Shown here piece after piece: positions 1 through 64,000 of a stretch of DNA of 64,000 bases (position 1 is its first letter; the number at the start of each line of letters is the position of its first letter). The notes below the pieces were generated by a model. The model had not been told where the DNA came from. It was given only the letters and a program-made list of their open reading frames with translations, and did not search any database. The stretch spans positions 62,001 through 126,000 of the forward strand of contig CANQNW010000005.1 in NCBI GenBank assembly GCA_947625305.1, written 5' to 3'. The translations under genes and the position numbers were made by a program. This DNA is from Candidatus Gastranaerophilales bacterium (lineage in GTDB: Bacteria; Cyanobacteriota; Vampirovibrionia; Gastranaerophilales; Gastranaerophilaceae).

Positions 1-466
1 AATTTCATTTGAAAAAAGTCAAAACAGAAATTTAAATTTAAAAGTAAGTGAAATATATTCATATACCAATAGTGAGTTTACAAAAGTTTTTGCGGAACTA
101 AAAGATAATAATACCGAACTGAAAAATAAACTTGATTATCAAACATATGAAACAGGTAAACAAATTAATGAAAATAAAGAAGAAATTAATAAAATAAAAA
201 CAACTGTAGAAGATAAAGCAGACAGAGTTCAAATAAATGATTTATCAAAAGACTTTGAAGAAAAAATACAAAAGCTTAAAGAGTCTCATTATTGGGAGTT
301 AAGAGAAATAAAGGCTCAGTTTGAAAATCAATTGAATGAACAGAGAATTAAATATGAGCAAAAATTAATTAATATGGAAAATCATATTAATGAAAATGAA
401 CAAAAATATATTGAAAGCAGAAAAAATATTTTTCAAAAAATATTCGGTTCAAAGAAAAAGAGATAA
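1..466 (+). CDS. C-terminal coiled-coil part of a protein cut by the window edge
   Basis: An open frame enters from the left edge (reading frame starting at base 2) and stops at TAA 464-466; no start codon lies in the window. The 154 visible residues are almost entirely charged heptad-like sequence rich in Lys, Glu, Asn and Gln, with a basic end (FGSKKKR). This is the composition of the coiled-coil parts of the glycosyltransferases that follow, and the next gene starts 3 nt after the stop, so it is probably the tail of another family-2 glycosyltransferase of the same operon. No catalytic domain is visible, so the function is inferred from neighbours only. Confidence 0.7.
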   Translation, partial: ISFEKSQNRNLNLKVSEIYSYTNSEFTKVFAELKDNNTELKNKLDYQTYETGKQINENKEEINKIKTTVEDKADRVQINDLSKDFEEKIQKLKESHYWELREIKAQFENQLNEQRIKYEQKLINMENHINENEQKYIESRKNIFQKIFGSKKKR

Positions 467-469
467 TAT

Positions 470-1441
470 ATGAGTAATGCAAAAATATCAATTATTTTAA
501 TATATAAAAATAATGAAGATAAAATCAAATATTGTCTTGAGAGTATTTTTAACCAAAAATTTTGCGATTATGAACTGATATGTATAAATAACGGGTCAGA
601 AGACAAATCTGAAGAAATAGTTCAAGAGTATAAAGAAAATAGAGAAAATGTTATCCTTATAAATTTCCCAACAGAACGAGATATACAGCAAGCACAAAAA
701 AGCGGATTAGATTTAGCAAACGGGGATTATGTCTGTTTTATAGACCCTGAGCAGGTAATCTATGAAAATTTTCCCGGCGGAATAAAGGCGGACTCTTTTA
801 CTAATCTGCCTTCCAATATAAAAATAGAAAACGGGCGCATTTACAAAAGAGACTTTTTGGAAAATCAAGATATATTAGATACAATTATAGAAAATAAATT
901 AACACTTTATTTGCAAAAAATGCAAGAATGTGTTAAAAACTTTGAAAATACCGTTAATTTAAATATTGATAAAGTTCAAAAAACTGTAATTGAAAATGTC
1001 GAGAGTAAATTATATATAACTAATTTACGAACGGAACAATTAGAAAAAATCGTTTATGAAAAAGAAATCAATCAAAATAAACTTGTTGATGACAAAATAA
1101 AGGAAATTTATAATTTACAGGAAAATACCAGAAATGACATATATAATGATATGTCTAAAATATATGAATATATAAATACGGAAATATCTAAAAGAATTGA
1201 GGAAATCAATAAAGTTTATAATGAAATAACAAATTGTTATAAATACAGTGAGGAATTAAATAACAAATCGAAAGAACAAACAGAAAATAATAAAAAAGAA
1301 ATGTTTTCAAATTTTGAAAATATAACTGATGAAATAAGTTTAAGATATTCAAATATAATAAAACTTATGGATATCCAAACAGAAGAACTTAATAAAAAAT
1401 TAGAGGAAGTAAAAGAAGAATTAAGTAAACTGCAAAGCTAG
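470..1441 (+). CDS. Truncated family-2 glycosyltransferase domain fused to a coiled coil
   Basis: Residues 5-95 match the N-terminal nucleotide-binding half of GT2 enzymes: a beta strand ISIILIYKNNE, then LICINNGSEDKS, then DYVCFIDPEQ. The sugar-nucleotide/metal motif is DPEQ (92-95), where the neighbouring genes have DSDD, and the acceptor half with the WED catalytic motif is missing. From about residue 125 to the end the protein is a long Glu/Lys/Asn-rich coiled coil. It is 323 aa against about 400 for its complete neighbours. It sits in a tight same-strand run of glycosyltransferase genes. It is probably not an active transferase; a scaffold or partner of the other enzymes is an inference. 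Confidence 0.75.
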   Translation: MSNAKISIILIYKNNEDKIKYCLESIFNQKFCDYELICINNGSEDKSEEIVQEYKENRENVILINFPTERDIQQAQKSGLDLANGDYVCFIDPEQVIYENFPGGIKADSFTNLPSNIKIENGRIYKRDFLENQDILDTIIENKLTLYLQKMQECVKNFENTVNLNIDKVQKTVIENVESKLYITNLRTEQLEKIVYEKEINQNKLVDDKIKEIYNLQENTRNDIYNDMSKIYEYINTEISKRIEEINKVYNEITNCYKYSEELNNKSKEQTENNKKEMFSNFENITDEISLRYSNIIKLMDIQTEELNKKLEEVKEELSKLQS

Positions 1442-1470
1442 TTTATAGACTAAAAATTAGAAAGAAAATA

Positions 1471-2670
1471 ATGCCTGAAATATCAGTAATTGTTCCTGTT
1501 TATAATGTAGAAAAATATATAAGAAAATGTCTTGATAGTATTATCAATCAAACATTTAAAGATATAGAGATAATATGTGTCAATGACGGCTCAACTGATA
1601 AATCAAGAGAAATATTAACCGAATACCAAAAAAAAGACAGCAGAATAAAAATAATAGATAAGAAAAACGGAGGGTTATCTTCCGCACGCAATGCAGGTTT
1701 AAAAGCTGCTCAGGGTAAATTTATAAGTTTTATAGATTCTGATGACTGGGCAGAAAAAACTATGCTTGAAAAGCTTTATAATAATATAACAGCTTTAAAC
1801 AGTGATATTTCAATATGTGCTGTGCATCAATATGATGAAACAAAGCAAGAAATAAATGACAGTTCAAAGTATTTTACACTCGGTTTTTTTGATGAAACTT
1901 TTGATAATAAAGCATTTACATATAAAGATGTAAAACCTTTTATAATGGATGTGTGCGTTATGGCTTGGAATAAGCTTTACCGCAAAAGTTTAATTGAGGA
2001 ATGCAGAGCAGAATTCCCTGATGGTTTAATTTGGGAGGACGGCCCCTTCTTCTTTTCAATATTTTTTAAAGCAGAAGGTGTTTCTATTGTAAGAGATTTT
2101 CTTTATTACTATAGAATTAACAGAAAAGGTTCTATTATTCAAAAAGGCGGGAAACAATTCCTTGATATTATTGATGTTGTTGAACTTATGTACAATTCAA
2201 TAAAAGATTTGCCTGATTTTGATGATATTAAAAATGAATTTTATATCAGAAAAATTGATGATATTGTATACAGGTATAATTTGGTCAATTTTTATTATAA
2301 ACAGTTATTTTCAAATAAGTTAAAAAAGAAAAGTTTTTTATTTGACGGCAACATATTTGATTTTAAACTTGCCGATAAATACCCCGGAAATATAAGAAAA
2401 CGACTGTTTGATATAATTAAAAAAACAAATTTATTAAGATACTATTATAATAAATTTAAAACACGAGTTATGTTTAAAATAATGCAGATTTTATATACGG
2501 AAAATAATATATATTATTTAAAATATAGAAAAATTGTTGTAAGATTTAAAAAACGGCCTGAATATTGTGATATTTGGTATGAAAATGACAAAATTTATAT
2601 AGTATTATTTAAAAAGTTAAAATTTACTGTAAAATTTGAGTATTCTAAAATAGAACCCATAAACAAATGA
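1471..2670 (+). CDS. Family-2 glycosyltransferase (GT-A fold)
   Basis: A complete GT2 enzyme of 399 aa. It begins EISVIVPVYNVEKYIRKCLDS, has CVNDGSTDKS at 37-46, the DSDDW sugar-nucleotide/metal motif at 89-93, and a WED catalytic-base motif at 188-190. The C-terminal 150 residues are basic and may touch membrane or acceptor. It should move a sugar from a nucleotide sugar to a cell-surface glycan or glycoprotein at the cytoplasmic face. The next gene overlaps its stop by 4 nt (ATGA), so the two are translationally coupled. It is a close paralogue of the next gene, with a 77-nt stretch (2146-2222) identical to 3348-3424. The donor and acceptor cannot be told from sequence. Confidence 0.9.
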   Translation: MPEISVIVPVYNVEKYIRKCLDSIINQTFKDIEIICVNDGSTDKSREILTEYQKKDSRIKIIDKKNGGLSSARNAGLKAAQGKFISFIDSDDWAEKTMLEKLYNNITALNSDISICAVHQYDETKQEINDSSKYFTLGFFDETFDNKAFTYKDVKPFIMDVCVMAWNKLYRKSLIEECRAEFPDGLIWEDGPFFFSIFFKAEGVSIVRDFLYYYRINRKGSIIQKGGKQFLDIIDVVELMYNSIKDLPDFDDIKNEFYIRKIDDIVYRYNLVNFYYKQLFSNKLKKKSFLFDGNIFDFKLADKYPGNIRKRLFDIIKKTNLLRYYYNKFKTRVMFKIMQILYTENNIYYLKYRKIVVRFKKRPEYCDIWYENDKIYIVLFKKLKFTVKFEYSKIEPINK

Positions 2671-3875
2671 AAAATCCTAAAATTTCGGTAATAGTACCCG
2701 TATATAATGTAGAAAAATATGTAAAAGTATGTCTGGATACAATATTAGACCAGACTTTTTCAGATATAGAGATAATATGTGTTAATGACGGCTCTACGGA
2801 TAACTCAAGAAAAATTTTGTCTGAATATGAAAAAAAAGACAGCAGAATAAAGATAGTTGATAAAGAAAACGGAGGATTATCCTCAGCTCGCAATGCAGGT
2901 TTAAAAGTCGCAAAGGGCGAGTATATCAGTTTTATTGATTCAGATGACTGGGTAGATAAAACCATGCTTGAAAAACTGTATAAAAGCATGACCGAATTTA
3001 ACACCGATATTACAATATGTGCAGTTCACCAATTTGACGAGACAAAACAGTGTATAGATGATTCAAATCCTTATTATACACTCGGTTATTTTAATGAAAC
3101 ATTTGATAATAAAGCCTTTACCTATAAAGAATTAAAACCGTTTATTATGGATGTTTGTGTTATGGCATGGAATAAATTGTATCGTAAAAGTACAATTGAT
3201 GAATGCAAGGCGGTATTTCCCGATGGTCTAATATGGGAGGACGGGCCCTTCTTCTTTTCAATAATTTCTAAAAATAAAAAAATTTCTATCGTAAGAGATT
3301 TTCTTTATTATTACAGAATTAACCGAAAAGGTTCTATTGTTGATAAGGGCGGGAAACAATTCCTTGATATTATTGATGTTGTTGAACTTATGTACAATTC
3401 AATAAAAGATTTGCCTGATTTTGAGGATATTAAATATAATTTCTTTAAAAAAAAGACAGAAGATATCATATCAAGATATGATAATTTAAATCCAAAATAT
3501 AAAACAGCTTTTGTAAAAAAATTAATAAATAAAAGTTCGCTTGTGAATGAAAAATTATTCCCGCCCGATATGGTAAGAGGTAAATTCCGTTATAATTATT
3601 ATTTATTCTGCAATCTGAAAACAGGCAGTGTTTCATATTACAATATAAAAAAATTTATAATGAAATTTAAATATAAAGTAATGGAAATAATGTATTTTAC
3701 CGAAGGTTTTTATACTTTAAAATATAAGAAACATATTTGTAAAATAAAAAAACATCCGAAAATTTTTGATATATACTACAATAATGACATGTTACACTGC
3801 AGTTTATTGAAAAAAATAAAATTTAATATTCCGTTTAAATTTTCAGAATTGGAGAAATTCAACGAAGATGACTAA
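2667..3875 (+). CDS. Family-2 glycosyltransferase, tandem paralogue
   Basis: A 402-aa GT2 enzyme starting at the ATG of an ATGA overlap with the gene before. It has the same layout: KISVIVPVYNVEKYVKVCLD at the N-terminus, CVNDGSTDNS, FIDSDDW and a WEDGPFFF catalytic segment, then a basic C-terminal region that has diverged much more from its paralogue than the core. The first 240 residues are very similar to the upstream gene, which points to tandem duplication with later divergence of the acceptor-side region and local gene conversion. Its 3' end overlaps the next start by 8 nt. Role: transfer of an unknown sugar in surface glycan synthesis. Confidence 0.9.
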   Translation: MKNPKISVIVPVYNVEKYVKVCLDTILDQTFSDIEIICVNDGSTDNSRKILSEYEKKDSRIKIVDKENGGLSSARNAGLKVAKGEYISFIDSDDWVDKTMLEKLYKSMTEFNTDITICAVHQFDETKQCIDDSNPYYTLGYFNETFDNKAFTYKELKPFIMDVCVMAWNKLYRKSTIDECKAVFPDGLIWEDGPFFFSIISKNKKISIVRDFLYYYRINRKGSIVDKGGKQFLDIIDVVELMYNSIKDLPDFEDIKYNFFKKKTEDIISRYDNLNPKYKTAFVKKLINKSSLVNEKLFPPDMVRGKFRYNYYLFCNLKTGSVSYYNIKKFIMKFKYKVMEIMYFTEGFYTLKYKKHICKIKKHPKIFDIYYNNDMLHCSLLKKIKFNIPFKFSELEKFNEDD

Positions 3876-5349
3876 ATTATCAATAATAATTCCATACAGA
3901 AACGTAGAATCATATATATCAAAATGCCTTACAACAGTTCTATATCAGACAATAAAGGATATAGAAATAATATGTATTGATGATTCATCAGAAGACGGCT
4001 CAAGAGAAATAGTAAAACAGTATGCCGAACGTGATAACAGAATAATGATGATGAACACCGGCGGAGTTGTATCGGGGCAGTCTTATGCAAGAAATCTCGG
4101 GCTGGAAGTGGCATCAGGTGAATATATCGGGTTTGTTGATTCTGATGACTGGGTTGAACTTGATATGTTTGAAAAAATGTATAATAAAGCAAAATCGGAT
4201 GATGCCGATATTACAATGTGCGGGGCAATGCTTTATGATGATAAAAAACAGGAATTTTATAATGATGACTACTATAGCCTTAAACCGCTTGAAAAATTTG
4301 GGGATAAGGTATTTTCTCCAGATGACTCCAAAGATGAAATACTAAATATTAATGTAGTTTTGTGGAATAAAATTTACAAAAGAGAATTTCTAAAACAAAT
4401 AAATGCTAAATTCCAATCGGGATACATATATGAAGATATGCCTTTTTTCTTTGAAACATATCTTAAAGCAAAAAGAATAAATATCTTATGGGAGAACTTA
4501 TATTATTACCGCCAAAACCGCAGATTTTCAACAATGCAGAACTCAAATAAAAAGGTTTATGACAGAATTGATATGTCAAAACTAACTTATGAAATATTAA
4601 AACAGGCAAGTTTTTTTGAAGAAAAGCAGGATGAAATCCACAGATGGATAATAGATGATATTTTTCATAGATACACATTGCTGGAGGATAAATATTATGA
4701 AGAATATTATAAAAAAATGAGGGAATTTTTTATAAGTTTAAATCTTAACGAAAAGCAGAAAGAAGCACTAAAAATAGGCTATTGCTGCGACGAATTTGAT
4801 ATGATATTAGAGCGGGATTACTACGGATTTTGGAATTTCCTTATTGAAAAATATAAAACCTCAAATAAACGAATAAAAGCGGCTGAACATAAATGTAATC
4901 TTGATATAAAAGCAATAAAAGATTACCTTGAACAGTATAAAAAAGAAGCTGCCGAGGATAAAGAAAAAGCTATAGAATGGTGGGAAAACTTCAGTAAAGA
5001 AGAACGGGCAAAAGAAGTTAAACGCAGATTGGAGGAACAATACATTTATCTTGAATCTAAAAAACAATCTGAAATGAATGGTTTGTATGATGAATTTAAT
5101 CAAAAAATGGTAACGCAGGAATATGAACTAAAAAGATGGCAGGCTGAATCATTAAGACAGCAGAAAGAAAAACTCACAGCAGATTACGAGTGGAAACTTG
5201 AAGCCCAAAGACAGCATTATATGCAGGCGCTTCAACAGCAAAAATATTATTATGAAAATAATTTTTTACCGGTTAAAATAGTATTAAAACTATGCAGAAA
5301 ATCTCTGCAAATTCAAAATAAAATTAAAAAATTAATAAAGAAAAACTAA
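3868..5349 (+). CDS. Family-2 glycosyltransferase with C-terminal coiled coil
   Basis: The 493-aa product starts LSIIIPYRNVESYISKCL and carries CIDDSSEDGS and FVDSDDW (DSDD at 91-94), and a YEDMPFFFE segment at the place of the catalytic acidic pair, so it looks active. From about residue 330 to 480 it is a long, Gln/Glu/Lys-rich coiled coil with many aromatic residues, ending in a basic tail. The coiled coil resembles the N-terminal one of the next gene and may hold the transferases together; that is inference. It overlaps the previous gene by 8 nt and is followed by the next start after a single base. Confidence 0.88.
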   Translation: MTKLSIIIPYRNVESYISKCLTTVLYQTIKDIEIICIDDSSEDGSREIVKQYAERDNRIMMMNTGGVVSGQSYARNLGLEVASGEYIGFVDSDDWVELDMFEKMYNKAKSDDADITMCGAMLYDDKKQEFYNDDYYSLKPLEKFGDKVFSPDDSKDEILNINVVLWNKIYKREFLKQINAKFQSGYIYEDMPFFFETYLKAKRINILWENLYYYRQNRRFSTMQNSNKKVYDRIDMSKLTYEILKQASFFEEKQDEIHRWIIDDIFHRYTLLEDKYYEEYYKKMREFFISLNLNEKQKEALKIGYCCDEFDMILERDYYGFWNFLIEKYKTSNKRIKAAEHKCNLDIKAIKDYLEQYKKEAAEDKEKAIEWWENFSKEERAKEVKRRLEEQYIYLESKKQSEMNGLYDEFNQKMVTQEYELKRWQAESLRQQKEKLTADYEWKLEAQRQHYMQALQQQKYYYENNFLPVKIVLKLCRKSLQIQNKIKKLIKKN

Positions 5350-5350
5350 C

Positions 5351-6874
5351 ATGCCAGCAGAAGACGAAAAATATTATATATTGGAAAAACAATTTAATGA
5401 AATGCTTTCATCTTTAAAAGAAAAATATGAAAGTGAAATTAAACTGTTAAAAACTAAGCTTGAATACAGTCATATTAAGCAGAAAACAGAACTTGAAAAT
5501 TTAATCTCCCAAACTAAAAAAACATCTGATGACTATTATAATGTTAAAAGTACTCAAGATATACAAAGTATAAAAGACTATTATGAAACCAGAATAAAAG
5601 ATTTAACCGAATGGTATGAAAAAGAAATACCGAGAAGACAAAAAGAAACTGCAGCTTGGCATGAAAATCAATTAAAAGAAAAAATTGAAGAATTGACAAA
5701 CAATTACGAAGAAAAAATTTCTCAATTAAATAAAAGGTTTAATGAAGAAATAGAAGTTTTAAGCACACAGTTAATAGAACAGAAAAAATACTATGAAAAA
5801 CAATTAAAACCATTTAACAGATTGATAAAAATAAAAAAGAAACTGACATCTAAAGGGAATAAAACCGAAAAGAAATCAAATAAAAAACCTGAAGTCAAAG
5901 AAGAAGTAAATATAATAACACCCCCGATGCAAGAAGAAAATATAAGACCCAAAGTCTCGGTTATATTGCCCGTATATAATGTTGGAAAGTATTTAAGGCA
6001 GTCATTAGACAGTTTAATAAATCAATCGTTAAGAGAAATAGAAATAATATGTGTTAATGACGGCTCAACGGATAACTGTTACGAAATATTAGAAGAATAT
6101 AAAAATAAAGACAGCAGAATAAAAGTAATCCATAAAGAAAATAAAGGCACAGGCGCCGCAAGGAATGACGGATTAAAACTTGCGACAGGCGAATGTATCG
6201 GTTTTGTAGACCCTGATGACTGGGTTAAACCTATGATGTATGAAAGGTTATACACACTTTTAAAAGAAAAAAATCTTGATATTGCAATGTGCATGCCGGA
6301 TGGATACGATGAAAGAAATGGAATAAACCGCCCCTTCCCTTATTTTGTCGATGATAATTTTAAAAATATTATAGATGACAGAATATTTAACTGGCGGGAT
6401 TTATCGCCGTTTAAATACCCTATGTGTATTTGGAATAAACTTTATACAAAAGAATTATTTGATAAAAATCAAATATGGTTTACGGAAGGGCTTGATTTTG
6501 AAGATCATAGCGTAATTTTCGGGACTCTGCTAACAGCGGAAAAAATGTTTTTTATCCGTGAAAAATTATATGTCTACAGATTTAATCGAGTTGGGTCTGT
6601 GCTGTCTGATAATAACAGAAGGCTTATAGACCATATTGAAATTTTTAATATCGTTGAAGATTTAATGAAAAGAACAAATACATATACCGCATTAAGAAAT
6701 GATTTTCTTTTCTACAAAATACATAATCTTTTTTATTACTACAGCATGATAAAAGATGAATTTAAGCAGGAATATTATGAAAATATGGTTAAATCCATAA
6801 AAAATACAAATCTTAGCACGGATGAAATAAATATGCTGAGTGAAAAATATCCCGAAATTAAATCATATGTTTAA
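5351..6874 (+). CDS. Family-2 glycosyltransferase with N-terminal coiled coil
   Basis: This 507-aa protein has the reverse domain order of the preceding gene: residues 1-190 are coiled coil followed by a basic Lys-rich linker, and the GT2 domain starts near residue 201 (RPKVSVILPVYNVGKYLRQS). It keeps CVNDGSTDNC and a DPDDW motif (287-291), where Pro replaces the Ser of its neighbours, and an LDFEDHSV segment as the likely catalytic acid region. It is the last gene of the tandem run; the next gene follows after 55 nt with its own possible TATAAT. Predicted cytoplasmic or membrane-associated transferase in surface glycan assembly. Confidence 0.88.
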   Translation: MPAEDEKYYILEKQFNEMLSSLKEKYESEIKLLKTKLEYSHIKQKTELENLISQTKKTSDDYYNVKSTQDIQSIKDYYETRIKDLTEWYEKEIPRRQKETAAWHENQLKEKIEELTNNYEEKISQLNKRFNEEIEVLSTQLIEQKKYYEKQLKPFNRLIKIKKKLTSKGNKTEKKSNKKPEVKEEVNIITPPMQEENIRPKVSVILPVYNVGKYLRQSLDSLINQSLREIEIICVNDGSTDNCYEILEEYKNKDSRIKVIHKENKGTGAARNDGLKLATGECIGFVDPDDWVKPMMYERLYTLLKEKNLDIAMCMPDGYDERNGINRPFPYFVDDNFKNIIDDRIFNWRDLSPFKYPMCIWNKLYTKELFDKNQIWFTEGLDFEDHSVIFGTLLTAEKMFFIREKLYVYRFNRVGSVLSDNNRRLIDHIEIFNIVEDLMKRTNTYTALRNDFLFYKIHNLFYYYSMIKDEFKQEYYENMVKSIKNTNLSTDEINMLSEKYPEIKSYV

Positions 6875-6929
6875 ACGGTAAAAAAAAATCTCCTCTAATT
6901 TATAATGTAATTGTGGGAAAAAATGCGTA

Positions 6930-7472
6930 ATGGAAATTTCATCAAACGGTATAAACCAGCCTGTAAGTTTTTACACAAAAAATACGGGTAATACAATAAA
7001 TATGGCAATAGATGAAGATAACCGTGTATTGAACGGTAATATTTTTGCATCTGAACTTAGTGTAACTGCCACAAAGCCGTTAAATAAACCGTCTAAAAGA
7101 AAAAGAAAGAATAAACGGCTTAATACTTATGATACTGATTATCTGCCTGATGAACCCGGCGAAAATGATAATTCGGAAGTTCAAAAAGAAAATTTTTTCA
7201 TAACAGTTCAGGAAAAAAAATTCTCCGAAAAATTTAAACAAAGATTATTGCATATAATCAGCATAACTCCCGTTATAAATTATTTTATTTTGAAAAATAA
7301 AACAAAAAAAATAAAAAAAACAGTAGAAGAACTGACAGATATTAATCAAAATGTGGATGACATGTTAAATACAAAAGTCCCTTTCGGCGAGGAATCAAAA
7401 CTCTATACGGATATTGCAAAAAACCTGACAACTGCCGCAAACATAATAGGGAAGGTGAATAGAAACTTATAA
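6930..7472 (+). CDS. Uncharacterised basic protein
   Basis: I do not recognise a family for this 180-aa product. The first 50 residues are polar and low in charge, then comes a very basic patch (KPSKRKRKNKRLN, about 54-66), an acidic stretch, and a C-terminal half with predicted helices including a moderately hydrophobic segment (LLHIISITPVINYFIL) followed by a Lys-rich stretch and amphipathic helices. There is no signal peptide. An alternative ATG at 6923 is in another frame. A TATAAT at 6901-6906 could serve as its own -10 box. It lies just upstream of ftsZ on the same strand, so a role at the division site or nucleoid is possible but not supported directly. Confidence 0.7.
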   Translation: MEISSNGINQPVSFYTKNTGNTINMAIDEDNRVLNGNIFASELSVTATKPLNKPSKRKRKNKRLNTYDTDYLPDEPGENDNSEVQKENFFITVQEKKFSEKFKQRLLHIISITPVINYFILKNKTKKIKKTVEELTDINQNVDDMLNTKVPFGEESKLYTDIAKNLTTAANIIGKVNRNL

Positions 7473-7514
7473 TTAACAAAAATAAACATATATTAAAATT
7501 TTTCGCATTTTTTC

Positions 7515-7543
7515 TTTACTAATTAAATATTTTAAAATACTAT
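7515..7543 (+). promoter_or_regulatory. Putative sigma-70 promoter of ftsZ
   Basis: TTTACT at 7515-7520 and TACTAT at 7538-7543 are separated by 17 bp, in an otherwise AT-rich gap. It lies about 80 nt upstream of the ftsZ start. Both boxes deviate from consensus, so this is only a reasonable candidate. Confidence 0.4.
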
Positions 7544-7588
7544 GTTAATATACGATGAAAACCATGTAATATATGGGTAAATCGGGAT

Positions 7589-7624
7589 ATGAAAAAAGTA
7601 ATAGAAAAAAAAGAGGGCGCATAA
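7589..7624 (+). CDS. Possible 11-codon mini-ORF abutting ftsZ
   Basis: ATG at 7589 opens a frame [11 protein letters not shown] that stops at TAA 7622-7624, directly before the GTG start of ftsZ at 7625. The ftsZ Shine-Dalgarno (AGAGGG) lies inside it. Translation of such an ORF could couple to ftsZ initiation. Its own ribosome-binding site is poor, so it may be chance. Confidence 0.25.
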
Positions 7625-8797
7625 GTGGAAAATTTTGTTCCGGATATTTTTGGCAAAAGAGAAAACAACAGCAGTAATTCAACAACAAATGAATCAAATG
7701 TAATACCTGCAGATATAAAAGTAATAGGTGTAGGCGGAGGCGGAGGCAATGCCGTAAACCGAATGATAAAAGCAGGACTTTCAGGTGTAGATTTTTGGGT
7801 GCTTAATACCGATTTACAAGCATTAGAAAAATCTTCTGCCGAAAATAAAATCAGAATAGGAAGTAAACTTACAAACGGATTAGGTGCCGGCGGAAACCCT
7901 GAAAAGGGCGAAAAATCAGCTGAAGAAACCAGAGATGAAATCGTAAATGCAATAGGTAAAGCAGATATGGTATTTGTTACCGCAGGCATGGGCGGCGGAA
8001 CAGGTACAGGTGCAGCTCCTGTTGTTGCAAGAATTGCTAAAGAATTAGGCGCATTAACTGTCGGTGTTGTTACAAAACCGTTCAGCTTTGAAGGTCAAAG
8101 AAGAATGAATCAGGCACTTCAAGGACTTGAAAAATTAAAAGAAACCGTTGATGCACTTATTGTTATCCCTAATGATAAATTACTTGAAGTTATAGACAGA
8201 AGAACAACTTTCAGAGAATCTTTTGAAGTTGTTGATGAAGTACTTTTAAGAGGTGTTCAAGGTATATCGGATATAATTACCGTACCCGGGTTAATTAATG
8301 TGGACTTTGCCGATGTAAGAAGCGTAATGGAATCATCAGGTTCAGCATTAATGGGTATAGGCAGAGGTACTGGCGAAGGCAGAGCTTTAGAAGCAGCAAA
8401 AGCAGCTATTAATTCACCGTTGCTTGAAACATCAATTAAAGGTGCATCAGGTATTATTATGAATGTAACCGGCGGCCCTGATATGACATTGTTTGAAGTC
8501 GCTGATGCAGCTAAACTTATCCACGAAGAAGCTTCTCCGGATGCTATTATCCACTTCGGCTCTGTTATTGATGACAGAATTCAAGGCGAAATTCAAATTA
8601 CCGTTATCGCTACAGGGTTTGATTTAAAAAATAACGAAGTCGATAAATTTAACCAAGAAGAACAGGAAAATAAAACTTTAGGTGCTTTAGATTTATTCAG
8701 CGGCTCGGGTTTTAATCCTGATTCCCCTAAAGTTTCAAAAGCAGCTGCAGAATTTGCAAATAATATTCTTGATATCCCTGATTTCTTAAAGAAATAA
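7625..8797 (+). CDS. ftsZ: Cell division protein FtsZ
   Basis: The 390-aa product has the FtsZ GTP-binding layout: [18 protein letters not shown] at 31-48, NTDLQAL at 61-67 and the tubulin signature [10 protein letters not shown] at 121-130. The T7 region [11 protein letters not shown] is present, and the C-terminus ends in DIPDFLKK, the conserved tail peptide that binds ZipA/SepF/FtsA-like anchors. FtsZ polymerises into the cytokinetic ring on the inner face of the membrane. Start: GTG at 7625, preceded by AAGAGGGCGC; no in-frame ATG lies before a conserved residue. The gene stands alone here, outside a dcw cluster, and ends at a strong terminator. Confidence 0.97.
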
Positions 8798-8817
8798 CGG
8801 AATTAAAAGTATTTAAT

Positions 8818-8844
8818 AAAAAAGCGGGCATGCCCGCTTTTTTT
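8818..8844. terminator. Bidirectional intrinsic terminator between ftsZ and the M16 gene
   Basis: A perfect palindrome AAGCGGGCATGCCCGCTT is flanked by A-runs on the left and T-runs on the right. It works in both directions and separates the convergent ftsZ (+) and peptidase (-) genes. Confidence 0.9.
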
Positions 8845-11653
8845 ATTGTTTATTATTCAGATAATCAATTGTTTTCTTGCTTCCGACAACCGAAGTTACA
8901 GGACTGTTTGCAAAAACATAATTTGCTGTTAACGAAATATCTTCTATAGTTATTTTATCTATTGCATCATATAACAATTTTAAATGATTAAAATCATATG
9001 CGGAATTTCTGTAGTTATGTAATTGTTCCGTAAAATATAAATTTTCCTCCATCTGATTAAGAATATCGGTTTTTATACAATTTTTAGCTTTTTGGAGTTC
9101 TTCAGCTGAAACGGGTTCTGTTTTTAATTTATCAACATTTCGTTTAAAACCGTCTATTGCTTTTTTAGCATTTTCGGGAGTATCTTTTTCATAACCTGAA
9201 TCTGTTGAAGTTGAGATATCAAGGATAATCATGCCTGAATCATTATTATTAATGAAAGAAGAATGAACACTATAGGCAAGTTTTTCTCTGCCTCTTAAAT
9301 CGGTAAATAATCTTGAACTCATGCCTCCACCTAAAATATCATTCATAAGTAATATTTTTGCTTCATCATCGACATTGCCGGTATATTTGAAGGTATATGC
9401 TTGAGTTATATCTGCCTGGTTAGATTCATTTGTATCCGTTACTAATACAGGTTGTGTTATGGGTCTATAGGTTTGAGTATTATATTCTCTATTTATTTGA
9501 ACAGGCTGAAAATAAGGTAAACCTTGCGATAAACTGTTGTTAATAATATTTGATATGTACGGATTTTTATCTTCATTAGCCGTTAAAGTAGCTTCGCATT
9601 GAGAATTTTGCAAAATATAGTAATATAAATTTTTAATATCGTTTAAAGTTAATTTATCAAGTTCTTCAAGCTGTTCCTGAATACTTTTATATTTATTATC
9701 ATCAGGGTACAATGTTCTATATAATTTATCAGATGCGGATTTTCTTTGTGTAAGAAGACTATCTTTAACAGTTTGTTTCGCAGTTTGAAATTTCTCTTCG
9801 GTAAATAAAGGATTATTTAATACATCTTTCATTATTTCAAACATATCAGATGTATTATTGTCATAAGAACTTCCTTCTATTGTTATTCCTGAAGAACTTG
9901 CACTAAAATTCAATATAATATCTTTTGAATTTAAAGTATTTTGATAATTATCTTTGTTATTATTCATGCTCCCTTCGTTCAGGATTACATTTAAAATTTT
10001 TAAAGCAGGATTTGAAACGGTTTTCATATTATCTGTTTGAATATCCATTAAAAATGAAGTTCTGCCTGTTGATACCGCAGGAACAATAGCTGTTTCAATA
10101 TTGTTAGGCAGTTTATATTGTTTTATGCCGGATATATTGTTATTAATATTATCTGAAGGATTAGACCTGCCGAAGGAAACATTATTCTTTAAAGTGTTTT
10201 GTATTTGAGAGTTTTCTGCATGCCCTACGGCTATTGATACTTTATTTAAATCAAAGAATTTTTTAGCAGCAGCTTGAATATCTTCAGGAGTTAATGAATT
10301 AATATATTCATACTTCTTTTGAATGTAATTATTATCATCTCTTTTAACAATATAAGCGAGCAATCCGTTTATATTATTGGATGTTTCCCCTATATCATTA
10401 AGTGCTTTTATTTTCTGATTTTTAATAATATTAAATTCTTCAACGGAAGGCGGATTATTAGCGAAATAGAACAGTTCTTCATATAAAATTTTTAATACTT
10501 CATCAATTTTTTCATCCGGCAAAGATATTGACGTGCCGGCAAATTTGGCACTGTCTTTTTTATTTTGCAAAGCTTCATTGTAAAAAGAAGAATTAAGCCC
10601 TATATTATTTAATCTTTGTGAAAGTCTTGAATTTGAAGCATTAATAAGGCTTTCAAAAAATTCGATTGCAAATAATTCTTTATCGGATGTGCCTTCAGGT
10701 ATAGCAAATCCCATTGTGATATTTGAAACTTGTGAACCTTTTTGAACAAAATCTTCTCTTATAGGTTTATCGTTATAATAAATAGGTTCATAATGTCTTT
10801 GATTTATTTTGGAGTAATCAGGTTTTTTATTATAATATTTAGCTGCAAGGTTAATTGTTTCATTAACATCCACATCGCCTGTAATAACAGTAACTGCATT
10901 ATCGGGTGTATACCAGGTATTATAATAATCATAAACCTTTTCTTGAGTTAAATTATCAATATTTTGTTTTGTCCCAAGTATATAATTTGCCGAATTAGAT
11001 TTGATACCAAATAAATTTTTCAAAGCGATTTGATTTGCAATGTCGCTTATATCATCTTTATACATATCTATTTCGGATTTAACAGGTTCTTTTTCTTTCT
11101 CGAGTTGGTCTACGGGGAATGTCGGAAACTGCGTTTGATTAGCATTAAGCATTATTGCTTTTTCAAGCGAATTATCGTCAAGCAGTTGAAGTTCCAGATA
11201 ATATGAGGTTTCATTATAATTTGTGTATGCGTTAGTATAACCGCCCATTAGAGAAAGCTGTTTATCATATTCACCGGGTGCAAGATTTTTACTTCCGTTA
11301 AACAGATTATGTTCAATAAAATGGCTTATACCTCTGATATCATCTGTTTCATTCATTGAACCGACATTAAAAGTAGTCTTTACAACAGTAGGCCCCTTTT
11401 TAGGAAGGATAACGACCTTTTGCCCGTTTGCAAGTTTAAAAACAGATGCTTTTTCTTTTAACCCCGGAATTGATATTTCATCAATCTTTGTATAAGACAT
11501 AGGTAAATTAGAGTTAACTTGCGACATTCCCGCTGTATGAACAGAAGGAAGTTCACTTAAAACATTCTTTTTAAATGATTGATTAGATATTTTATCGGAT
11601 TTTTTGGCATTATTTCCGATGAATTTTAGTGGTAAATTATTTGATATTTTCAT
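8843..11653 (-). CDS. Two-domain M16 family zinc metallopeptidase
   Basis: The 936-aa product contains two M16 halves in one chain. The N-terminal half holds the inverted zinc motif HFIEH (111-115) and the distal Glu in the VKSEIDMY segment (Glu194), so it should be catalytic. The C-terminal half, from about residue 510, carries the non-catalytic domain with GGGMSSRLFTDLRGREKLAYSV, the R/Y pair typical of substrate-binding M16 domains. The size and layout match pitrilysin-like or PqqL-like peptidases that enclose short peptides. No signal peptide is visible; the first 50 residues are polar and Asn/Ser-rich with a short KFIGN motif. Transcribed alone, divergent from the next gene. Confidence 0.92.
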   Translation of the reverse strand: MKISNNLPLKFIGNNAKKSDKISNQSFKKNVLSELPSVHTAGMSQVNSNLPMSYTKIDEISIPGLKEKASVFKLANGQKVVILPKKGPTVVKTTFNVGSMNETDDIRGISHFIEHNLFNGSKNLAPGEYDKQLSLMGGYTNAYTNYNETSYYLELQLLDDNSLEKAIMLNANQTQFPTFPVDQLEKEKEPVKSEIDMYKDDISDIANQIALKNLFGIKSNSANYILGTKQNIDNLTQEKVYDYYNTWYTPDNAVTVITGDVDVNETINLAAKYYNKKPDYSKINQRHYEPIYYNDKPIREDFVQKGSQVSNITMGFAIPEGTSDKELFAIEFFESLINASNSRLSQRLNNIGLNSSFYNEALQNKKDSAKFAGTSISLPDEKIDEVLKILYEELFYFANNPPSVEEFNIIKNQKIKALNDIGETSNNINGLLAYIVKRDDNNYIQKKYEYINSLTPEDIQAAAKKFFDLNKVSIAVGHAENSQIQNTLKNNVSFGRSNPSDNINNNISGIKQYKLPNNIETAIVPAVSTGRTSFLMDIQTDNMKTVSNPALKILNVILNEGSMNNNKDNYQNTLNSKDIILNFSASSSGITIEGSSYDNNTSDMFEIMKDVLNNPLFTEEKFQTAKQTVKDSLLTQRKSASDKLYRTLYPDDNKYKSIQEQLEELDKLTLNDIKNLYYYILQNSQCEATLTANEDKNPYISNIINNSLSQGLPYFQPVQINREYNTQTYRPITQPVLVTDTNESNQADITQAYTFKYTGNVDDEAKILLMNDILGGGMSSRLFTDLRGREKLAYSVHSSFINNNDSGMIILDISTSTDSGYEKDTPENAKKAIDGFKRNVDKLKTEPVSAEELQKAKNCIKTDILNQMEENLYFTEQLHNYRNSAYDFNHLKLLYDAIDKITIEDISLTANYVFANSPVTSVVGSKKTIDYLNNKQ

Positions 11654-11778
11654 AAGTCGACCTATGTATTATAATTATATAAAAATAATAAAATTTATAA
11701 ATTGATAAAAAATAAAATAAAATTACTAAAAATTAACAAAAAAAATTATATTTTGTTTTATTATCAATGAAGGTGAAA

Positions 11779-12300
11779 ATGGAATTATACAGAGTAACAA
11801 GATTATATCCTCAGTATCAAAGGTCCCAAGATAGAAGGCAGAATAACTATCCTGTAGCAATAGAGCGCAGAAGCGGTCTGGATAGAAGAAGCCAAGACAG
11901 GGTTGTTTTAGATAAACAGCTTACAAAAGATATATTTGAAGTAAAAAGAAATGTAGCAAAATTGGAGGCATTATCACCGCAGTTATTTGCTCAAAATGTA
12001 ACCAAACAAGCACCGACATTTTCTGCAATGAATAATATGACGCAGGATGTACTGGTGAAAGAATCAAAACCCGATCCTGCGGAATTAGCGCGAAGGGAAG
12101 CAGAATTACAAGACAAAGCTTCTACAACATTTCAAATAGGATTAATAACAGCAGCATTAACATGTGCAATAGGCTTATCATTTTTAAGCAGTGCGGGTGC
12201 AGTTATTGCATTAGGTACAGGACTTTATATCGGGGCAAGAGTTTTAAAAACTCTTATTGCTAAACATATTAAAGATAGCGATAAGGTTGAAAAAGAGTAA
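11779..12300 (+). CDS. Small protein with C-terminal membrane hairpin
   Basis: Family not recognised. The start at 11779 (MELYRVTRLYPQYQ, 173 aa) is preferred over the ATG at 11767 because the Shine-Dalgarno AAGGTG at 11770-11775 sits 5 nt before it. The N-terminal half is Arg-rich (RRQNNYPVAIERRSGLDRRSQDR, here given as positions 20-42), the centre is helical, and residues 115-155 form a Gly/Ala-rich hydrophobic hairpin (about two membrane passes) with a basic/acidic tail. It probably sits in the cytoplasmic membrane with its basic N-terminus inside. The 3' end of the gene, including its stop, is part of a long inverted repeat (see 12293). Confidence 0.7.
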   Translation: MELYRVTRLYPQYQRSQDRRQNNYPVAIERRSGLDRRSQDRVVLDKQLTKDIFEVKRNVAKLEALSPQLFAQNVTKQAPTFSAMNNMTQDVLVKESKPDPAELARREAELQDKASTTFQIGLITAALTCAIGLSFLSSAGAVIALGTGLYIGARVLKTLIAKHIKDSDKVEKE

Positions 12301-12408
12301 ACTCTAAGTCCAAGTTTCAAAATCGGGTTCTTCAATTATCATACAGTGAATTCCCAATGGTGGCTTAAAGTATCCGTCATTTAATTATCTTGCCCGGGGT
12401 TTACTCTT
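12293..12408 (+). ncRNA. Possible structured RNA or foldback element with 12-bp closing stem
   Basis: AAGAGTAAACTC (12293-12304) can pair with GGGTTTACTCTT (12397-12408) over 12 bp including one G-U pair, closing a 92-nt interior that contains further pairing such as CGGGTTC with GAATTCCC. No ORF of note lies inside. The left arm overlaps the stop of the upstream gene, so it may be a 3'-UTR element, a processed small RNA, a 6S-like long hairpin, or a small foldback (MITE-like) insertion. No U-tract follows directly, which argues against a plain terminator. Confidence 0.35.
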
Positions 12409-12473
12409 ATAAAAATATTTTTGGCTTTTATTGGTGTAAAATAATAATTAAATAAATTAATTAATATAAAAAT

Positions 12474-13580
12474 ATGAATAAGAACAGAAACATAATAAAA
12501 GAATTAAATAATACAATTTTTAAACATCATTATCCGATGTATTTAATTCATTTTGTAACAGAAAGGTGCAATGCAAAATGCGAGCATTGTTTTGTAAATT
12601 TTAAAACCGCCGAGGATGAATTATCGTTAGAAAATATAGAAAAAATTGCATCTACCTCCGGTCCATATTTAAGAAATGTGGGAATAACTGGTGGTGAACC
12701 GTTTATAAGGGATGATATTTTTGAAATAACTGATATATGGTATAAAAATTCTTCAGCTACATCTTTATCATTAACGACAAACGGAAGCATGCCCGACAGA
12801 ATTGAAAAATTCTGCACTCAGGTTTCAGAAAAAAACATACCTGTTGCAGTATTAATGTCATACGATTTTATAGGGGAAAAGCATTCCGAATACCGAGGCT
12901 TAAAAGACTTACATTTAAAAGTTTATGAATCATACAAAATTATCAAAAGTTTTCCCAAAAATATGAGTGCAACATTTCAAATTACCCTGACACCTGAAAA
13001 TGTTGACAGTGCTTATGAAACATATTTATATATGAGGGATGTGTTAAAAATAGCAAATATCAATTGTACAATGGTAAGAGGCAGATGTGCCGATAATGCG
13101 GATGATAAAACAAGAGTTAAAATGGCGCAAGTCTATGAGCAAATAGAAAAACAAAGAACAAATGATTTTAACTGCTATAAAATTAAAGGGTTTGAAGATT
13201 TTACATTAACCGAGAGAATATTGAATACAAAAAATAAAGTTCAGTGGAAATATGTTTTAAAATCTTTTAAGGATAGGAGGTATATTTCACCGTGTTCAGC
13301 AGGCGGATTGTTTGGAGTTATAAGATATAACGGGAATGTAACTCCTTGTGAAACAATAGAAACCCCGATTGCTAATTTAAAAGAGTATGATTATAATTTT
13401 ATGAAATTATGGGAAAGTGAAAGAGCATTATTAACAAGAAAAAATATATTACAATCAAAATGTGCGTGTACTTTTGAACCTTGCTGGCTGATTAATTTAT
13501 TGTCCTCTCCAAAATATTACCCTGAATTATTATATTCTTTCTTAAAAAATACTTACGGGAGAAAAAATGCAGATAAATGA
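12474..13580 (+). CDS. Radical SAM protein with SPASM-like C-terminus
   Basis: A 368-aa radical SAM enzyme. TERCNAKCEHCFVNF gives the CxxxCxxC motif that binds the [4Fe-4S] cluster (cysteines near 33, 37 and 40), followed by the GGEPF motif of SAM binding. The C-terminal region holds more cysteines (PCSAGGLFG, TPCETIE, SKCACTFEPCW), as in SPASM/twitch auxiliary-cluster domains. Such enzymes modify peptides or sugars. It overlaps the next gene, a glycosyltransferase, by 14 nt, so the pair may act on the same cell-surface product or on a small peptide. The substrate is unknown; no obvious precursor peptide gene is seen next to it. Confidence 0.85.
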   Translation: MNKNRNIIKELNNTIFKHHYPMYLIHFVTERCNAKCEHCFVNFKTAEDELSLENIEKIASTSGPYLRNVGITGGEPFIRDDIFEITDIWYKNSSATSLSLTTNGSMPDRIEKFCTQVSEKNIPVAVLMSYDFIGEKHSEYRGLKDLHLKVYESYKIIKSFPKNMSATFQITLTPENVDSAYETYLYMRDVLKIANINCTMVRGRCADNADDKTRVKMAQVYEQIEKQRTNDFNCYKIKGFEDFTLTERILNTKNKVQWKYVLKSFKDRRYISPCSAGGLFGVIRYNGNVTPCETIETPIANLKEYDYNFMKLWESERALLTRKNILQSKCACTFEPCWLINLLSSPKYYPELLYSFLKNTYGRKNADK

Positions 13581-14592
13581 GGCAGAAAATCTAATATCTA
13601 TAATAATTCCCGCAAGAGAGCAGGATTTTATTCTGGATGAATGTATTTTGAATATAAGGAATTTATACAAACAGGTCAAAATTATTGTTATCATTGATAA
13701 AGATAACGGAAAAACTTACGATAAAAATGTCAAAATTTTAAAATCACAAAACAAAAATATGTCTGCAAAAAGGAACTTAGGGGTAAAAAATGCGGATACA
13801 AAATATATAGCACTTATTGATTCAGATGCATACCCTTGTGAAGGCTGGCTTGAAAATTCAATTAATTTACTTGAACAGGATGAAAATTATTCTGCCGTAA
13901 CGGGTAATCAATATAATCCGCAAAAAGACAATTTTCTTCAAAGATGTCTGAGAATTGTAAGGTTCAGCCGTATATTTACACACGGCAATTGGTGCGTAAT
14001 AAATGATAAAAATGCAAAAGAGCGGGAGGTTAATGAATTTTCATCCGCAAATGTTGTGTTGACTAAAGTTTCATATGAAAATATAAACGGAATGAATGAG
14101 GATATTTATCTTGCGGAAGATAATGAGTTTTCTTTAAGATATAAAAATGCGGGATATAAAATAAAATTTTCGCCCAAAACAGCTGTTTTTCACAGAGAAA
14201 GTACAATGTACCCGTTTTTAAGAAAGCTTTATTGTATGAGTTATTATTATGCTGATATGTTTCGTCAGGGTAAAGCTGTAAAGCCTTTTAAACAAATTTT
14301 ACTGGGATTAATGCCAATGTACGGATTTCTTTTCTTTTTATTTTTGTGGTGCTTTCTTATATTTATGAAAATCAATCCTTATCCGCTTTTAATCCTGCCT
14401 TTAATAGCTTTATTAATACTGGTTTTTGAGGCATGTAATTTAACAAAACAATTGGAAGAGGGAAAAATCTTAGGATTTTTCATATTTCTATATACATTTT
14501 GTGCATTTATTGCAGTCTGGATTTTAGGAGGTTTTTTGGGCTTAATTCCTATAAAATTCAGCAAGGTTGAAAATTTATATAAACATTATTAA
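13567..14592 (+). CDS. Membrane-anchored family-2 glycosyltransferase
   Basis: The 341-aa product has an N-terminal GT2 domain (LISIIIPAREQDFILDECI; IALIDSDAYPCEGWLENS with DSDAYP as the metal motif; EDNEFSLRYKNAGYKI as the catalytic segment) followed by three hydrophobic segments in the last 100 residues. It resembles membrane GT2 enzymes that build lipid-linked or surface glycans. Its start lies inside the upstream radical SAM gene (14-nt overlap), so the two are co-translated. Donor and acceptor are unknown. Confidence 0.87.
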   Translation: MQINEAENLISIIIPAREQDFILDECILNIRNLYKQVKIIVIIDKDNGKTYDKNVKILKSQNKNMSAKRNLGVKNADTKYIALIDSDAYPCEGWLENSINLLEQDENYSAVTGNQYNPQKDNFLQRCLRIVRFSRIFTHGNWCVINDKNAKEREVNEFSSANVVLTKVSYENINGMNEDIYLAEDNEFSLRYKNAGYKIKFSPKTAVFHRESTMYPFLRKLYCMSYYYADMFRQGKAVKPFKQILLGLMPMYGFLFFLFLWCFLIFMKINPYPLLILPLIALLILVFEACNLTKQLEEGKILGFFIFLYTFCAFIAVWILGGFLGLIPIKFSKVENLYKHY

Positions 14593-14597
14593 AATAT

Positions 14598-15023
14598 TTA
14601 TTTACTTAAACCCAAAGGTCTTAAAATTCCTATCATGCCTTCCGCTGCAATATCATTGGTTAATTTGCCGTCATTATTAAAATAGTACATATTCATAACG
14701 GTGGTTTTAATTTTTACACCTGTCGGCTTAACTCCTAAAAATTCACCGTCATGAGTACCCGTTAAAATCCAGCGGACTGCAACTTTATTATTTTCTTCAA
14801 TCATTTCTTCTATGTGCCATTGAACATCGCTAAAACCTGTTCTCATCCAATGAACAACGGATAAATAACCCTTGCCGCCATATAACGGCTCAGGGGATGC
14901 AGGTGTATAAAAACTTGCCTCAGAAGAAATAAGTTCCTGCGCTAATTTATCATCAGCCGTATTTATCATAATCTCAAATTTTTTCATTTTTTCTTTTAAA
15001 TCGGAATTACTCATAATTAACAA
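14598..15023 (-). CDS. SnoaL-like / NTF2-fold ester cyclase family protein
   Basis: The 141-aa protein has the length and pattern of SnoaL-like polyketide cyclase/limonene-epoxide-hydrolase fold proteins: LYGGKGYLSVVHWMRTGFSDVQWHIEEMIEENNKVAVRWILTG in pieces, with DGEFLGVKPTG following. The start is uncertain: TTG at 15023 overlaps the cupin gene by 7 nt and lies 4 nt after GGAG, while ATG at 15014 (MSNSDLKEK) is 13 nt from it. It is the last gene of a marR-cupin-SnoaL operon. Members bind small hydrophobic compounds; the real substrate is unknown, and detoxification is an inference from the MarR link. Confidence 0.8.
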   Translation of the reverse strand: MLIMSNSDLKEKMKKFEIMINTADDKLAQELISSEASFYTPASPEPLYGGKGYLSVVHWMRTGFSDVQWHIEEMIEENNKVAVRWILTGTHDGEFLGVKPTGVKIKTTVMNMYYFNNDGKLTNDIAAEGMIGILRPLGLSK

Positions 15024-15388
15024 AGTTCTCCATCTCCAAATCCAAATTGTTCAAGTGAATTTGCTTTTGCTTGTACACAAATATATTCAACATCTTCTTT
15101 AGCTTCCATTGTCCTTACGGCATTAGGCAGAACCTTTATACAAGTTCCTTCTTTAAAATCAATATTTTGACCGTCAAGTGTCATTATTCCTTCGCCTTTT
15201 AAGAAAATATAAACTTCTTCATTTTGTTTATGTTTATGATTAAAAGGTAATTTTACTCCTTTTGGCATATTGTTAACAGAAATTTCACAGCTTGTTAAAT
15301 CGAGTTTACCTTGTAAAAAGGCTTTGCCGTTTTCATAATTTTTCCCGATTTCATTAATTTTTCCTATTTCAATTGTTTTGTAATTCAT
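15017..15388 (-). CDS. Cupin-domain protein
   Basis: A small single-domain cupin of 123 aa. PFNHKHKQNEEVYIFLKGEG gives the first cupin motif with two His and a Glu as metal ligands, and the second motif region follows (FKEGTCIKVLPNAVRTMEA), though its usual His is replaced, so metal binding may be weak. It lies between marR and the SnoaL-like gene in one operon. Possible roles are a small-molecule isomerase or dioxygenase, or a binding protein; none can be chosen from sequence. Confidence 0.85.
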   Translation of the reverse strand: MNYKTIEIGKINEIGKNYENGKAFLQGKLDLTSCEISVNNMPKGVKLPFNHKHKQNEEVYIFLKGEGIMTLDGQNIDFKEGTCIKVLPNAVRTMEAKEDVEYICVQAKANSLEQFGFGDGELC

Positions 15389-15400
15389 GATGTTATCCTT

Positions 15401-15826
15401 TTATTGATTTAACACATTTTTAAGCATTTTTTCCAAAAGGTATTCAAGAGTTTTAGTTTCGTTATCAGAAAATCCGTTGTATAAAACTTTATTTAATTCC
15501 TCTGAAATTTTATCAAAAAGCGGTTTTAAATCCTGACCTTTTTGAGTTAATGTAATCTTGGTAATCCTGCTGTCAGAAATTGATTTTTCCCTTCTTACCA
15601 ACCCTGTTTTTTCAAGTTTATCAACAAGAACTGTAACGGTCGGTTTTGTTCTATGGATTTTATCTGCAATATCCTTCATTGTTAATTCGCCATATTGATA
15701 TAAAAGAACCAAAATATCGCCATGAGAAGGAAAAAGTTCATTATAACCGCATTCTTTTAACTTGTAGGTTATAAAATTATTCCCTTTTTCTCTTATTTTC
15801 GATGTTAAAAATAAAGCTTTTTTCAT
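15401..15826 (-). CDS. MarR-family transcriptional repressor
   Basis: A 141-aa winged-helix protein: LTMKDIADKIHRTKPTVTVLVDKLEKTGLVRREKS is the helix-turn-helix, followed by DSRITKITLTQKGQDL, the wing with the DxR motif usual in MarR proteins. It heads a three-gene operon with the cupin and SnoaL-like genes. A perfect 20-bp palindrome sits between the -35 and -10 boxes upstream, so autorepression relieved by a small ligand is very likely. The ligand is unknown. Confidence 0.92.
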   Translation of the reverse strand: MKKALFLTSKIREKGNNFITYKLKECGYNELFPSHGDILVLLYQYGELTMKDIADKIHRTKPTVTVLVDKLEKTGLVRREKSISDSRITKITLTQKGQDLKPLFDKISEELNKVLYNGFSDNETKTLEYLLEKMLKNVLNQ

Positions 15827-15832
15827 AATTAA

Positions 15833-15861
15833 ATTATAGTTAGATATCTAACTATTGTCAA
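15833..15861 (-). promoter_or_regulatory. Consensus promoter with MarR operator in the spacer
   Basis: On the minus strand TTGACA (15861-15856) and TATAAT (15838-15833) are both perfect consensus boxes, 17 bp apart. The 20-bp perfect palindrome ATAGTTAGATATCTAACTAT occupies 15836-15855, filling the spacer and overlapping the -10 box. A dimer bound there would block RNA polymerase, as is standard for MarR autoregulation. Confidence 0.85.
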
Positions 15862-15880
15862 TATAAGATAGGTATAAATA

Positions 15881-15905
15881 AAAAACACCTCTAATATAGA
15901 GGTGT
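15881..15905 (-). terminator. Terminator of tRNA-Leu(UAA)
   Basis: Stem ACACCTCTA / TAGAGGTGT with a 3-nt loop (15885-15905), followed on the minus strand by a T-run. It lies 5 nt beyond the 3' end of the tRNA. Confidence 0.85.
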
Positions 15906-15910
15906 AAAAA

Positions 15911-15996
15911 TACCTTGAGCCGGACTTGAACCGGCACTGGGGGTGAGCCCAATTGGATTTTAAGTCCAACGCGTCTACCACTTCCGCCACCAAGGC
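15911..15996 (-). tRNA. tRNA-Leu (anticodon UAA)
   Basis: A class II tRNA of 86 nt: acceptor GCCTTGG pairing with TCAAGGT (two wobble pairs), D-arm, anticodon stem TTGGA/TCCAA around loop CTTAAAA, a long variable arm typical of tRNA-Leu, and T-arm GGTTCAAGTCC. Discriminator A; CCA is not encoded. It decodes UUA, the likely dominant Leu codon in this AT-rich genome. There is no intron, although this tRNA carries a group I intron in many Cyanobacteria. Confidence 0.95.
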
Positions 15997-16085
15997 TTGT
16001 TCATTGAGTAATATAATATAAAAAAGATTTTATGTAAAGTCTTAAATGAAATTTTAATAAAAATAAATTTAAAATAATAAAAGAG

Positions 16086-16115
16086 TTGTTAAATACACGG
16101 ATAGTATGGTAGAAT
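16086..16115 (+). promoter_or_regulatory. Putative promoter of the rny operon
   Basis: TTGTTA (16086-16091) and an extended -10 TGGTAGAAT (TAGAAT at 16110-16115) are 18 bp apart, about 117 nt upstream of the proposed rny start. This implies a leader of roughly 110 nt. Confidence 0.4.
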
Positions 16116-16186
16116 TACTACTATAAGTAATAAAGTAATTATATTTATGTATATGATATAAAAAATAGCGAAAATACTATAAGTAT

Positions 16187-16207
16187 TGCATTTTAATAAT
16201 AAATGCA
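16187..16207 (+). promoter_or_regulatory. Hairpin in the rny 5' leader
   Basis: TGCATTT (16187-16193) and AAATGCA (16201-16207) form a 7-bp stem with loop TAATAAT. It buries the ATG at 16203, which opens a 14-codon out-of-frame ORF (16203-16247) overlapping the proposed rny start, and it ends 12 nt before GAGG (16219-16222). A leader hairpin here could be a target for self-cleavage by RNase Y; that is inference. Confidence 0.4.
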
Positions 16208-16231
16208 TAAGAAAGAACGAGGTATAGGACA

Positions 16232-17752
16232 ATTACTATCGATTTAAATACTTTAATATTTCTTTTTGTCGTTCTGGCATTTGCTTGTTTTCTTTTATGG
16301 CGCGATTCAAAACGGGAAAAACGTGAAAAAGAAAACTTAATTGCCGAGATGGATGAAAAGAGCAGTTTATATAAAAAAGAAGCAATGATAGCTGCTAAAG
16401 AATCCGTACAAAAAGACATAGAAAAGTTTCAGGAAGAAACAAAAGAACGCAGGCAAGAGTTATCAAGATTAGAATCTAAACTTGTCAAAAAAGAAGAAAT
16501 GCTTGAAGACAAACTTCAGGAAACGGCTGTTAAAGAGGCAGAACTTCAGAAAAAATCCGATGAATTAATGGATAAAGAAGATTATCTTGCGGAACTTGTA
16601 CAAAAACAAATGCAGGAACTGGAAAGGATTTCGGGTTTATCCATAGATGAGGCTAAAAATTTACTTCTTGAACAGTTAAAATTGGATTTACAGCAGGAAG
16701 CTAATAATCTGATAAGAGAAAACGAAAATCATATTAAAGAAGTTTCAAACGAGAAAGCGAAAGAAATTCTCACAAGTGTAATGCAAAGATGTGTTATAGA
16801 CCACGTAGTAGAATCTACGGTATCTTCTGTCAGTTTGCCTTCTGATGAAATGAAGGGAAGGATTATAGGCCGTGAAGGAAGAAACATCAGAACATTAGAA
16901 ACACTTACGGGAGTTGATTTAATCATAGATGATACACCTGAGGCTGTTGTATTATCTTGCTTTGACCCTGTAAGAAGAGAAATAGCAAAGCTTGCGCTTG
17001 AAAAACTTGTTGCGGACGGTCGTATTCACCCCGTTCGTATTGAAGAAATGGTTGAAAAGGCAAGAGTTGAAATAGAACAAAAAATTAAACAGGAGGGTGA
17101 AAATGCCGCAATGGAAATGGGCATTATGAACCTGAATAAAGAGTTAATTAAAACACTCGGAAGATTATACTACAGAACAAGTTACGGACAAAATGTATTG
17201 TTACATTCTTTGGAAGTTGGACATATAGCAGGCATGATAGCTGCGGAAATCGGAGCAAATGTAAAGATAGCAAAAAGAGCGGGATTATTGCATGATATCG
17301 GGAAAGCTGTAGACCAAACACAAGAAGGTACACATATTGAACTGGGTGTTGAGCTTGCGAGGAAGTACGGAGAAAAAGAAGAAGTAATCCACGCAATCGA
17401 AGCACACCATGACGATGTAACGGCTAATACAATAGAAGCTGTACTTGTTAAATTGGCGGATGCGGTATCTGCCGGCAGACCCGGTTCAAGAAGAGATACA
17501 CTTGAAATTTATATTAAACGACTTCAAAAACTTGAAGAAATTGCATTAAGCTATGAAGGGATTAAGCAATCATTTGCTGTTCAGGCTGGAAGAGAAATCA
17601 GAGTTATCGTTCAGCCTGATAAGTTTGATGATTTGGCAAGCACCAGATTAGCAAGAGATATTGCAAAGAGAATAGAAGAAGAACTTGATTATCCGGGTCA
17701 AATAAGAGTAACGGTTGTAAGAGAAATCAGAACAACCGAAATTGCTAAATGA
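16232..17752 (+). CDS. rny: Ribonuclease Y, probably initiated at AUU
   Basis: RNase Y is the membrane-bound endoribonuclease that starts mRNA decay in bacteria lacking RNase E. The C-terminal part shows the KH domain ([21 protein letters not shown], given as about residues 209-229) and the HD domain ([10 protein letters not shown], His354-Asp355). The first ATG (16349) would drop the membrane anchor. Upstream the same frame encodes [19 protein letters not shown] followed by a charged coiled coil, exactly the RNase Y N-terminus, but the frame has no ATG, GTG or TTG. ATT at 16232, 9 nt after GAGG, gives 506 aa, close to the usual 510-520. ATC at 16238 is the alternative. ymdB follows. Confidence 0.88.
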
Positions 17753-17788
17753 TAAATACATTATAAATGTATTAAATCGGATAAGAAT

Positions 17789-18616
17789 ATGCGTTCAGAC
17801 ATAATTAAAATATTGTTTTTAGGCGATATAGTCGGCAAACCCGGCAGAATTGCCGTGCAAAAATATATTTCTGCACTTGGAACGGATAAGCCTGATTTTA
17901 TAATTGCCAATGCAGAAAATGCCTCACACGGTTTCGGGCTTACTCAAAAAAACTATAATGAGCTGCTGTCTTACGGAATTGATTGTTTTACATCGGGCAA
18001 TCATATTTGGGATAAGCGGGAAATATTTAATTATATTGATGAAGCGGATAAACTGATAAGACCTATAAATTATCCTGAAGGAACTAAGGGCATTGGATAT
18101 AAGGTATTTGAAACGGCATCGGGGAAAGTAGGGGTTATAAATGTTCTCGGCAGAACCTTTATGAACTTATTTGAGTCGCCTTGGAAACTTTTAGATGAAG
18201 CTATTGAAGAAATAAAAAAAGAAACCCCCGTTATAATAATAGATATCCATGCGGAAGCTACTGCGGAGAAAATCTGTATGGCTAAATATTATGCCGAAAA
18301 GGGAGTTAGTGCAATATTCGGAACGCATACCCATGTTCAGACCGCAGATGAAACAATATTAAATGACCAATGTGCTTATATAACGGATGCAGGGTTTTGC
18401 GGAGATGCAAACGGAGTAATCGGTATGGATTATGAAGCCTCCGTAAACAGATTAATAACAGCTATTCCTGACAGGTTAGATGTAGCTGACTCGGGCGAGA
18501 GCCAAATTAACGGTGTTATTGTAACCGTTAATACTTTGACGGGCAAAGCCGAGAGTATAGAAAGAATTAATGAGAAAGTAATTATTAGTGAGGAAAAGAT
18601 TATTATGAAAGGATAA
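17789..18616 (+). CDS. ymdB: YmdB-family metallophosphoesterase
   Basis: The 275-aa product matches the TIGR00282/YmdB family: ILFLGDIVGKPGR (metal-binding Asp), IIANAENASHGFGLT, DCFTSGNHIWDKRE with the GNH metal ligands, and IIDIHAEATAEK and GTHTHVQTADE at the C-terminal metal site. YmdB hydrolyses 2',3'-cyclic nucleotides or cAMP in vitro and is linked to RNase Y in Bacillus, where the two genes are also neighbours. It lies 36 nt after rny on the same strand, so the classic rny-ymdB pairing is kept. Confidence 0.93.
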   Translation: MRSDIIKILFLGDIVGKPGRIAVQKYISALGTDKPDFIIANAENASHGFGLTQKNYNELLSYGIDCFTSGNHIWDKREIFNYIDEADKLIRPINYPEGTKGIGYKVFETASGKVGVINVLGRTFMNLFESPWKLLDEAIEEIKKETPVIIIDIHAEATAEKICMAKYYAEKGVSAIFGTHTHVQTADETILNDQCAYITDAGFCGDANGVIGMDYEASVNRLITAIPDRLDVADSGESQINGVIVTVNTLTGKAESIERINEKVIISEEKIIMKG

Positions 18617-18620
18617 GGAA

Positions 18621-19466
18621 GTGAAAGTTGATTTACATATCCACACATCGTATTCCGATGGCGCATTTTCACCCGAGAAAATTGTCGACACCGCAATAGA
18701 TGCGGGACTTGAAGTAATCGCCATTACCGATCACGATAATGTGCTTTCGCATGGCATTGCCAAGGAATATGCAAAAGATAAACCGCTTGAAATTATACCC
18801 GGTGTTGAAATTAACACTCTTTATAAGGGGTATGAAGTTCATATTCTCGGATATTTTATGGACTTAAATAACAGCGATTTTCAAAAGCTTATTAAATCAC
18901 AACAGCAGGCTCGTATAAAGCAGACTAAGGAAATTATAACTCTGCTTGCTAAAAGAGCGGGTATTAAAATTACACTTGATAGTTTGCTTAAACAGGTAGC
19001 GGAAGGCGGAAGTATAGGAAGACCGCATATTGCAAAAGCTATAACAAATGCAGGCGGAACATCAAGTGTTATTGAGGCTTATAATAAATACATTAACGAT
19101 GATTCAAATGTATATGTCCAAAGAAAAACGGTTACTCCGTTTGATGCGGTAGAGGTAATCTATGATGCAGGCGGTATTCCCGTTTTTGCACATCCTTATG
19201 ATGTCGATATTGCAGACCAGCTGACAAAAGAAATGATGAATTTCGGTCTAAGAGGGCTTGAGGCATACCATAGAAAGCACTCACCCGCTATCATAGAGTA
19301 TTTTTCAACCTTAGCGGAAAAATACGGGCTTATTATAACGGGCGGTTCGGATTTTCATGCTCCTAACCCCAATAACGGCAATATCATCATGGGGAAAAAC
19401 TTTATCCCCGAATGGATTTATGATGAATTAATAAAAGAAAAAAGAAGAATGGATCTTGCAAGGTGA
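18621..19466 (+). CDS. PHP-domain phosphoesterase (YciV/RNase AM-like)
   Basis: The 281-aa protein begins VDLHIHTSYSDGAFSPEKIVD, the PHP metal motif HxH, then AITDHDN, and PGVEINTLYKGYEVHILGYF; the end has GGSDFHAP. This is the family of E. coli YciV (RNase AM), a 5'-3' exonuclease and 3',5'-nucleotide bisphosphate phosphatase. Start is GTG at 18621, 4 nt after ymdB, preceded by AAGGA. With rny and ymdB it forms an operon of nucleotide/RNA-turnover enzymes: RNase Y cuts, and this enzyme could trim 5' ends or remove pNp. That joint role is inference. Confidence 0.9.
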   Translation: MKVDLHIHTSYSDGAFSPEKIVDTAIDAGLEVIAITDHDNVLSHGIAKEYAKDKPLEIIPGVEINTLYKGYEVHILGYFMDLNNSDFQKLIKSQQQARIKQTKEIITLLAKRAGIKITLDSLLKQVAEGGSIGRPHIAKAITNAGGTSSVIEAYNKYINDDSNVYVQRKTVTPFDAVEVIYDAGGIPVFAHPYDVDIADQLTKEMMNFGLRGLEAYHRKHSPAIIEYFSTLAEKYGLIITGGSDFHAPNPNNGNIIMGKNFIPEWIYDELIKEKRRMDLAR

Positions 19467-20083
19467 AGAAGCTTTCTTTCAGTCTTTTTAATATTTTTGC
19501 GCCCGTATCAATAGTAATACTTATTATTCTTATTGTAGTTCCGTTTAAACTTATAAACTTAGAGCAGGCGCAAAGAATTGCCACGTGGCAGAAGGTCTAT
19601 AACGAATTAAAATATTCTTTTGAACTGGTTAATTTGCATGAAGGCAATATAATCCCCGCTGATGAAAAGGACTTGAACGAGATTTGGTATAAAATAATAC
19701 CTTATCTTAATTTAAAAAGTCCCGAAAAAATAAATTTAAAAAGATACAGTTACAGAAAAATGAACGGAAGTTCCGTAAAAAAGAATTGGCAGTTTTATTT
19801 TACGGATTTTTACGAAACAAAAAGCGGGCTATTATTATCATTTAAGGAAAATCATTCGGAAATAATTTCCGATAAACAGCCGTTATACTTTTTATTTGTT
19901 GATATAAACGGCAAAAATAAACCCAACAGAATAGGTCAGGATATATTCTTTTTAAGTGTATACAAAAATCATATAACCGCACTTGGCGAAGGCAGAACTC
20001 ATGCCCGATTAAAGGCAAATTGTTCGCCTATAGGGAGCGGTTTATATTGCAGTGAGTATTATTTACTGGGCGGAAGTTTTTAA
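19463..20083 (+). CDS. Pilin-like protein without a prepilin peptidase motif
   Basis: The 206-aa product starts at GTG 19463, overlapping the previous stop (GTGA). Residues 9-32 form one hydrophobic helix (FNIFAPVSIVILIILIVVPF), so it is anchored in the membrane. The C-terminal part, FLFVDINGKNKPNRIGQDIFFLSVYKN in outline, followed by two cysteines (NCSPIG, LYCSEY), recalls the C-terminal domain of type IV pilin-like proteins. The GFxxxE class III cleavage site is absent, so it is either a minor pilin-like membrane protein or something that borrowed the domain. The exact role is unknown. Confidence 0.65.
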   Translation: MKKLSFSLFNIFAPVSIVILIILIVVPFKLINLEQAQRIATWQKVYNELKYSFELVNLHEGNIIPADEKDLNEIWYKIIPYLNLKSPEKINLKRYSYRKMNGSSVKKNWQFYFTDFYETKSGLLLSFKENHSEIISDKQPLYFLFVDINGKNKPNRIGQDIFFLSVYKNHITALGEGRTHARLKANCSPIGSGLYCSEYYLLGGSF

Positions 20084-20152
20084 TTTGAGTTCAATTTATG
20101 TTTATGTAATTATTATTTAGTGAATAGAAAATGTTCAAGTAAGGAGAAAAGA

Positions 20153-22798
20153 ATGACAGAGAAGAGAGTATGGTTGTTCAAGGAGGGTAATGCTTCCATG
20201 AGAAATCTCTTGGGCGGAAAGGGCGCAAATTTAGCGGAAATGACAAATTTAGGTTTGCCTGTTCCTCCGGGATTAACTATAACAACCGAAACATGTATGG
20301 AATATATCAATAACGGCAACAAAATGCCTCAAGGGTTAATGGAGGACGTTAAAGAAAAATTAAAAATCGTTGAACAGCAGGCAGGTAAAAAGTTTGGTGA
20401 TAAAACTAATCCTTTATTGGTTTCTGTTCGTTCAGGCGCAAGAATTTCCATGCCCGGCATGATGGAAACTATTTTAAACTTAGGTTTAAACGATGAAACA
20501 GTAGAAGCAATGGTTAAATTAACAAATAACCCGAGATTTTGCTACGACAGCTACAGAAGATTTTTAACAATGTTCGGCTCCGTTGCTTGGGAAATGGACA
20601 GACAAAAATACTTTGAATCCGAAGTAGAAAAAGTAAAAGCTCGTGAAGGTGTTAAATCTGATACCGAAATTTCAGCTGACGGCTGGAAATCATTAATTCC
20701 TATATATAAAAATGTTATTAAAGAAGTTACGGGAAAAGAATTTCCTCAAGACCCTTATGTACAATTACAAGAAGCTATTGAAGCAGTTTTCCGTTCTTGG
20801 AATATCCCTCGTGCTGTTGCATACAGAAATATGAACAAAATTGACCATAACTATGGTACTGCAGTTAATGTTCAAACAATGGTATTCGGAAATATGGGCG
20901 ACGACTGTGCAACAGGTGTTTCATTTACAAGAAACCCCGCAACGGGCGAAAATAAATTTTACGGTGAATATTTAACAAATGCGCAGGGTGAAGATGTTGT
21001 TGCAGGTATCAGAACACCTAAACCGATTGCCATGCTTGAAACTGAAATGCCTGACTTATACAGACAATATGTTGATATAGCTAAAAAGCTTGAACTCGGT
21101 TATAAAGATGTTCAGGATATGGAATTTACCATTGAAAGAGGTAAATTATACATTCTTCAAACAAGAAACGGTAAAAGAACAGCCGCTGCTGCCGTTAGAA
21201 TTGCCGTTGAAATGCATGAAGAAGGCATAATAACAAAAGAAAGAGCAATCCAGCTTGTTGACCCGTATAGTGTAAATCAAATTTTATTACCTTGCTTTGA
21301 TACAAAAGCAATGGAAGAGGCTAAAAAGATTTCAACGGGTGTAAACGCATCACCGGGTGCTGCTGTAGGTAAAATCGTATTTGATACGGAAGAAGCCGCT
21401 CAAAGAGGTGAGGCAGGCGAAAAGGTTATTCTTGTTCGTATAGAAACATGCCCTGATGATATCCACGGTATGGCAGTTTCTCAAGGTGTATTAACACTAA
21501 GAGGCGGAGCAACCTCTCATGCAGCTGTTGTTGCAAAAGGTATGGGTAAACCCTGCGTGTCAGGCTGTGAAGATATTAAGATTGATTTAGCTAATGAAAC
21601 TTTAACGGGAGCAGACGGAACAGTTTACCATAAGAATGATATCATCTCATTAGATGGCGGTAAAGGTATTGTTATGGCTGGCAGTGTTAAACTTGTTGAA
21701 GCTCAAATTGATGATAACTGGAACAAGTTCTTTACTTGGGTAAACGAAATTAAAAAATTACACGTTGAAGCTAACGCAGATACTCCAAAAGATATTGAAA
21801 ATGCTTTAAAATTCGGTGCTGAAGGTGTAGGACTTTGCAGAACGGAACACATGTTTATGGACCCAGATAGGCTCCCTTGGGTTCAAAAAATGATTATTGC
21901 AGGAACTCCTGAGGCAAGAAAAGAAGCATTGGATAAACTTCTTCCCATGCAGTATTCAGACTTCTACGCAATGTTTAAAGCATTAGGCGATAAACCTTTA
22001 ACGGTCAGATTACTTGACCCGCCGTTACATGAATTTTTGCCTGATAAAGAATCTTTAATAGCTGAAGTTGCTACCTTAAAGGCTCTGGGTAAAGACGCAA
22101 AAGAAAAAGAAGAACTCTTACATGTAGTTGAAGGCTTATCTGAATCTAACCCGATGATGGGCTTAAGAGGATGCCGTTTGGGCTTAACATATCCCGAAAT
22201 TAACGAAATGCAGGTAAGAGCAATCTTTGAAGCATGCTGTGACCTTAAAAAAGAAGGACACAACGTTCAACCTTGGGTTATGATTCCTTTAATCGGGCAT
22301 GTAAATGAACTTAAAGTTGCTAAAGAAATTTTAGTTCGTGTTGCTAAAGAAGTTATGGCTGAAAAGGGTGTTGAAGTGGATTATAAGTTTGGTACTATGA
22401 TAGAAATTCCTCGTGCTGCTTTAACGGCTGATGAGATAGCAGAATACGCAGAGTTCTTCTCATTCGGTACAAACGATTTAACTCAAATGACATTCGGTTA
22501 TTCAAGAGATGATGCTGAAGGCAAGTTCTTAAACAGATATGTTGAACAAAAAATCCTTCCTTCTAATCCTTTTGCGACACTCGATACAAAAGGTGTCGGA
22601 CAGTTAATTGAAATGTCTATGGAAAAAGGTAAAAAGGTTAACTCTAAACTGGTTGGCGGTGTTTGCGGTGAACATGGCGGTGACCCTGACAGTGTTAAAT
22701 TCTGCCATAAAATCGGTTTAGATTATGTATCCTGCTCACCATTCAGAATTCCGCAGGCAAGATTAGCTGCAGCTCAAGCTGTTGTTGAATTTAAATAA
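20153..22798 (+). CDS. ppdK: Pyruvate, phosphate dikinase
   Basis: The 881-aa enzyme interconverts pyruvate, ATP and Pi with PEP, AMP and PPi. The N-terminal ATP-grasp domain is seen in LLGGKGANLAEMTNLGLPVPPG, the phosphohistidine domain in GGATSHAAVVAKGMGKPCVSG (catalytic His456), and the PEP/pyruvate barrel ends with GGVCGEHGGDP, whose Cys is the proton donor. Length matches bacterial PPDK. The start ATG 20153 is 6 nt after AAGGAG; a GTG at 20120 in frame lacks a ribosome-binding site. PPDK fits a fermentative, PPi-using glycolysis. Two hairpins follow the stop. Confidence 0.97.
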   Translation: MTEKRVWLFKEGNASMRNLLGGKGANLAEMTNLGLPVPPGLTITTETCMEYINNGNKMPQGLMEDVKEKLKIVEQQAGKKFGDKTNPLLVSVRSGARISMPGMMETILNLGLNDETVEAMVKLTNNPRFCYDSYRRFLTMFGSVAWEMDRQKYFESEVEKVKAREGVKSDTEISADGWKSLIPIYKNVIKEVTGKEFPQDPYVQLQEAIEAVFRSWNIPRAVAYRNMNKIDHNYGTAVNVQTMVFGNMGDDCATGVSFTRNPATGENKFYGEYLTNAQGEDVVAGIRTPKPIAMLETEMPDLYRQYVDIAKKLELGYKDVQDMEFTIERGKLYILQTRNGKRTAAAAVRIAVEMHEEGIITKERAIQLVDPYSVNQILLPCFDTKAMEEAKKISTGVNASPGAAVGKIVFDTEEAAQRGEAGEKVILVRIETCPDDIHGMAVSQGVLTLRGGATSHAAVVAKGMGKPCVSGCEDIKIDLANETLTGADGTVYHKNDIISLDGGKGIVMAGSVKLVEAQIDDNWNKFFTWVNEIKKLHVEANADTPKDIENALKFGAEGVGLCRTEHMFMDPDRLPWVQKMIIAGTPEARKEALDKLLPMQYSDFYAMFKALGDKPLTVRLLDPPLHEFLPDKESLIAEVATLKALGKDAKEKEELLHVVEGLSESNPMMGLRGCRLGLTYPEINEMQVRAIFEACCDLKKEGHNVQPWVMIPLIGHVNELKVAKEILVRVAKEVMAEKGVEVDYKFGTMIEIPRAALTADEIAEYAEFFSFGTNDLTQMTFGYSRDDAEGKFLNRYVEQKILPSNPFATLDTKGVGQLIEMSMEKGKKVNSKLVGGVCGEHGGDPDSVKFCHKIGLDYVSCSPFRIPQARLAAAQAVVEFK

Positions 22799-22823
22799 TT
22801 TATAATCAACAGGTTATAATTTT

Positions 22824-22852
22824 GCAGAGGAGGCTTATTAAGCCTCCTCTGC
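22824..22852. terminator. Strong hairpin after ppdK
   Basis: A 13-bp perfect stem, GCAGAGGAGGCTT with AAGCCTCCTCTGC and a 3-nt loop. No T-run follows directly, so it may act as an mRNA-stabilising hairpin ahead of the true terminator at 22860. Confidence 0.75.
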
Positions 22853-22859
22853 CTATATT

Positions 22860-22897
22860 AAAAAAGCGAAATACATTTTTTGTATTTCGTTTTTTTA
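22860..22897. terminator. Bidirectional terminator between ppdK and thrS
   Basis: CGAAATACA / TGTATTTCG stem with loop TTTTT, flanked by an A-run on the left and a T-run on the right, so it can end transcription from both sides. Confidence 0.85.
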
Positions 22898-22910
22898 TTC
22901 TCAATTTTTA

Positions 22911-24692
22911 TTAAAACTTAAGCTCCAAAGTTTTTGTATTGATTTTATCCTGAGCCATATTAATAAATTCATCAATACCCATTGAGCCTGCTTCGCCTAT
23001 TCCTCTAATTCTTATTGCAGCTTTATTTTCTGCTATTTCTTTATCGCCTACAACAAGAACATAAGGAATTTTATTTCCCTGAAGCGCTTCTCTTATCTTA
23101 TAGCCCATACTTTCAGAGCGGTCATCAAGTTTTACTCTTAAGCCCGCATTAAACAATTTATCATAAATTTGTTTTGCATAGTCGTTGTGTCTTTCTGCAA
23201 TAGGAACAACAGCTACCTGATGAGGTGCAAGCCATAACGGGAATGCACCTGCAAAGTGTTCAATTAAGATACCGTGAAATCTTTCCATTGAGCCGAATAT
23301 TACTCTGTGGAGCATAACAGGAGTTTTTAACTGACCGTCTTTATCCTGATATTTAATATCAAATCTTTCAGGCAGATTGAAATCTAACTGAATAGTAGCA
23401 CACTGCCAAGTTCTGCCTATTGCATCTTTAACTTTAAAGTCTATTTTAGGGCCGTAGAATGCGCCGTCGCCTTCATTGATTTCGTATTTCATGCCTCGTT
23501 TATCCATGGCCTCTTTTAAGCCCGCCTCAGCAAGTTCCCAGTTTTTAAGGTCGCCAACGTAGCTTTCTGGACGGGTTGATAACTCTACTTCAAATGTCAT
23601 ATTAAAGATTTTCATTGTATCTGCTACGAAATCAATAATTGCATTAATTTCATCAACAAGCTGTTCGGGGGTGCAGAAAATATGTGCATCATCCTGCGTA
23701 AAACCTTGAACCCTTGTTAAGCCTGATAATGCGCCTGATTTTTCTTTTCTGTAAACAGTGCCTAATTCCGCCATTCTTAACGGGAGTGAGCGGTAAGAAT
23801 GTCTGTTTGATTGATAAATCAATATATGGAACGGGCAGTTCATCGGTTTTACTATGTATTGATCATCTTCTTCATTTTCTTTTTGTATAAAGAACATATT
23901 TTCTTTGTAGTGGTCAATATGTCCAGATAATTCCCAGAGTTTTGATTTAGCAATTTGAGGGGAATGTACTATTACATAGCCTCTTTTTCTGTGTTCCGTT
24001 CTCCAGTAGTTTTCAATTTCTTCACGAACAACGGCTAAGTTAGGATGCCATAAAACAAGCCCTCCGCCGATTTCTTCTCTTACACTGAACAAATCAAGCT
24101 GTGCGCCCAGTTTTCTGTGGTCGCGTTTTTGTGCTTCCTCCAAGAAATTTAAGTATTGCTCTAAATCTTCTTTTGTCCAAAATGCTGTTGCATATATTCT
24201 TTGGAGCATTTTATTTTTTTCGTTTCCTCTCCAATATGCACCTGCGACTTTTAGTAATTTTATTGCATTACCTTTAATATAACTTGTATTCGGAACATGA
24301 GGCCCCGAGCATAAGTCGTTAAATAATACATTTCCGTCTTTATCTTTTGTTAAATATAATGTAGGATTATCGTTTCTGTGTTCTTCCAATAATTCGGCTT
24401 TATATATTTCGCCTTGTGATTTAAATTCATCTATTTGTTTTTGAACATCGGGGATTTCAAATCTTTCAAATGTCAGATTTTGTTTAAGAATATTCTTCAT
24501 TTCAGCTTCAATATTTGCTAAATCTTCATCAGTAAAAGAATGATTATCCAAATCAAAATCATAATAAAATCCGTTATCAACAGCCGGCCCTATTGCAAGT
24601 TTTGCAGTCGGGAACAGCTTTTGTACAGCCTGTGCCATTATATGTGATGCAGAGTGCCTTAATATATGCAGTGTTTCATTATTCTTTTCCAT
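22911..24692 (-). CDS. thrS: Threonyl-tRNA synthetase lacking the TGS domain
   Basis: The 593-aa protein charges tRNA-Thr. It opens directly with the editing domain (LRHSASHIMAQAVQKLFP, HxxxH at 13-17; DLCSGPHVPNT further on) and then the class II catalytic core (MNCPFHILIYQSNRHSYRSLPLRMAELGTVYR, given in two parts, with the zinc Cys in NCPFH) and the anticodon-binding domain. The usual N-terminal TGS domain of about 60 residues is missing, which explains the length against about 640. No T-box-like leader fits in the 36 nt upstream. It follows a DUF4127 gene on the same strand and could be co-transcribed. Confidence 0.96.
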   Translation of the reverse strand: MEKNNETLHILRHSASHIMAQAVQKLFPTAKLAIGPAVDNGFYYDFDLDNHSFTDEDLANIEAEMKNILKQNLTFERFEIPDVQKQIDEFKSQGEIYKAELLEEHRNDNPTLYLTKDKDGNVLFNDLCSGPHVPNTSYIKGNAIKLLKVAGAYWRGNEKNKMLQRIYATAFWTKEDLEQYLNFLEEAQKRDHRKLGAQLDLFSVREEIGGGLVLWHPNLAVVREEIENYWRTEHRKRGYVIVHSPQIAKSKLWELSGHIDHYKENMFFIQKENEEDDQYIVKPMNCPFHILIYQSNRHSYRSLPLRMAELGTVYRKEKSGALSGLTRVQGFTQDDAHIFCTPEQLVDEINAIIDFVADTMKIFNMTFEVELSTRPESYVGDLKNWELAEAGLKEAMDKRGMKYEINEGDGAFYGPKIDFKVKDAIGRTWQCATIQLDFNLPERFDIKYQDKDGQLKTPVMLHRVIFGSMERFHGILIEHFAGAFPLWLAPHQVAVVPIAERHNDYAKQIYDKLFNAGLRVKLDDRSESMGYKIREALQGNKIPYVLVVGDKEIAENKAAIRIRGIGEAGSMGIDEFINMAQDKINTKTLELKF

Positions 24693-24728
24693 TTTCGTCC
24701 CTCTTAAATTGTCCTTAATTAATTTATA

Positions 24729-26141
24729 TCACTCATAAAACAATATATCAACAAACGGGATTTTTATATATTTATGATGAATTGTAATCTCTGTTTCAAA
24801 AAACCTGTTCCAAGGGAAAGAATATTCTATATGTACATTTTTAAGGTTAAATTTTTTAAGTAGAAAATCCTCAAAATTTTTCATTTCTTCATTTATTCTG
24901 TTATTTTTAAGGTTTTCAATATTATCCCTGATTTTTCCCCTTACATTAGCTTGGTATGCCCAATCATCAAGAAATCTTGTTATTTGTAAAATTTGAAAAG
25001 CTTTACGGTCAGGATGTTTTGCCCCATAATAAGTTAAGGCGGAGGCTATAGCACTGCCTAAAGTATTCCCCGTTGTATTCCAAGCGGAATAGCCATAGAA
25101 CTCTTTTAAGCTTTCATTTTCAAACAGTGCTTTTACAAAATTGTTGTCGCTTCCGTTTGCATTTACTATATCTGCTATAAAATACGGTTTATCAGGCAGT
25201 TGTAATTGTCCTGAAAATAAGGGAACTTCCACATTCATTACGAGTTCGCCCTGTTCATCTTTAAAATTATTAACGAGCAAAATTAAATCTGCATTTTTTT
25301 CATCGGAAACCATTGCCCCTGCAAGTTCTATCTGCGAATTTACGGAATCAGAGACACTTATATCTTCATATTTTGATATTTTGTTTATGCTTTCAGGGTT
25401 TATATACTTTGGAGCAATTTTTAAATTTTTATGTTTGTTTATTGCCCTTGATAGCAATGTTAAAGGGATTTCATCCGCACCCGTTTTAATAAATACATTT
25501 TGACACCCCGATGAAAGTTCTTTCAATTCATTTGCTTCTTTTATATTTAATCCGTAGTCACTGCAGTCATCTTTTGAAAATACAAGTGTTTCAAATAATC
25601 CTTGCTTAGCCAATTCTATATAGTATTTATTTATTTCAAAATTGCGTTTTCTTGTCTCAAGATAGTCATTTATAATATTTTGCGGAATATCCGTATTTGT
25701 ATTTCCTGTTTTATGAAGTTCATAGGAGTATTTAAAAATTTTTTCTCCGTACTCTGACCAGTATTCTTTTTCTTCTTCATTTATGTTATTGTTTGAAATC
25801 CTCATTATACTTGAAAAAGCATAAACTTTTATTTTTTTCTTTTTTAAGATTTCAATCAGTTTATCTATTTTGCTTTTAACCTCTTCATAAGTATCATTAC
25901 TTCTTCTTGACGGGATTAAACCGCCATAGGCTATTGTATCAAGGGATAATATTATTACATCGGCAGTATTGTTATTAATCCAAGTTAAAATCTCTTCAAT
26001 ATCGGCATTTTTTGTTAAATCACCAAGAAATTTTTTATCGGGAAGATGCAGCAGTATTCCTTTTTCAAGTTCTGCAATCTGCTTTGGAAGCTGGTTGCAT
26101 ATGGGTCTATCATCTATAGGTATTAATAAAATTTTTTTCAT
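24729..26141 (-). CDS. DUF4127 family protein
   Basis: The 470-aa product starts KKILLIPIDDRPICNQLPKQIAE and continues ADVIILSLDTIAYGGLIPSRRS, the recognisable opening of DUF4127 proteins, a family without a settled function. A later NTTGNTLGSAIASALTYYGAKH segment is typical too. No signal peptide or membrane segment is seen. Its ATG overlaps the stop of a WYL regulator gene (TAATG), so it is translationally coupled to two WYL regulators; this suggests that the regulators control or sense the process it serves. Confidence 0.85.
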   Translation of the reverse strand: MKKILLIPIDDRPICNQLPKQIAELEKGILLHLPDKKFLGDLTKNADIEEILTWINNNTADVIILSLDTIAYGGLIPSRRSNDTYEEVKSKIDKLIEILKKKKIKVYAFSSIMRISNNNINEEEKEYWSEYGEKIFKYSYELHKTGNTNTDIPQNIINDYLETRKRNFEINKYYIELAKQGLFETLVFSKDDCSDYGLNIKEANELKELSSGCQNVFIKTGADEIPLTLLSRAINKHKNLKIAPKYINPESINKISKYEDISVSDSVNSQIELAGAMVSDEKNADLILLVNNFKDEQGELVMNVEVPLFSGQLQLPDKPYFIADIVNANGSDNNFVKALFENESLKEFYGYSAWNTTGNTLGSAIASALTYYGAKHPDRKAFQILQITRFLDDWAYQANVRGKIRDNIENLKNNRINEEMKNFEDFLLKKFNLKNVHIEYSFPWNRFFETEITIHHKYIKIPFVDILFYE

Positions 26142-27058
26142 TAATTTCCTTCTAAATTTTTTAATATACTATCTGTTAAAGATAAAAGTTCTTTTTGAAG
26201 TGATTCCGGTTTTAGTATTTTACAATTTTCACCGTATTTTAGTAATCGTTTTAATAATAAATCCTTATCATCGTCAGTATTTGAAATTGTTCTTGAATTT
26301 TCCGAAAAATCCACCAATTTTTCTGACGGTTTTAGTTTGTATAAAGAAACTAATTTGCCGTATATTTCAAAAGTTACGGATGAACTTATACTTGTATTTG
26401 TACTTTTTTGAGGCATTTGCTCAAGTGAAGTTATTGAATCAATTAATATTCTTTTATTTCTTTCATGTTCCTTACTATAGCCTAATATATAGATATTATT
26501 ATTTCTCTCAATAATATCCTTTAATTCAAGAATAATTTCTTCTTCGACATTCTGCTTTTTTTTATAATTTATTTTTACAAGTAAATTATCTTTTATTAAT
26601 TTATTTAATGTTTTAATTAAACTTTCTTTTATATTATCGGTAAATTCTGGCTTTTTTAAAAATATTTCTTCAATTGTATCGTAATTTGCAAAATTGAATA
26701 AAAATTTATTTATTTTAACGGTTGCTGTTTTTACTGCCTCTTCATTTTCATCGTTATGTAAAATTTTATAATTGTTTAAAATGTATAACAGTATCTTTTT
26801 TTCATCTTCCGTAATTTCGATATTCATAAGAGCATTTACAAGTTCATATTTATTTTTGTTTTTATTGATTTTTAAACCTGATGATTCTAATGTGTTAAAG
26901 TATTTTATAAAAGCCTCATTTGTATAAACATTTTCACAATTTGAACTGTTTTTAAGCATATTTATAATTTCGCTTTTGCTGAAATTGTTACTCAGCAAAA
27001 TTTTTAAAACCTCTAATATCCTAAGACCCGTATCAAAACTTTTTTCTGATTTTATCAT
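26141..27058 (-). CDS. WYL-domain transcriptional regulator, second of a tandem pair
   Basis: A 305-aa protein with an N-terminal winged helix-turn-helix (TGLRILEVLKILLSNNFSKSEIINMLK) and a degenerate C-terminal WYL-like region (NNIYILGYSKEHERNKRILIDSITSLEQ), then a C-terminal extension. It is about the same size as the gene upstream, to which it is joined by a TAATG overlap. Tandem WYL proteins acting as a heterodimer are known (PafB/PafC of Actinobacteria). Whether this pair binds DNA together is inference. The ligand bound by the WYL domain is not known. Confidence 0.8.
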   Translation of the reverse strand: MIKSEKSFDTGLRILEVLKILLSNNFSKSEIINMLKNSSNCENVYTNEAFIKYFNTLESSGLKINKNKNKYELVNALMNIEITEDEKKILLYILNNYKILHNDENEEAVKTATVKINKFLFNFANYDTIEEIFLKKPEFTDNIKESLIKTLNKLIKDNLLVKINYKKKQNVEEEIILELKDIIERNNNIYILGYSKEHERNKRILIDSITSLEQMPQKSTNTSISSSVTFEIYGKLVSLYKLKPSEKLVDFSENSRTISNTDDDKDLLLKRLLKYGENCKILKPESLQKELLSLTDSILKNLEGN

Positions 27059-27996
27059 TATTCATACAACTTTCTAATACTTTTTACTTTATTAATGAGT
27101 TTTTCTCGGAAAAAATCAGGGGAAATTATTGTGAAATCTCCGCAGAATTGCAACAGCCTTTGGATAAACCAAAATTCATTATTAACTTCTGCTTTTACTA
27201 TAATGTAATCTTTTGTTTTTTCTATAACGGTTTCATAGTCTTTTATTTCAAAATCAAGCATTGAAGCACCGCTTAATTTGTAAGTAACATCATATAAACT
27301 ATCTTCAATATCGTATTTTTCGGCAGAGATGAAATTTATTTTTTTTATTTTTTCTAAATTCAGTAAATTATTCATTTTATACTTAAAAATGTAGCACCAT
27401 AGGTATAATTTTCCGTTTTCATTTTTAATTTTATGAGGTACTATATCTAAATTTTCTTCTCCGTTTTTTGTTGATAAATAATTAATTTGAATTTTTCTCC
27501 CCGCAAGTTTTGGGTTAGATAATTCATGTAACAAGACTTTATTAATTTCCGCTAACGGCATTGTTTCTTGTATTGTATTTATATAATCAGGATTTTTTGT
27601 AAGGAAAAAAATCTTTTCATATAAATTGTTTAAAGTTAAAATCTGTTTCCACGACAAATTTTCCGAGCACCTGTCACGAAGTTTTAAAAGAGCTTTAAAT
27701 TCTGTATCGGATAAATTTAAATTAAACGGATGAGAAATTAACTCGTAGCGGTAACCGTTTTTTTTTGAAGGTCTTGAGATTTTACAACCGGAGGCTTTTA
27801 GTGTATTTATTGTAACTCTTAAAGTATCTTGTGAAACTGATTTACTTATTCTTTTATCTTTTTTTAAATAATCAATAAGTTCTTTGCGCGTTCTGCTTTT
27901 TTCAAGAAGCAATTTTAAGATAAAAAGAGTTCTAAAGCCTGTTAAACTTATCCAAAGATTAGTTTCTTTTTTTAAATTTTGAAGCTGAATATTCAT
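27058..27996 (-). CDS. WYL-domain transcriptional regulator, first of a tandem pair
   Basis: A 312-aa protein: N-terminal helix-turn-helix (FRTLFILKLLLEKSRTRKELIDYLKKDKRI, shown as residues 19-48) and a WYL domain around IKNENGKLYLWCYIFKYKMNNLLNLEKI, where GKLYLWCY takes the place of the usual WYL signature. It is first in a WYL-WYL-DUF4127(-thrS) operon joined by stop-start overlaps. It likely represses or activates its own operon; no clear palindrome is seen upstream. Confidence 0.82.
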   Translation of the reverse strand: MNIQLQNLKKETNLWISLTGFRTLFILKLLLEKSRTRKELIDYLKKDKRISKSVSQDTLRVTINTLKASGCKISRPSKKNGYRYELISHPFNLNLSDTEFKALLKLRDRCSENLSWKQILTLNNLYEKIFFLTKNPDYINTIQETMPLAEINKVLLHELSNPKLAGRKIQINYLSTKNGEENLDIVPHKIKNENGKLYLWCYIFKYKMNNLLNLEKIKKINFISAEKYDIEDSLYDVTYKLSGASMLDFEIKDYETVIEKTKDYIIVKAEVNNEFWFIQRLLQFCGDFTIISPDFFREKLINKVKSIRKLYE

Positions 27997-28067
27997 ATTA
28001 TAATTTTAATTTAAAACAAAATATATGTATAATTACTTTACAAATGTTATTACTTAATGAAAAGCTT

Positions 28068-28087
28068 TGGTATAATATGCTTGGAGG
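28068..28087 (+). promoter_or_regulatory. Extended -10 promoter and Shine-Dalgarno of the deaminase gene
   Basis: TGGTATAAT (28068-28076) is a perfect extended -10 box. Transcription should start near 28083, right at GGAGG (28083-28087), so the mRNA leader would be only about 10 nt. This fixes the start codon at ATG 28093, as the in-frame ATG 28057 lies upstream of the -10 box. Confidence 0.6.
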
Positions 28088-28092
28088 TAAAA

Positions 28093-28548
28093 ATGGTTAA
28101 AGAATGGAATGAGTATTTTTTAGAAATAGCAAAAACCTGTGCTTCCCGTTCAAATTGTTTAAGAGCGCAAGTTGGGGCGGTTATTGTCGGCGAAGATAAA
28201 AAGATTAAAGCTACAGGCTACAATGGAACTCCTTCAAAGGTAATATCCTGTTATGAACTCGGTAAATGCTATCGTATTGAAAATAATATTCCTTCAGGTA
28301 CAATGTATGAGACCTGCAGAAGTATTCATGCGGAGCAGAATGCTATTATTCAAGCGGGTCAAGACAGATGTCAAGGCGCTGTAATGTACATTTACGGGCA
28401 TAATTTTATTTGTATTCTCTGCAAAAGATTTATAGTACAGGCAGGGATAAAAGAAGTATATTTGCGCAAAGACGATAATTCCCCTATTGAACATATTTTT
28501 GTCGAAGATATTAAAAAAGAACTTTCATCGCCCGTATTTTCCTGTTAG
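28093..28548 (+). CDS. Deoxycytidylate deaminase family protein
   Basis: The 151-aa enzyme has the zinc deaminase motifs CRSIHAEQNAI (HAE, catalytic Glu) and ICILCKRF (CxxC, with Ile-Cys in place of the usual Pro-Cys). The N-terminal LEIAKTCASRSNCLRAQVGAVIV with a later Cys/His-containing insert is typical of dCMP deaminases/ComEB, which supply dUMP for dTMP synthesis. Start chosen at ATG 28093 from GGAGG 5 nt upstream and an extended -10 box. It converges on the anti-sigma gene with a 1-nt gap. Confidence 0.88.
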   Translation: MVKEWNEYFLEIAKTCASRSNCLRAQVGAVIVGEDKKIKATGYNGTPSKVISCYELGKCYRIENNIPSGTMYETCRSIHAEQNAIIQAGQDRCQGAVMYIYGHNFICILCKRFIVQAGIKEVYLRKDDNSPIEHIFVEDIKKELSSPVFSC

Positions 28549-28549
28549 T

Positions 28550-29233
28550 TTACTTTGCGGTTAAAAGCGGTTCAGAATTATCTTCAAAGGTAAACTCTAT
28601 AAGTTCATCATCATTTTGAGGAAATTCAACGGTATTATTCGGTATTTCAGCCGTTTCTTTTGCAACGGATTGATTTAAATAATTATACCCCATATAAAAA
28701 GTGCCTAAAATTAATGAAAACACCATAAAAGCCAGAACTATCCCCGCCCGTTTATAAACATTGTCAAATGAATCTTTTGTTTCTTCCTTTAATTTTTTTA
28801 TAATATTTTTGGAAAAGTTAATGTTTAAATTATCTTTGTACATCGCAATTGAATGCCTGATATTATTTTTCAATCCGTAAGCAGTCGCAAGTTCTGCTCT
28901 GGCAGGCTTTGATTTGAGTAAATATTTCCTGAACTTAATACTGTCATCATAACAAAGTTCATCATCAATATAAGGTGAAATATTTTGGTAGAAAACCTCA
29001 TATTCTCTAATATTGAACATTTTGTTTGCTTCAATTCTTTCAAATTCGTTAAGCATTTTTTTGTATTCTAAATGAAGATTTTCCATTATATTTTTCATCT
29101 CTAAATACTTTTGATAGCAATCGGAACAAAACATAAAATGATTTTCAATTAATAATTTATCTTTTTCCTCCAATTTATTTTCTATATACATTGAAAGCAT
29201 GGAAGTAACTTTTTTACATATTGGATTATCCAC
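28550..29233 (-). CDS. Membrane anti-sigma factor with zinc-binding motif
   Basis: The 227-aa protein has an N-terminal ZAS motif HFMFCSDC (His32, Cys36, Cys39), a cytosolic helical region, one membrane span (AGIVLAFMVFSLILGTFYMGY) and a short acidic outer part. ZAS proteins hold ECF sigma factors at the membrane and release them on a signal or proteolysis. The gene lies 15 nt after the ECF sigma gene, the standard partner layout. The external signal is not evident. Confidence 0.87.
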   Translation of the reverse strand: MDNPICKKVTSMLSMYIENKLEEKDKLLIENHFMFCSDCYQKYLEMKNIMENLHLEYKKMLNEFERIEANKMFNIREYEVFYQNISPYIDDELCYDDSIKFRKYLLKSKPARAELATAYGLKNNIRHSIAMYKDNLNINFSKNIIKKLKEETKDSFDNVYKRAGIVLAFMVFSLILGTFYMGYNYLNQSVAKETAEIPNNTVEFPQNDDELIEFTFEDNSEPLLTAK

Positions 29234-29248
29234 TTTAAAACTCCTTTA

Positions 29249-29848
29249 TTAAGTTAAATATGGTTTAAGACATTCCTGTAGTTTATTTCTTGCACGGGAT
29301 ATTCGTGATTTAACAGTGCCGACATTGGTGTTAGTGATTTTGGCTATTTCTTCATAACTTAACCCTTGAAACTCTCTTAGGATAATTACCAGTCTGAAAT
29401 GCTCGGGGAGCCTTGATATCATTTCCCTTATAATGTCAGAGAGTTCTCTGCCCAGTGTTTTTTCATCGGGTTTAAGAGTATTATCACATATATTTAATAT
29501 ACTGTTGTCGCTGTTTTCATCGTTTAACCAATAAGATTCTATAGAAACGGAATCGGGAATTCGCTTTTTCTTTCTTAATTCATCATAAAAAAGATTTGAT
29601 ATAATCTGCCCCAGCCAGGATTTGAAAAGTCTGGGATTTTTTAAACTTTTAATATTTTTAGAAACCCGAAATAAAGCCTCCTGAGTTAAATCCGAAAGAC
29701 TTTCCTGCGCTGCACCCAGATAACAAAAAGACGCAAAAACATTTTTCTGCTCCCTTTTAATTAATTCTTCAAGCGCATCATAATCATTTTCCTGCGCACT
29801 GCAGATTAAATCGTACAAGTTCATATCCTTATATTTTCTTTTAGACAT
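29249..29848 (-). CDS. ECF-type RNA polymerase sigma factor
   Basis: The 199-aa protein has sigma region 2 (LSDLTQEALFRVSKNIKSLKNPRLFKSWLGQI, residues about 49-80) and region 4 (FQGLSYEEIAKITNTNVGTVKSRISRARNKL, residues about 160-190), with no region 3. It is a group 4 (ECF) sigma factor controlled by the ZAS anti-sigma encoded next. Upstream (29919-29941) lies an inverted repeat TATGAC...GTCATA enclosing CCTGTCAGG, a possible regulatory site. Confidence 0.93.
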   Translation of the reverse strand: MSKRKYKDMNLYDLICSAQENDYDALEELIKREQKNVFASFCYLGAAQESLSDLTQEALFRVSKNIKSLKNPRLFKSWLGQIISNLFYDELRKKKRIPDSVSIESYWLNDENSDNSILNICDNTLKPDEKTLGRELSDIIREMISRLPEHFRLVIILREFQGLSYEEIAKITNTNVGTVKSRISRARNKLQECLKPYLT

Positions 29849-30027
29849 TCCTTTTAAAATATCCCTTGCGGTTAAACTGTTTTACAATAAATAAATAATA
29901 AAAATAACCGCTATAATCTATGACCTGTCAGGATAGTCATAAGGGTATACATGTGAGTAATATGAAATGAAGTAATGTTTTAAATTTTTTTGTTATAATT
30001 AACTTGTAGTTATTAAATGGTGAATTT

Positions 30028-31533
30028 ATGAAAATTATTATTCAGGCAGGCGGAAAAGGTACAAGACTTGAAGGTTTAACAAGAAATAAACCTAAATGTC
30101 TTGTGAGTATTAATAATCTGCCGATGATTTTTCATACTTTTGAAAAATTTAAAAATTCTATGTTTACAATAATATCCGATTATAAAACGGAGGTTCTTGA
30201 AAAATATCTGGCATGCTTTGCATCTGACTATAACTATAAAATTATTAAAGCCGAAAAAAAAGGAACTGTATCCGGTATAAAACAAGCTGTCAGAGATTTT
30301 TCATCTGATGAGCAGTTTATGATATTGTGGTGCGACTTGATTTTATCAGATAAATTCCCCCCCCCGCAAGCATTTAAGGGAAATTATATAGGCATTTCAA
30401 AAGATTTTGAATGCAGATGGTCTTTTATAAACAATAAATTTATTAAGGAAACCTCAAAAGAAAACGGAGTAGCCGGTTTATTTATTTTTGAAAATAAAAA
30501 ATGCCTTGATAATATTCCCGAGGAGGGTGCTTTTGTTGATTGGCTGCAAACTCAGAATATTGAATTTAAAAGGCTTAATTTATATGGTACAAAAGAAATA
30601 GGTACACTGCTTTCGTATTCCGATAATAATGAAAATAACAAAAAATGCAGACCGTTTAATTCTCTTGAATTTGACGGTGATATTGTTATCAAAAGAGGTA
30701 TAACTGAACAAGGCAGAAAAATTGCTTCTGATGAAATAAACTGGTATAAGCATGTTAAAAATCTCAATTATAAAAATATTCCCGAAATATATGAATATGA
30801 ACCTTTAAAGATGAAAAAAGTCAACGGCAGAAATATTTGGGAATATGACTGTCTTATAACTTCACAAAAAAAAGAAATACTAAAACAAGTAATTGATTCA
30901 TTAAAAGAACTGCATAATTTAGAGGGCAAAAAGCCCGTTAATGTTCAGGATGTCGAGGATAATTATATTAATAAAACTTTTGACAGATTAAAAAAAGTTG
31001 AAAAATTAATTCCTTTCGCTGATGAACAGTTTATAAAAATAAACGGACAGTATTATAAAAATGTTTTTTACAATAAAGATGAATTAAAAAATGAAATTAA
31101 AAAATTATACCCTGAATATTTTTGCTTAATACATGGTGATTGTACCTTTTCAAATATAATGTTTGATACATTTAATATGAAATGTATATTAATAGATCCC
31201 AGAGGCTATTTCGGCAAAACAAAACTCTATGGAGATGCTGATTATGATTGGGCAAAATTGTATTATTCACTTAAAGGTGAGTATGATCAGTTTAACAGAA
31301 AAAAGTTTACTCTTGATATAAGAGAAAAAGAAGTAGAATTTGCCATAAAACCAAATAATTGGGCAGATATGGAGGAATACTTTTTTGAATGTCTGCCTGA
31401 AATTAATAAAAGAAAAATAAAACTTTTGCACGCAATAATATGGCTGTCCTTGACAACATATGCCTGGGAGGATTATGATTCAATCTGCGGAGCTTTTTAT
31501 AACGGTATTGTAAAATTAGGCGAGGTACTATAA
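30028..31533 (+). CDS. Nucleotidyltransferase fused to an APH/choline-kinase-like kinase
   Basis: The 501-aa protein has an N-terminal sugar/choline-phosphate nucleotidyltransferase domain (IIIQAGGKGTRLEGLTRNKPKCL, residues 3-25; ILWCDLILSD as the metal motif) and a C-terminal kinase domain with LIHGDCTFSNIMFD (catalytic loop) and LIDPRGYFG (metal-binding Asp). This resembles a LicC-LicA-like pair in one chain that would phosphorylate a small alcohol or sugar and activate it as an NDP derivative for a surface polymer. A C9 tract (30357-30365) within the coding frame encodes PPP at residues 111-113. Next come a HAD phosphatase and a GT-B-like gene. Confidence 0.85.
   Translation: MKIIIQAGGKGTRLEGLTRNKPKCLVSINNLPMIFHTFEKFKNSMFTIISDYKTEVLEKYLACFASDYNYKIIKAEKKGTVSGIKQAVRDFSSDEQFMILWCDLILSDKFPPPQAFKGNYIGISKDFECRWSFINNKFIKETSKENGVAGLFIFENKKCLDNIPEEGAFVDWLQTQNIEFKRLNLYGTKEIGTLLSYSDNNENNKKCRPFNSLEFDGDIVIKRGITEQGRKIASDEINWYKHVKNLNYKNIPEIYEYEPLKMKKVNGRNIWEYDCLITSQKKEILKQVIDSLKELHNLEGKKPVNVQDVEDNYINKTFDRLKKVEKLIPFADEQFIKINGQYYKNVFYNKDELKNEIKKLYPEYFCLIHGDCTFSNIMFDTFNMKCILIDPRGYFGKTKLYGDADYDWAKLYYSLKGEYDQFNRKKFTLDIREKEVEFAIKPNNWADMEEYFFECLPEINKRKIKLLHAIIWLSLTTYAWEDYDSICGAFYNGIVKLGEVL
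30357..30365 (+). repeat. C9 homopolymer inside the nucleotidyltransferase gene
   Basis: Nine cytosines (TTC CCC CCC CCG in frame) in an AT-rich gene. Change of tract length by one base would truncate the protein soon after. Such tracts are typical of slipped-strand phase variation in surface-structure genes of other bacteria. Confidence 0.9.
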
Positions 31534-31899
31534 ATGGAATTATCAGCTTTGCCTAAAACTTGGATATTAGATATTGACGGTACTATTGTAAAACATAACG
31601 GTTATTTGCTTGACGGGGAAGATACTCTATTAGAAGGGGTTAAGGAATTTTTCTCCGGTTTAAATTCTGAGGATAAAGTTATACTTCTCACTGCCAGGGG
31701 TAAAGAATATTTGAAAAATTTACAAATTTTTCTTGAAGAAAATAAAATTCGATATGACTTCTTGTTAACAGATATTCCAGTCGGAGAAAGAATTTTAATT
31801 AACGATAAAAAACCAAGCGGACTTAAAACAGCTTTTGCCGTCAATAAAATACGGGATAAACAATTAAAGTTGAAATATAGAATTAATAAGGAATTATAA
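31534..31899 (+). CDS. HAD-like phosphatase
   Basis: A short HAD protein of 121 aa: TWILDIDGTIVKH gives motif I (nucleophile DxDGT), VILLTARGKEYL motif II, and ILINDKKPSG the acidic motif IV. It has no cap domain. It starts directly after the upstream stop and overlaps the next start (TAATG), so all three genes are co-translated. A dephosphorylation step in making an activated sugar or alcohol fits the context. Confidence 0.85.
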   Translation: MELSALPKTWILDIDGTIVKHNGYLLDGEDTLLEGVKEFFSGLNSEDKVILLTARGKEYLKNLQIFLEENKIRYDFLLTDIPVGERILINDKKPSGLKTAFAVNKIRDKQLKLKYRINKEL

Positions 31900-33068
31900 T
31901 GAAAATAATAGAATCTGAAAAGTCTTCGGATGAGAAAGTAATTAAAGTTTTTAATTATGAAATTTATAAAAAAAAATTGAAATATAGAAAACAATTTATT
32001 TTTAATAAATTTATACAAATAATAAAAAAAGTAAATGCGGGAAAAAGTTTAATTTTTAAATTAATAAAAGTTTGCGGACTTGAAGTCTTAAAAGTATTTA
32101 TGAACGGTCAAAACAGAATAATATATTTGTTCAAAATACCTGTTTTTAAGCAATCTCTGTTTAAATATTATAAGAATTGGTTTACAAAAGGTGTAGATAA
32201 AAAATATGATGATATTTATGTTTTAACCGTACACAGTGGAGAAATATTTGTATTTTTAACATATTTTGCAAAAGCATTTATAAATAAAAACAAAAGTAAA
32301 AATCCTTTGTTTATTGTAACAAGAAATTATCATAAGGATTTAGTTAAAATGATTTATCCTGAAATTCCATATATATGTCGTGACGGATTTCCTGTATATA
32401 TAAAAGATAATTCGTTTAAAATAGGAAATCAAAGGTTCTTTTTATTATATAATTGGGATTTTTACGGAATTACAAAAAAATGTATTTCTGACAATCTGAA
32501 TTATTTAAAGGTTATGCAAAGAAATCTAAATCTTAATGACAATGAAATAGCTTTAAAAAAAATAATTATTCCCAATTCAGACGAAAAAAATATGCTGGAA
32601 AAAATTTCTAAAACAGGACTAAATATTGACAAGTTTATATTTATAGCACCTGAAGCAACCGCATGTAATCTAATTGAAAATGAATTTTGGTTAAGACTTA
32701 TAAGCTATTTTAAAAGTAGAAAATATGATATATATTTAAATTTAAATGACCAAAAAATGGATTTTAAAGAACTTTCGCCCGATGGATTTTGTAAAAGTGT
32801 ACCATTAAATATTATTGAAGCTTTTGCCTTGGCAAAAAAAGCAAAAAAAATAATATCATTAAGAAGCGGATTTAGCGAGATTTTATTCCAAACCGGAACA
32901 GATATGGATGTAATATATACCGAAAAATTATATTATGATTATGCTCAAATTTCAAAGCATATGATGATTTTTGACTGCGCACAAATTAATGATTATTTGG
33001 TTAACAAACAAACTATAAAACAAGATTTAGATTTTATATACGAGGAAATAACGAAAAGTATAATATAA
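31899..33068 (+). CDS. GT-B-like glycosyltransferase, family uncertain
   Basis: I cannot assign this 389-aa protein securely. The N-terminal 100 residues are strongly basic. The rest has the alternating pattern of a GT-B fold: IYVLTVHSGEIFVFLTYFAKAF, then KFIFIAPEATACNLIENEFWLRLISYF in outline and AKKIISLRSGFSEILFQTG, which resembles the nucleotide-binding part of heptosyltransferase-like (GT9-type) enzymes. It is coupled to the HAD gene by a 1-nt overlap. The context suggests transfer of the activated group to a surface polymer. Confidence 0.6.
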   Translation: MKIIESEKSSDEKVIKVFNYEIYKKKLKYRKQFIFNKFIQIIKKVNAGKSLIFKLIKVCGLEVLKVFMNGQNRIIYLFKIPVFKQSLFKYYKNWFTKGVDKKYDDIYVLTVHSGEIFVFLTYFAKAFINKNKSKNPLFIVTRNYHKDLVKMIYPEIPYICRDGFPVYIKDNSFKIGNQRFFLLYNWDFYGITKKCISDNLNYLKVMQRNLNLNDNEIALKKIIIPNSDEKNMLEKISKTGLNIDKFIFIAPEATACNLIENEFWLRLISYFKSRKYDIYLNLNDQKMDFKELSPDGFCKSVPLNIIEAFALAKKAKKIISLRSGFSEILFQTGTDMDVIYTEKLYYDYAQISKHMMIFDCAQINDYLVNKQTIKQDLDFIYEEITKSII

Positions 33069-33124
33069 AAAACAAAATGCTTGACTATAAATTATGCTTT
33101 AGATAAACTATAAATTGTTAGTCT

Positions 33125-33200
33125 GGTCCCATCGTCTAGAGGCCTAGGACACATCCCTTTCACGGATGCGACAGGGGTTCAAATCCCCTTGGGACTACCA
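33125..33200 (+). tRNA. tRNA-Glu (anticodon UUC)
   Basis: 76 nt with acceptor GGTCCCA/TGGGACT, anticodon stem CATCC/GGATG around loop CTTTCAC, T-arm GGTTCAAATCC, discriminator A and encoded CCA (33198-33200). Confidence 0.95.
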
Positions 33201-33207
33201 TTTAAAT

Positions 33208-33230
33208 GAGCCTAAAAAGGGCTCTTTTTA
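33208..33230 (+). terminator. Terminator of tRNA-Glu
   Basis: GAGCC / GGCTC stem with a 7-nt loop followed by TTTTTA, 8 nt past the tRNA. Confidence 0.8.
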
Positions 33231-33299
33231 TATGATTGTGATTAATTAAAATTATTTTTAACATTAATTTTTTAATAATTTAATAAGGGATAAAAATAA

Positions 33300-34266
33300 A
33301 TGGTTAAAATTAATAGAATGTTTAAAAACAGAAATCTTAAAAAGAATGCCCATATAAAGCTTGAAGGTTTATATAAACTTCAGGAAAAAGATTATAAAAT
33401 ATTTAAAAAAAAGTTTTTATATGAAATTTTATATCTTAAAGAAAAAATAAATTTTTTCCTTTTTAACAGGTTAAATATCCCGCAAATAGAATTCACAATA
33501 ACAACAAACTGCACATTAAGATGTAAAAATTGCTGTAATTATATTCCGCATATAGATAAAAGAGAAAATATTACAACAGATTTTAATACCTTTAAATTAT
33601 GGTTAGATAATTTGCTGGGGGGGGAAAGTTAATAAAATATATAATCTTATTTTAGTCGGGGGAGAACCCCTGTTAAATAAAGACTTACCTATAATACTTG
33701 ATTATGCGGCTAAAAATAAAAAAATTGAAAAAGTTTGGATTTTTACAAACGGAACACTTATCCCTTCAAATGAATTAATAAAAATAATAACAAAATACAG
33801 AAAAAAAACTTACATATTTTTATCTAATTATTCATCTAATAAAGAATTAGAAAATATATTGAAACATAAAGAAATAACGGAAATATTTGAATTTCATAAG
33901 ATTAATTATACACTGGAAAAAGAATACAATTGGCGCTATGTTTCGGAGGATATCAACAAATTTAATCGTAGTAAAACAGAAAATATAGAATATTTTAAAA
34001 AATGTTTGCATAATTGTACTGCTGTTTTTGATGGGAATATTTTTATTTGTCCCCGAGCAGGTGTATTTTATTTAAAACATCTCTATGAATTTGAAAATGG
34101 TGAACAAGTTTCGTTAAATAAATATGATAAAGAATTAAGAAAAAAACTTATAAATTTCTATAGTCGGGATTACTTTACTGCTTGCGATTATTGTTCATAT
34201 TTGGAGGATTGCCAAAAAGGTTCAATTACTCCCGCACTTCAAATTGAGAAAAATGCATTAGTGTAA
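33300..34266 (+). pseudogene. Radical SAM protein gene interrupted at a G8 tract (off-phase or broken)
   Basis: Bases 33300-33632 encode 110 aa ending soon after a G8 run (33617-33624). With seven Gs the frame continues as LLGGKVNKIYNLILVGGEPLLNKD and on to the stop at 34264-34266, giving about 322 aa. The first piece has the cluster motif CTLRCKNCC (CxxxCxxC); the second piece has the GGEP motif and C-terminal cysteines (CLHNC, CDYCSYLEDC), so neither alone can work. It is either phase-variable by tract slippage, a new pseudogene, or a homopolymer sequencing error. Its neighbours suggest surface modification; substrate unknown. Confidence 0.8.
33617..33624 (+). repeat. G8 homopolymer at the frameshift
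   Basis: Eight guanines directly at the point where the reading frame must shift by one base. Seven Gs restore the full radical SAM frame. Confidence 0.9.
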
Positions 34267-34306
34267 ATAATATAAAAGTTGCTTATATTATATACAGGCA
34301 TTTAAA

Positions 34307-35319
34307 TTGTTTAACAAAATGCTTGATTATATATACAAAAATGAACCGGAAGGCAAATTATTTATTGGTAAGCTGATAGATAAAATATATTTAAATCATC
34401 CGGGGTGGCAGGATGTTAGAACAAGAAAAAATAATTTGACCTTAAATTTGAAAGATGCGGTAAATTATGTTCTGCAGGAAAAAAATGAAGTTAGAATTTG
34501 TGATGTGGCTTCAGGCCCTGCAAGATATCTTTTAGATGTTTTTGAGGAATTTAAAGGCAAACCTGTCAGCGCAGAATTAAAAGATTTAGATGTAGGTGGC
34601 TTTTAGAAGCAAAAGAAACCGCAGGTAAAAGAGGGCTTGAGGTTAATTATAGGACTGCTAATTCTCTTGAAGAATCCGATTTTAATTTTGAAAAAAATCC
34701 TGATATTATGGTAGCATCAGGCTTTTATGATTGGTTTGACGATATTGAAGTTATAAAAAAATCAATGAGATTAATTTATAATTCGCTCCCCGTTAACGGC
34801 TATTTCGTATTTTCTATTCAAGCCGGACATGTTGCTTTAAGCCTTACAAATAAAATATTTAAACTTCATCCGATTGCGGCTCAGGATTATTTTTGTAATA
34901 CAAAATTTCGTGAAAAACTATTTAAAACACTTGTGGGTATTATCCCGATTGCCAGGACGGTTACAAGACAAACAAAAGAAGAAATATTTAAAGATATTAA
35001 TCAAGCTTTAAGAAATAATCATTCAATAATAATATATCCCGAAGGCACAAGAGGAGAAGATAATACTCTTTTGGAATTTAAAACGGGTGTAGCGCATATT
35101 GCGAAAATGAATCCTGATATCCCTGTTATACCCATATATATAAACGGCCCTGACAGAATTCTGCCTAAAATAGATTCTTTAATAGTTCCTTTTATTTCTG
35201 ATATTTATATTGCTGATGCAGAATATTATGATAACTCATCTACTGTTGATTTTACCCATAAAATCAGGCAGATAATAGAAAGTATGTATTTGGAACATAA
35301 GAAAAAAGACTCTTTATAA
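34307..35319 (+). pseudogene. Decayed SAM-methyltransferase / PlsC-type acyltransferase gene
   Basis: The first frame (34307-34606) begins like a class I methyltransferase (ICDVASGPARYLLDVFEEFKG) and stops at DLDVGGF; one added base near 34600 would let it continue as LLEAKETAGKRGLEVNYRTA in the frame that runs to 35319. That frame has the rest of the methyltransferase (MVASGFYDWFDDIEVIKKS) and then jumps straight into the middle of a lysophosphatidate-type acyltransferase (IIIYPEGTRGEDNTLLEF). The NHxxxxD catalytic motif of PlsC proteins is missing, which points to an internal deletion as well as the frameshift. Probably non-functional. The original was likely a lipid-modifying fusion enzyme. 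Confidence 0.7.
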
Positions 35320-35331
35320 ATTTAAAAATGA

Positions 35332-35586
35332 TTAATCTTCTATAAATGAAAAATCATTTCCCAGCTGTTCTTCAACTAATTCAATTAAAATATGGGGCTT
35401 TATATCTAGTCCTTCCGCTATTCTCCATAATGTTGATAATTGCGGATCTTTAATTCCGTTTTCCAAATCAGCCCATAAAGATTTTCCCATCCCGATTTCA
35501 TCGGCACTTTTGGTTATAGATTTTGTGCGATGTTCCTTTACAACTTTTGCTATCGCATTTTGTAGTTTTTGTTTCTTTGCTTGCAT
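35332..35586 (-). CDS. XRE-family helix-turn-helix regulator
   Basis: A small DNA-binding protein: SADEIGMGKSLWADLENGIKDPQLSTLWRIAEGLDI is an XRE/Cro helix-turn-helix. An ATG at 35625 is also in frame but lies inside a palindrome that looks like the operator, so I prefer ATG 35586 (MQAKKQKL, 84 aa). It is divergent from the acyltransferase gene at 35671 and may regulate both itself and that gene. Confidence 0.8.
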   Translation of the reverse strand: MQAKKQKLQNAIAKVVKEHRTKSITKSADEIGMGKSLWADLENGIKDPQLSTLWRIAEGLDIKPHILIELVEEQLGNDFSFIED

Positions 35587-35618
35587 GCATATAATTATTG
35601 TTCTAATATTATTACAGG

Positions 35619-35638
35619 TTGTCATAATATTATGACAA
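35619..35638. promoter_or_regulatory. Palindromic operator candidate of the XRE regulator
   Basis: TTGTCATAATATTATGACAA is a perfect 20-bp palindrome in the divergent gap. On the minus strand its TTGTCA end could also be a -35 box with TAATAA 18 bp downstream, so the regulator would cover its own promoter. Confidence 0.6.
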
Positions 35639-35670
35639 AACTGCGAAAATAACTGAAAATTCTAATAATA

Positions 35671-36663
35671 ATGGCAAAAACAGAACTGCAATTTATAAAT
35701 ATTTTAAAGGCTGTAGCAATAATATTTGTTATAATTACACATAATAAATTTTCTTTAAATTTTGGGGAAAATATCTTTTTCATGTATTTTATAAATATGG
35801 CAGTTCCAATATTTATGCTTATTTCAGGATTTAATTATTCTTTATCTTTTTCACGAATAAAAAACAATAATATTCTTGGAAATGTAATGTCGATTTTAAG
35901 AAAATTTATAAGAATTACTATTCCCTTTTTGATTATTTTTTTAGTTGAATGGTTTTTTAATATTAAAAATATTCAAGTTCATCATTTTACAACAGCACTA
36001 ATTAATGGTGGAGTTGGGCCGGGAAGCTACTATTATCCTGTTATGGTTCAATTAATAATACTTTTCCCGCTCATTTATTTAGTATTGAAAAAATATAAAG
36101 AAAAAGGGCTTGCTTTATTGTTTATTTTGCAGTTTTTGTCTGATATTGTATTTTATTTATCCGATATTAACAGTAACACGTATAGAATTTTATGTTTCAG
36201 ATATTTATTTTTAGTTTCTTTAGGGTGTTATTTGGCATTGAGAAAGGAAAAAATTAATTCAAATGCTCTTTTATTTATTGAAATAATAGGAATTAATTTT
36301 ATAAATATATTAATATGTTCTAATTCAACATATGCTTATGCTCCTTATAATTTATGGAAAGAAACATCTTTGATAACTTCATTTTATATTTTTCCAATTT
36401 TTGCTTATATTTACTATAATTACAATATCAATAGTTCAAATATATTTGTGAAAATTTTAAGTGAAACAGGCAGAGCCTCATGGCATATATTTTTAATACA
36501 GATGCTATATTTTATAATAATTCCCGAAGAGTTAAATATACAATTGAGGATTATGCTTCCGCTAAGCTTGTTTGTAAATATTATAATAGGCTGGCTGTTT
36601 TATAAGATTGAAAAACAAATTAGTTCTTGTGTAAAAAATCAAATTAATAAATTGAGCCCATAA
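35671..36663 (+). CDS. Acyltransferase family 3 membrane protein
   Basis: A 330-aa polytopic protein with about ten hydrophobic segments. The opening LQFINILKAVAIIFVIITHNKF has the His in the first helix that marks family 3 (OafA-like) acyltransferases, and VPIFMLISGFNYSLSFSR follows, as in the family. These enzymes move acetyl or other acyl groups onto surface sugars such as O-antigen. This fits the surface-modification locus upstream. The acceptor is unknown. Confidence 0.87.
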   Translation: MAKTELQFINILKAVAIIFVIITHNKFSLNFGENIFFMYFINMAVPIFMLISGFNYSLSFSRIKNNNILGNVMSILRKFIRITIPFLIIFLVEWFFNIKNIQVHHFTTALINGGVGPGSYYYPVMVQLIILFPLIYLVLKKYKEKGLALLFILQFLSDIVFYLSDINSNTYRILCFRYLFLVSLGCYLALRKEKINSNALLFIEIIGINFINILICSNSTYAYAPYNLWKETSLITSFYIFPIFAYIYYNYNINSSNIFVKILSETGRASWHIFLIQMLYFIIIPEELNIQLRIMLPLSLFVNIIIGWLFYKIEKQISSCVKNQINKLSP

Positions 36664-36957
36664 CTGAAAGTTTTTTTGGTTTCTTTTTTTACAGAAAAAG
36701 AAACTGCTAGAGAACTCCCGACTTTGGAACTTTATAATAATATTATCAATACCCTAAAAGAATCAACACTAGTCTGTTACAATATTTGTTTAGCTTTAGG
36801 TTTAGAGTGCGCATAATATTTATTTTTAATTTTTTTTACACTATAAAACTTGGAAAAGTTAATTCCATGTAACAAAATAAGGCCAGACACTTCACAAATA
36901 TTTATTTGTAGTATATAATAATAATGTACAACCTCAGATGACTTCCATTAAGTTGAG
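36664..36957. other. AT-rich gap with a 17-bp repeat core
   Basis: No gene is visible. At 36679-36704 GTTTCTTTTT pairs with AAAAAGAAAC, and TACAGAAAAAGAAACTG (36690-36706) recurs at 37897 and 38055 beside tRNA-Leu(GAG). The rest, apart from a possible hairpin AACCTCAG...CTGAGGTT near 36935-36968, is featureless. Confidence 0.6.
36690..36706 (+). repeat. Left copy of the tRNA-Leu-associated 17-bp direct repeat
   Basis: TACAGAAAAAGAAACTG, identical to 37897-37913 and 38055-38071. The last copy runs into the 3' end of tRNA-Leu(GAG). The spacing and the tRNA suggest att-like ends of a small insertion holding the Abi gene. Confidence 0.55.
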
Positions 36958-37632
36958 TTACTGAGGTTTTTGCTTTGTTATAACTTCTTTGAAATTGCAA
37001 ACTCTATCAAGGTATTGCAAACTGTCTTTCGATATATAACCTAAAAGTCTTCTTAAATCTGTATAGCAATTATATATTCCATAAGGATGATTTATAATTA
37101 TTTCGTGGTGAAATACTCTATTTCTTAATTTCAGCATAAGCTGCAAGATAGGAAATATTTTACTGAGTTTATCAAATTCTGAAAAATTAGGGTAATCGGC
37201 AAATACAATCCTGAAAAAACCCGGCTTATGCCACAACATTGTTTTATATTTTTTTGTACATAAATGAATCCAAAAGCCTAATGATAATTCAGCTATTAAA
37301 TCATCCTTGCCGATATTTTTATGTCCTTTATTTATGAGTTTTTGTTTAGCTTCAAGTAATTTTTTATGTTCATTTGGAAACAAAATATTCTGTTGATTAA
37401 GTTCTTTTAATAACCAGTTCTGTTGTATAACTGTTTCAATAGCTTGATTTATTCTGTTACGCAAAGATATTTCAAGAAAAGATAACAAAGTATACAAAGA
37501 TTTTGATACCTCAATATTATATAAATATCTTTCAAGAACAATAAAATCGGTATCATTATTATAATATTTATAAGAATTCAAACGATTTGAACTGAATAAT
37601 TTTACTAAATTTTCTTCTAAAGCCTTTGCCAT
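36958..37632 (-). CDS. Abi-family abortive-infection protein (HEPN-like)
   Basis: The 224-aa protein matches Abi_2/AbiD/AbiF-type proteins: an N-terminal DTDFIVLERYLYNIEVSKSLYTLLSFLEISLRNRI segment (about residues 27-61), ELSLGFWIHLCTKKYKTMLW in the middle, and LMLKLRNRVFHHE near the end. RNRVFH fits the R-x4-H motif of HEPN ribonucleases. Such proteins stop phage growth by killing or arresting the infected cell, probably through RNA cleavage. It stands alone between surface genes and tRNA-Leu, flanked by direct repeats, as expected for an acquired defence islet. No antitoxin partner is seen. Confidence 0.82.
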   Translation of the reverse strand: MAKALEENLVKLFSSNRLNSYKYYNNDTDFIVLERYLYNIEVSKSLYTLLSFLEISLRNRINQAIETVIQQNWLLKELNQQNILFPNEHKKLLEAKQKLINKGHKNIGKDDLIAELSLGFWIHLCTKKYKTMLWHKPGFFRIVFADYPNFSEFDKLSKIFPILQLMLKLRNRVFHHEIIINHPYGIYNCYTDLRRLLGYISKDSLQYLDRVCNFKEVITKQKPQ

Positions 37633-37742
37633 AAGGCTATTATATCATAAAAGCAGACAATTATATTTATTATGCAATATTAAAAACGGACACAGAGTGG
37701 ACACAAGGTAAATTTAAAACTGGTGGAATTGGTTTAAATAAA

Positions 37743-38057
37743 AGAAAAAGAAACTGTCGATGGCGGGAGTTTGCTAAGACCGTAGGCGAGTATATGGAAT
37801 ACGAGCCGTACGGGATAAGTATGCGTAGCTGAACCCTATTGTTTGCGAATTTTTTGAGCAAACAATACGGTGAAAGTCCCTTCGATTAAATTAGTCTACA
37901 GAAAAAGAAACTGTCGATGGCGGGAGTTTGCTAAGACCGTAGGCGAGTATATGGAATACGAGCCGTACGGGATAAGTATGCGAAACTGAACCCTATTGTT
38001 TGCGAACATTTTTGAGCAAACAATACGGTGAAAGTCCCTTCGATTAAATTAGTCTAC
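37743..38057 (-). repeat. Two tandem 157-158 bp units carrying a copy of the tRNA-Leu 3' end
   Basis: Unit 1 is 37743-37899 and unit 2 is 37900-38057. Each starts AGAAAAAGAAACTG followed by TCGATGGCGGGA, the last 12 nt or so of tRNA-Leu(GAG), and a third start lies in the true tRNA at 38058. The body can fold: CCGTA..GGC..GTAT with ATAC..GCC..TACGG, with GA/AG opposed in the middle, and TATTGTTTGC with GCAAACAATA. The two units differ only in loop and linker bases. They may be scars of repeated integration at the tRNA, or a structured RNA element. Confidence 0.8.
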
Positions 38058-38069
38058 AGAAAAAGAAAC

Positions 38070-38150
38070 TGTCGATGGCGGGACTTGAACCCGCAAGGAT
38101 AAACCACACGCCCCTCAAACGTGCGCGTATACCAATTCCGCCACATCGAC
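38070..38150 (-). tRNA. tRNA-Leu (anticodon GAG)
   Basis: 81 nt: acceptor GTCGATG/CATCGAC, anticodon stem CACGT/GCGTG around loop TTGAGGG, long variable arm, T-arm GGTTCAAGTCC, discriminator A, CCA not encoded. Its 3' end is repeated twice downstream in tandem units. Confidence 0.94.
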
Positions 38151-38294
38151 ATAGTTTTAAATGTATTCAGTTGTCAGCTAAATTCAATTTTTTTGTTAAG
38201 GCAAGCCCCAACTACAAATATTATCTTATGATTAACTTTATTCGTCAATATTTAATATTTTGATTTTTTACTCCTAATCAAATAAAATAAACTT

Positions 38295-38903
38295 ATGAAT
38301 TACATTTGGTATTTTTTAATAGTTATTTCTATAATTTTTGGCGCAATAAACGGCAGATTGGCAGATGTCGCAGGTGCTATATTTTCAGGTACTGAACTCG
38401 CCGTTAAAATAGTCCTAACCCTGCTTGGGATTATGACTTTTTGGCTTGGGATAGTGAAAATTGCAGAAAAATCAGGTATAGTTGAGTTCTTATCAAAAGT
38501 ATTAAAGCCTGTTGCGAAAATTATTTTTCCTGAACTTCCGAAAGACAGCCCTATTATTGGTGATGTTGCAATGAATTTTTCCGCTAATGCTCTTGGGTTG
38601 GCTAATGCCGCTACTCCTATCGGTATTAAAGCAATGGAAGGCATGCAGGAGCTTAATAGGGATAAAGAAAGTGTGACAAATTCCATGTGTACATTATTAG
38701 CTATGAATACAGCGGGTTTTCAGCTTATTCCGGCAACCGTAATAGCTATTTTAGCTGCGGCGGGATGTAAAAATCCTACCGAAATAATTGTCCCTACTTT
38801 AATAGTTACTTCAACAGCCTTTGTTTGTGCAATTCTATTGGCAAGGATTTTCCAAAAAATCTTCCCGCCCCAAAAAATTAGCGAGGTAACCTCCGATGAT
38901 TAA
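38295..38903 (+). CDS. spmA: SpmA-like nucleoside recognition membrane protein
   Basis: A 202-aa polytopic protein of the nucleoside-recognition (Gate) family: VLTLLGIMTFWLGIVKIAEKSG and NFSANALGLANAATPIGIKAMEGMQELN are conserved SpmA segments. It pairs with SpmB through an 8-nt overlap. In Bacillus SpmA/B affect spore core dehydration, but the pair is common in non-sporulating bacteria, where its role is unsettled. No sporulation gene is seen here. Likely an inner-membrane transporter-like complex. Confidence 0.9.
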   Translation: MNYIWYFLIVISIIFGAINGRLADVAGAIFSGTELAVKIVLTLLGIMTFWLGIVKIAEKSGIVEFLSKVLKPVAKIIFPELPKDSPIIGDVAMNFSANALGLANAATPIGIKAMEGMQELNRDKESVTNSMCTLLAMNTAGFQLIPATVIAILAAAGCKNPTEIIVPTLIVTSTAFVCAILLARIFQKIFPPQKISEVTSDD

Positions 38904-39432
38904 AGAAATTATTAATTTAATATCTTTATGGGCTTTACCTGCAATAATTTTAATTATTTTAACTGTTGCAATACTTCGCAAAGTCCCTATTTATGAGGCT
39001 TTTATTGAAGGTGCTAAAGACGGAGTTAAGGTAAGCTTTAATATTATCCCATACCTGGTTGCAATTATTGTTGCAATATCCATGCTCCGTGCATCAGGCT
39101 TGGTAGAGGCATTGGCACTCAGCCTTGGCGGATTTTTATCAAAGGTTCATATACCTGCTGATATTCTACCGCTTGCGATTGTCCGTTCACTCTCTGGAAG
39201 TGCAGCGCTTGGTGTGTTTTCTGATATTATTTCCAATAATGATATTAATTCTTATACTTCTAAGTTAGCTGCAATAATGATGGGAAGCAGTGAAACAACC
39301 TTTTATGTATTGACTGTGTACTTCGGTGCGGTTGGTATAAAGAAATATCGTTATGCACTTTTAACAGGCTTAAGTGCCGATTTAATCGGAATTATTATGG
39401 CAGTAATTGTTGCTCGTTTCTTCTTTGGTTAA
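38896..39432 (+). CDS. spmB: SpmB-like nucleoside recognition membrane protein
   Basis: The 178-aa partner of SpmA: YEAFIEGAKDGVKVSFNIIPYLVAIIVAISMLRASG (about residues 34-69) and IVRSLSGSAALGVFSDII followed by KLAAIMMGSSETTFYVLTVYFG are typical. It has about five membrane segments. It overlaps spmA, so both subunits are made together. Confidence 0.9.
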   Translation: MIKEIINLISLWALPAIILIILTVAILRKVPIYEAFIEGAKDGVKVSFNIIPYLVAIIVAISMLRASGLVEALALSLGGFLSKVHIPADILPLAIVRSLSGSAALGVFSDIISNNDINSYTSKLAAIMMGSSETTFYVLTVYFGAVGIKKYRYALLTGLSADLIGIIMAVIVARFFFG

Positions 39433-39494
39433 AATTTAAATTGTAGTTATAACACTTATAATAATGTTTTGTTGTATAAAATCTGTTTTTGCGC

Positions 39495-39624
39495 AAAAAA
39501 AAGCCACCTTTCAGTGGTCTATTTCTGCATCCTAATGGTCTCTTTTGTGTTTATTATTTAGGAGTTTATATGTGTTCGGGGTTGTAATGTTTCATTTAGT
39601 GTTTTGCATACACTTAAATCTTAC
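39495..39624 (-). ncRNA. Candidate small RNA downstream of ogt
   Basis: On the minus strand TTGACA (39658-39653) and an extended -10 TGTCATAAT (CATAAT, 39636-39631) are 16 bp apart. About 130 nt on, a short stem CCAC...GTGG (39504-39517) is followed by eight Ts (39502-39495). Only tiny ORFs lie between, so a small RNA of about 120-130 nt is possible. The terminator stem is weak. Alternatively the hairpin ends the typA-ogt operon. The rest of the gap 39433-39730 holds nothing else I can name. Confidence 0.35.
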
Positions 39625-39730
39625 ATTATTATTATGACACATATAATTTTCTTGTCAAGTGTCTAAAAATTTATTTATTAAGTTTTTTTAAGTGTTAATA
39701 AATACCTGTTTATATCGGTATCAAACTGCA

Positions 39731-40180
39731 TTATGTTTCAATATTTAACAATATTTGTTTTTTATCTAATCCGCCTCTATATCCTATTAAATTACCGTTT
39801 GAACCGATAACACGGTGACAGGGAATTATTATTGCAATAGGATTTTTATTGTTTGCACTACCTACAGCCCTTACCGCTTTTGGGTTACCAACTAAAAAAG
39901 CAATCTCTTTATATGTCCTTTTCTGTCCGTAGGGGATTTTAATAAGTTCTGCCCAGACTTTTTTTTGAAACTCTGTTCCTGTAGGGTTTAACGGCAGGTC
40001 AAAAATTTTCCGCCTGCGGGAAAAATATTCATCAAGCTGTTTTTTAGTATTTTTTATTATGTCATTTTCAGATGAAATCTCATTTTCTTTTGATGAAAAT
40101 GAAACTGATAAAAGTGAATCCTCATCAGCTGTTATGTATAACTCACCGATAGGGGAATTATATTTGCTTTGATAGAACAT
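39731..40180 (-). CDS. ogt: Methylated-DNA-protein cysteine methyltransferase
   Basis: The 149-aa suicide enzyme removes alkyl groups from O6-methylguanine. IIIPCHRVIGSNGNLIGYRGG (about residues 113-133) has the PCHR active-site cysteine, and TYKEIAFLVGNPKAVRAVGSA is the helix-turn-helix that inserts into DNA. It has no Ada regulatory domain. Its ATG overlaps the stop of typA by one base (TAATG). Confidence 0.95.
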   Translation of the reverse strand: MFYQSKYNSPIGELYITADEDSLLSVSFSSKENEISSENDIIKNTKKQLDEYFSRRRKIFDLPLNPTGTEFQKKVWAELIKIPYGQKRTYKEIAFLVGNPKAVRAVGSANNKNPIAIIIPCHRVIGSNGNLIGYRGGLDKKQILLNIET

Positions 40181-41973
40181 TAGTTAAAGTGAACCTTTGT
40201 TAAGTCAGCCTTACGAATGCGGATATTTTTTGGAGTTATTTCCAATAATTCATCATCAGAAATGTATTCCATGCAGTCTTCAAGCGACATTTTTCTGTGT
40301 GCCTGAAGTGTTACCATTACATCAGCTGTTGCACTTCTCATATTTGTAAGTTTTTTAGTCTTGCAAACGTTAATTTCAATATCTTGCGGGCGGTTATGCT
40401 CGCCTACAACCATACCTCTATACACTTTTGTTTTTGGTGTAAGGAAAAATACTCCTCTATCCTCAAACTGCGCTAGTGCATAAGGAATAGCCTCGCCCTG
40501 CTCATGCGATACTAATGAACCGTTTCTTTGTTTTGCAATATCGCCGGCATATGGTTTATAACCGTCGAAAGTATGATTCATAATACCTTCGCCCCTTGTC
40601 ATTCTGATAAATTCTCCTCTAAAACCTATCAGACCTCTTGCAGGGATTGAAAATGTTAACATTGTTCTTCCTTTTGCATTTTGCATATGAAGCATTTCGC
40701 CTTTACGATTTGAAAGTTTTTCAATGCAAGACCCCGCACAACTTTCAGGTACATCGATTAAGAGATTTTCATACGGCTCCATTAATTCATTATTAATCCG
40801 CTTAAAGATGACTTCAGGCTTGGAAACTTGGAATTCAAAACCTTCTCTGCGCATTGTTTCAATTAAAATACTTAAATGGAGTTCGCCTCTGCCTGATACT
40901 CTAAAGCTTTCAGTCGTATCGGTATCTTCAACTCTTAGGCTTACATTCTTTTCAAGTTCATCATAAAGTCTTTTTCTTACTTGTCTTGAAGTAACAAATT
41001 TACCTTCCTGTCCTGCAAAAGGACTGTCATTTACGGAAAATATCATCTGCAGAGTAGGTTCATCAACTTTGATTAAAGGAAGCGCCTCTGTGCAATCAAC
41101 TTCGGTAATGGTTTCACCTATATGAATATCGTCAAATCCCGTAATTGCAACAATATCACCTGCAACGGCTTCTTGAGCTTCAACTCTGCCTAAATCTTCA
41201 AAAACATATAGTTTTGCGATTTTGCCTCGTTCGATAGTCCCGTCTGCTTTAATTAAATTAACTTGCTGCTGGGATTTTATTATACCGTTTTGGACTCTGC
41301 CTATTGCAATTCTGCCTACATAATCATTATAATCTAATGTTGTAGCCTGGAATTGCAATGTTTTATTTTTGTCGCCCGACGGATGTTTTATTTTTTCAAT
41401 AATGCAATCAAGAAGAGGTTCGAGCGTTTTTGAGTCATCCTCCATATTCTTTTTGGCAAAGCCCAATAATCCGTTTGCATATACATATGGGAAATCAATT
41501 AATTCTTCGTTATCGGTTAATTCGGTAAATAAATCAAATACCTTATCAACAGCACCATCGGGATCTGCACCTGTCTTATCAATCTTATTAATAACAACAA
41601 TAATTTTTATACCGAGTTCAAGCGCCTTTGATAATACAAATCTTGTTTGAGGCATAGGGCCTTCTGCCGCATCTACAATGAGCAAAGCGCCGTCAACCAT
41701 ACCTAAAACCCGTTCAACTTCACCGCCAAAGTCTGCGTGCCCCGGGGTATCCACTATATTTATTTTGTATCCTTTATAATTAACGGATACATTCTTTGAC
41801 AAAATAGTAATTCCTCTTTCTCTTTCAAGGTCGTTTGAATCGAGGACTCTTTCTTGCACCTGCTGATTATCTCTAAATACACCCGTCTGCTTTAAAATGC
41901 TGTCAACAAGTGTTGTCTTGCCATGGTCAACGTGCGCAATTATTGCGACGTTTCTTATCTTTGTATTATCCAT
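40180..41973 (-). CDS. typA: Ribosome-associated GTPase TypA/BipA
   Basis: A 597-aa translational GTPase: [15 protein letters not shown] (G1), RERGITI (G2), [14 protein letters not shown] (G3) and [10 protein letters not shown] (G4), followed by EF-G-like domains and the BipA C-terminal domain. It helps ribosome assembly and stress adaptation, mainly at low temperature. Start ATG 41973 ([15 protein letters not shown]) is preferred to TTG 42003, since AGGG lies about 11 nt before it and the shorter form matches family N-termini. Confidence 0.95.
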
Positions 41974-42046
41974 TATTAATGTTTCCCTAACTGTGTATAT
42001 CAATATTTTAATATAAACAGTTTTGAATGAAACATTTTTTTAATTT

Positions 42047-42202
42047 TTATTTAGATTTATAACCGCCAACCCCCAATTCAGGGTGAGCCGAGTTAGACAG
42101 CACAATTTCCCGATATTCGTTTTTATCAATATCTAAGCCCATATTTTTTATGTTTATTTTAAATTTTGATTTTTTCTTTGATTTTTTATTATTTTGTTCC
42201 AT
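42047..42202 (-). CDS. Small 51-aa protein coupled to carB
   Basis: ATG at 42202 follows directly after the carB stop (TAA then ATG), and the frame runs 51 codons to TAA 42047-42049. The product is very basic at the N-terminus (MEQNNKKSKKKSKFKI) and ends YREIVLSNSAHPELGVGGYK plus two residues. I do not recognise a family. Its tight link to carB and length free of stops suggest that it is real, and perhaps a small regulator or partner of the pyrimidine enzymes; that is inference. Confidence 0.55.
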   Translation of the reverse strand: MEQNNKKSKKKSKFKINIKNMGLDIDKNEYREIVLSNSAHPELGVGGYKSK

Positions 42203-45200
42203 TTATACCGCTGTTAATTTACTGTCTCTGTATTTATCAATGCTGTCATATGTTAAATCAGGATTTTTCATATAATACTGCAATGCTTCAAGATATGCTT
42301 TTGCCGTATCCAAAACCGTAAAGCACGGGGTTGAATACATCTCGGCAATAGTTCTTATTAAAAAGCCTCTGTCCTCGGAACCGTAACGAACCGAGTTATT
42401 ATTTGTCGTCGGAGTATTTATAATAAAGCATAAATCCTTATTTTTCATATTTCTCTGCATTTTTTGAATATCAAATTTTTCAATTTCCTTTGACTCAATA
42501 TTATGAAGTTTTAAGTATTTATGAGTTCCCGTTGTTGCAACCAACTTATACCCGAGGTCAACAAGAGTTTGAGCGACCTCAACGGAATCTTTTTTATAGT
42601 GGTCGTTTATTGATATAAGCACGTTGCCTCTTTCCGTTGAAAGCTTATAGCCTGCCGCCAAAAATCCTTTTGCAAGCGCTCTTTCATAAGATGTATCAAT
42701 ACCTAAAACCTCGCCTGTTGATTTCATTTCGGGAGCTAAAGCAGGATCAATTCTGTTTAACTTCTGGAATGAGAATATCGGCACTTTTGCACATACAAGA
42801 TTTGTTGTTTCAAGCAAGCCCGTTTTATAGCCTTGTTCGGGTATTGATTTGCCTAAAATAGCATCTATCGCTATTTTAACCATCGGAGTTCCCGTAACTT
42901 TGCTTAAAATAGGTACTGTTCTTGATGCACGAGGGTTAACTTCAATTATATATGCTATGTTATCCTTTAATACAAATTGAATATTCATCAATCCTTTTAC
43001 TTTTAAGGCTTTTGCAATTTTTTCCGTGTATGTTACAAGATTTTTTATAATTTCCTTAGGAATTGTTCTTGTAGGATAAAGCGCAATGGAATCGCCCGAA
43101 TGAATACCTGCCCTTTCAATATGTTCCGTAATTGCAGGAATTAAAACATTTTCCCCGTCCGCAATAGCATCAAGTTCAAGTTCCGTTCCTTCTATATACT
43201 GGTCAATTAGGATAGGATGTTCATCCGAAAACTTTAATGCACCTTCAATGTATGAAATAAGTTCATCTTTATTATAAACAACCTGCATACCTCTTCCGCC
43301 GATTACATAAGAAGGTCTAACCAACAGCGGATAACCGAGTTCACGGGCAACTTCAAGTGCTTCAGATTGTTTTCTTATTGCAAAACCTTTTGGCTGAGGG
43401 ATTTTTAAGTCTCTTAAAAGCTGTTCAAAAAGTTTTCTGTCTTCTGCAATGTTTATTGATTCTAAAGATGTTCCGAGTATTTTAACTCCTCTTTCATATA
43501 ACTTTGGCGCCAAATTAATAGCCGTTTGACCGCCAAATTGCACCATTACACCTTCAGGATTTTCTTTTTCAATTATATTCATTATATTTTCAATGTGCAT
43601 AGGTTCAAAATAAAGCTTATCCGCCACGTCAAAATCGGTTGAAAGAGTTTCGGGATTTGAATTTACAATTAAAGATTTATAATTGTTATTTCTTACTTCC
43701 CAGGCAGCATGTACGGAACAATAGTCAAACTCAATACCCTGACCTATTCTGATAGGGCCCGAGCCTAAAATAAGAATTTTCTTATCTTTGTTATTTGAAT
43801 CACTCTCGTCAATTTCATTGTATGTAGAATAATAATAAGGTGTATAAGCCTTAAATTCCGCTGCACAGGTATCTACTATTTTAAATGAAGCGCTTATTGA
43901 GTTTTCTTTTCTTATTTTTTCAATATCATTCAAGGATTTTTTTGTATATTTTGCTATTTCTTCATCAAGAAATCCTTTTTCTTTTGCCTCAAGATAAAGC
44001 CCCGGGGTCAGTGTTTCATTTTTCAATTTGTTTTCAAAATCAACTAAAGATTTAATCTTATAGATAAACCATTTATCGATTTTAGTAATTTTATTAATCT
44101 CGCTTACTGAAATACCACGGTTTATTGCCTCAGCAACCCTGAATATTCTTCTGTCATCCTGAACATGCAATAAAGCTTTTAATTCTTCTTCACTGCATTC
44201 AATGTGTCTGCCTCTGAGCAATCCTGTATATTTTGATTCTATTGATGTTACGGCTTTTTTAAATGAACTTTCAAAAGTTCTGCCTATAGCCATAACTTCG
44301 CCGGTTGCTTTCATTTTAGTACCTAGAATTCTGTCGCCGTGTTTAAATTTATCAAACGGCCATTTCGGGATTTTTGTAACAACATAATCAATTGCAGGTT
44401 CAAATGCCGCAACGGTTTTCTTTGTAATAGAATTTGGTATTTCGTGAAGGTTGTACCCTATAGCAATTTTAGTTGTTATTTTTGCAATAGGATAGCCTGT
44501 TGCCTTAGAGGCAAGTGCCGATGAACGGCTTACTCTGGGGTTTACCTCAATTACATAGTATTGATTGCTTACTGTATCTAATGCAAACTGAACATTACAT
44601 CCGCCTTCTATTTTTAATGCTCTTATAATTTTTAATGCGGCACTTCTTAACATCTGGCACTCTTTATTTGTAAGAGTTTGAGTAGGTGCAACAACAAAGC
44701 TGTCACCCGTATGTATCCCGATTGGGTCTATATTTTCCATATTACAAATGGCTATACTTGTATTATTTGCATCACGGATTACTTCATATTCGATTTCTTT
44801 ATAGCCTGCAATACTTTTTTCAACAAGTACCTGAGAGATAGGGCTTAAAGATAGCCCAGTATAAACTATATCTTCATATTCACCGTAATTGTTCGCAATA
44901 CCGCCGCCTGTTCCGCCAAGTGTATAAGCGGGCCTTACTATAATAGGAAATCCGATTTTTTGAGCGAATTTTTTGGCATCTTCATAGCTTGATACAATAT
45001 CGCTTTCGGGAATAGGCTCTCCTATTTCTATCATTAAATTTTTAAACATTTCTCTATCTTCAGCTTTTTTTATGGAATCAATTTTTGTACCTAAAAGCTG
45101 AACGTTATACTTTTCCAGTACACCTGTTTCATGCAGTTTAACAGCCATATTAAGCCCTGTTTGTCCGCCTAATGTGGCGATTATCCCGTTAGGTCGTTCC

Positions 45201-45439
45201 TTATCAATAATGTATGTGAGCGCCTCCAGAGTTAAAGGCTCTATATATACTTTATCCGCAATATTTTCATCTGTCATGATAGTTGCGGGGTTAGAGTTTA
45301 CAAGAACAACTTCAATATTTTCTTCTTTTAATGCCCTGCATGCCTGCACACCAGCATAATCAAATTCAGCCGCCTGACCTATAACAATAGGGCCTGAGCC
45401 TATGACAAGTACCTTTTTTATATCTTTATTAATCGGCAT
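42203..45439 (-). CDS. carB: Carbamoyl-phosphate synthase large subunit
   Basis: The 1078-aa subunit makes carbamoyl phosphate from bicarbonate, ammonia and two ATP. Two ATP-grasp halves are clear: [21 protein letters not shown] with [10 protein letters not shown] in the first, [21 protein letters not shown] with [10 protein letters not shown] in the second. [20 protein letters not shown] and [19 protein letters not shown] are the metal/ATP sites. The C-terminal MGS-like domain, usually the site of UMP/ornithine control, is present. Length is normal. It lies 11 nt after the pyrF-carA fusion, its glutaminase partner. Confidence 0.97.
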   Translation of the reverse strand: [1078 protein letters not shown]

Positions 45440-45450
45440 AATTCTTTCCT

Positions 45451-47286
45451 TTATACTGTAACTTTTTTACTGTTTTCAACTTCTTCAATCCATTTTATGA
45501 TAACTTTATTTGCATCATAAGGCCCTGCTGTTAATTCAGGGTGGAATTGAACGGTTTTTATTTTATACTCATCGCAGCAAATCCCTTCAACCGTGTTATC
45601 GTTAAGGTTTATGTATGTAACCTTTGTATTCTCGGGGAGTGTTGAGTCATCAACCGCATAGCTGTGATTTTGAGAGGTAATAAATATTTCATTTGTTTCC
45701 AAGTTCATAACGGGGTGATTACCGCCTCTATGCCCGTATTTAAGTTTATATGTTTTTGCTCCGAGAGCGATTGATAATATTTGATGTCCTAAACAGATAC
45801 CGAATATTCTGATTTTACCGAGCAGTGCCTTTGCTGTTTCTATTGCCTGATGAGCATCCTCAGGATTTCCCGGGCCGTTTGAAATTAATACCGCATCAAA
45901 ATTACCTTCTAAAATTTCATCCGCTTTAACATCTGCCGGGAATACCGTAATATCACAGTTAAGTGATTTAAAGTTTTCAAGAATACTCTTTTTAATACCC
46001 ATATCAATTATTGCAAGTTTTATACCGTTTCCTGAAAATTTTTCAATTTTATAAGTTGATACATCAAGAGTAATATCTTTACTTATGCGGTATTCACGCA
46101 TTTTTTGCTTAATTTCTGGAGTAATATCGCCTGTTGTAATAGCACAGTTCATAGCCCCGTAATTTCTTATTATTTGGGTTAAGTGTCTTGTATCAATTCC
46201 CTTTAGAGCAACAATATTATTTTGTTTTAAGTATTCATCCAGCGGAGTACAGCTTTTATAGTGAGATTCATGCTCGCAAAGATTTTTTACGATAAACCCT
46301 TTAGCATGGATTTTTCCGCTTTCAAAATCATCTCTGTTTATTCCGTAGTTGCCTATTTCAGGGTATGTCATAACAATGGTCTGCCCTGCATAAGATGGAT
46401 CCGTTAAAATTTCCTGATAACCGACCATTGATGTATTAAATACAATCTCGCCGTATGAAGTCCCGTCACAGCCTATAGATTCACCTTCAAATATCATACC
46501 GTTTTCAAGAATTAATTTTCCTTTTGAAAGTGCATAAGATTTGTTTTGAGTTAAAAGTGCATTTTCAATTTCTTCATAAATCATTTTTATGGCTTTAACT
46601 CTATCTTCTGCAGAAGTAACGGCTCTGCCTATAACCAAGTAGTCAGCGCCTTCTTTTATTGCGATAGATGGAGTTGCCAATCTTTTTTGGTCGTTTTTAT
46701 TAGACCAATCGGGACGAATGCCGGGGCATAATACTTTAAAATCTTTTCCGCAGGCTTGTTTTATCTTTTTAGCCTCCCAAACACTTGCAACTACTCCATC
46801 CAATCCCGCCTTTTTTGCCATAATCGCAAGGTGCATTGCATAATCGTTTGGTTTATAAGGAACTTTAAGTTCATTCTGCAGACTTTCTTCTGATATACTT
46901 GTTAAAACAGTAACTCCCAGAATAACAGGCTTTTCTCTGCCAAGCTCTTCGGCAGTCAAGCGGGCTGTTTCCGCCGTCAGTTTCATCATTTCTTCTCCGC
47001 CCGTTGTATGAAGATTAAAGAATGATGCTCCGTTTCTTACTATATTTGCCGCTGCTTTTGCTACGGTATTTGGGATATCATGAAGTTTAACATCAAAAAA
47101 GAACTTTATATTCTGCTCTTTCATAAAATTAAATATCTCATATCCGTTGCCCGTATACATTTGCAAGCCGACTTTAAACACTCCGACATAATCTTTTAGT
47201 TCGGTTATAAGTTCTTTTGCCTGCTCAACCGTATCTACATCGAGCGCCAGAACTATTTTTTCTTTAATTTCCGGTTTTATTTCCAT
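45451..47286 (-). CDS. pyrF-carA: Fusion of OMP decarboxylase (PyrF) and carbamoyl-phosphate synthase small subunit (CarA)
   Basis: One 611-aa chain. Residues 1-240 are orotidine-5'-phosphate decarboxylase: IVLALDVDTVEQA, the catalytic FFDVKLHDIP (65-70) and CPGIRPDW; residues 213-222 (GADYLVIGRA) bind phosphate. Residues 253-600 are CarA: LENGMIFEGESIG, GYQEILTDPSYAGQ, the glutaminase nucleophile in GICLGHQIL (Cys498), and FHPELTAGP with His582 and Glu584. The linker is short (about 243-252). The enzyme thus joins the last and first steps of UMP synthesis. Its frame is continuous through the join with no internal start signal that I see. Confidence 0.95.
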   Translation of the reverse strand: MEIKPEIKEKIVLALDVDTVEQAKELITELKDYVGVFKVGLQMYTGNGYEIFNFMKEQNIKFFFDVKLHDIPNTVAKAAANIVRNGASFFNLHTTGGEEMMKLTAETARLTAEELGREKPVILGVTVLTSISEESLQNELKVPYKPNDYAMHLAIMAKKAGLDGVVASVWEAKKIKQACGKDFKVLCPGIRPDWSNKNDQKRLATPSIAIKEGADYLVIGRAVTSAEDRVKAIKMIYEEIENALLTQNKSYALSKGKLILENGMIFEGESIGCDGTSYGEIVFNTSMVGYQEILTDPSYAGQTIVMTYPEIGNYGINRDDFESGKIHAKGFIVKNLCEHESHYKSCTPLDEYLKQNNIVALKGIDTRHLTQIIRNYGAMNCAITTGDITPEIKQKMREYRISKDITLDVSTYKIEKFSGNGIKLAIIDMGIKKSILENFKSLNCDITVFPADVKADEILEGNFDAVLISNGPGNPEDAHQAIETAKALLGKIRIFGICLGHQILSIALGAKTYKLKYGHRGGNHPVMNLETNEIFITSQNHSYAVDDSTLPENTKVTYINLNDNTVEGICCDEYKIKTVQFHPELTAGPYDANKVIIKWIEEVENSKKVTV

Positions 47287-47290
47287 TGTT

Positions 47291-48562
47291 CTATCCTATA
47301 TTATATATTTTACCTTTTATAATTGTAATTTTAGGCCTGCCTTTGAGTTTTACTCCATCAAAAGGCGAAATCCTGCACTTTGATTTAAATTTAGATGCAT
47401 TAACAATCCATTCTTCATTCAAGTCAATAACTGTTAAATTAGCCTCATTATTTATTTCAATATTACCTTGATTTTTAAGGTTTAAGATATCAGAGGGTGC
47501 TATAGTAAACTTTCTTATAAGTTCCATTAACGGAAGTTTTCCCGTATGTACAAGGTTTGTAAGTGCAAGAGCAAGTGCAGTTTCAAATCCTGCAATACCC
47601 ATTGGTGCATTTTGGATTGGAAGCAACTTTTCATGTACCGTATGAGGTGCGTGGTCTGTTGCTATACAATCAATAGTTCCGTCTTGAAGCCCTTCTGTTA
47701 CCGCAATTAAATCTTCTTTTGTTCTTAACGGCGGATTTACCTTATATTTTGCATCATAGTCAATAATATCATCTTCCGTTAATGAAAAGTAATGCGGTGC
47801 TGTTTCTGCTGTTACTTTTAAACCGTCTTTTTTAGCCTGCCTTATTAATTCAACTGACCGTTTTGTTGAAATATGAGCAAAGTGATACCGCCCGTTAACG
47901 GCTCTTACCACTTCCAACTCTCTTGCAACAGCTAAGGATTCTGTTATGGAAGGTATTCCTTTTAATCCTAATCTTGCGGATACTTTGCCTTCATTAATAA
48001 CTCCGCCGTTTGCAAGCGATGAATCCTCGGAATGCGAACTAATTATTGAATTATGTGAATTTATATATTTAAGAGCTTCCTTTAATAAATGCATATTTTC
48101 AACGGGTTTTCCGTCATTAGAAAACGCAATTGCCCCGTTATCAAGAAGCTCCGATACATTAACAATTTTTTCCTCCGTTAAACCTTTAGTAACGGCGCAT
48201 ATCGGATAAAATCCGATGTCTGATACTTCTTTTGCTCTGTTAATTATGTATGTTAATGTTGTTAAATTATCAACAAACGGATTTGTATTTGCCATAGGGC
48301 ATATTGCGGTATACCCGCCTTCTATTGCGGATAAAATACCTGTTTTAATTGTTTCTTTTGCGGTAAACCCCGGTTCTCTTAAGTGGCAGTGCATATCTAT
48401 AAGCCCCGGAGTAATAATTTTGCCTGTCAGGTCAATAACTTCATCATCTTTAACGGTTAAATCAACTCCGATTTCTTTTATAATCCCGTTTTCAATTCTT
48501 ATATCGGATATTTTATCAAAATTTGTTTTTGGATTTATTATTCTTGCATTCTTTAGAAGCAT
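47291..48562 (-). CDS. pyrC: Dihydroorotase
   Basis: A 423-aa amidohydrolase that closes carbamoyl-aspartate to dihydroorotate. LIDMHCHLREPGFTAKETI carries the metal HxH, later FAHISTKRSVELIR supplies a His and IATDHAPHTVHEK the catalytic Asp and His. It is a class I (long) dihydroorotase. It follows pyrB directly and precedes pyrF-carA by 4 nt. Confidence 0.96.
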   Translation of the reverse strand: MLLKNARIINPKTNFDKISDIRIENGIIKEIGVDLTVKDDEVIDLTGKIITPGLIDMHCHLREPGFTAKETIKTGILSAIEGGYTAICPMANTNPFVDNLTTLTYIINRAKEVSDIGFYPICAVTKGLTEEKIVNVSELLDNGAIAFSNDGKPVENMHLLKEALKYINSHNSIISSHSEDSSLANGGVINEGKVSARLGLKGIPSITESLAVARELEVVRAVNGRYHFAHISTKRSVELIRQAKKDGLKVTAETAPHYFSLTEDDIIDYDAKYKVNPPLRTKEDLIAVTEGLQDGTIDCIATDHAPHTVHEKLLPIQNAPMGIAGFETALALALTNLVHTGKLPLMELIRKFTIAPSDILNLKNQGNIEINNEANLTVIDLNEEWIVNASKFKSKCRISPFDGVKLKGRPKITIIKGKIYNIG

Positions 48563-49477
48563 TTATACCTCTTTTCCTTGTTTTAATAAGGTATTTAATA
48601 TTGCCATACGCACATATACTCCGTTTTGAGCCTGTTCAAGAATTGTTTTGCCTACCCTGTTATCAAGAAGTTCGGATGATACTTCAATATTACGGTTAGC
48701 AGGCCCCGGGTGCATTAATATAACATCGTTTGAGGCATACTTCTTTAATAAATCCGTATCTATCTCATAAAGTCTTTTATATTCTAAAGAATCAGGATAT
48801 CCTTCTTTTTCGTGTCTTTCATTTTGAACCCTTAGCACCATAACGACATTTGCACCGGCTATAGCCTCTTTAACATCCTTATGATATTTGACATTAAACG
48901 CATCAAAACTTTCAAACTCCAAATAGGAAGGAGCGCACAGGTGAATATCGGCATTGAATTTTGATAAAAGATTTATGTTTGATTTAGCAACTCTGCTGTG
49001 CGAAACATCCCCTATTATTACAATCTTTTTATTTTCAACCGTTCCGATTTTTTCAAGCATTGTATAAAAATCCAACAAAGCCTGCGAAGGATGTGCGTGT
49101 GTACCGTCACCTCCATTGACAAATTTTATAGGATATTTTACAAGCCTCATTACATTATTGATTATTCCCGAGAGCGAATGCCTGATTACAACCGCATTAA
49201 CTCCGAGAAAATAAAGGTTTTCAATGGTATCTTTTAAACTCTCGCCCTTTGATAGTGACGAATGCGACAAATCAAAATTTATTATATTCATTCCCAGTTT
49301 CTGGCCTGCGATTTCAAAACTGCATCTTGTTCTGGTTGAGTTTTCATAGAACATTAAAGCAAGTGTCTTTTTCTCAACATCGGAATTTTTCCTGCCTGAT
49401 TTAAATTCTTTTGCAAGATTTACGATATTTAAAATATCTTCTTTTGAAATATTTTTAATATCAATTAAATGTTCCAT
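48563..49477 (-). CDS. pyrB: Aspartate carbamoyltransferase catalytic subunit
   Basis: The 304-aa enzyme condenses carbamoyl phosphate with aspartate. YENSTRTRCSFEIAGQKLG holds the carbamoyl-phosphate site (STRTR), VNGGDGTHAHPSQALLD the HPxQ motif, and HPGPANRN the third. Start ATG 49477 is chosen because it overlaps the pyrE stop (TAATG) and has AAGG about 10 nt upstream; a longer frame to 49537 has no support. No PyrI regulatory subunit is present in the window. Confidence 0.96.
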   Translation of the reverse strand: MEHLIDIKNISKEDILNIVNLAKEFKSGRKNSDVEKKTLALMFYENSTRTRCSFEIAGQKLGMNIINFDLSHSSLSKGESLKDTIENLYFLGVNAVVIRHSLSGIINNVMRLVKYPIKFVNGGDGTHAHPSQALLDFYTMLEKIGTVENKKIVIIGDVSHSRVAKSNINLLSKFNADIHLCAPSYLEFESFDAFNVKYHKDVKEAIAGANVVMVLRVQNERHEKEGYPDSLEYKRLYEIDTDLLKKYASNDVILMHPGPANRNIEVSSELLDNRVGKTILEQAQNGVYVRMAILNTLLKQGKEV

Positions 49478-50052
49478 TATGCTTTTACCTTTTCTTCCCT
49501 GCTCCCGGGTTTTACAAGCGGTATTCCTTCTTTGCACAGCGGGCAGTTTTCAGGCTCATATACAACAGGATCAATCTGCATTAAGGATTTAATGTTATAT
49601 TCCGTTTTACCTTTTGTCCTATCTACAATACAGCCTACCGCAACAACTTCAGGCTCATATTCTTTTATTGCTTCCATTGTTTCTTTAATTGTTCTTGCAG
49701 TTGTAATAACATCTTCAATAATAACAACTCTTTCACCTTTTTTAAGAGTATAACCTCTTCTTAACTGCATTACCCCGTCTTTTCTTTCCACAAAAAGATT
49801 TCTCTTTTTGGCATTTTTTGCTGTTTCATAACCGATTATAACAGCCCCGATAGCGGGTGCTACGATTGTATCAAATTCAATACCCGATAACTTTTCAGCG
49901 AGCATTTTCCCTAATTTTTCAGTAATTTCAGGGTATTGATATAATTTTGCACATTGAAAATATATATCGGAATGTAAGCCCGAGGTTAAGCAAAAGTGCC
50001 CATGCAGTACACCTTCTGCCTGTTCTAATAAATTTAATACTTCATTTCCCAT
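49477..50052 (-). CDS. pyrE: Orotate phosphoribosyltransferase
   Basis: A 191-aa enzyme that adds PRPP to orotate. ERVVIIEDVITTARTIKETM is the PRPP-binding motif, and FVERKDGVMQLRRGYTLKKG the loop with catalytic Lys/Arg. The C-terminus has CPLC, as in the longer, cyanobacteria/archaea-like forms. It is coupled to pyrB by overlap. Confidence 0.95.
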   Translation of the reverse strand: MGNEVLNLLEQAEGVLHGHFCLTSGLHSDIYFQCAKLYQYPEITEKLGKMLAEKLSGIEFDTIVAPAIGAVIIGYETAKNAKKRNLFVERKDGVMQLRRGYTLKKGERVVIIEDVITTARTIKETMEAIKEYEPEVVAVGCIVDRTKGKTEYNIKSLMQIDPVVYEPENCPLCKEGIPLVKPGSREEKVKA

Positions 50053-50054
50053 TA

Positions 50055-50981
50055 TTATTCCCTCAATTTTCTTTTTAATTCATCTAAATTTTTAAAATTA
50101 TTTTTTGTAATATATTCATTCAGTTCAAATACTAACCGTTGTGCCGTATCGGGATGAGTAAAGTTCGCTGTCCCTATTTGAACTGCATCAGCACCCGCTG
50201 CCATAAATTCCAATACATCTTCAAGTGTTTCAATTCCGCCTATTCCTATTACGGGAATATCAACGGTTTTGGCAATACGCATGACAGCACCTACCGCAAC
50301 TGGTTTGACACCCACACCTGAGTAACCGCCCGAAATTATACTCTTTCTTATTTCTCCATTTATACAGCTTATTTTTATTTGAGTACCCTTTAATGTATTA
50401 ATTGCACTTATTGCATCCGCTCCCGCTTTTTGCGCACTTAGTGCTAATTTTTCTATTGAAGTAACATTCGGAGTTAATTTTACGGTTATAAATCCTTGAT
50501 ATTCCTGCCTTACTGAGTTTACAAGTTCATATAAAGAATTTTCATCTACTCCGAATTCTATACAGCCTGATTTAACATTCGGGCATGAAACATTCAGTTC
50601 AACGGCTTTTATTTTATTATTTTCGCAGATTTTAGCCAGAGCAATATATTCATCTAAACTTGAACCTGCTATATTCATTAAAAATTCAATATTTTTAGAT
50701 TTTAAAACAGGCAGTTTTTCCTCTAAAAACTTGTCTATTCCGACATTTTCAAGCCCGATAGAATTTATCATACCTGCTTTTGTTTCGGTAATACGAATAT
50801 TTTTATTACCCTGACGGGGATTAAGTGAGATTGCTTTTGTAACTATCGCCCCAAGATTAGATACATCAATAAATTCATCGTATTCATCATTATAGCCGTA
50901 TGTACCTGAAGCAGTCATAATAAGGTTTTTAAGTATTAATCCTTTAAGGTCTGTTTGAAGTATATTTGTCATTACTGCCAT
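50055..50981 (-). CDS. pyrD: Dihydroorotate dehydrogenase, class 1B catalytic subunit
   Basis: The 308-aa FMN barrel oxidises dihydroorotate to orotate. LNVSCPNVKSGCIEFG contains the catalytic Cys region, followed by FITVKLTPNVTSIEKLA, and IPVIGIGGIETLEDVLEFMAAGADAVQIGTA (about residues 238-268) binds the FMN phosphate. With PyrK it forms the NAD-dependent class 1B enzyme. The start may be ATG 50981 or ATG 50972; the latter would make a TAATG overlap with pyrK like other joints in this operon. Confidence 0.95.
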   Translation of the reverse strand: MAVMTNILQTDLKGLILKNLIMTASGTYGYNDEYDEFIDVSNLGAIVTKAISLNPRQGNKNIRITETKAGMINSIGLENVGIDKFLEEKLPVLKSKNIEFLMNIAGSSLDEYIALAKICENNKIKAVELNVSCPNVKSGCIEFGVDENSLYELVNSVRQEYQGFITVKLTPNVTSIEKLALSAQKAGADAISAINTLKGTQIKISCINGEIRKSIISGGYSGVGVKPVAVGAVMRIAKTVDIPVIGIGGIETLEDVLEFMAAGADAVQIGTANFTHPDTAQRLVFELNEYITKNNFKNLDELKRKLRE

Positions 50982-51733
50982 ACGACCTCACTTCCCGAAA
51001 AAACGGGGCCGTCTTTGCAAACCGAGGCATTAATTATTTTTCCGTCTTTCTTAATATCAATTACACAGCCTCTGCAAACCCCGATACCGCAGGCCATAAC
51101 TTTTTCCATTGCTACTTGAGTTTCAATTTCGTAGTTTCGAGCTATTTCATAAGTTGTTTTTAATACTATTTCAGGCCCGCAGACATATATAATTTCTGGG
51201 TTGAATTGATTTATTAAAACTCCGAGATAATTAAGCACACTGCCCATTTCCCCGTATGAACCGTCATCCGTATATATTTTATCTATTTGCATGCCTTTTG
51301 GTATTTCATTTTTATTTAAAAATCCGCAGGCAAACAGATTTTCAATTCCTTTTTTATCAAGTTCGGATTTTAAAAATGATATCGGAGCAGAGCCAATTCC
51401 TGCACCGATAAGCAATGATTTTTTATTTTTTATATCAAATCCGTTCCCTAAAGGCCCTGTTATATCAATAATATCGCCTGCTTTTAGCGATTTAATATAA
51501 TTAGTGCCTTTACCCCGTTCTTTAAATAAAACTCCGATTTTCCAGTTTTCATTTGAATAAACACTAAACGGTCTTCTGAAAGTCAAGCCTTCACAGTAAA
51601 TAGAGATAAACTGACCTGCTTTAACTTCTACATTTACTCCGCAGTCAATTTCTATGAAGTATGAGGAGGAGGATACTTTTTCTATCCTTGATACTTTTGC
51701 TTTATATATTTTTTTTGTTTTTTCTTGTAACAT
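50972..51733 (-). CDS. pyrK: Dihydroorotate dehydrogenase electron-transfer subunit
   Basis: A 253-aa flavoprotein passing electrons from PyrD to NAD. FRRPFSVYS binds FAD, LLIGAGIGSAPISFLKSEL the NAD, and CGIGVCRGCVIDIKKDGKI with a later Cys (SVCKDG) the [2Fe-2S] cluster. It is the first enzyme gene of the pyr operon. Its ATG lies only 2 nt after GAGAGG, an unusually short spacing, and the Shine-Dalgarno belongs to the edge of the 112-bp repeats. Confidence 0.95.
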   Translation of the reverse strand: MLQEKTKKIYKAKVSRIEKVSSSSYFIEIDCGVNVEVKAGQFISIYCEGLTFRRPFSVYSNENWKIGVLFKERGKGTNYIKSLKAGDIIDITGPLGNGFDIKNKKSLLIGAGIGSAPISFLKSELDKKGIENLFACGFLNKNEIPKGMQIDKIYTDDGSYGEMGSVLNYLGVLINQFNPEIIYVCGPEIVLKTTYEIARNYEIETQVAMEKVMACGIGVCRGCVIDIKKDGKIINASVCKDGPVFSGSEVVWQ

Positions 51734-51738
51734 ATCCT

Positions 51739-52094
51739 CTCGATTTCACCCTACGCACCGTCTTAAATTTTGCTCCATTCGGGCTTTTCATTCGCTTCGC
51801 TGCCGCTGTCGCTCATTTCGCCCTCTTTACTTCGGGTTCACTCGCTATCGCTCGATTTCACCCTACGCATCGTCTTAAATTTTGCTCCATTCGGGCTTTT
51901 CATTCGCTTCGCTGCCGCTGTCGCTCATTTCGCCCTCTTTACTTCGGGTTCACTCGCTATCGCTCGATTTCACCCTACGCACTGTCTTAAATTTTGCTCC
52001 ATTCGGGCTTCTCATTCGCTTCGCTATCGCTGTCGCTCATTTCGCCCTCTTTACTTCGGGTTCACTCGCTATCGCTCGATTTCACCCTACGCAA
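51739..52094. repeat. Three tandem 112-bp direct repeats in the pyr leader
   Basis: Units start at 51739, 51851 and 51963, with a partial fourth start at 52075. They are nearly identical, rich in TTCGCT/CGCTC motifs and clearly less AT-rich than their surroundings. Read on the minus strand (the direction of the pyr operon), each unit has AGAGGG, then ATG and a 17-codon ORF, MSDSGSEANEKPEWSKI, at 51763-51816, 51875-51928 and 51987-52040 (the last with Asp5). On the plus strand they give only frame-through ORFs without a gene signature. Confidence 0.9.
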
Positions 52095-52103
52095 AATTTA
52101 AAA

Positions 52104-52133
52104 AAAAAGAAAAACATTACTGCTTTTCTTTTT
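52104..52133 (-). terminator. AT-rich attenuator-like hairpin of the pyr leader
   Basis: AAAAAGAAAA pairs with TTTTCTTTTT over 10 bp around a 10-nt loop, followed on the minus strand by more Ts. It is weak because it is almost all A-T, but it lies 1 nt past the stop of the leader ORF, the usual site for an attenuator. Confidence 0.4.
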
Positions 52134-52134
52134 C

Positions 52135-52170
52135 TTATATATATTCAATTTTTATTATATAGTGTTTCAT
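52135..52170 (-). CDS. Leader peptide ORF of the pyr operon
   Basis: ATG at 52170 opens an 11-codon ORF, MKHYIIKIEYI, with AGGG 7 nt upstream and a stop next to the hairpin at 52133. It would begin about 15 nt after the predicted transcription start. Its codons are rich in U and A (UAU, AUA, AUU), which suits a UTP-sensitive pause as in the enteric pyrBI leader. No direct evidence of translation is available. Confidence 0.5.
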   Translation of the reverse strand: MKHYIIKIEYI

Positions 52171-52191
52171 GCTTTTTCCCTGCTTTTTAGT

Positions 52192-52220
52192 ATTATCCGA
52201 CCAAAAAAAATCAAAGTCAA
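52192..52220 (-). promoter_or_regulatory. Predicted pyr operon promoter
   Basis: On the minus strand TTGACT (52220-52215) and GATAAT (52197-52192) are 17 bp apart, each one base from consensus. The start point would be near 52185, giving a leader of about 450 nt before pyrK. Confidence 0.7.
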
Positions 52221-52346
52221 TGAATTGAAATACAAGTTTACAAACAAATTAATATTATCCTGTTCTATTAGTCATCAGGCTAATTTTACTTAAAGTATTT
52301 TGTAATAAATTACTAAAGTAATAAAAATATTTGAAAGGTAATAAAT

Positions 52347-52775
52347 ATGTTTTTCCATGAAGACATTACTAAAGATTTATCCAGAGCAAAAAAGTTTTTT
52401 GAAGATATTATTTCATATACAATAGGGCCTTTTTCGCTTGATGAAATGATAACACACCGCATTAATACCTTAAATATAGTTGATGTTAGAGATTATAATA
52501 ACTATATAGAAGGTCATATCCCTTATGCTGTGCATATTCCTTATAAAGAAGCAAAAGAACATCTTGATATGCTTGATAAGGATAAAATAACCATAGTTTA
52601 TACATATTCAGATTCCTGCCCGAGAGCATACAAAACAGCATTGGAGCTGATTGAAAAACATTATCCTGCAGTAGTTTTAAGGGGCGGATTTAAAGAATGG
52701 AAAAAATTTGAGTTTGACATAATAAAATCAGAATCAGCAGATTATAAAGAATCAAATAAAGATAATAATAATTAA
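52347..52775 (+). CDS. Rhodanese-domain protein
   Basis: A 142-aa single rhodanese domain: NIVDVRDYNNYIEGHIPYAVHIP is the CH2A motif, and YSDSCPRAYKTALEL the active-site loop with Cys. It may handle sulfane sulfur; mnmA, a tRNA thiolase needing a persulfide sulfur, lies 84 nt downstream, though a terminator separates them. The first 30 residues are an added helix. Substrate unknown. Confidence 0.85.
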   Translation: MFFHEDITKDLSRAKKFFEDIISYTIGPFSLDEMITHRINTLNIVDVRDYNNYIEGHIPYAVHIPYKEAKEHLDMLDKDKITIVYTYSDSCPRAYKTALELIEKHYPAVVLRGGFKEWKKFEFDIIKSESADYKESNKDNNN

Positions 52776-52792
52776 TAATATAATTTACCGAG

Positions 52793-52823
52793 GCGGGATG
52801 CGATTTATCGCATCCCGCTTTAT
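52793..52823 (+). terminator. Terminator after the rhodanese gene
   Basis: A 12-bp perfect stem GCGGGATGCGAT / ATCGCATCCCGC with a 2-nt loop, followed by TTTATTATTT. Confidence 0.9.
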
Positions 52824-52859
52824 TATTTGTTGTATAATAATTTCACGATGAGGTGAAAT

Positions 52860-53975
52860 ATGACCAAAAAAGAACGTGTATTAGTCGGAATGTCGGGCGG
52901 TGTTGATTCTTCTGTTGCCGCATTATTGCTTAAAGAACAAGGTTATGAAGTAATCGGTGCGACAATGCTGACCTGGGGTAAAAGTGAGTTCTTTAATAAA
53001 TTAAAAGAAAAATATAATTCTAAAGAACAAAAAATTCAAACCCACGGGGCATGCTTATGCCCTAAAGAAGATGATGACACATCTCAAGCTAAAGCGGTAG
53101 CCGATAAACTCGGAATTGAATTTCACATTATTGATTGCGCAAAAGAATATGAGGAAATTGTTATCAATTATTTTAAAAAAGAATATTTAGAAGGCAGAAC
53201 ACCAAATCCCTGTGTTATGTGCAATCAAAATATAAAATTTAAGATTTTCCCCGAACTTGCAAGAAAGTCAGGAATAGAATTTGATAAGTTTGCAACAGGG
53301 CATTATGCCCGTATTGAATATGAAAACGGGCGGTATGTTTTAAAAAGAGGAATAAATCCTAAAAAAGACCAGTCATACTTTTTATACGGTTTAACTCAGG
53401 AACAATTATCTAAATCGTTAACACCTTTAGGAAATTATACAAAAGAACAAATCAGAGAAATAGCCCGTAATTTCGGACTTGAAGTGGCAGATAAGCCTGA
53501 CAGTCAAGACTTTTACAGCGGTGATTATAATGATATTATTGATGCCAAACCGAAAAAGGGCAATATAGTAGATGTAAACGGAAAAGTTTTGGGAACTCAT
53601 AACGGATTTTGGAACTATACGATAGGCCAAAGAAAAGGAATAGGTATTGCGGCTCCTGAGCCATTGTATGTTAAGGAACTGAGAAAAGATACAAATGAAG
53701 TAGTCGTTGCATATAAGATTGACTCCTTAAATAAAGGTTTGATAGCAAAAGACGTAGTATTTAACGCAATAGATGAACTAAAAGAGCCTTTAAACTGCGC
53801 TGTTAAAATCCGCTCTTCGCAAGAACCTAAAGAGGCTGTTATAAAACCTTTGGGCGGAAATAAAGTTGAAGTAACTTTTACGGATTTACAAAACCCTATT
53901 GCCATAGGTCAATCAGCCGTATTTTATTTAAATGATACGGTTTTAGGCGGCGGTATTATAGAAAGTGTAATGTAG
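52860..53975 (+). CDS. mnmA: tRNA 2-thiouridylase MnmA
   Basis: The 371-aa enzyme thiolates U34 of tRNA-Lys, -Glu and -Gln. VLVGMSGGVDSSVAALLLKE is the PP-loop that adenylates U34, and NPCVMCNQNIKF holds the first catalytic Cys. The place of the second catalytic Cys (usually in a SQxIC segment) reads KPDSQDFYSGDY and has none; extra cysteines occur in HGACLCPKEDD near residue 63. The protein may therefore use a different sulfur route, such as an Fe-S cluster. Start ATG 52860 has GAGGTGA upstream. Its stop overlaps the bioB start. Confidence 0.93.
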   Translation: MTKKERVLVGMSGGVDSSVAALLLKEQGYEVIGATMLTWGKSEFFNKLKEKYNSKEQKIQTHGACLCPKEDDDTSQAKAVADKLGIEFHIIDCAKEYEEIVINYFKKEYLEGRTPNPCVMCNQNIKFKIFPELARKSGIEFDKFATGHYARIEYENGRYVLKRGINPKKDQSYFLYGLTQEQLSKSLTPLGNYTKEQIREIARNFGLEVADKPDSQDFYSGDYNDIIDAKPKKGNIVDVNGKVLGTHNGFWNYTIGQRKGIGIAAPEPLYVKELRKDTNEVVVAYKIDSLNKGLIAKDVVFNAIDELKEPLNCAVKIRSSQEPKEAVIKPLGGNKVEVTFTDLQNPIAIGQSAVFYLNDTVLGGGIIESVM

Positions 53976-54889
53976 TGAATAAAGAAGAATTATTAAATTT
54001 ATACAATTCAGATTTAAAAGAACTGTTAAGCATTTCAGCTAAATATATGTCTAATAAAATAGAATTATGCTCGCTTGTGAACGCAAGAAACGGGAAATGC
54101 TCGCAGGATTGTAAATATTGCGCCCAAAGCGCTCACTATAGAACCGATATAGAAGATTATCCTTTAATAAAAAAAGAAGAAGTTATAAAAGCTGCAAAAG
54201 AGGCAAAATCAAACGGAGTAATAAGGTTTGCGGTTGTTACCTCGGGTAAATCGCCTGATGAAGAAAATTTTGATAAAATCTTGGAATTTATTGATGAACT
54301 CAATAAAATTGACGGGATTAGAAGCTGTGCATCTATAGGGATTTTAAATGAAGAACAAGCTAAATTGTTAGCTGAGCACGGTTTAAAAAGATTTCATCAT
54401 AATATAAATACCGCAGAATCTTATTATAAGGATATTTGCACAACTCACAGCTGGCAAGATAGATATAATACCTGCAAACTGGTTAAAAAATACGGCATGG
54501 AATTATGCTGCGGGGTTATTTTAGGTATGGGTGAAACCGTTGAACAAAGGGTTGAAATGGCGCTTGAACTGGCTGAAATTCAGCCTGATTCAATTCCTAT
54601 AAATATTTTAATGCCTATTAAAAAGACTCCGCTTGAAAATTATACTAATAAAATTGATGAAGAAAATGTATTAAGAACTCTTGCGATATTTAAAATCGCA
54701 AACCCTAAATCAGTCTTAAGATTTTGCGGAGGAAGAATGCGTTTAAGCGAAGAAAATCAGGAACTTGCTTTAAAAACATGTGTGGAAGGCATTTTAACGG
54801 GGAACTATTTAACTACAACAGGTAAAACTCCGGAGCAGGATTTAGAAACAATAAAAAAACTGGATAAACAAACCGTAACTATACATTAG
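53975..54889 (+). CDS. bioB: Biotin synthase
   Basis: A 304-aa radical SAM enzyme that inserts sulfur into dethiobiotin. GKCSQDCKYCAQSAHY has the CxxxCxxC cluster; VILGMGETVEQRVEMALELA, PINILMPIKKTPLE and RFCGGRMRL complete the family pattern. Start is GTG 53975, overlapping the mnmA stop (TAGTG). No other biotin gene is in the window, so the cell may take up or make dethiobiotin elsewhere. It is coupled to mnmA; both need sulfur and possibly Fe-S supply. Confidence 0.94.
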   Translation: MNKEELLNLYNSDLKELLSISAKYMSNKIELCSLVNARNGKCSQDCKYCAQSAHYRTDIEDYPLIKKEEVIKAAKEAKSNGVIRFAVVTSGKSPDEENFDKILEFIDELNKIDGIRSCASIGILNEEQAKLLAEHGLKRFHHNINTAESYYKDICTTHSWQDRYNTCKLVKKYGMELCCGVILGMGETVEQRVEMALELAEIQPDSIPINILMPIKKTPLENYTNKIDEENVLRTLAIFKIANPKSVLRFCGGRMRLSEENQELALKTCVEGILTGNYLTTTGKTPEQDLETIKKLDKQTVTIH

Positions 54890-54910
54890 TATATTTTATC
54901 AGTTTTTGCT

Positions 54911-54989
54911 TTCTCATCGCGCAATAATATAAATTAAATCTTACAAAAAAACACCCCGAAGGGTGGTTTTAAAATGGTGCGCTTGGCGC
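54911..54989 (-). repeat. Downstream copy of a 79-bp repeat holding the tRNA-Lys 3' end and terminator
   Basis: Perfect copy of 55147-55225. It has the last 15 nt of tRNA-Lys including CCA and the terminator stem, then diverges. The 157 nt between the copies hold a hairpin GAACG..ACAATGC TTAC GCATTGT..CGTTC and no gene. Confidence 0.9.
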
Positions 54990-55146
54990 ATCTTGGATTA
55001 TTGTTTCACACCTTCAAGCCGTTCGCTATGTTTTTCTGTGAAAAACTTCCGCTCACTATTTCGGTGTAATTTCGGCTTTCTTTCACTTCGTTCAGTCAGC
55101 CTGCGCAAAATCCGCTCGAACGTGTACAATGCTTACGCATTGTGCG

Positions 55147-55225
55147 TTCTCATCGCGCAATAATATAAATTAAATCTTACAAAAAAACACCCCGAAGGGT
55201 GGTTTTAAAATGGTGCGCTTGGCGC
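55147..55225 (-). repeat. tRNA-Lys-proximal copy of the 79-bp repeat
   Basis: Overlaps the 3' end of tRNA-Lys (to 55225) and its terminator; identical to 54911-54989, 236 bp away. Confidence 0.9.
55181..55206 (-). terminator. Terminator of tRNA-Lys
   Basis: On the minus strand CACCC, tetraloop TTCG, GGGTG and seven Ts. The same hairpin is present in the duplicate at 54945-54970. Confidence 0.85.
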
Positions 55226-55286
55226 GATTCGAACGCGCGACCTATCCCTTAAAAGGGGAGTGCTCTACCTGCTGAGCTACAAGCGC
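55211..55286 (-). tRNA. tRNA-Lys (anticodon UUU)
   Basis: 76 nt with acceptor GCGCTTG/CAAGCGC, D-arm, anticodon loop CTTTTAA, T-arm GCGCGTTCGAATCGCGC, discriminator A and encoded CCA. The anticodon stem has a C-U mismatch at its outer pair (27-43). Its 3' end is duplicated downstream. Confidence 0.94.
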
Positions 55287-55380
55287 ATTTGCTCGTTTCT
55301 TTATAAACATACCAAGAACATTTTTTGTAGTCAACCGATTTTTTCTTTTTATTATTTATCAGTTTAATATTACTAATTTA

Positions 55381-55546
55381 TGCAGAGAAATACTTTGAAT
55401 ATTTGTCCCTTGCTAAGTATAGTTCAACTTCTTAGCGAAGAAACGTCAAAGCCCCGTTTGTTTGAGCGAAGCGAGTTACGGGGCATAGGCTGAGCTTAGA
55501 AGTTATCTATACGGTGCATAAGGACAAATATTCAAAGTATTTCTCT
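55381..55546. mobile_element. MITE-like inverted-repeat element
   Basis: Arms of 26 bp, CAGAGAAATACTTTGAATAT.. at the left and its exact reverse complement at the right, close a 166-bp foldback. Inside, GTATAG..AACTTCT and AGAAGTT..CTATAC pair again, and GCCCCGT pairs with ACGGGGC in the centre. TTAT flanks both ends (before GCAGAG and after CTCTG), a possible 4-bp target duplication. No ORF. It may be a non-autonomous transposon or a long-hairpin RNA; it lies next to the purA 3' end. Confidence 0.65.
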
Positions 55547-55555
55547 GTTATTTTT

Positions 55556-56857
55556 TTATTTCTTCTTAAAAGGATTATCTAAAATAATTGTCTGCTCTCT
55601 ATCCGGGCCTACACTTATTATTTTAACAGGTATGCCTACAAGTTCTTCTAACTTGTTTAAGTATATACGTGCATTCTCGGGAAGTTCTTCTAAAGATTTT
55701 GCACCCGATATATCGGTTTTCCAGCCCTTAAATGTTTCATATACAGGCTCTAAATATTTATGCATATTAATATTTGTCGGATAATCTTTATAAATTTTTC
55801 CGTCACGAGTGTCTTTATATGCAACGCAGACTTTTAACTCATCAAAGTCATTAAATACATCTATTTTAGTAATAGCCATTTGCGTAAGTCCGCCGACCAA
55901 TACACAATATCTTGATAAAACAGCATCAAACCATCCGCAGCGTCTTGGTCTGCCTGTTGTAGTACCAAACTCGCCCCCGATGTTTCTTATCTTCTCACCC
56001 GTTTCATCGGTTAATTCCGTAATAAACGGCCCTTCGCCTACCCTTGTAACATAAGCTTTTGTTACTCCTATAACATTATCAATATGCGTAGGACCAACAC
56101 CGCTCCCTGTTGCAGCCCCGCCGCCTATCGGGTTTGAACTTGTTACAAAAGGATATGTGCCGTAATCTATATCAAGCATTATACCTTGTGCGCCTTCAAA
56201 CAAGATTTTCTTATCCTCTTTTAATGCCGTTGAAAGCTTTTCTACCCAATCTAAGCATACATAAGGTCTGAATATTTCGGCATATTTCTTGCAATAATCA
56301 AGCATTTCTTCTTTTGAATAGGTTTTAGAATTATAAACTTTTTCCAAAATCTTATTTTTTAAAGGAAGTATTGCGTCTAATCTTGAATTTAACAATTCTT
56401 CATCGTATAAATCTTGAATTTTAAGCCCGTATCTGCCGATTTTATCGGAATATGTAGGGCCTATTCCCTTTTTGGTAGTCCCGATTTTAACCTGTTTTGC
56501 TGAATTTTCGCTTATTCCGTCTATATCAATATGATAAGGAAGTGTAATGGTAGCAAGGGGGCTTATTTTTAGTGATGACAGGTTTACTCCTCTTTCAATA
56601 AGTTCTTGAGTTTCTTTTAAAAAGGTTTCAGGATGAATTACAGTACCTGCGCCGATAAAACAAAATTTATTATCGTATAAAACACCAGAGGGAATAAGAT
56701 GAAACTTGTATGTTTCGTTATTTACCACAACCGTATGCCCTGCATTACATCCGCCCTGATACCTGATTATTACATCAGCATACTGTGCAAGTAAATCCGT
56801 TATCTTTGCTTTACCTTCATCTCCCCACTGTGCGCCAACTACTACCGTATTATTCAT
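55556..56857 (-). CDS. purA: Adenylosuccinate synthetase
   Basis: The 433-aa enzyme joins IMP and aspartate with GTP, the first step towards AMP. The N-terminal VVVGAQWGDEGKAKITDLLAQ is the GTP P-loop region with GKAK instead of the common GKGK; GCNAGHTVVV carries the catalytic His, and GTTTGRPRRCGWFD and the C-terminal NLPENARIYLN-type segment (ELPENARIYLN) follow. Length is normal. Single gene, transcribed leftwards. Confidence 0.96.
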   Translation of the reverse strand: MNNTVVVGAQWGDEGKAKITDLLAQYADVIIRYQGGCNAGHTVVVNNETYKFHLIPSGVLYDNKFCFIGAGTVIHPETFLKETQELIERGVNLSSLKISPLATITLPYHIDIDGISENSAKQVKIGTTKKGIGPTYSDKIGRYGLKIQDLYDEELLNSRLDAILPLKNKILEKVYNSKTYSKEEMLDYCKKYAEIFRPYVCLDWVEKLSTALKEDKKILFEGAQGIMLDIDYGTYPFVTSSNPIGGGAATGSGVGPTHIDNVIGVTKAYVTRVGEGPFITELTDETGEKIRNIGGEFGTTTGRPRRCGWFDAVLSRYCVLVGGLTQMAITKIDVFNDFDELKVCVAYKDTRDGKIYKDYPTNINMHKYLEPVYETFKGWKTDISGAKSLEELPENARIYLNKLEELVGIPVKIISVGPDREQTIILDNPFKKK

Positions 56858-56923
56858 ATTAACCTCTCAAACCATGTCATCCATGATTAAGTATAAAACA
56901 AATTCAAGGTAATATAAATATTT

Positions 56924-58279
56924 TTAAATTTTTGCCCCGGAGGCTTTATATAAGCTGATTTGATTTATAAAATACTCTATTTTATCATTTGTAAGCTGTT
57001 TTTCGGTCACAAGAAGATTTTCTTTCTTCTGAAGTAAATCTAAATTGGAAATTATTCCTTCTTTGTATTTCATTTGAGTATAACCGAAATCAGACTTTTC
57101 AACGTTATAATTTTCTAAAGTTTTTAAATATTTTTCATTATCCAGCTTTAAGTCGCAGAGTGCATCATTAATTTCCTGAACTGAAACAATATATGTTTTT
57201 TTATAATTTTCAACAGCCTGATTATACTTATTTTTCTGAAGTTTTAAATTTGCAATCTTAGCACCGCCCGTAAATAAAGGAAGTAAAGCCCCGCCTCCTA
57301 AAACTGCGACTGCATTTGTCCAGTTCATTTTGCTTAAAAATTCCGTTGAACTGAAAGAAATCAACCCCAGAATATTAAAACTCGGAAGGAAATCTTTTTT
57401 TGCCGCTCTTATATCAATACCTGTTTTTTCAAGCATTATTTCGCTTGAAAGATAGTCGGGGCGGTTTTCTATAACATCAGAACTTACAGAATCGGGAACG
57501 GATTTATTAATTACAAGGTCGTCATACGCAATGCGTGCATAATTGTTTTTATTTTCGGGGCTTTCACCAATTAAAACCGCAAGCATGTTTAAAAGTCTTT
57601 CACGGGATTTTTTAAGTTCAATAATATCCGCATTCGCTCTTATAAATGCCTTATTTGCATTTACGGTATCCGCAGTTGATATTAGACCTTCTTCGTTGCT
57701 GAGTTTCATTAAATCGTAAATTTGTTTTCTGTCTTTAATTATTTCTTCCTGAAGATTTATTAATTTATCAAGTTTAACAATATTATAATAAGTGCTTCCT
57801 ACGGCGCTTACAACGGAAATATAAGCTGCTCTTTCATTTTGAGCGGAAATTTCAATTAATTTATCAAAAGATTTTGTTTTATCACGATTTTTGCCGAATA
57901 AATCAAGTTCATAACTTGCATAAATAGGAAGGGAAATAAGCCCGTCAGAACTTGTTGAGGCGGGGAGTTTATATAAGGCAGGCACTGCTCCTACCCCGAT
58001 AGAAGGCATTTCTTTTGACCTTTGAATATTCTTATTTTGTCTTGTTTCTTCTACTTTTAAAGAAGAAATTTTTAAGTCATGATTACATTCAACCGCTTTT
58101 AGAATGTAATCAATTAAAATTGAATCATCTAAACCTTTCCACCAGTTAATGTTTACATAAGAAATTGTATTATTAATATCCGCAGAAGGTTTTTTAGCCG
58201 CAAACGATTCTAACGGTGCATAACCTATAAACATTGTAAATATTAATATTAAGGTAATTATTTTTTTTATCTTCATCAA
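56924..58279 (-). CDS. TolC-family outer membrane efflux protein
   Basis: The 451-aa protein has a signal peptide (ITLILIFTMFIGYAPLESFAA, cleavage after about residue 28) and two outer membrane efflux repeats rich in long helices (IDYILKAVECNHDLKISSLKVEETRQN; ENRPDYLSSEIMLEKTGIDIRAAKKDFLPSFNI in outline). It would form the outer-membrane channel for the divergent EmrA/EmrB-like pump. Together they make a tripartite drug or metabolite exporter, which shows that the cell has an outer membrane. Confidence 0.92.
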   Translation of the reverse strand: MMKIKKIITLILIFTMFIGYAPLESFAAKKPSADINNTISYVNINWWKGLDDSILIDYILKAVECNHDLKISSLKVEETRQNKNIQRSKEMPSIGVGAVPALYKLPASTSSDGLISLPIYASYELDLFGKNRDKTKSFDKLIEISAQNERAAYISVVSAVGSTYYNIVKLDKLINLQEEIIKDRKQIYDLMKLSNEEGLISTADTVNANKAFIRANADIIELKKSRERLLNMLAVLIGESPENKNNYARIAYDDLVINKSVPDSVSSDVIENRPDYLSSEIMLEKTGIDIRAAKKDFLPSFNILGLISFSSTEFLSKMNWTNAVAVLGGGALLPLFTGGAKIANLKLQKNKYNQAVENYKKTYIVSVQEINDALCDLKLDNEKYLKTLENYNVEKSDFGYTQMKYKEGIISNLDLLQKKENLLVTEKQLTNDKIEYFINQISLYKASGAKI

Positions 58280-58363
58280 CTTTTATTCCAAATATAATAC
58301 TAAGGGTATTGCCTTTAATTTAGTTACATACTAATATATTTTTAGAGGAAAAGCAAATTAATT

Positions 58364-59350
58364 ATGGAAGAAACACAAAATCAAGATAAAGAGCAGGAAA
58401 AAAATCCAAAAAAACGTACACTTATAATTGTTATATGTGTAATTGCTTTATTGGGTGCAATCGGTTATTATTTAAATTCTTTGAGGTTTGAATCAACCGA
58501 TGATGCGTATGTCGAAAGCGATATAGTACAAATCGCTCCGAGAGTTTCAGGTCAAATAGAAGAAATTTACATACAGGACAACCAAAAAATTAAAGAAGGC
58601 GACTTAATTGCTAAAATAGATAAAGCGGATTATGAAGTTAAATATGAGCAGGCACAAGCTGCTTATGAAAAAGCGCTTTATTCTCAAAAGGTAGCAAAAG
58701 CAAATTTAAGCGCAGTCAACTCTGAAGTATCACTTGCAAAAAAAGATTTGGAAAGATATAAAAACCTTTATAAAGCAGGTGCAGTATCTCAGCAGACACT
58801 CGACAGCGCTCAAACAAGATATGACGATGCACAGGCAAAATTACTCTCCGCCGAAGAAAATATATTGTCTGAATCAAATAATAAAGTAGCGGATGCCAAT
58901 TTAAGAGTATTAAAAGCTCAAAGAGATCAAGCTCAATTATATTTAAAATATACTGATATAACAGCCCCCAATTCAGGTACGGTTACAAATAAAAATGTAG
59001 ATAAAGGTAAATACGTTCAGGCAGGTCAGCCGTTATTTATGCTCGTCAGTGATAATATCTGGATAGAAGCTAACTTTAAAGAAAATCAAGTCGGTAAAAT
59101 GAAACCCGGACAAGAAGTTGATATCAGAATTGATGCATACCCGAATAAAAAATTTAAAGGGAAAATAGACAGCATACAAAAGGCCTCAGGCGCAAAATCA
59201 AGCTTATTCCCGCCTGAAAATGCCGTCGGTTCGTTTGTTAAAATCGTTCAAAGAATTCCCGTTAAAATAGTATTTACGGAAGAAATAAATCCTGAAGAGT
59301 ACAATATCTCCGCAGGCATGAGTGTTGAACCTAAAGTAAGAGTTAAATAA
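58364..59350 (+). CDS. HlyD/EmrA-type membrane fusion protein
   Basis: A 328-aa periplasmic adaptor: cytosolic polar start, one membrane helix (LIIVICVIALLGAIGYYL), then STDDAYVESDIVQIAPRVSGQIEEIYIQDNQKIKEGD (about residues 46-82), the first half of the lipoyl-like domain, a coiled coil of about 90 residues, and TDITAPNSGTVTNKNVDKGKYVQAGQPLF as the second half. It links the pump EmrB-like protein, encoded directly downstream, to TolC. Confidence 0.94.
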   Translation: MEETQNQDKEQEKNPKKRTLIIVICVIALLGAIGYYLNSLRFESTDDAYVESDIVQIAPRVSGQIEEIYIQDNQKIKEGDLIAKIDKADYEVKYEQAQAAYEKALYSQKVAKANLSAVNSEVSLAKKDLERYKNLYKAGAVSQQTLDSAQTRYDDAQAKLLSAEENILSESNNKVADANLRVLKAQRDQAQLYLKYTDITAPNSGTVTNKNVDKGKYVQAGQPLFMLVSDNIWIEANFKENQVGKMKPGQEVDIRIDAYPNKKFKGKIDSIQKASGAKSSLFPPENAVGSFVKIVQRIPVKIVFTEEINPEEYNISAGMSVEPKVRVK

Positions 59351-60925
59351 ATGGCGGAAGAACAAGAACTAACGCAAGAGGAATGGAAACCTAAGTATAA
59401 TCCGTGGATAGTGTCAGTTCCTATTATCGGTGCGGCATTTATGTTTGTGCTGGATGAAACCATTGCAAATGTTGCGCTGTTACATATGGCAGGAAGTTTT
59501 AGCGCTTCAAGAGAAGAAGCACTATGGATTTTAACCAGTTATTTAATAGCCTCGGGCATTATTATCCCTGCCGTTGACTGGTTTTGTAAATTAATGGGCA
59601 GAAAAGCTTTTTTTACCTTCAGTGTAATATTGTTTGTATGTTCGTCATTTTTATGCGGAATATCAAACTCTTTAGGAATGATGATATTTGCAAGAATATT
59701 GCAGGGAATAGGCGGCGGGGCTTTACTGCCTTTGGCGCAGGCAATTTTGCTTGAAAACTTTTCCATAAGCGAGAGAGGGAAAGCAATGGCTTTATTTGGA
59801 ATGGTAGTAGTCATTGCCCCGATTATAGGGCCTGTACTTGGCGGATGGATAACCGATAATTTAAACTGGTCATGGATATTTTTTATTAATATTCCAATCG
59901 GTGTAACAACAATCGTATTAATAAAATATTTGCTGGAAGATCCGCCTTATGCAAGAAAACAAAAGAATATAAGAATTGATACAATAGGATTTTTCCTTTT
60001 AACAATATGGCTTGTAACATTGCAGATTATTCTGGATAAAGGCAATAATGCAGACTGGTTTAATGCCGTCTGGGTAAGAAGAATGGCAATAGTATGTGTT
60101 TTAGCCGCTATATTTTTCTTTATTTCACAGTTAAAAAGAAAAAATACTCTGGTAGATTTATCGGTTTTTAAAGATAAAAATTATTCGGTCGGAACACTTG
60201 TACAGGTAGTCGTAAACCTTGTTTTACTTGCCTCAATGGCAATACTTCCGCAATTTTTGCAGACACTTATGGGATATAATGCATATTTAAGCGGATTAAC
60301 CATGATGCCCCGAGGTGCAGGTAGTTTAACTTCGGTACTGTTATCGGGAGCATTGGCGAATAAAATCGATAACAGGCTTTTGCTTTGTGTCGGCCTAATA
60401 TGTATAGGTATTGCAGGTTTTCAATTAAGCGAATTAAACCTTGATATTTCAATGACGTCAATATCAGTACCTAATTTTATACTGGGACTGGGCATGGGCT
60501 TTTCAATGGTGCCCAGTATTGCATTATCCGCAGTAACACTGAATAACAGCCAAATGACAAATGCTGCGGGACTTCAAAATTTGTTAAAAAATATAGGCGG
60601 TGCTATAGGTACATCGCTTTCAGGTACTATGATTGCAAGATGTTCGCAAATGCATCAATATGAAATGGTTAAAAATTTAAATGATTTAAACCCTGTATAT
60701 CAGGAACGATTAAGTTCAATGGCGGCAGGCTTGGCGCAATATACACATCCCGTTACAGCAAACTATATGGCGCAAAATATGATGTATAAACAATTAATAC
60801 AGCAATCAACCCTGCTTGGATTTGTAGATACATTCAGAATGTTTTCAATAGCAGCAATGATTATTATTCCGACAGTTTTCTTATTAAAAAATATTGATTA
60901 TAAAAAAGAAGAACAACCAAATTAA
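59351..60925 (+). CDS. DHA2-type MFS drug transporter (EmrB-like)
   Basis: A 524-aa protein with 14 membrane segments. VLDETIANVALLHMAGSF is the DHA2 motif (LDxTIVNVALP-like), IFARILQGIGGGALLPLAQAILLE motif C-type, and VVIAPIIGPVLGGWITDNLNWSWIFFINIP the antiporter motif. It starts 1 nt after the adaptor stop. Likely a proton-driven exporter of drugs or bile-type compounds; substrate not determinable. Confidence 0.94.
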   Translation: MAEEQELTQEEWKPKYNPWIVSVPIIGAAFMFVLDETIANVALLHMAGSFSASREEALWILTSYLIASGIIIPAVDWFCKLMGRKAFFTFSVILFVCSSFLCGISNSLGMMIFARILQGIGGGALLPLAQAILLENFSISERGKAMALFGMVVVIAPIIGPVLGGWITDNLNWSWIFFINIPIGVTTIVLIKYLLEDPPYARKQKNIRIDTIGFFLLTIWLVTLQIILDKGNNADWFNAVWVRRMAIVCVLAAIFFFISQLKRKNTLVDLSVFKDKNYSVGTLVQVVVNLVLLASMAILPQFLQTLMGYNAYLSGLTMMPRGAGSLTSVLLSGALANKIDNRLLLCVGLICIGIAGFQLSELNLDISMTSISVPNFILGLGMGFSMVPSIALSAVTLNNSQMTNAAGLQNLLKNIGGAIGTSLSGTMIARCSQMHQYEMVKNLNDLNPVYQERLSSMAAGLAQYTHPVTANYMAQNMMYKQLIQQSTLLGFVDTFRMFSIAAMIIIPTVFLLKNIDYKKEEQPN

Positions 60926-61050
60926 ATTATTTTTTTATTTTTAATGTCAATTAATTCCTTAATTTTACAATTAAAAGCATTTGTAATAACAGCCGAATCG
61001 GGGGATTTTTCTCCTCTTTCAATACAACACATATAATTTCTTGACCTGCC
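60922..61050 (-). pseudogene. Fragment of an XRE-type helix-turn-helix gene
   Basis: Between leuC and emrB the minus strand reads NGRSRNYMCCIERGEKSPDS followed by AVITNAFNCKIKELIDIKNK. This aligns by eye with the second half of XRE domains (RSYISKIERGEKNP...IANALNxxIxELI). There is no proper start and the first helices are missing, so it is a remnant. It could otherwise be a chance frame, but the match is specific. Confidence 0.45.
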
Positions 61051-61055
61051 ATTTT

Positions 61056-62321
61056 TTATAAATCGCAGGGTGATGCAATTCTGCCCGCAATTGCACTTGC
61101 TGCAGCAACATAAGGTGATGCAAGATATACTTCGCTTTCTGTATGCCCCATCCTGCCTACAAAATTTCTGTTTGTAGTCGATATGGCTCTTTCCCCTGCA
61201 GCGAGTATCCCGGCATGCCCGCCAAGACAAGGCCCGCACGTGGGTGTTGAAACTGCTCCGCCCGCCTCTATTATTGTCTCGATATATCCTGCTCTTAAAG
61301 CCTCTAAATATATTTGCTGAGTAGCGGGGAAAACTATCAGACGAACATCCTTATGAACTTTTCTTCCCTTTAAAATTTCAGCAGCCGCTTTAATATCAGA
61401 CAATCTGCCGTTTGTACAGCTTCCTATTACTGCTTGGTCAATTTTAACATCTCCCGCTTGAGATACGGGCTTTGTATTCCCGGGGAGATGAGGAAACGCA
61501 ACAACAGGCTCAATGTCTTCAACATTATATGTAAGAATTTTTTCATATACTGCATCTTTATCGCTTGTGTAAAATTTTGAAGGTCTGATACTTCTGTTTT
61601 CAAGATATTTTTTGGTTATTTCATCAGGCTCAATAATACCGTTTTTTGCACCTGCTTCAATTGCCATATTGCAGATAGTAAACCTTCCATCCATAGGAAG
61701 TTCCCTAATTGCACTTCCTCCGATTTCAAGAGTTTTATATAATGCACCGTCTACTCCGATATCGCCTATTAAAAATAAAATTAAGTCTTTTGCGGTGACA
61801 TATTTATTTAATTTCCCGTTAAATTCAACTTTAATTGCAGAAGGTACTTTAAGCCAGGTCTCGCCCGATGCCATAGCGCAGGCAATATCGGTTGACCCCA
61901 TGCCCGTAGAAAATGCACCTAATGCGCCGTAAGTACAAGTGTGAGAGTCAGCGCCTATAACTAAATCTCCTGCCGTAACAATTCCGTTATCGGGTAAAAG
62001 TGCGTGTTCTATTCCCATTCTGCCTACTTCAAAAAAGTGAGTAAGATTTTGGCTGCGGGCAAATTCACGAATTTGTTTTACCATTTGAGCCGATTTAATA
62101 TCACGATTTGGAACAAAATGGTCGGGAACAAAAACGACTCTGTCTTTATCAAAAACTTTTTCCGCTCCGATTTTATTGAATTCATTAACCGCAACAGGGC
62201 CTGTTATATCGTTAGCAAGAGTAATATCAACCTTTGCTGTTATTAATTGCCCCGCATTTACTTCATTTAATCCGGCATGATCGGCTAAGATTTTTTCTGT
62301 TATATTCATTGGTCTTGTCAT
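61056..62321 (-). CDS. leuC: 3-Isopropylmalate dehydratase large subunit (homoaconitase family)
   Basis: The 421-aa Fe-S enzyme isomerises isopropylmalate in leucine synthesis. [18 protein letters not shown] and [16 protein letters not shown] supply the [4Fe-4S] cysteines; [22 protein letters not shown] is the family signature. It has the shorter LeuC2/archaeal-like length rather than about 465. Start ATG 62321 has GAGG 8 nt upstream; an upstream TTG is not needed. The small subunit LeuD is not in the window, so it is encoded elsewhere. Confidence 0.92.
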
Positions 62322-62398
62322 AAATATTTCCTCACACAAAAACTATTTAAATGATATTATAAAATTAGCGAAAAGCCAAAAAGATTAAGGAAGTAAAA

Positions 62399-63451
62399 AT
62401 GCCCGTTAAAGAATTTAAAACCACGATAAGCGGAAAACCAGTATTAATAGGCCCTGATAGCGGAAAAGATAATATAATTTTTGCAATAGAATCAAGTTGT
62501 GATGAAACGGCGGCGGCTGTTGTAAAAAACGGGCGGGAAGTTTTGGCGAATGTAGTGGCATCTCAGATAAAAACACATATAGAATTTGGCGGTGTAGTGC
62601 CTGAAGTTGCGGCACGAGAGCATTTAGAGGCTATAAATGTTGTAATAGCACAAGCATTTGAACAATCAGGATTAAAAGGGGAAGATATAACGGCATTTGC
62701 GGCAACAGTCGGGCCGGGGTTAGTCGGTTCGCTTTTGGTCGGAATGAATGCGGGTAAATCGCTTGCACTTGCTTATGATAAGCCTTTTATCGGAGTAAAT
62801 CACTTAAATGCGCATGTTTGTGCAAATTTTTTAAATACAGACCTTGAACCGCCTTTTGCAGCTCTGTTGATTAGCGGAGGACACACTCAAATTATAGAGG
62901 TAAAAAGTTATCTGGAACAAAGAATAATCGGAGAAACTATTGATGATGCAATAGGTGAGGCATATGATAAGGTCGCAAGATTGATAGGTCTGCCATACCC
63001 CGGGGGTGTAAACCTTGATAAACTGGCGCAAACGGGTAATCCTTTTGCTTATAAACTACCTGAAGCAAAACTGCATAATGAATATGATTTCAGTTTTTCA
63101 GGGTTAAAAACCGCATCTTTACAGTTAATTCAAAAACTGACAAAGGAAACCATAGAACTTCCTAAAGCAGATATTGCTGCTAGCTTTCAGGAAAATGTTT
63201 CATCAACTCTTTTAAAGAAAACTAAAAAAGCGGCAGATAACATTAATGCGAAAACAATTGTTTTAGCGGGCGGAGTTGCGGCAAACTCCGAAATCCGCAG
63301 AAAGTTTTTTGCGCTTCAAACTGAAGGTTATAAAATTTATGCACCCGAGATGAAATACTGCACAGATAATGCTGCAATGATAGCAGCAAGCGCATATTTT
63401 CTGGCAGGCACTATGGATTCTCTTGACGTAGAAGTTTTTTCAAGAATGTAA
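62399..63451 (+). CDS. tsaD: tRNA threonylcarbamoyladenosine transferase TsaD
   Basis: The 350-aa enzyme adds the threonylcarbamoyl group to A37 of ANN-decoding tRNAs. IIFAIESSCDETAAAVV is the N-terminal ATPase motif, NHLNAHVCANF the metal HxxxH, LLISGGHTQI and GEAYDKVARLIGLPYPGG follow. A 25-residue N-terminal extension (MPVKEFKTTISGKPVLIGPD) precedes the core and is unusual but has a good Shine-Dalgarno (GGAAG) before its ATG. TsaB, TsaC and TsaE are not here. Confidence 0.96.
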   Translation: MPVKEFKTTISGKPVLIGPDSGKDNIIFAIESSCDETAAAVVKNGREVLANVVASQIKTHIEFGGVVPEVAAREHLEAINVVIAQAFEQSGLKGEDITAFAATVGPGLVGSLLVGMNAGKSLALAYDKPFIGVNHLNAHVCANFLNTDLEPPFAALLISGGHTQIIEVKSYLEQRIIGETIDDAIGEAYDKVARLIGLPYPGGVNLDKLAQTGNPFAYKLPEAKLHNEYDFSFSGLKTASLQLIQKLTKETIELPKADIAASFQENVSSTLLKKTKKAADNINAKTIVLAGGVAANSEIRRKFFALQTEGYKIYAPEMKYCTDNAAMIAASAYFLAGTMDSLDVEVFSRM

Positions 63452-63748
63452 GCAAATAAAAAAGGCCGCTTAATGGCGGCTCCATTTGGAATTACTCCAA
63501 ATCTCTCTCCCTAATATTTCGCTTAACACAATATTGTTCTATTAAATCATTTTTTAATTATCCTGTACAATTTTTTATTTTTTAATGTAGATATTACACT
63601 CAAAAATCAATAATATTAATGTATTTGTTGCATATTAAAATATGTCATAAAACTTAATATTTTAAGTTTGGTAATGCTAAAATTTAATTGAGTTGTATAT
63701 TTCAGCGAAAAATGATATTATAAATTTTAGCGGTCGTGAAGGGTTAAT
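63452..63748. other. Gap between tsaD and the GH57 gene
   Basis: Two short hairpins follow tsaD: GCCGC/GCGGC (about 63465-63480) and TTTGGA/TCCAAA (about 63485-63502), without a good T-run. No ORF or RNA gene is seen in the rest. Confidence 0.5.
63693..63721 (+). promoter_or_regulatory. Predicted promoter of the GH57 gene
   Basis: TTGTAT (63693-63698) and TATTAT (63716-63721), 17 bp apart, 28 nt before the ATG; GAAGGG precedes the start. Confidence 0.5.
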
Positions 63749-64000
63749 ATGCAGAAAGAATTATCAGTAGCATTTGTTTGGCATTTTCATCAGCCTAACT
63801 ATCAAACTCAACAAGGCGGAATAAGGCTTATGCCTTGGGCAAGACTACATGCCGTTAAAGATTACCTTGATATGGTTTTAATTTTAGATAAATTTCCTAA
63901 AATAAAACTTAATTTCAGTATAGTTCCCGCTCTTTTAGATGCAATTAAGGATTATGCCGATAATGAAGGGCATGATATTCACTCAAAACTTACCGTTACC
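63749..64000 (+). CDS. Glycoside hydrolase family 57 protein, 5' part
   Basis: The first 84 codons are visible and run off the window. ELSVAFVWHFHQPNYQT and RLMPWARLHAVKDYLDMVLI are the opening of GH57 enzymes (WHxHQP, LPWxRLHAxKDY). The family includes alpha-amylases, branching enzymes and 4-alpha-glucanotransferases, so glycogen-type glucan metabolism is likely; the exact activity needs the rest of the gene. Confidence 0.88.
   Translation, partial: MQKELSVAFVWHFHQPNYQTQQGGIRLMPWARLHAVKDYLDMVLILDKFPKIKLNFSIVPALLDAIKDYADNEGHDIHSKLTVT

Follow-up and report, generated by a model that had tools for sequence, protein, structure and literature searches.

The pyrimidine biosynthesis operon of a Candidatus Gastranaerophilales bacterium (host genome size 1.97 Mb) is headed by a short leader that is probably a regulator-free, coupled transcription-translation attenuator of the pyrBI/pyrE type, acting on the whole pyr operon and sensing UTP. 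The leader lies in a 64,000-nucleotide stretch of DNA (the window), and its arrangement looks like an on/off switch that would measure pyrimidine supply without a regulator protein. The named near relatives are also Candidatus Gastranaerophilales, and several of them come from animal guts. If this reading is true, regulator-free UTP attenuation extends beyond enteric bacteria to non-photosynthetic cyanobacterial relatives, in an order whose sampled genomes all lack PyrR, and coupled transcription and translation is implied in this group. Regulator-free pyr attenuation is already known as a kind, but no report of it was found in this lineage or phylum; likewise, a literature search that mostly did not cover subscription journals found no published description of this leader. 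As late as 2010, a survey that added a find of its own in Firmicutes named Proteobacteria and Actinobacteria as the only other groups with known leader-peptide systems (PMC2965389).

Anatomy of the pyr leader

Read directly on the minus strand, the DNA upstream of pyrK contains a promoter, an AGGG, an 11-codon ORF, and then a hairpin with a T run (Table 1). This reading bears out the TTGACT-17-GATAAT promoter, the short ORF, and the well-spaced AGGG of a preliminary description. Transcription would start near 52185 and continue through an operon in the order pyrK-pyrD-pyrE-pyrB-pyrC-[pyrF-carA]-carB. The gene upstream of the leader (52347, plus strand) is divergent, so there is no other gene on the hairpin's strand that it could terminate. 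Within the operon, a single 611-aa frame encodes a fusion of OMP decarboxylase (PyrF), as the N-terminal part, with CarA, the small subunit of carbamoyl-phosphate synthase.

Table 1. Features of the pyr leader and operon, with positions in the window
Feature	Position	Strand	Remarks
Promoter TTGACT-17 nt-GATAAT	52192..52220	-	TTGACT 52220-52215, GATAAT 52197-52192; read directly
Shine-Dalgarno AGGG	52178..52181	-	7 nt 5' of the leader ATG (52170)
Leader ORF, MKHYIIKIEYI*	52135..52170	-	11 codons, ATG..TAA
Terminator hairpin (putative)	52101..52136	-	Purine 5' arm 52136-52121, loop GTAA 52120-52117, pyrimidine 3' arm 52116-52101
U tract, nine T	52100..52108	-	Overlaps outer 3' arm; T runs also in relatives
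112-bp tandem repeat, 3.2 copies	51739..52093	-	355 bp, 97% matches; between terminator and pyrK
pyrK, dihydroorotate dehydrogenase electron transfer subunit	50972..51733	-	First gene of the operon
pyrD	50055..50981	-	
pyrE	49477..50052	-	
pyrB, aspartate carbamoyltransferase	48563..49537	-	
Probable pyrC, dihydroorotase	47291..48562	-	Name from sequence and position
pyrF-carA fusion	45451..47286	-	PyrF model, residues 7-242; CarA model, residues 257-604
carB	42203..45439	-	

The predicted fold of the hairpin has 16 pairs and an energy of -14.4 kcal/mol; GAAAAGC : GUUUUUC pairing flanks the loop, while at its base the stem overlaps the ORF stop codon. An earlier account of a weak, 10-bp A-T hairpin with extra Ts at the stop was correct as to the hairpin, the Ts, and the adjoining stop codon, yet the structure is longer and less weak than that account held. 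Together with its U tract, the hairpin has the form of an intrinsic terminator, at which transcription would be expected to end in the cell. Among relatives, compensatory changes convert A-U pairs to G-C at offsets 2, 3, and 4 and an A-U pair to U-A at offset 5. Pairs were counted from each sequence's own fold and then checked by arm swapping: the native arms average -13.2 kcal/mol versus -10.1 kcal/mol when 3' arms are exchanged between species (p 3e-6, although p-values are a guide only, as the rows are related by descent and not independent). RNAalifold returned no consensus pair on a MAFFT alignment, probably because the low-complexity arms were misaligned. A conserved hairpin within the ORF was also considered as a candidate and was rejected, as the fold varies between relatives.

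Conservation and stop placement among relatives

In total, 57 leaders were measured upstream of pyrK, representing 12 genera in 3 families; the same-genus sample comprises pyrK-upstream DNA from genomes with a long enough contig. Conservation of the ORF and hairpin in relatives, on which the preliminary description had staked its proposal, is found throughout this set. Promoter, ORF, hairpin, and U tract are present in all same-genus leaders compared. TTGAC-17-NATAAT occurs in all 31 readable leaders of the genus, an SD-like triplet in 29 (two of the 31 are without one), and the ORF begins about 21-22 nt past the -10 box, with two exceptions at 17 and 33 nt. The other measured leaders have an ORF of like length in the same place (mostly 9-15 codons), and the same order of parts is seen in all 57, including those from 8 further genera of the same family and from 3 genera of families f6 and f7. 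Three other families of the order (f2, f3, and f4) have pyrK and no such hairpin in the stretch read.

The position of the stop codon is conserved. In 51 of 57 leaders, the ORF ends 1-17 nt 5' of the stem's first G-C pair. Three leaders stop in the hairpin loop (G009, G030, and G037), and in three others the ORF reads through the hairpin (G017, G168, and G174; the leader in the window is not among them); such cases still fit occlusion of the hairpin by a ribosome, yet loosen the stop rule. That the hairpin is a plain partial terminator beside a chance ORF, serving only to lower basal transcription of the operon or to end stray transcripts, has in its favor that AT-rich DNA is full of short ORFs and that chance placement of the stop is expected in about one leader in six. 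This explanation is nevertheless very unlikely: taking genus averages, 10.5 of 12 genera have the stop at -14 to +6 nt relative to the first G-C pair, versus 2.1 expected from shuffled ORF regions, a comparison in which leader starts were set by distance to the -10 box in the home genus and picked by eye from sequence in the other genera, which favors the fit. The divergent neighbor, too, leaves no other same-strand gene for the hairpin to serve.

The encoded peptides are not conserved between genera. The consensus in the home genus is about MKHYLIKIEYI, and peptides of other genera are very unlike it (e.g., MNKKRIRIFKY, MKRTNLVYFHITTKF, and MSIKNKNIFIYT). Within the genus, the ORF has no codon-position pattern, synonymous change is barely above neutral (0.23 versus 0.18), and the leader peptides have no repeated codons of one amino acid. 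What is conserved between genera is the stop position and the hairpin. Retention of the start, Shine-Dalgarno sequence, and stop position around a peptide that is free to vary points to translation as such, rather than a peptide signal, as what matters. Because the peptide is without sign of selection, only the placement of start, Shine-Dalgarno sequence, and stop would indicate that the ORF is translated. One stretch of the ORF, the motif AAAAATTGAATAT (52138-52155), hardly varies within the genus and is partly present in g41, with no visible selection on the peptide; it is perhaps a polymerase pause site.

In 464 kb of the same genome, 28 U-tract hairpins precede a gene on their own strand, and this leader alone combines such a hairpin with an SD-led mini-ORF that ends at the stem. 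When the genome was searched with sequence model R1, no second copy was convincing; the next match (E 0.001) comes from the complementary strand of this hairpin, and further ones (E 0.005-0.4) have unrelated genes nearby as far as read. Ten genomes of the family that lack PyrK (E 1e-40) also lack PyrB when searched with the window's own protein as query, with no positive control inside the set; the leader therefore goes with the pathway. Many genera of the same family are without PyrK (genomes G064-G082; genera g18 and g20-g27), and family members lacking both PyrK and PyrB are probably pyrimidine auxotrophs.

Signal, mechanism, and comparison with known attenuators

Many of the pyr attenuators known from non-enteric bacteria depend on PyrR, which speaks for the idea that the terminator is controlled through binding of a protein or ligand to the leader RNA (PyrR-like or riboswitch) and that the ORF is incidental. 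This idea is highly improbable here. No PyrR scored above the curated cut-off in any of 58 relatives or in any of the 146 genomes that represent the order, in a search that was positive in Synechococcus, Bacillus, and others as controls. The one full-length, weak PyrR match in the host genome is hypoxanthine phosphoribosyltransferase-like, just below the HPRT family cut-off on the fragment scanned. In agreement with the preliminary description, which had seen no PyrR site, the leader has no Rfam match to a PyrR binding-site RNA at the gathering score, no PyrR family among its weak matches, and nothing credible in Rfam overall. The terminator is the sole conserved structure, no sequence motif is common to all genera, and only about 50 nt separate the transcription start from the hairpin.

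In the proposed attenuator of the pyrBI/pyrE type, a ribosome would load on the 11-codon ORF. When UTP is plentiful, a fast polymerase would reach the U tract before the ribosome, the arms would pair, and transcription would end at about 52100. When UTP (or UTP and CTP) is scarce, the polymerase would slow, partly over the AU-rich ORF but chiefly over the 3' arm and U tract; the ribosome at the stop codon would then cover the 5' arm, no hairpin would form, and the operon would be transcribed. A ribosome at the stop would cover the 5' arm, so this geometry fits the stop-hairpin distance rule of E. coli, in which a stop codon within several bp of the hairpin represses termination (PMC4824070). 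The distance between ribosome and polymerase governs the E. coli pyrBI attenuator, and in a designed system a stop a few bp from the hairpin suppresses termination, whereas a distance of more than about 27-30 nt releases it (PMC4824070, PMC5021804).

The two arms of the hairpin are of opposite composition. In the home genus, the U fraction is 0.02 in the 5' arm versus 0.84 in the 3' arm with its tail. In none of the 57 leaders does the pyrimidine fraction of the paired 3' arm fall below 0.84; the median is 0.92, compared to 0.64 in 76 gene-end terminators of the host genome (p 2e-7 on genus means), 11 of which reach 0.84. The U fraction of the 3' arm in the window (0.875) exceeds that of every background terminator (maximum 0.75). 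On these measurements, the idea of a "U-rich leader peptide" was replaced by that of a "pyrimidine-rich 3' arm". Part of this richness may reflect the A-arm/T-arm build that terminators generally have when a genome is AT-rich.

UTP is the simplest signal because the genes are those of the pyrimidine pathway and because, in the window, completion of the stem and tail needs 16 pyrimidines in 17 nt; UTP would accordingly be the nucleotide that the leader senses. A bolder reading, somewhat less likely than not, is that the terminator is its own pyrimidine meter: the 3' arm and tail are almost all U and C, completing the hairpin would need a burst of pyrimidine nucleotides, and the ORF of about 10 codons would be a timer only. 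If so, sensor and terminator are merged in about 35 nt. A coupled attenuator of the same anatomy could instead sense general translation capacity (initiation rate, ribosome supply, or energy supply) rather than UTP; the anatomy requires only a race between ribosome and polymerase, and the peptide has no telling codons. Such a sensor is rather unlikely, given that no locus other than the pyr operon has the design in the 464 kb compared, that the design follows this operon through 12 genera, and that its 3' arm is unusually pyrimidine-rich. With geometry kept and peptides diverged, the 12 genera offer a natural series for the effects of stop-hairpin distance and arm composition on the race.

By analogy, the leader would work like pyrBI/pyrE with a different layout. 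Like E. coli pyrBI (pyrL), it is regulator-free and has an SD-led leader ORF before pyrimidine genes. In pyrBI, a pyrimidine-rich run slows the polymerase. E. coli pyrL has 44 codons in the genome record, with the hairpin inside the ORF, a C-rich 5' arm, a G-rich 3' arm, and the U-rich CCGTTTTTCTTCCCGTT upstream of the stem. In contrast, the leaders described here mostly have 9-15 codons, a stop before the hairpin, a purine 5' arm, and a pyrimidine 3' arm, and the pyrimidine-rich stretch is in the 3' arm of the terminator rather than upstream of it. A ribosome close behind the polymerase blocks the intrinsic terminator of pyrBI (PMC5021804, PMC4824070). The attenuator reading first suggested for this leader is supported, with two refinements: the geometry is nearer to rph-pyrE, and most of the U-rich sequence belongs to the 3' arm rather than to the leader peptide.

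With its stop just 5' of the hairpin, the leader resembles E. coli rph-pyrE more than pyrBI, in which the leader ORF runs through the hairpin. At rph-pyrE, a stop codon shifted toward the attenuator is believed to increase the expression of pyrE (PMC2784333). The rph-pyrE frame is a full gene (rph), whereas here a dedicated mini-ORF precedes all genes of the operon. The PyrR-controlled attenuators of Bacillus and others share an intrinsic terminator before pyr genes, yet need PyrR, a binding loop, and an antiterminator, none of which was found here. Amino-acid leader-peptide attenuators (trp, his) share a short ORF, there translated, ahead of a terminator; unlike them, this leader has no single-codon run, and no antiterminator was found in it. 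The stop-hairpin distance of amino-acid attenuators is >20 bp (PMC4824070), far above that found here.

The repeat array downstream of the terminator

The array of 112-bp tandem repeats between the terminator and pyrK, absent from the preliminary description, stretches the untranslated leader to about 370 nt. The repeat unit is GC-richer and has inverted ends (TAAATTTTGC/GCAAAATTTA). Members of the repeat family are dispersed in 33 of 41 same-genus genomes (17 matches in one), and the genome described here has one site. In about ten species, the repeat sits precisely where the U tract of the attenuator ends. Other genomes (e.g., G023, G002, and G001) have no repeat, and the attenuator lies directly before pyrK. 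Because these array-free relatives keep the attenuator, the array is not part of the conserved switch, and its candidacy as the main feature of the region was rejected. The many repeat sites in sister species are often right after a T run or GCGG, and the 112-bp repeat may be a small mobile element. On the plus strand, three overlapping ORFs of 102-130 aa span the array (51661-52190); they look like by-products of a repeat with few stop codons, and an annotation could mistake them for genes.
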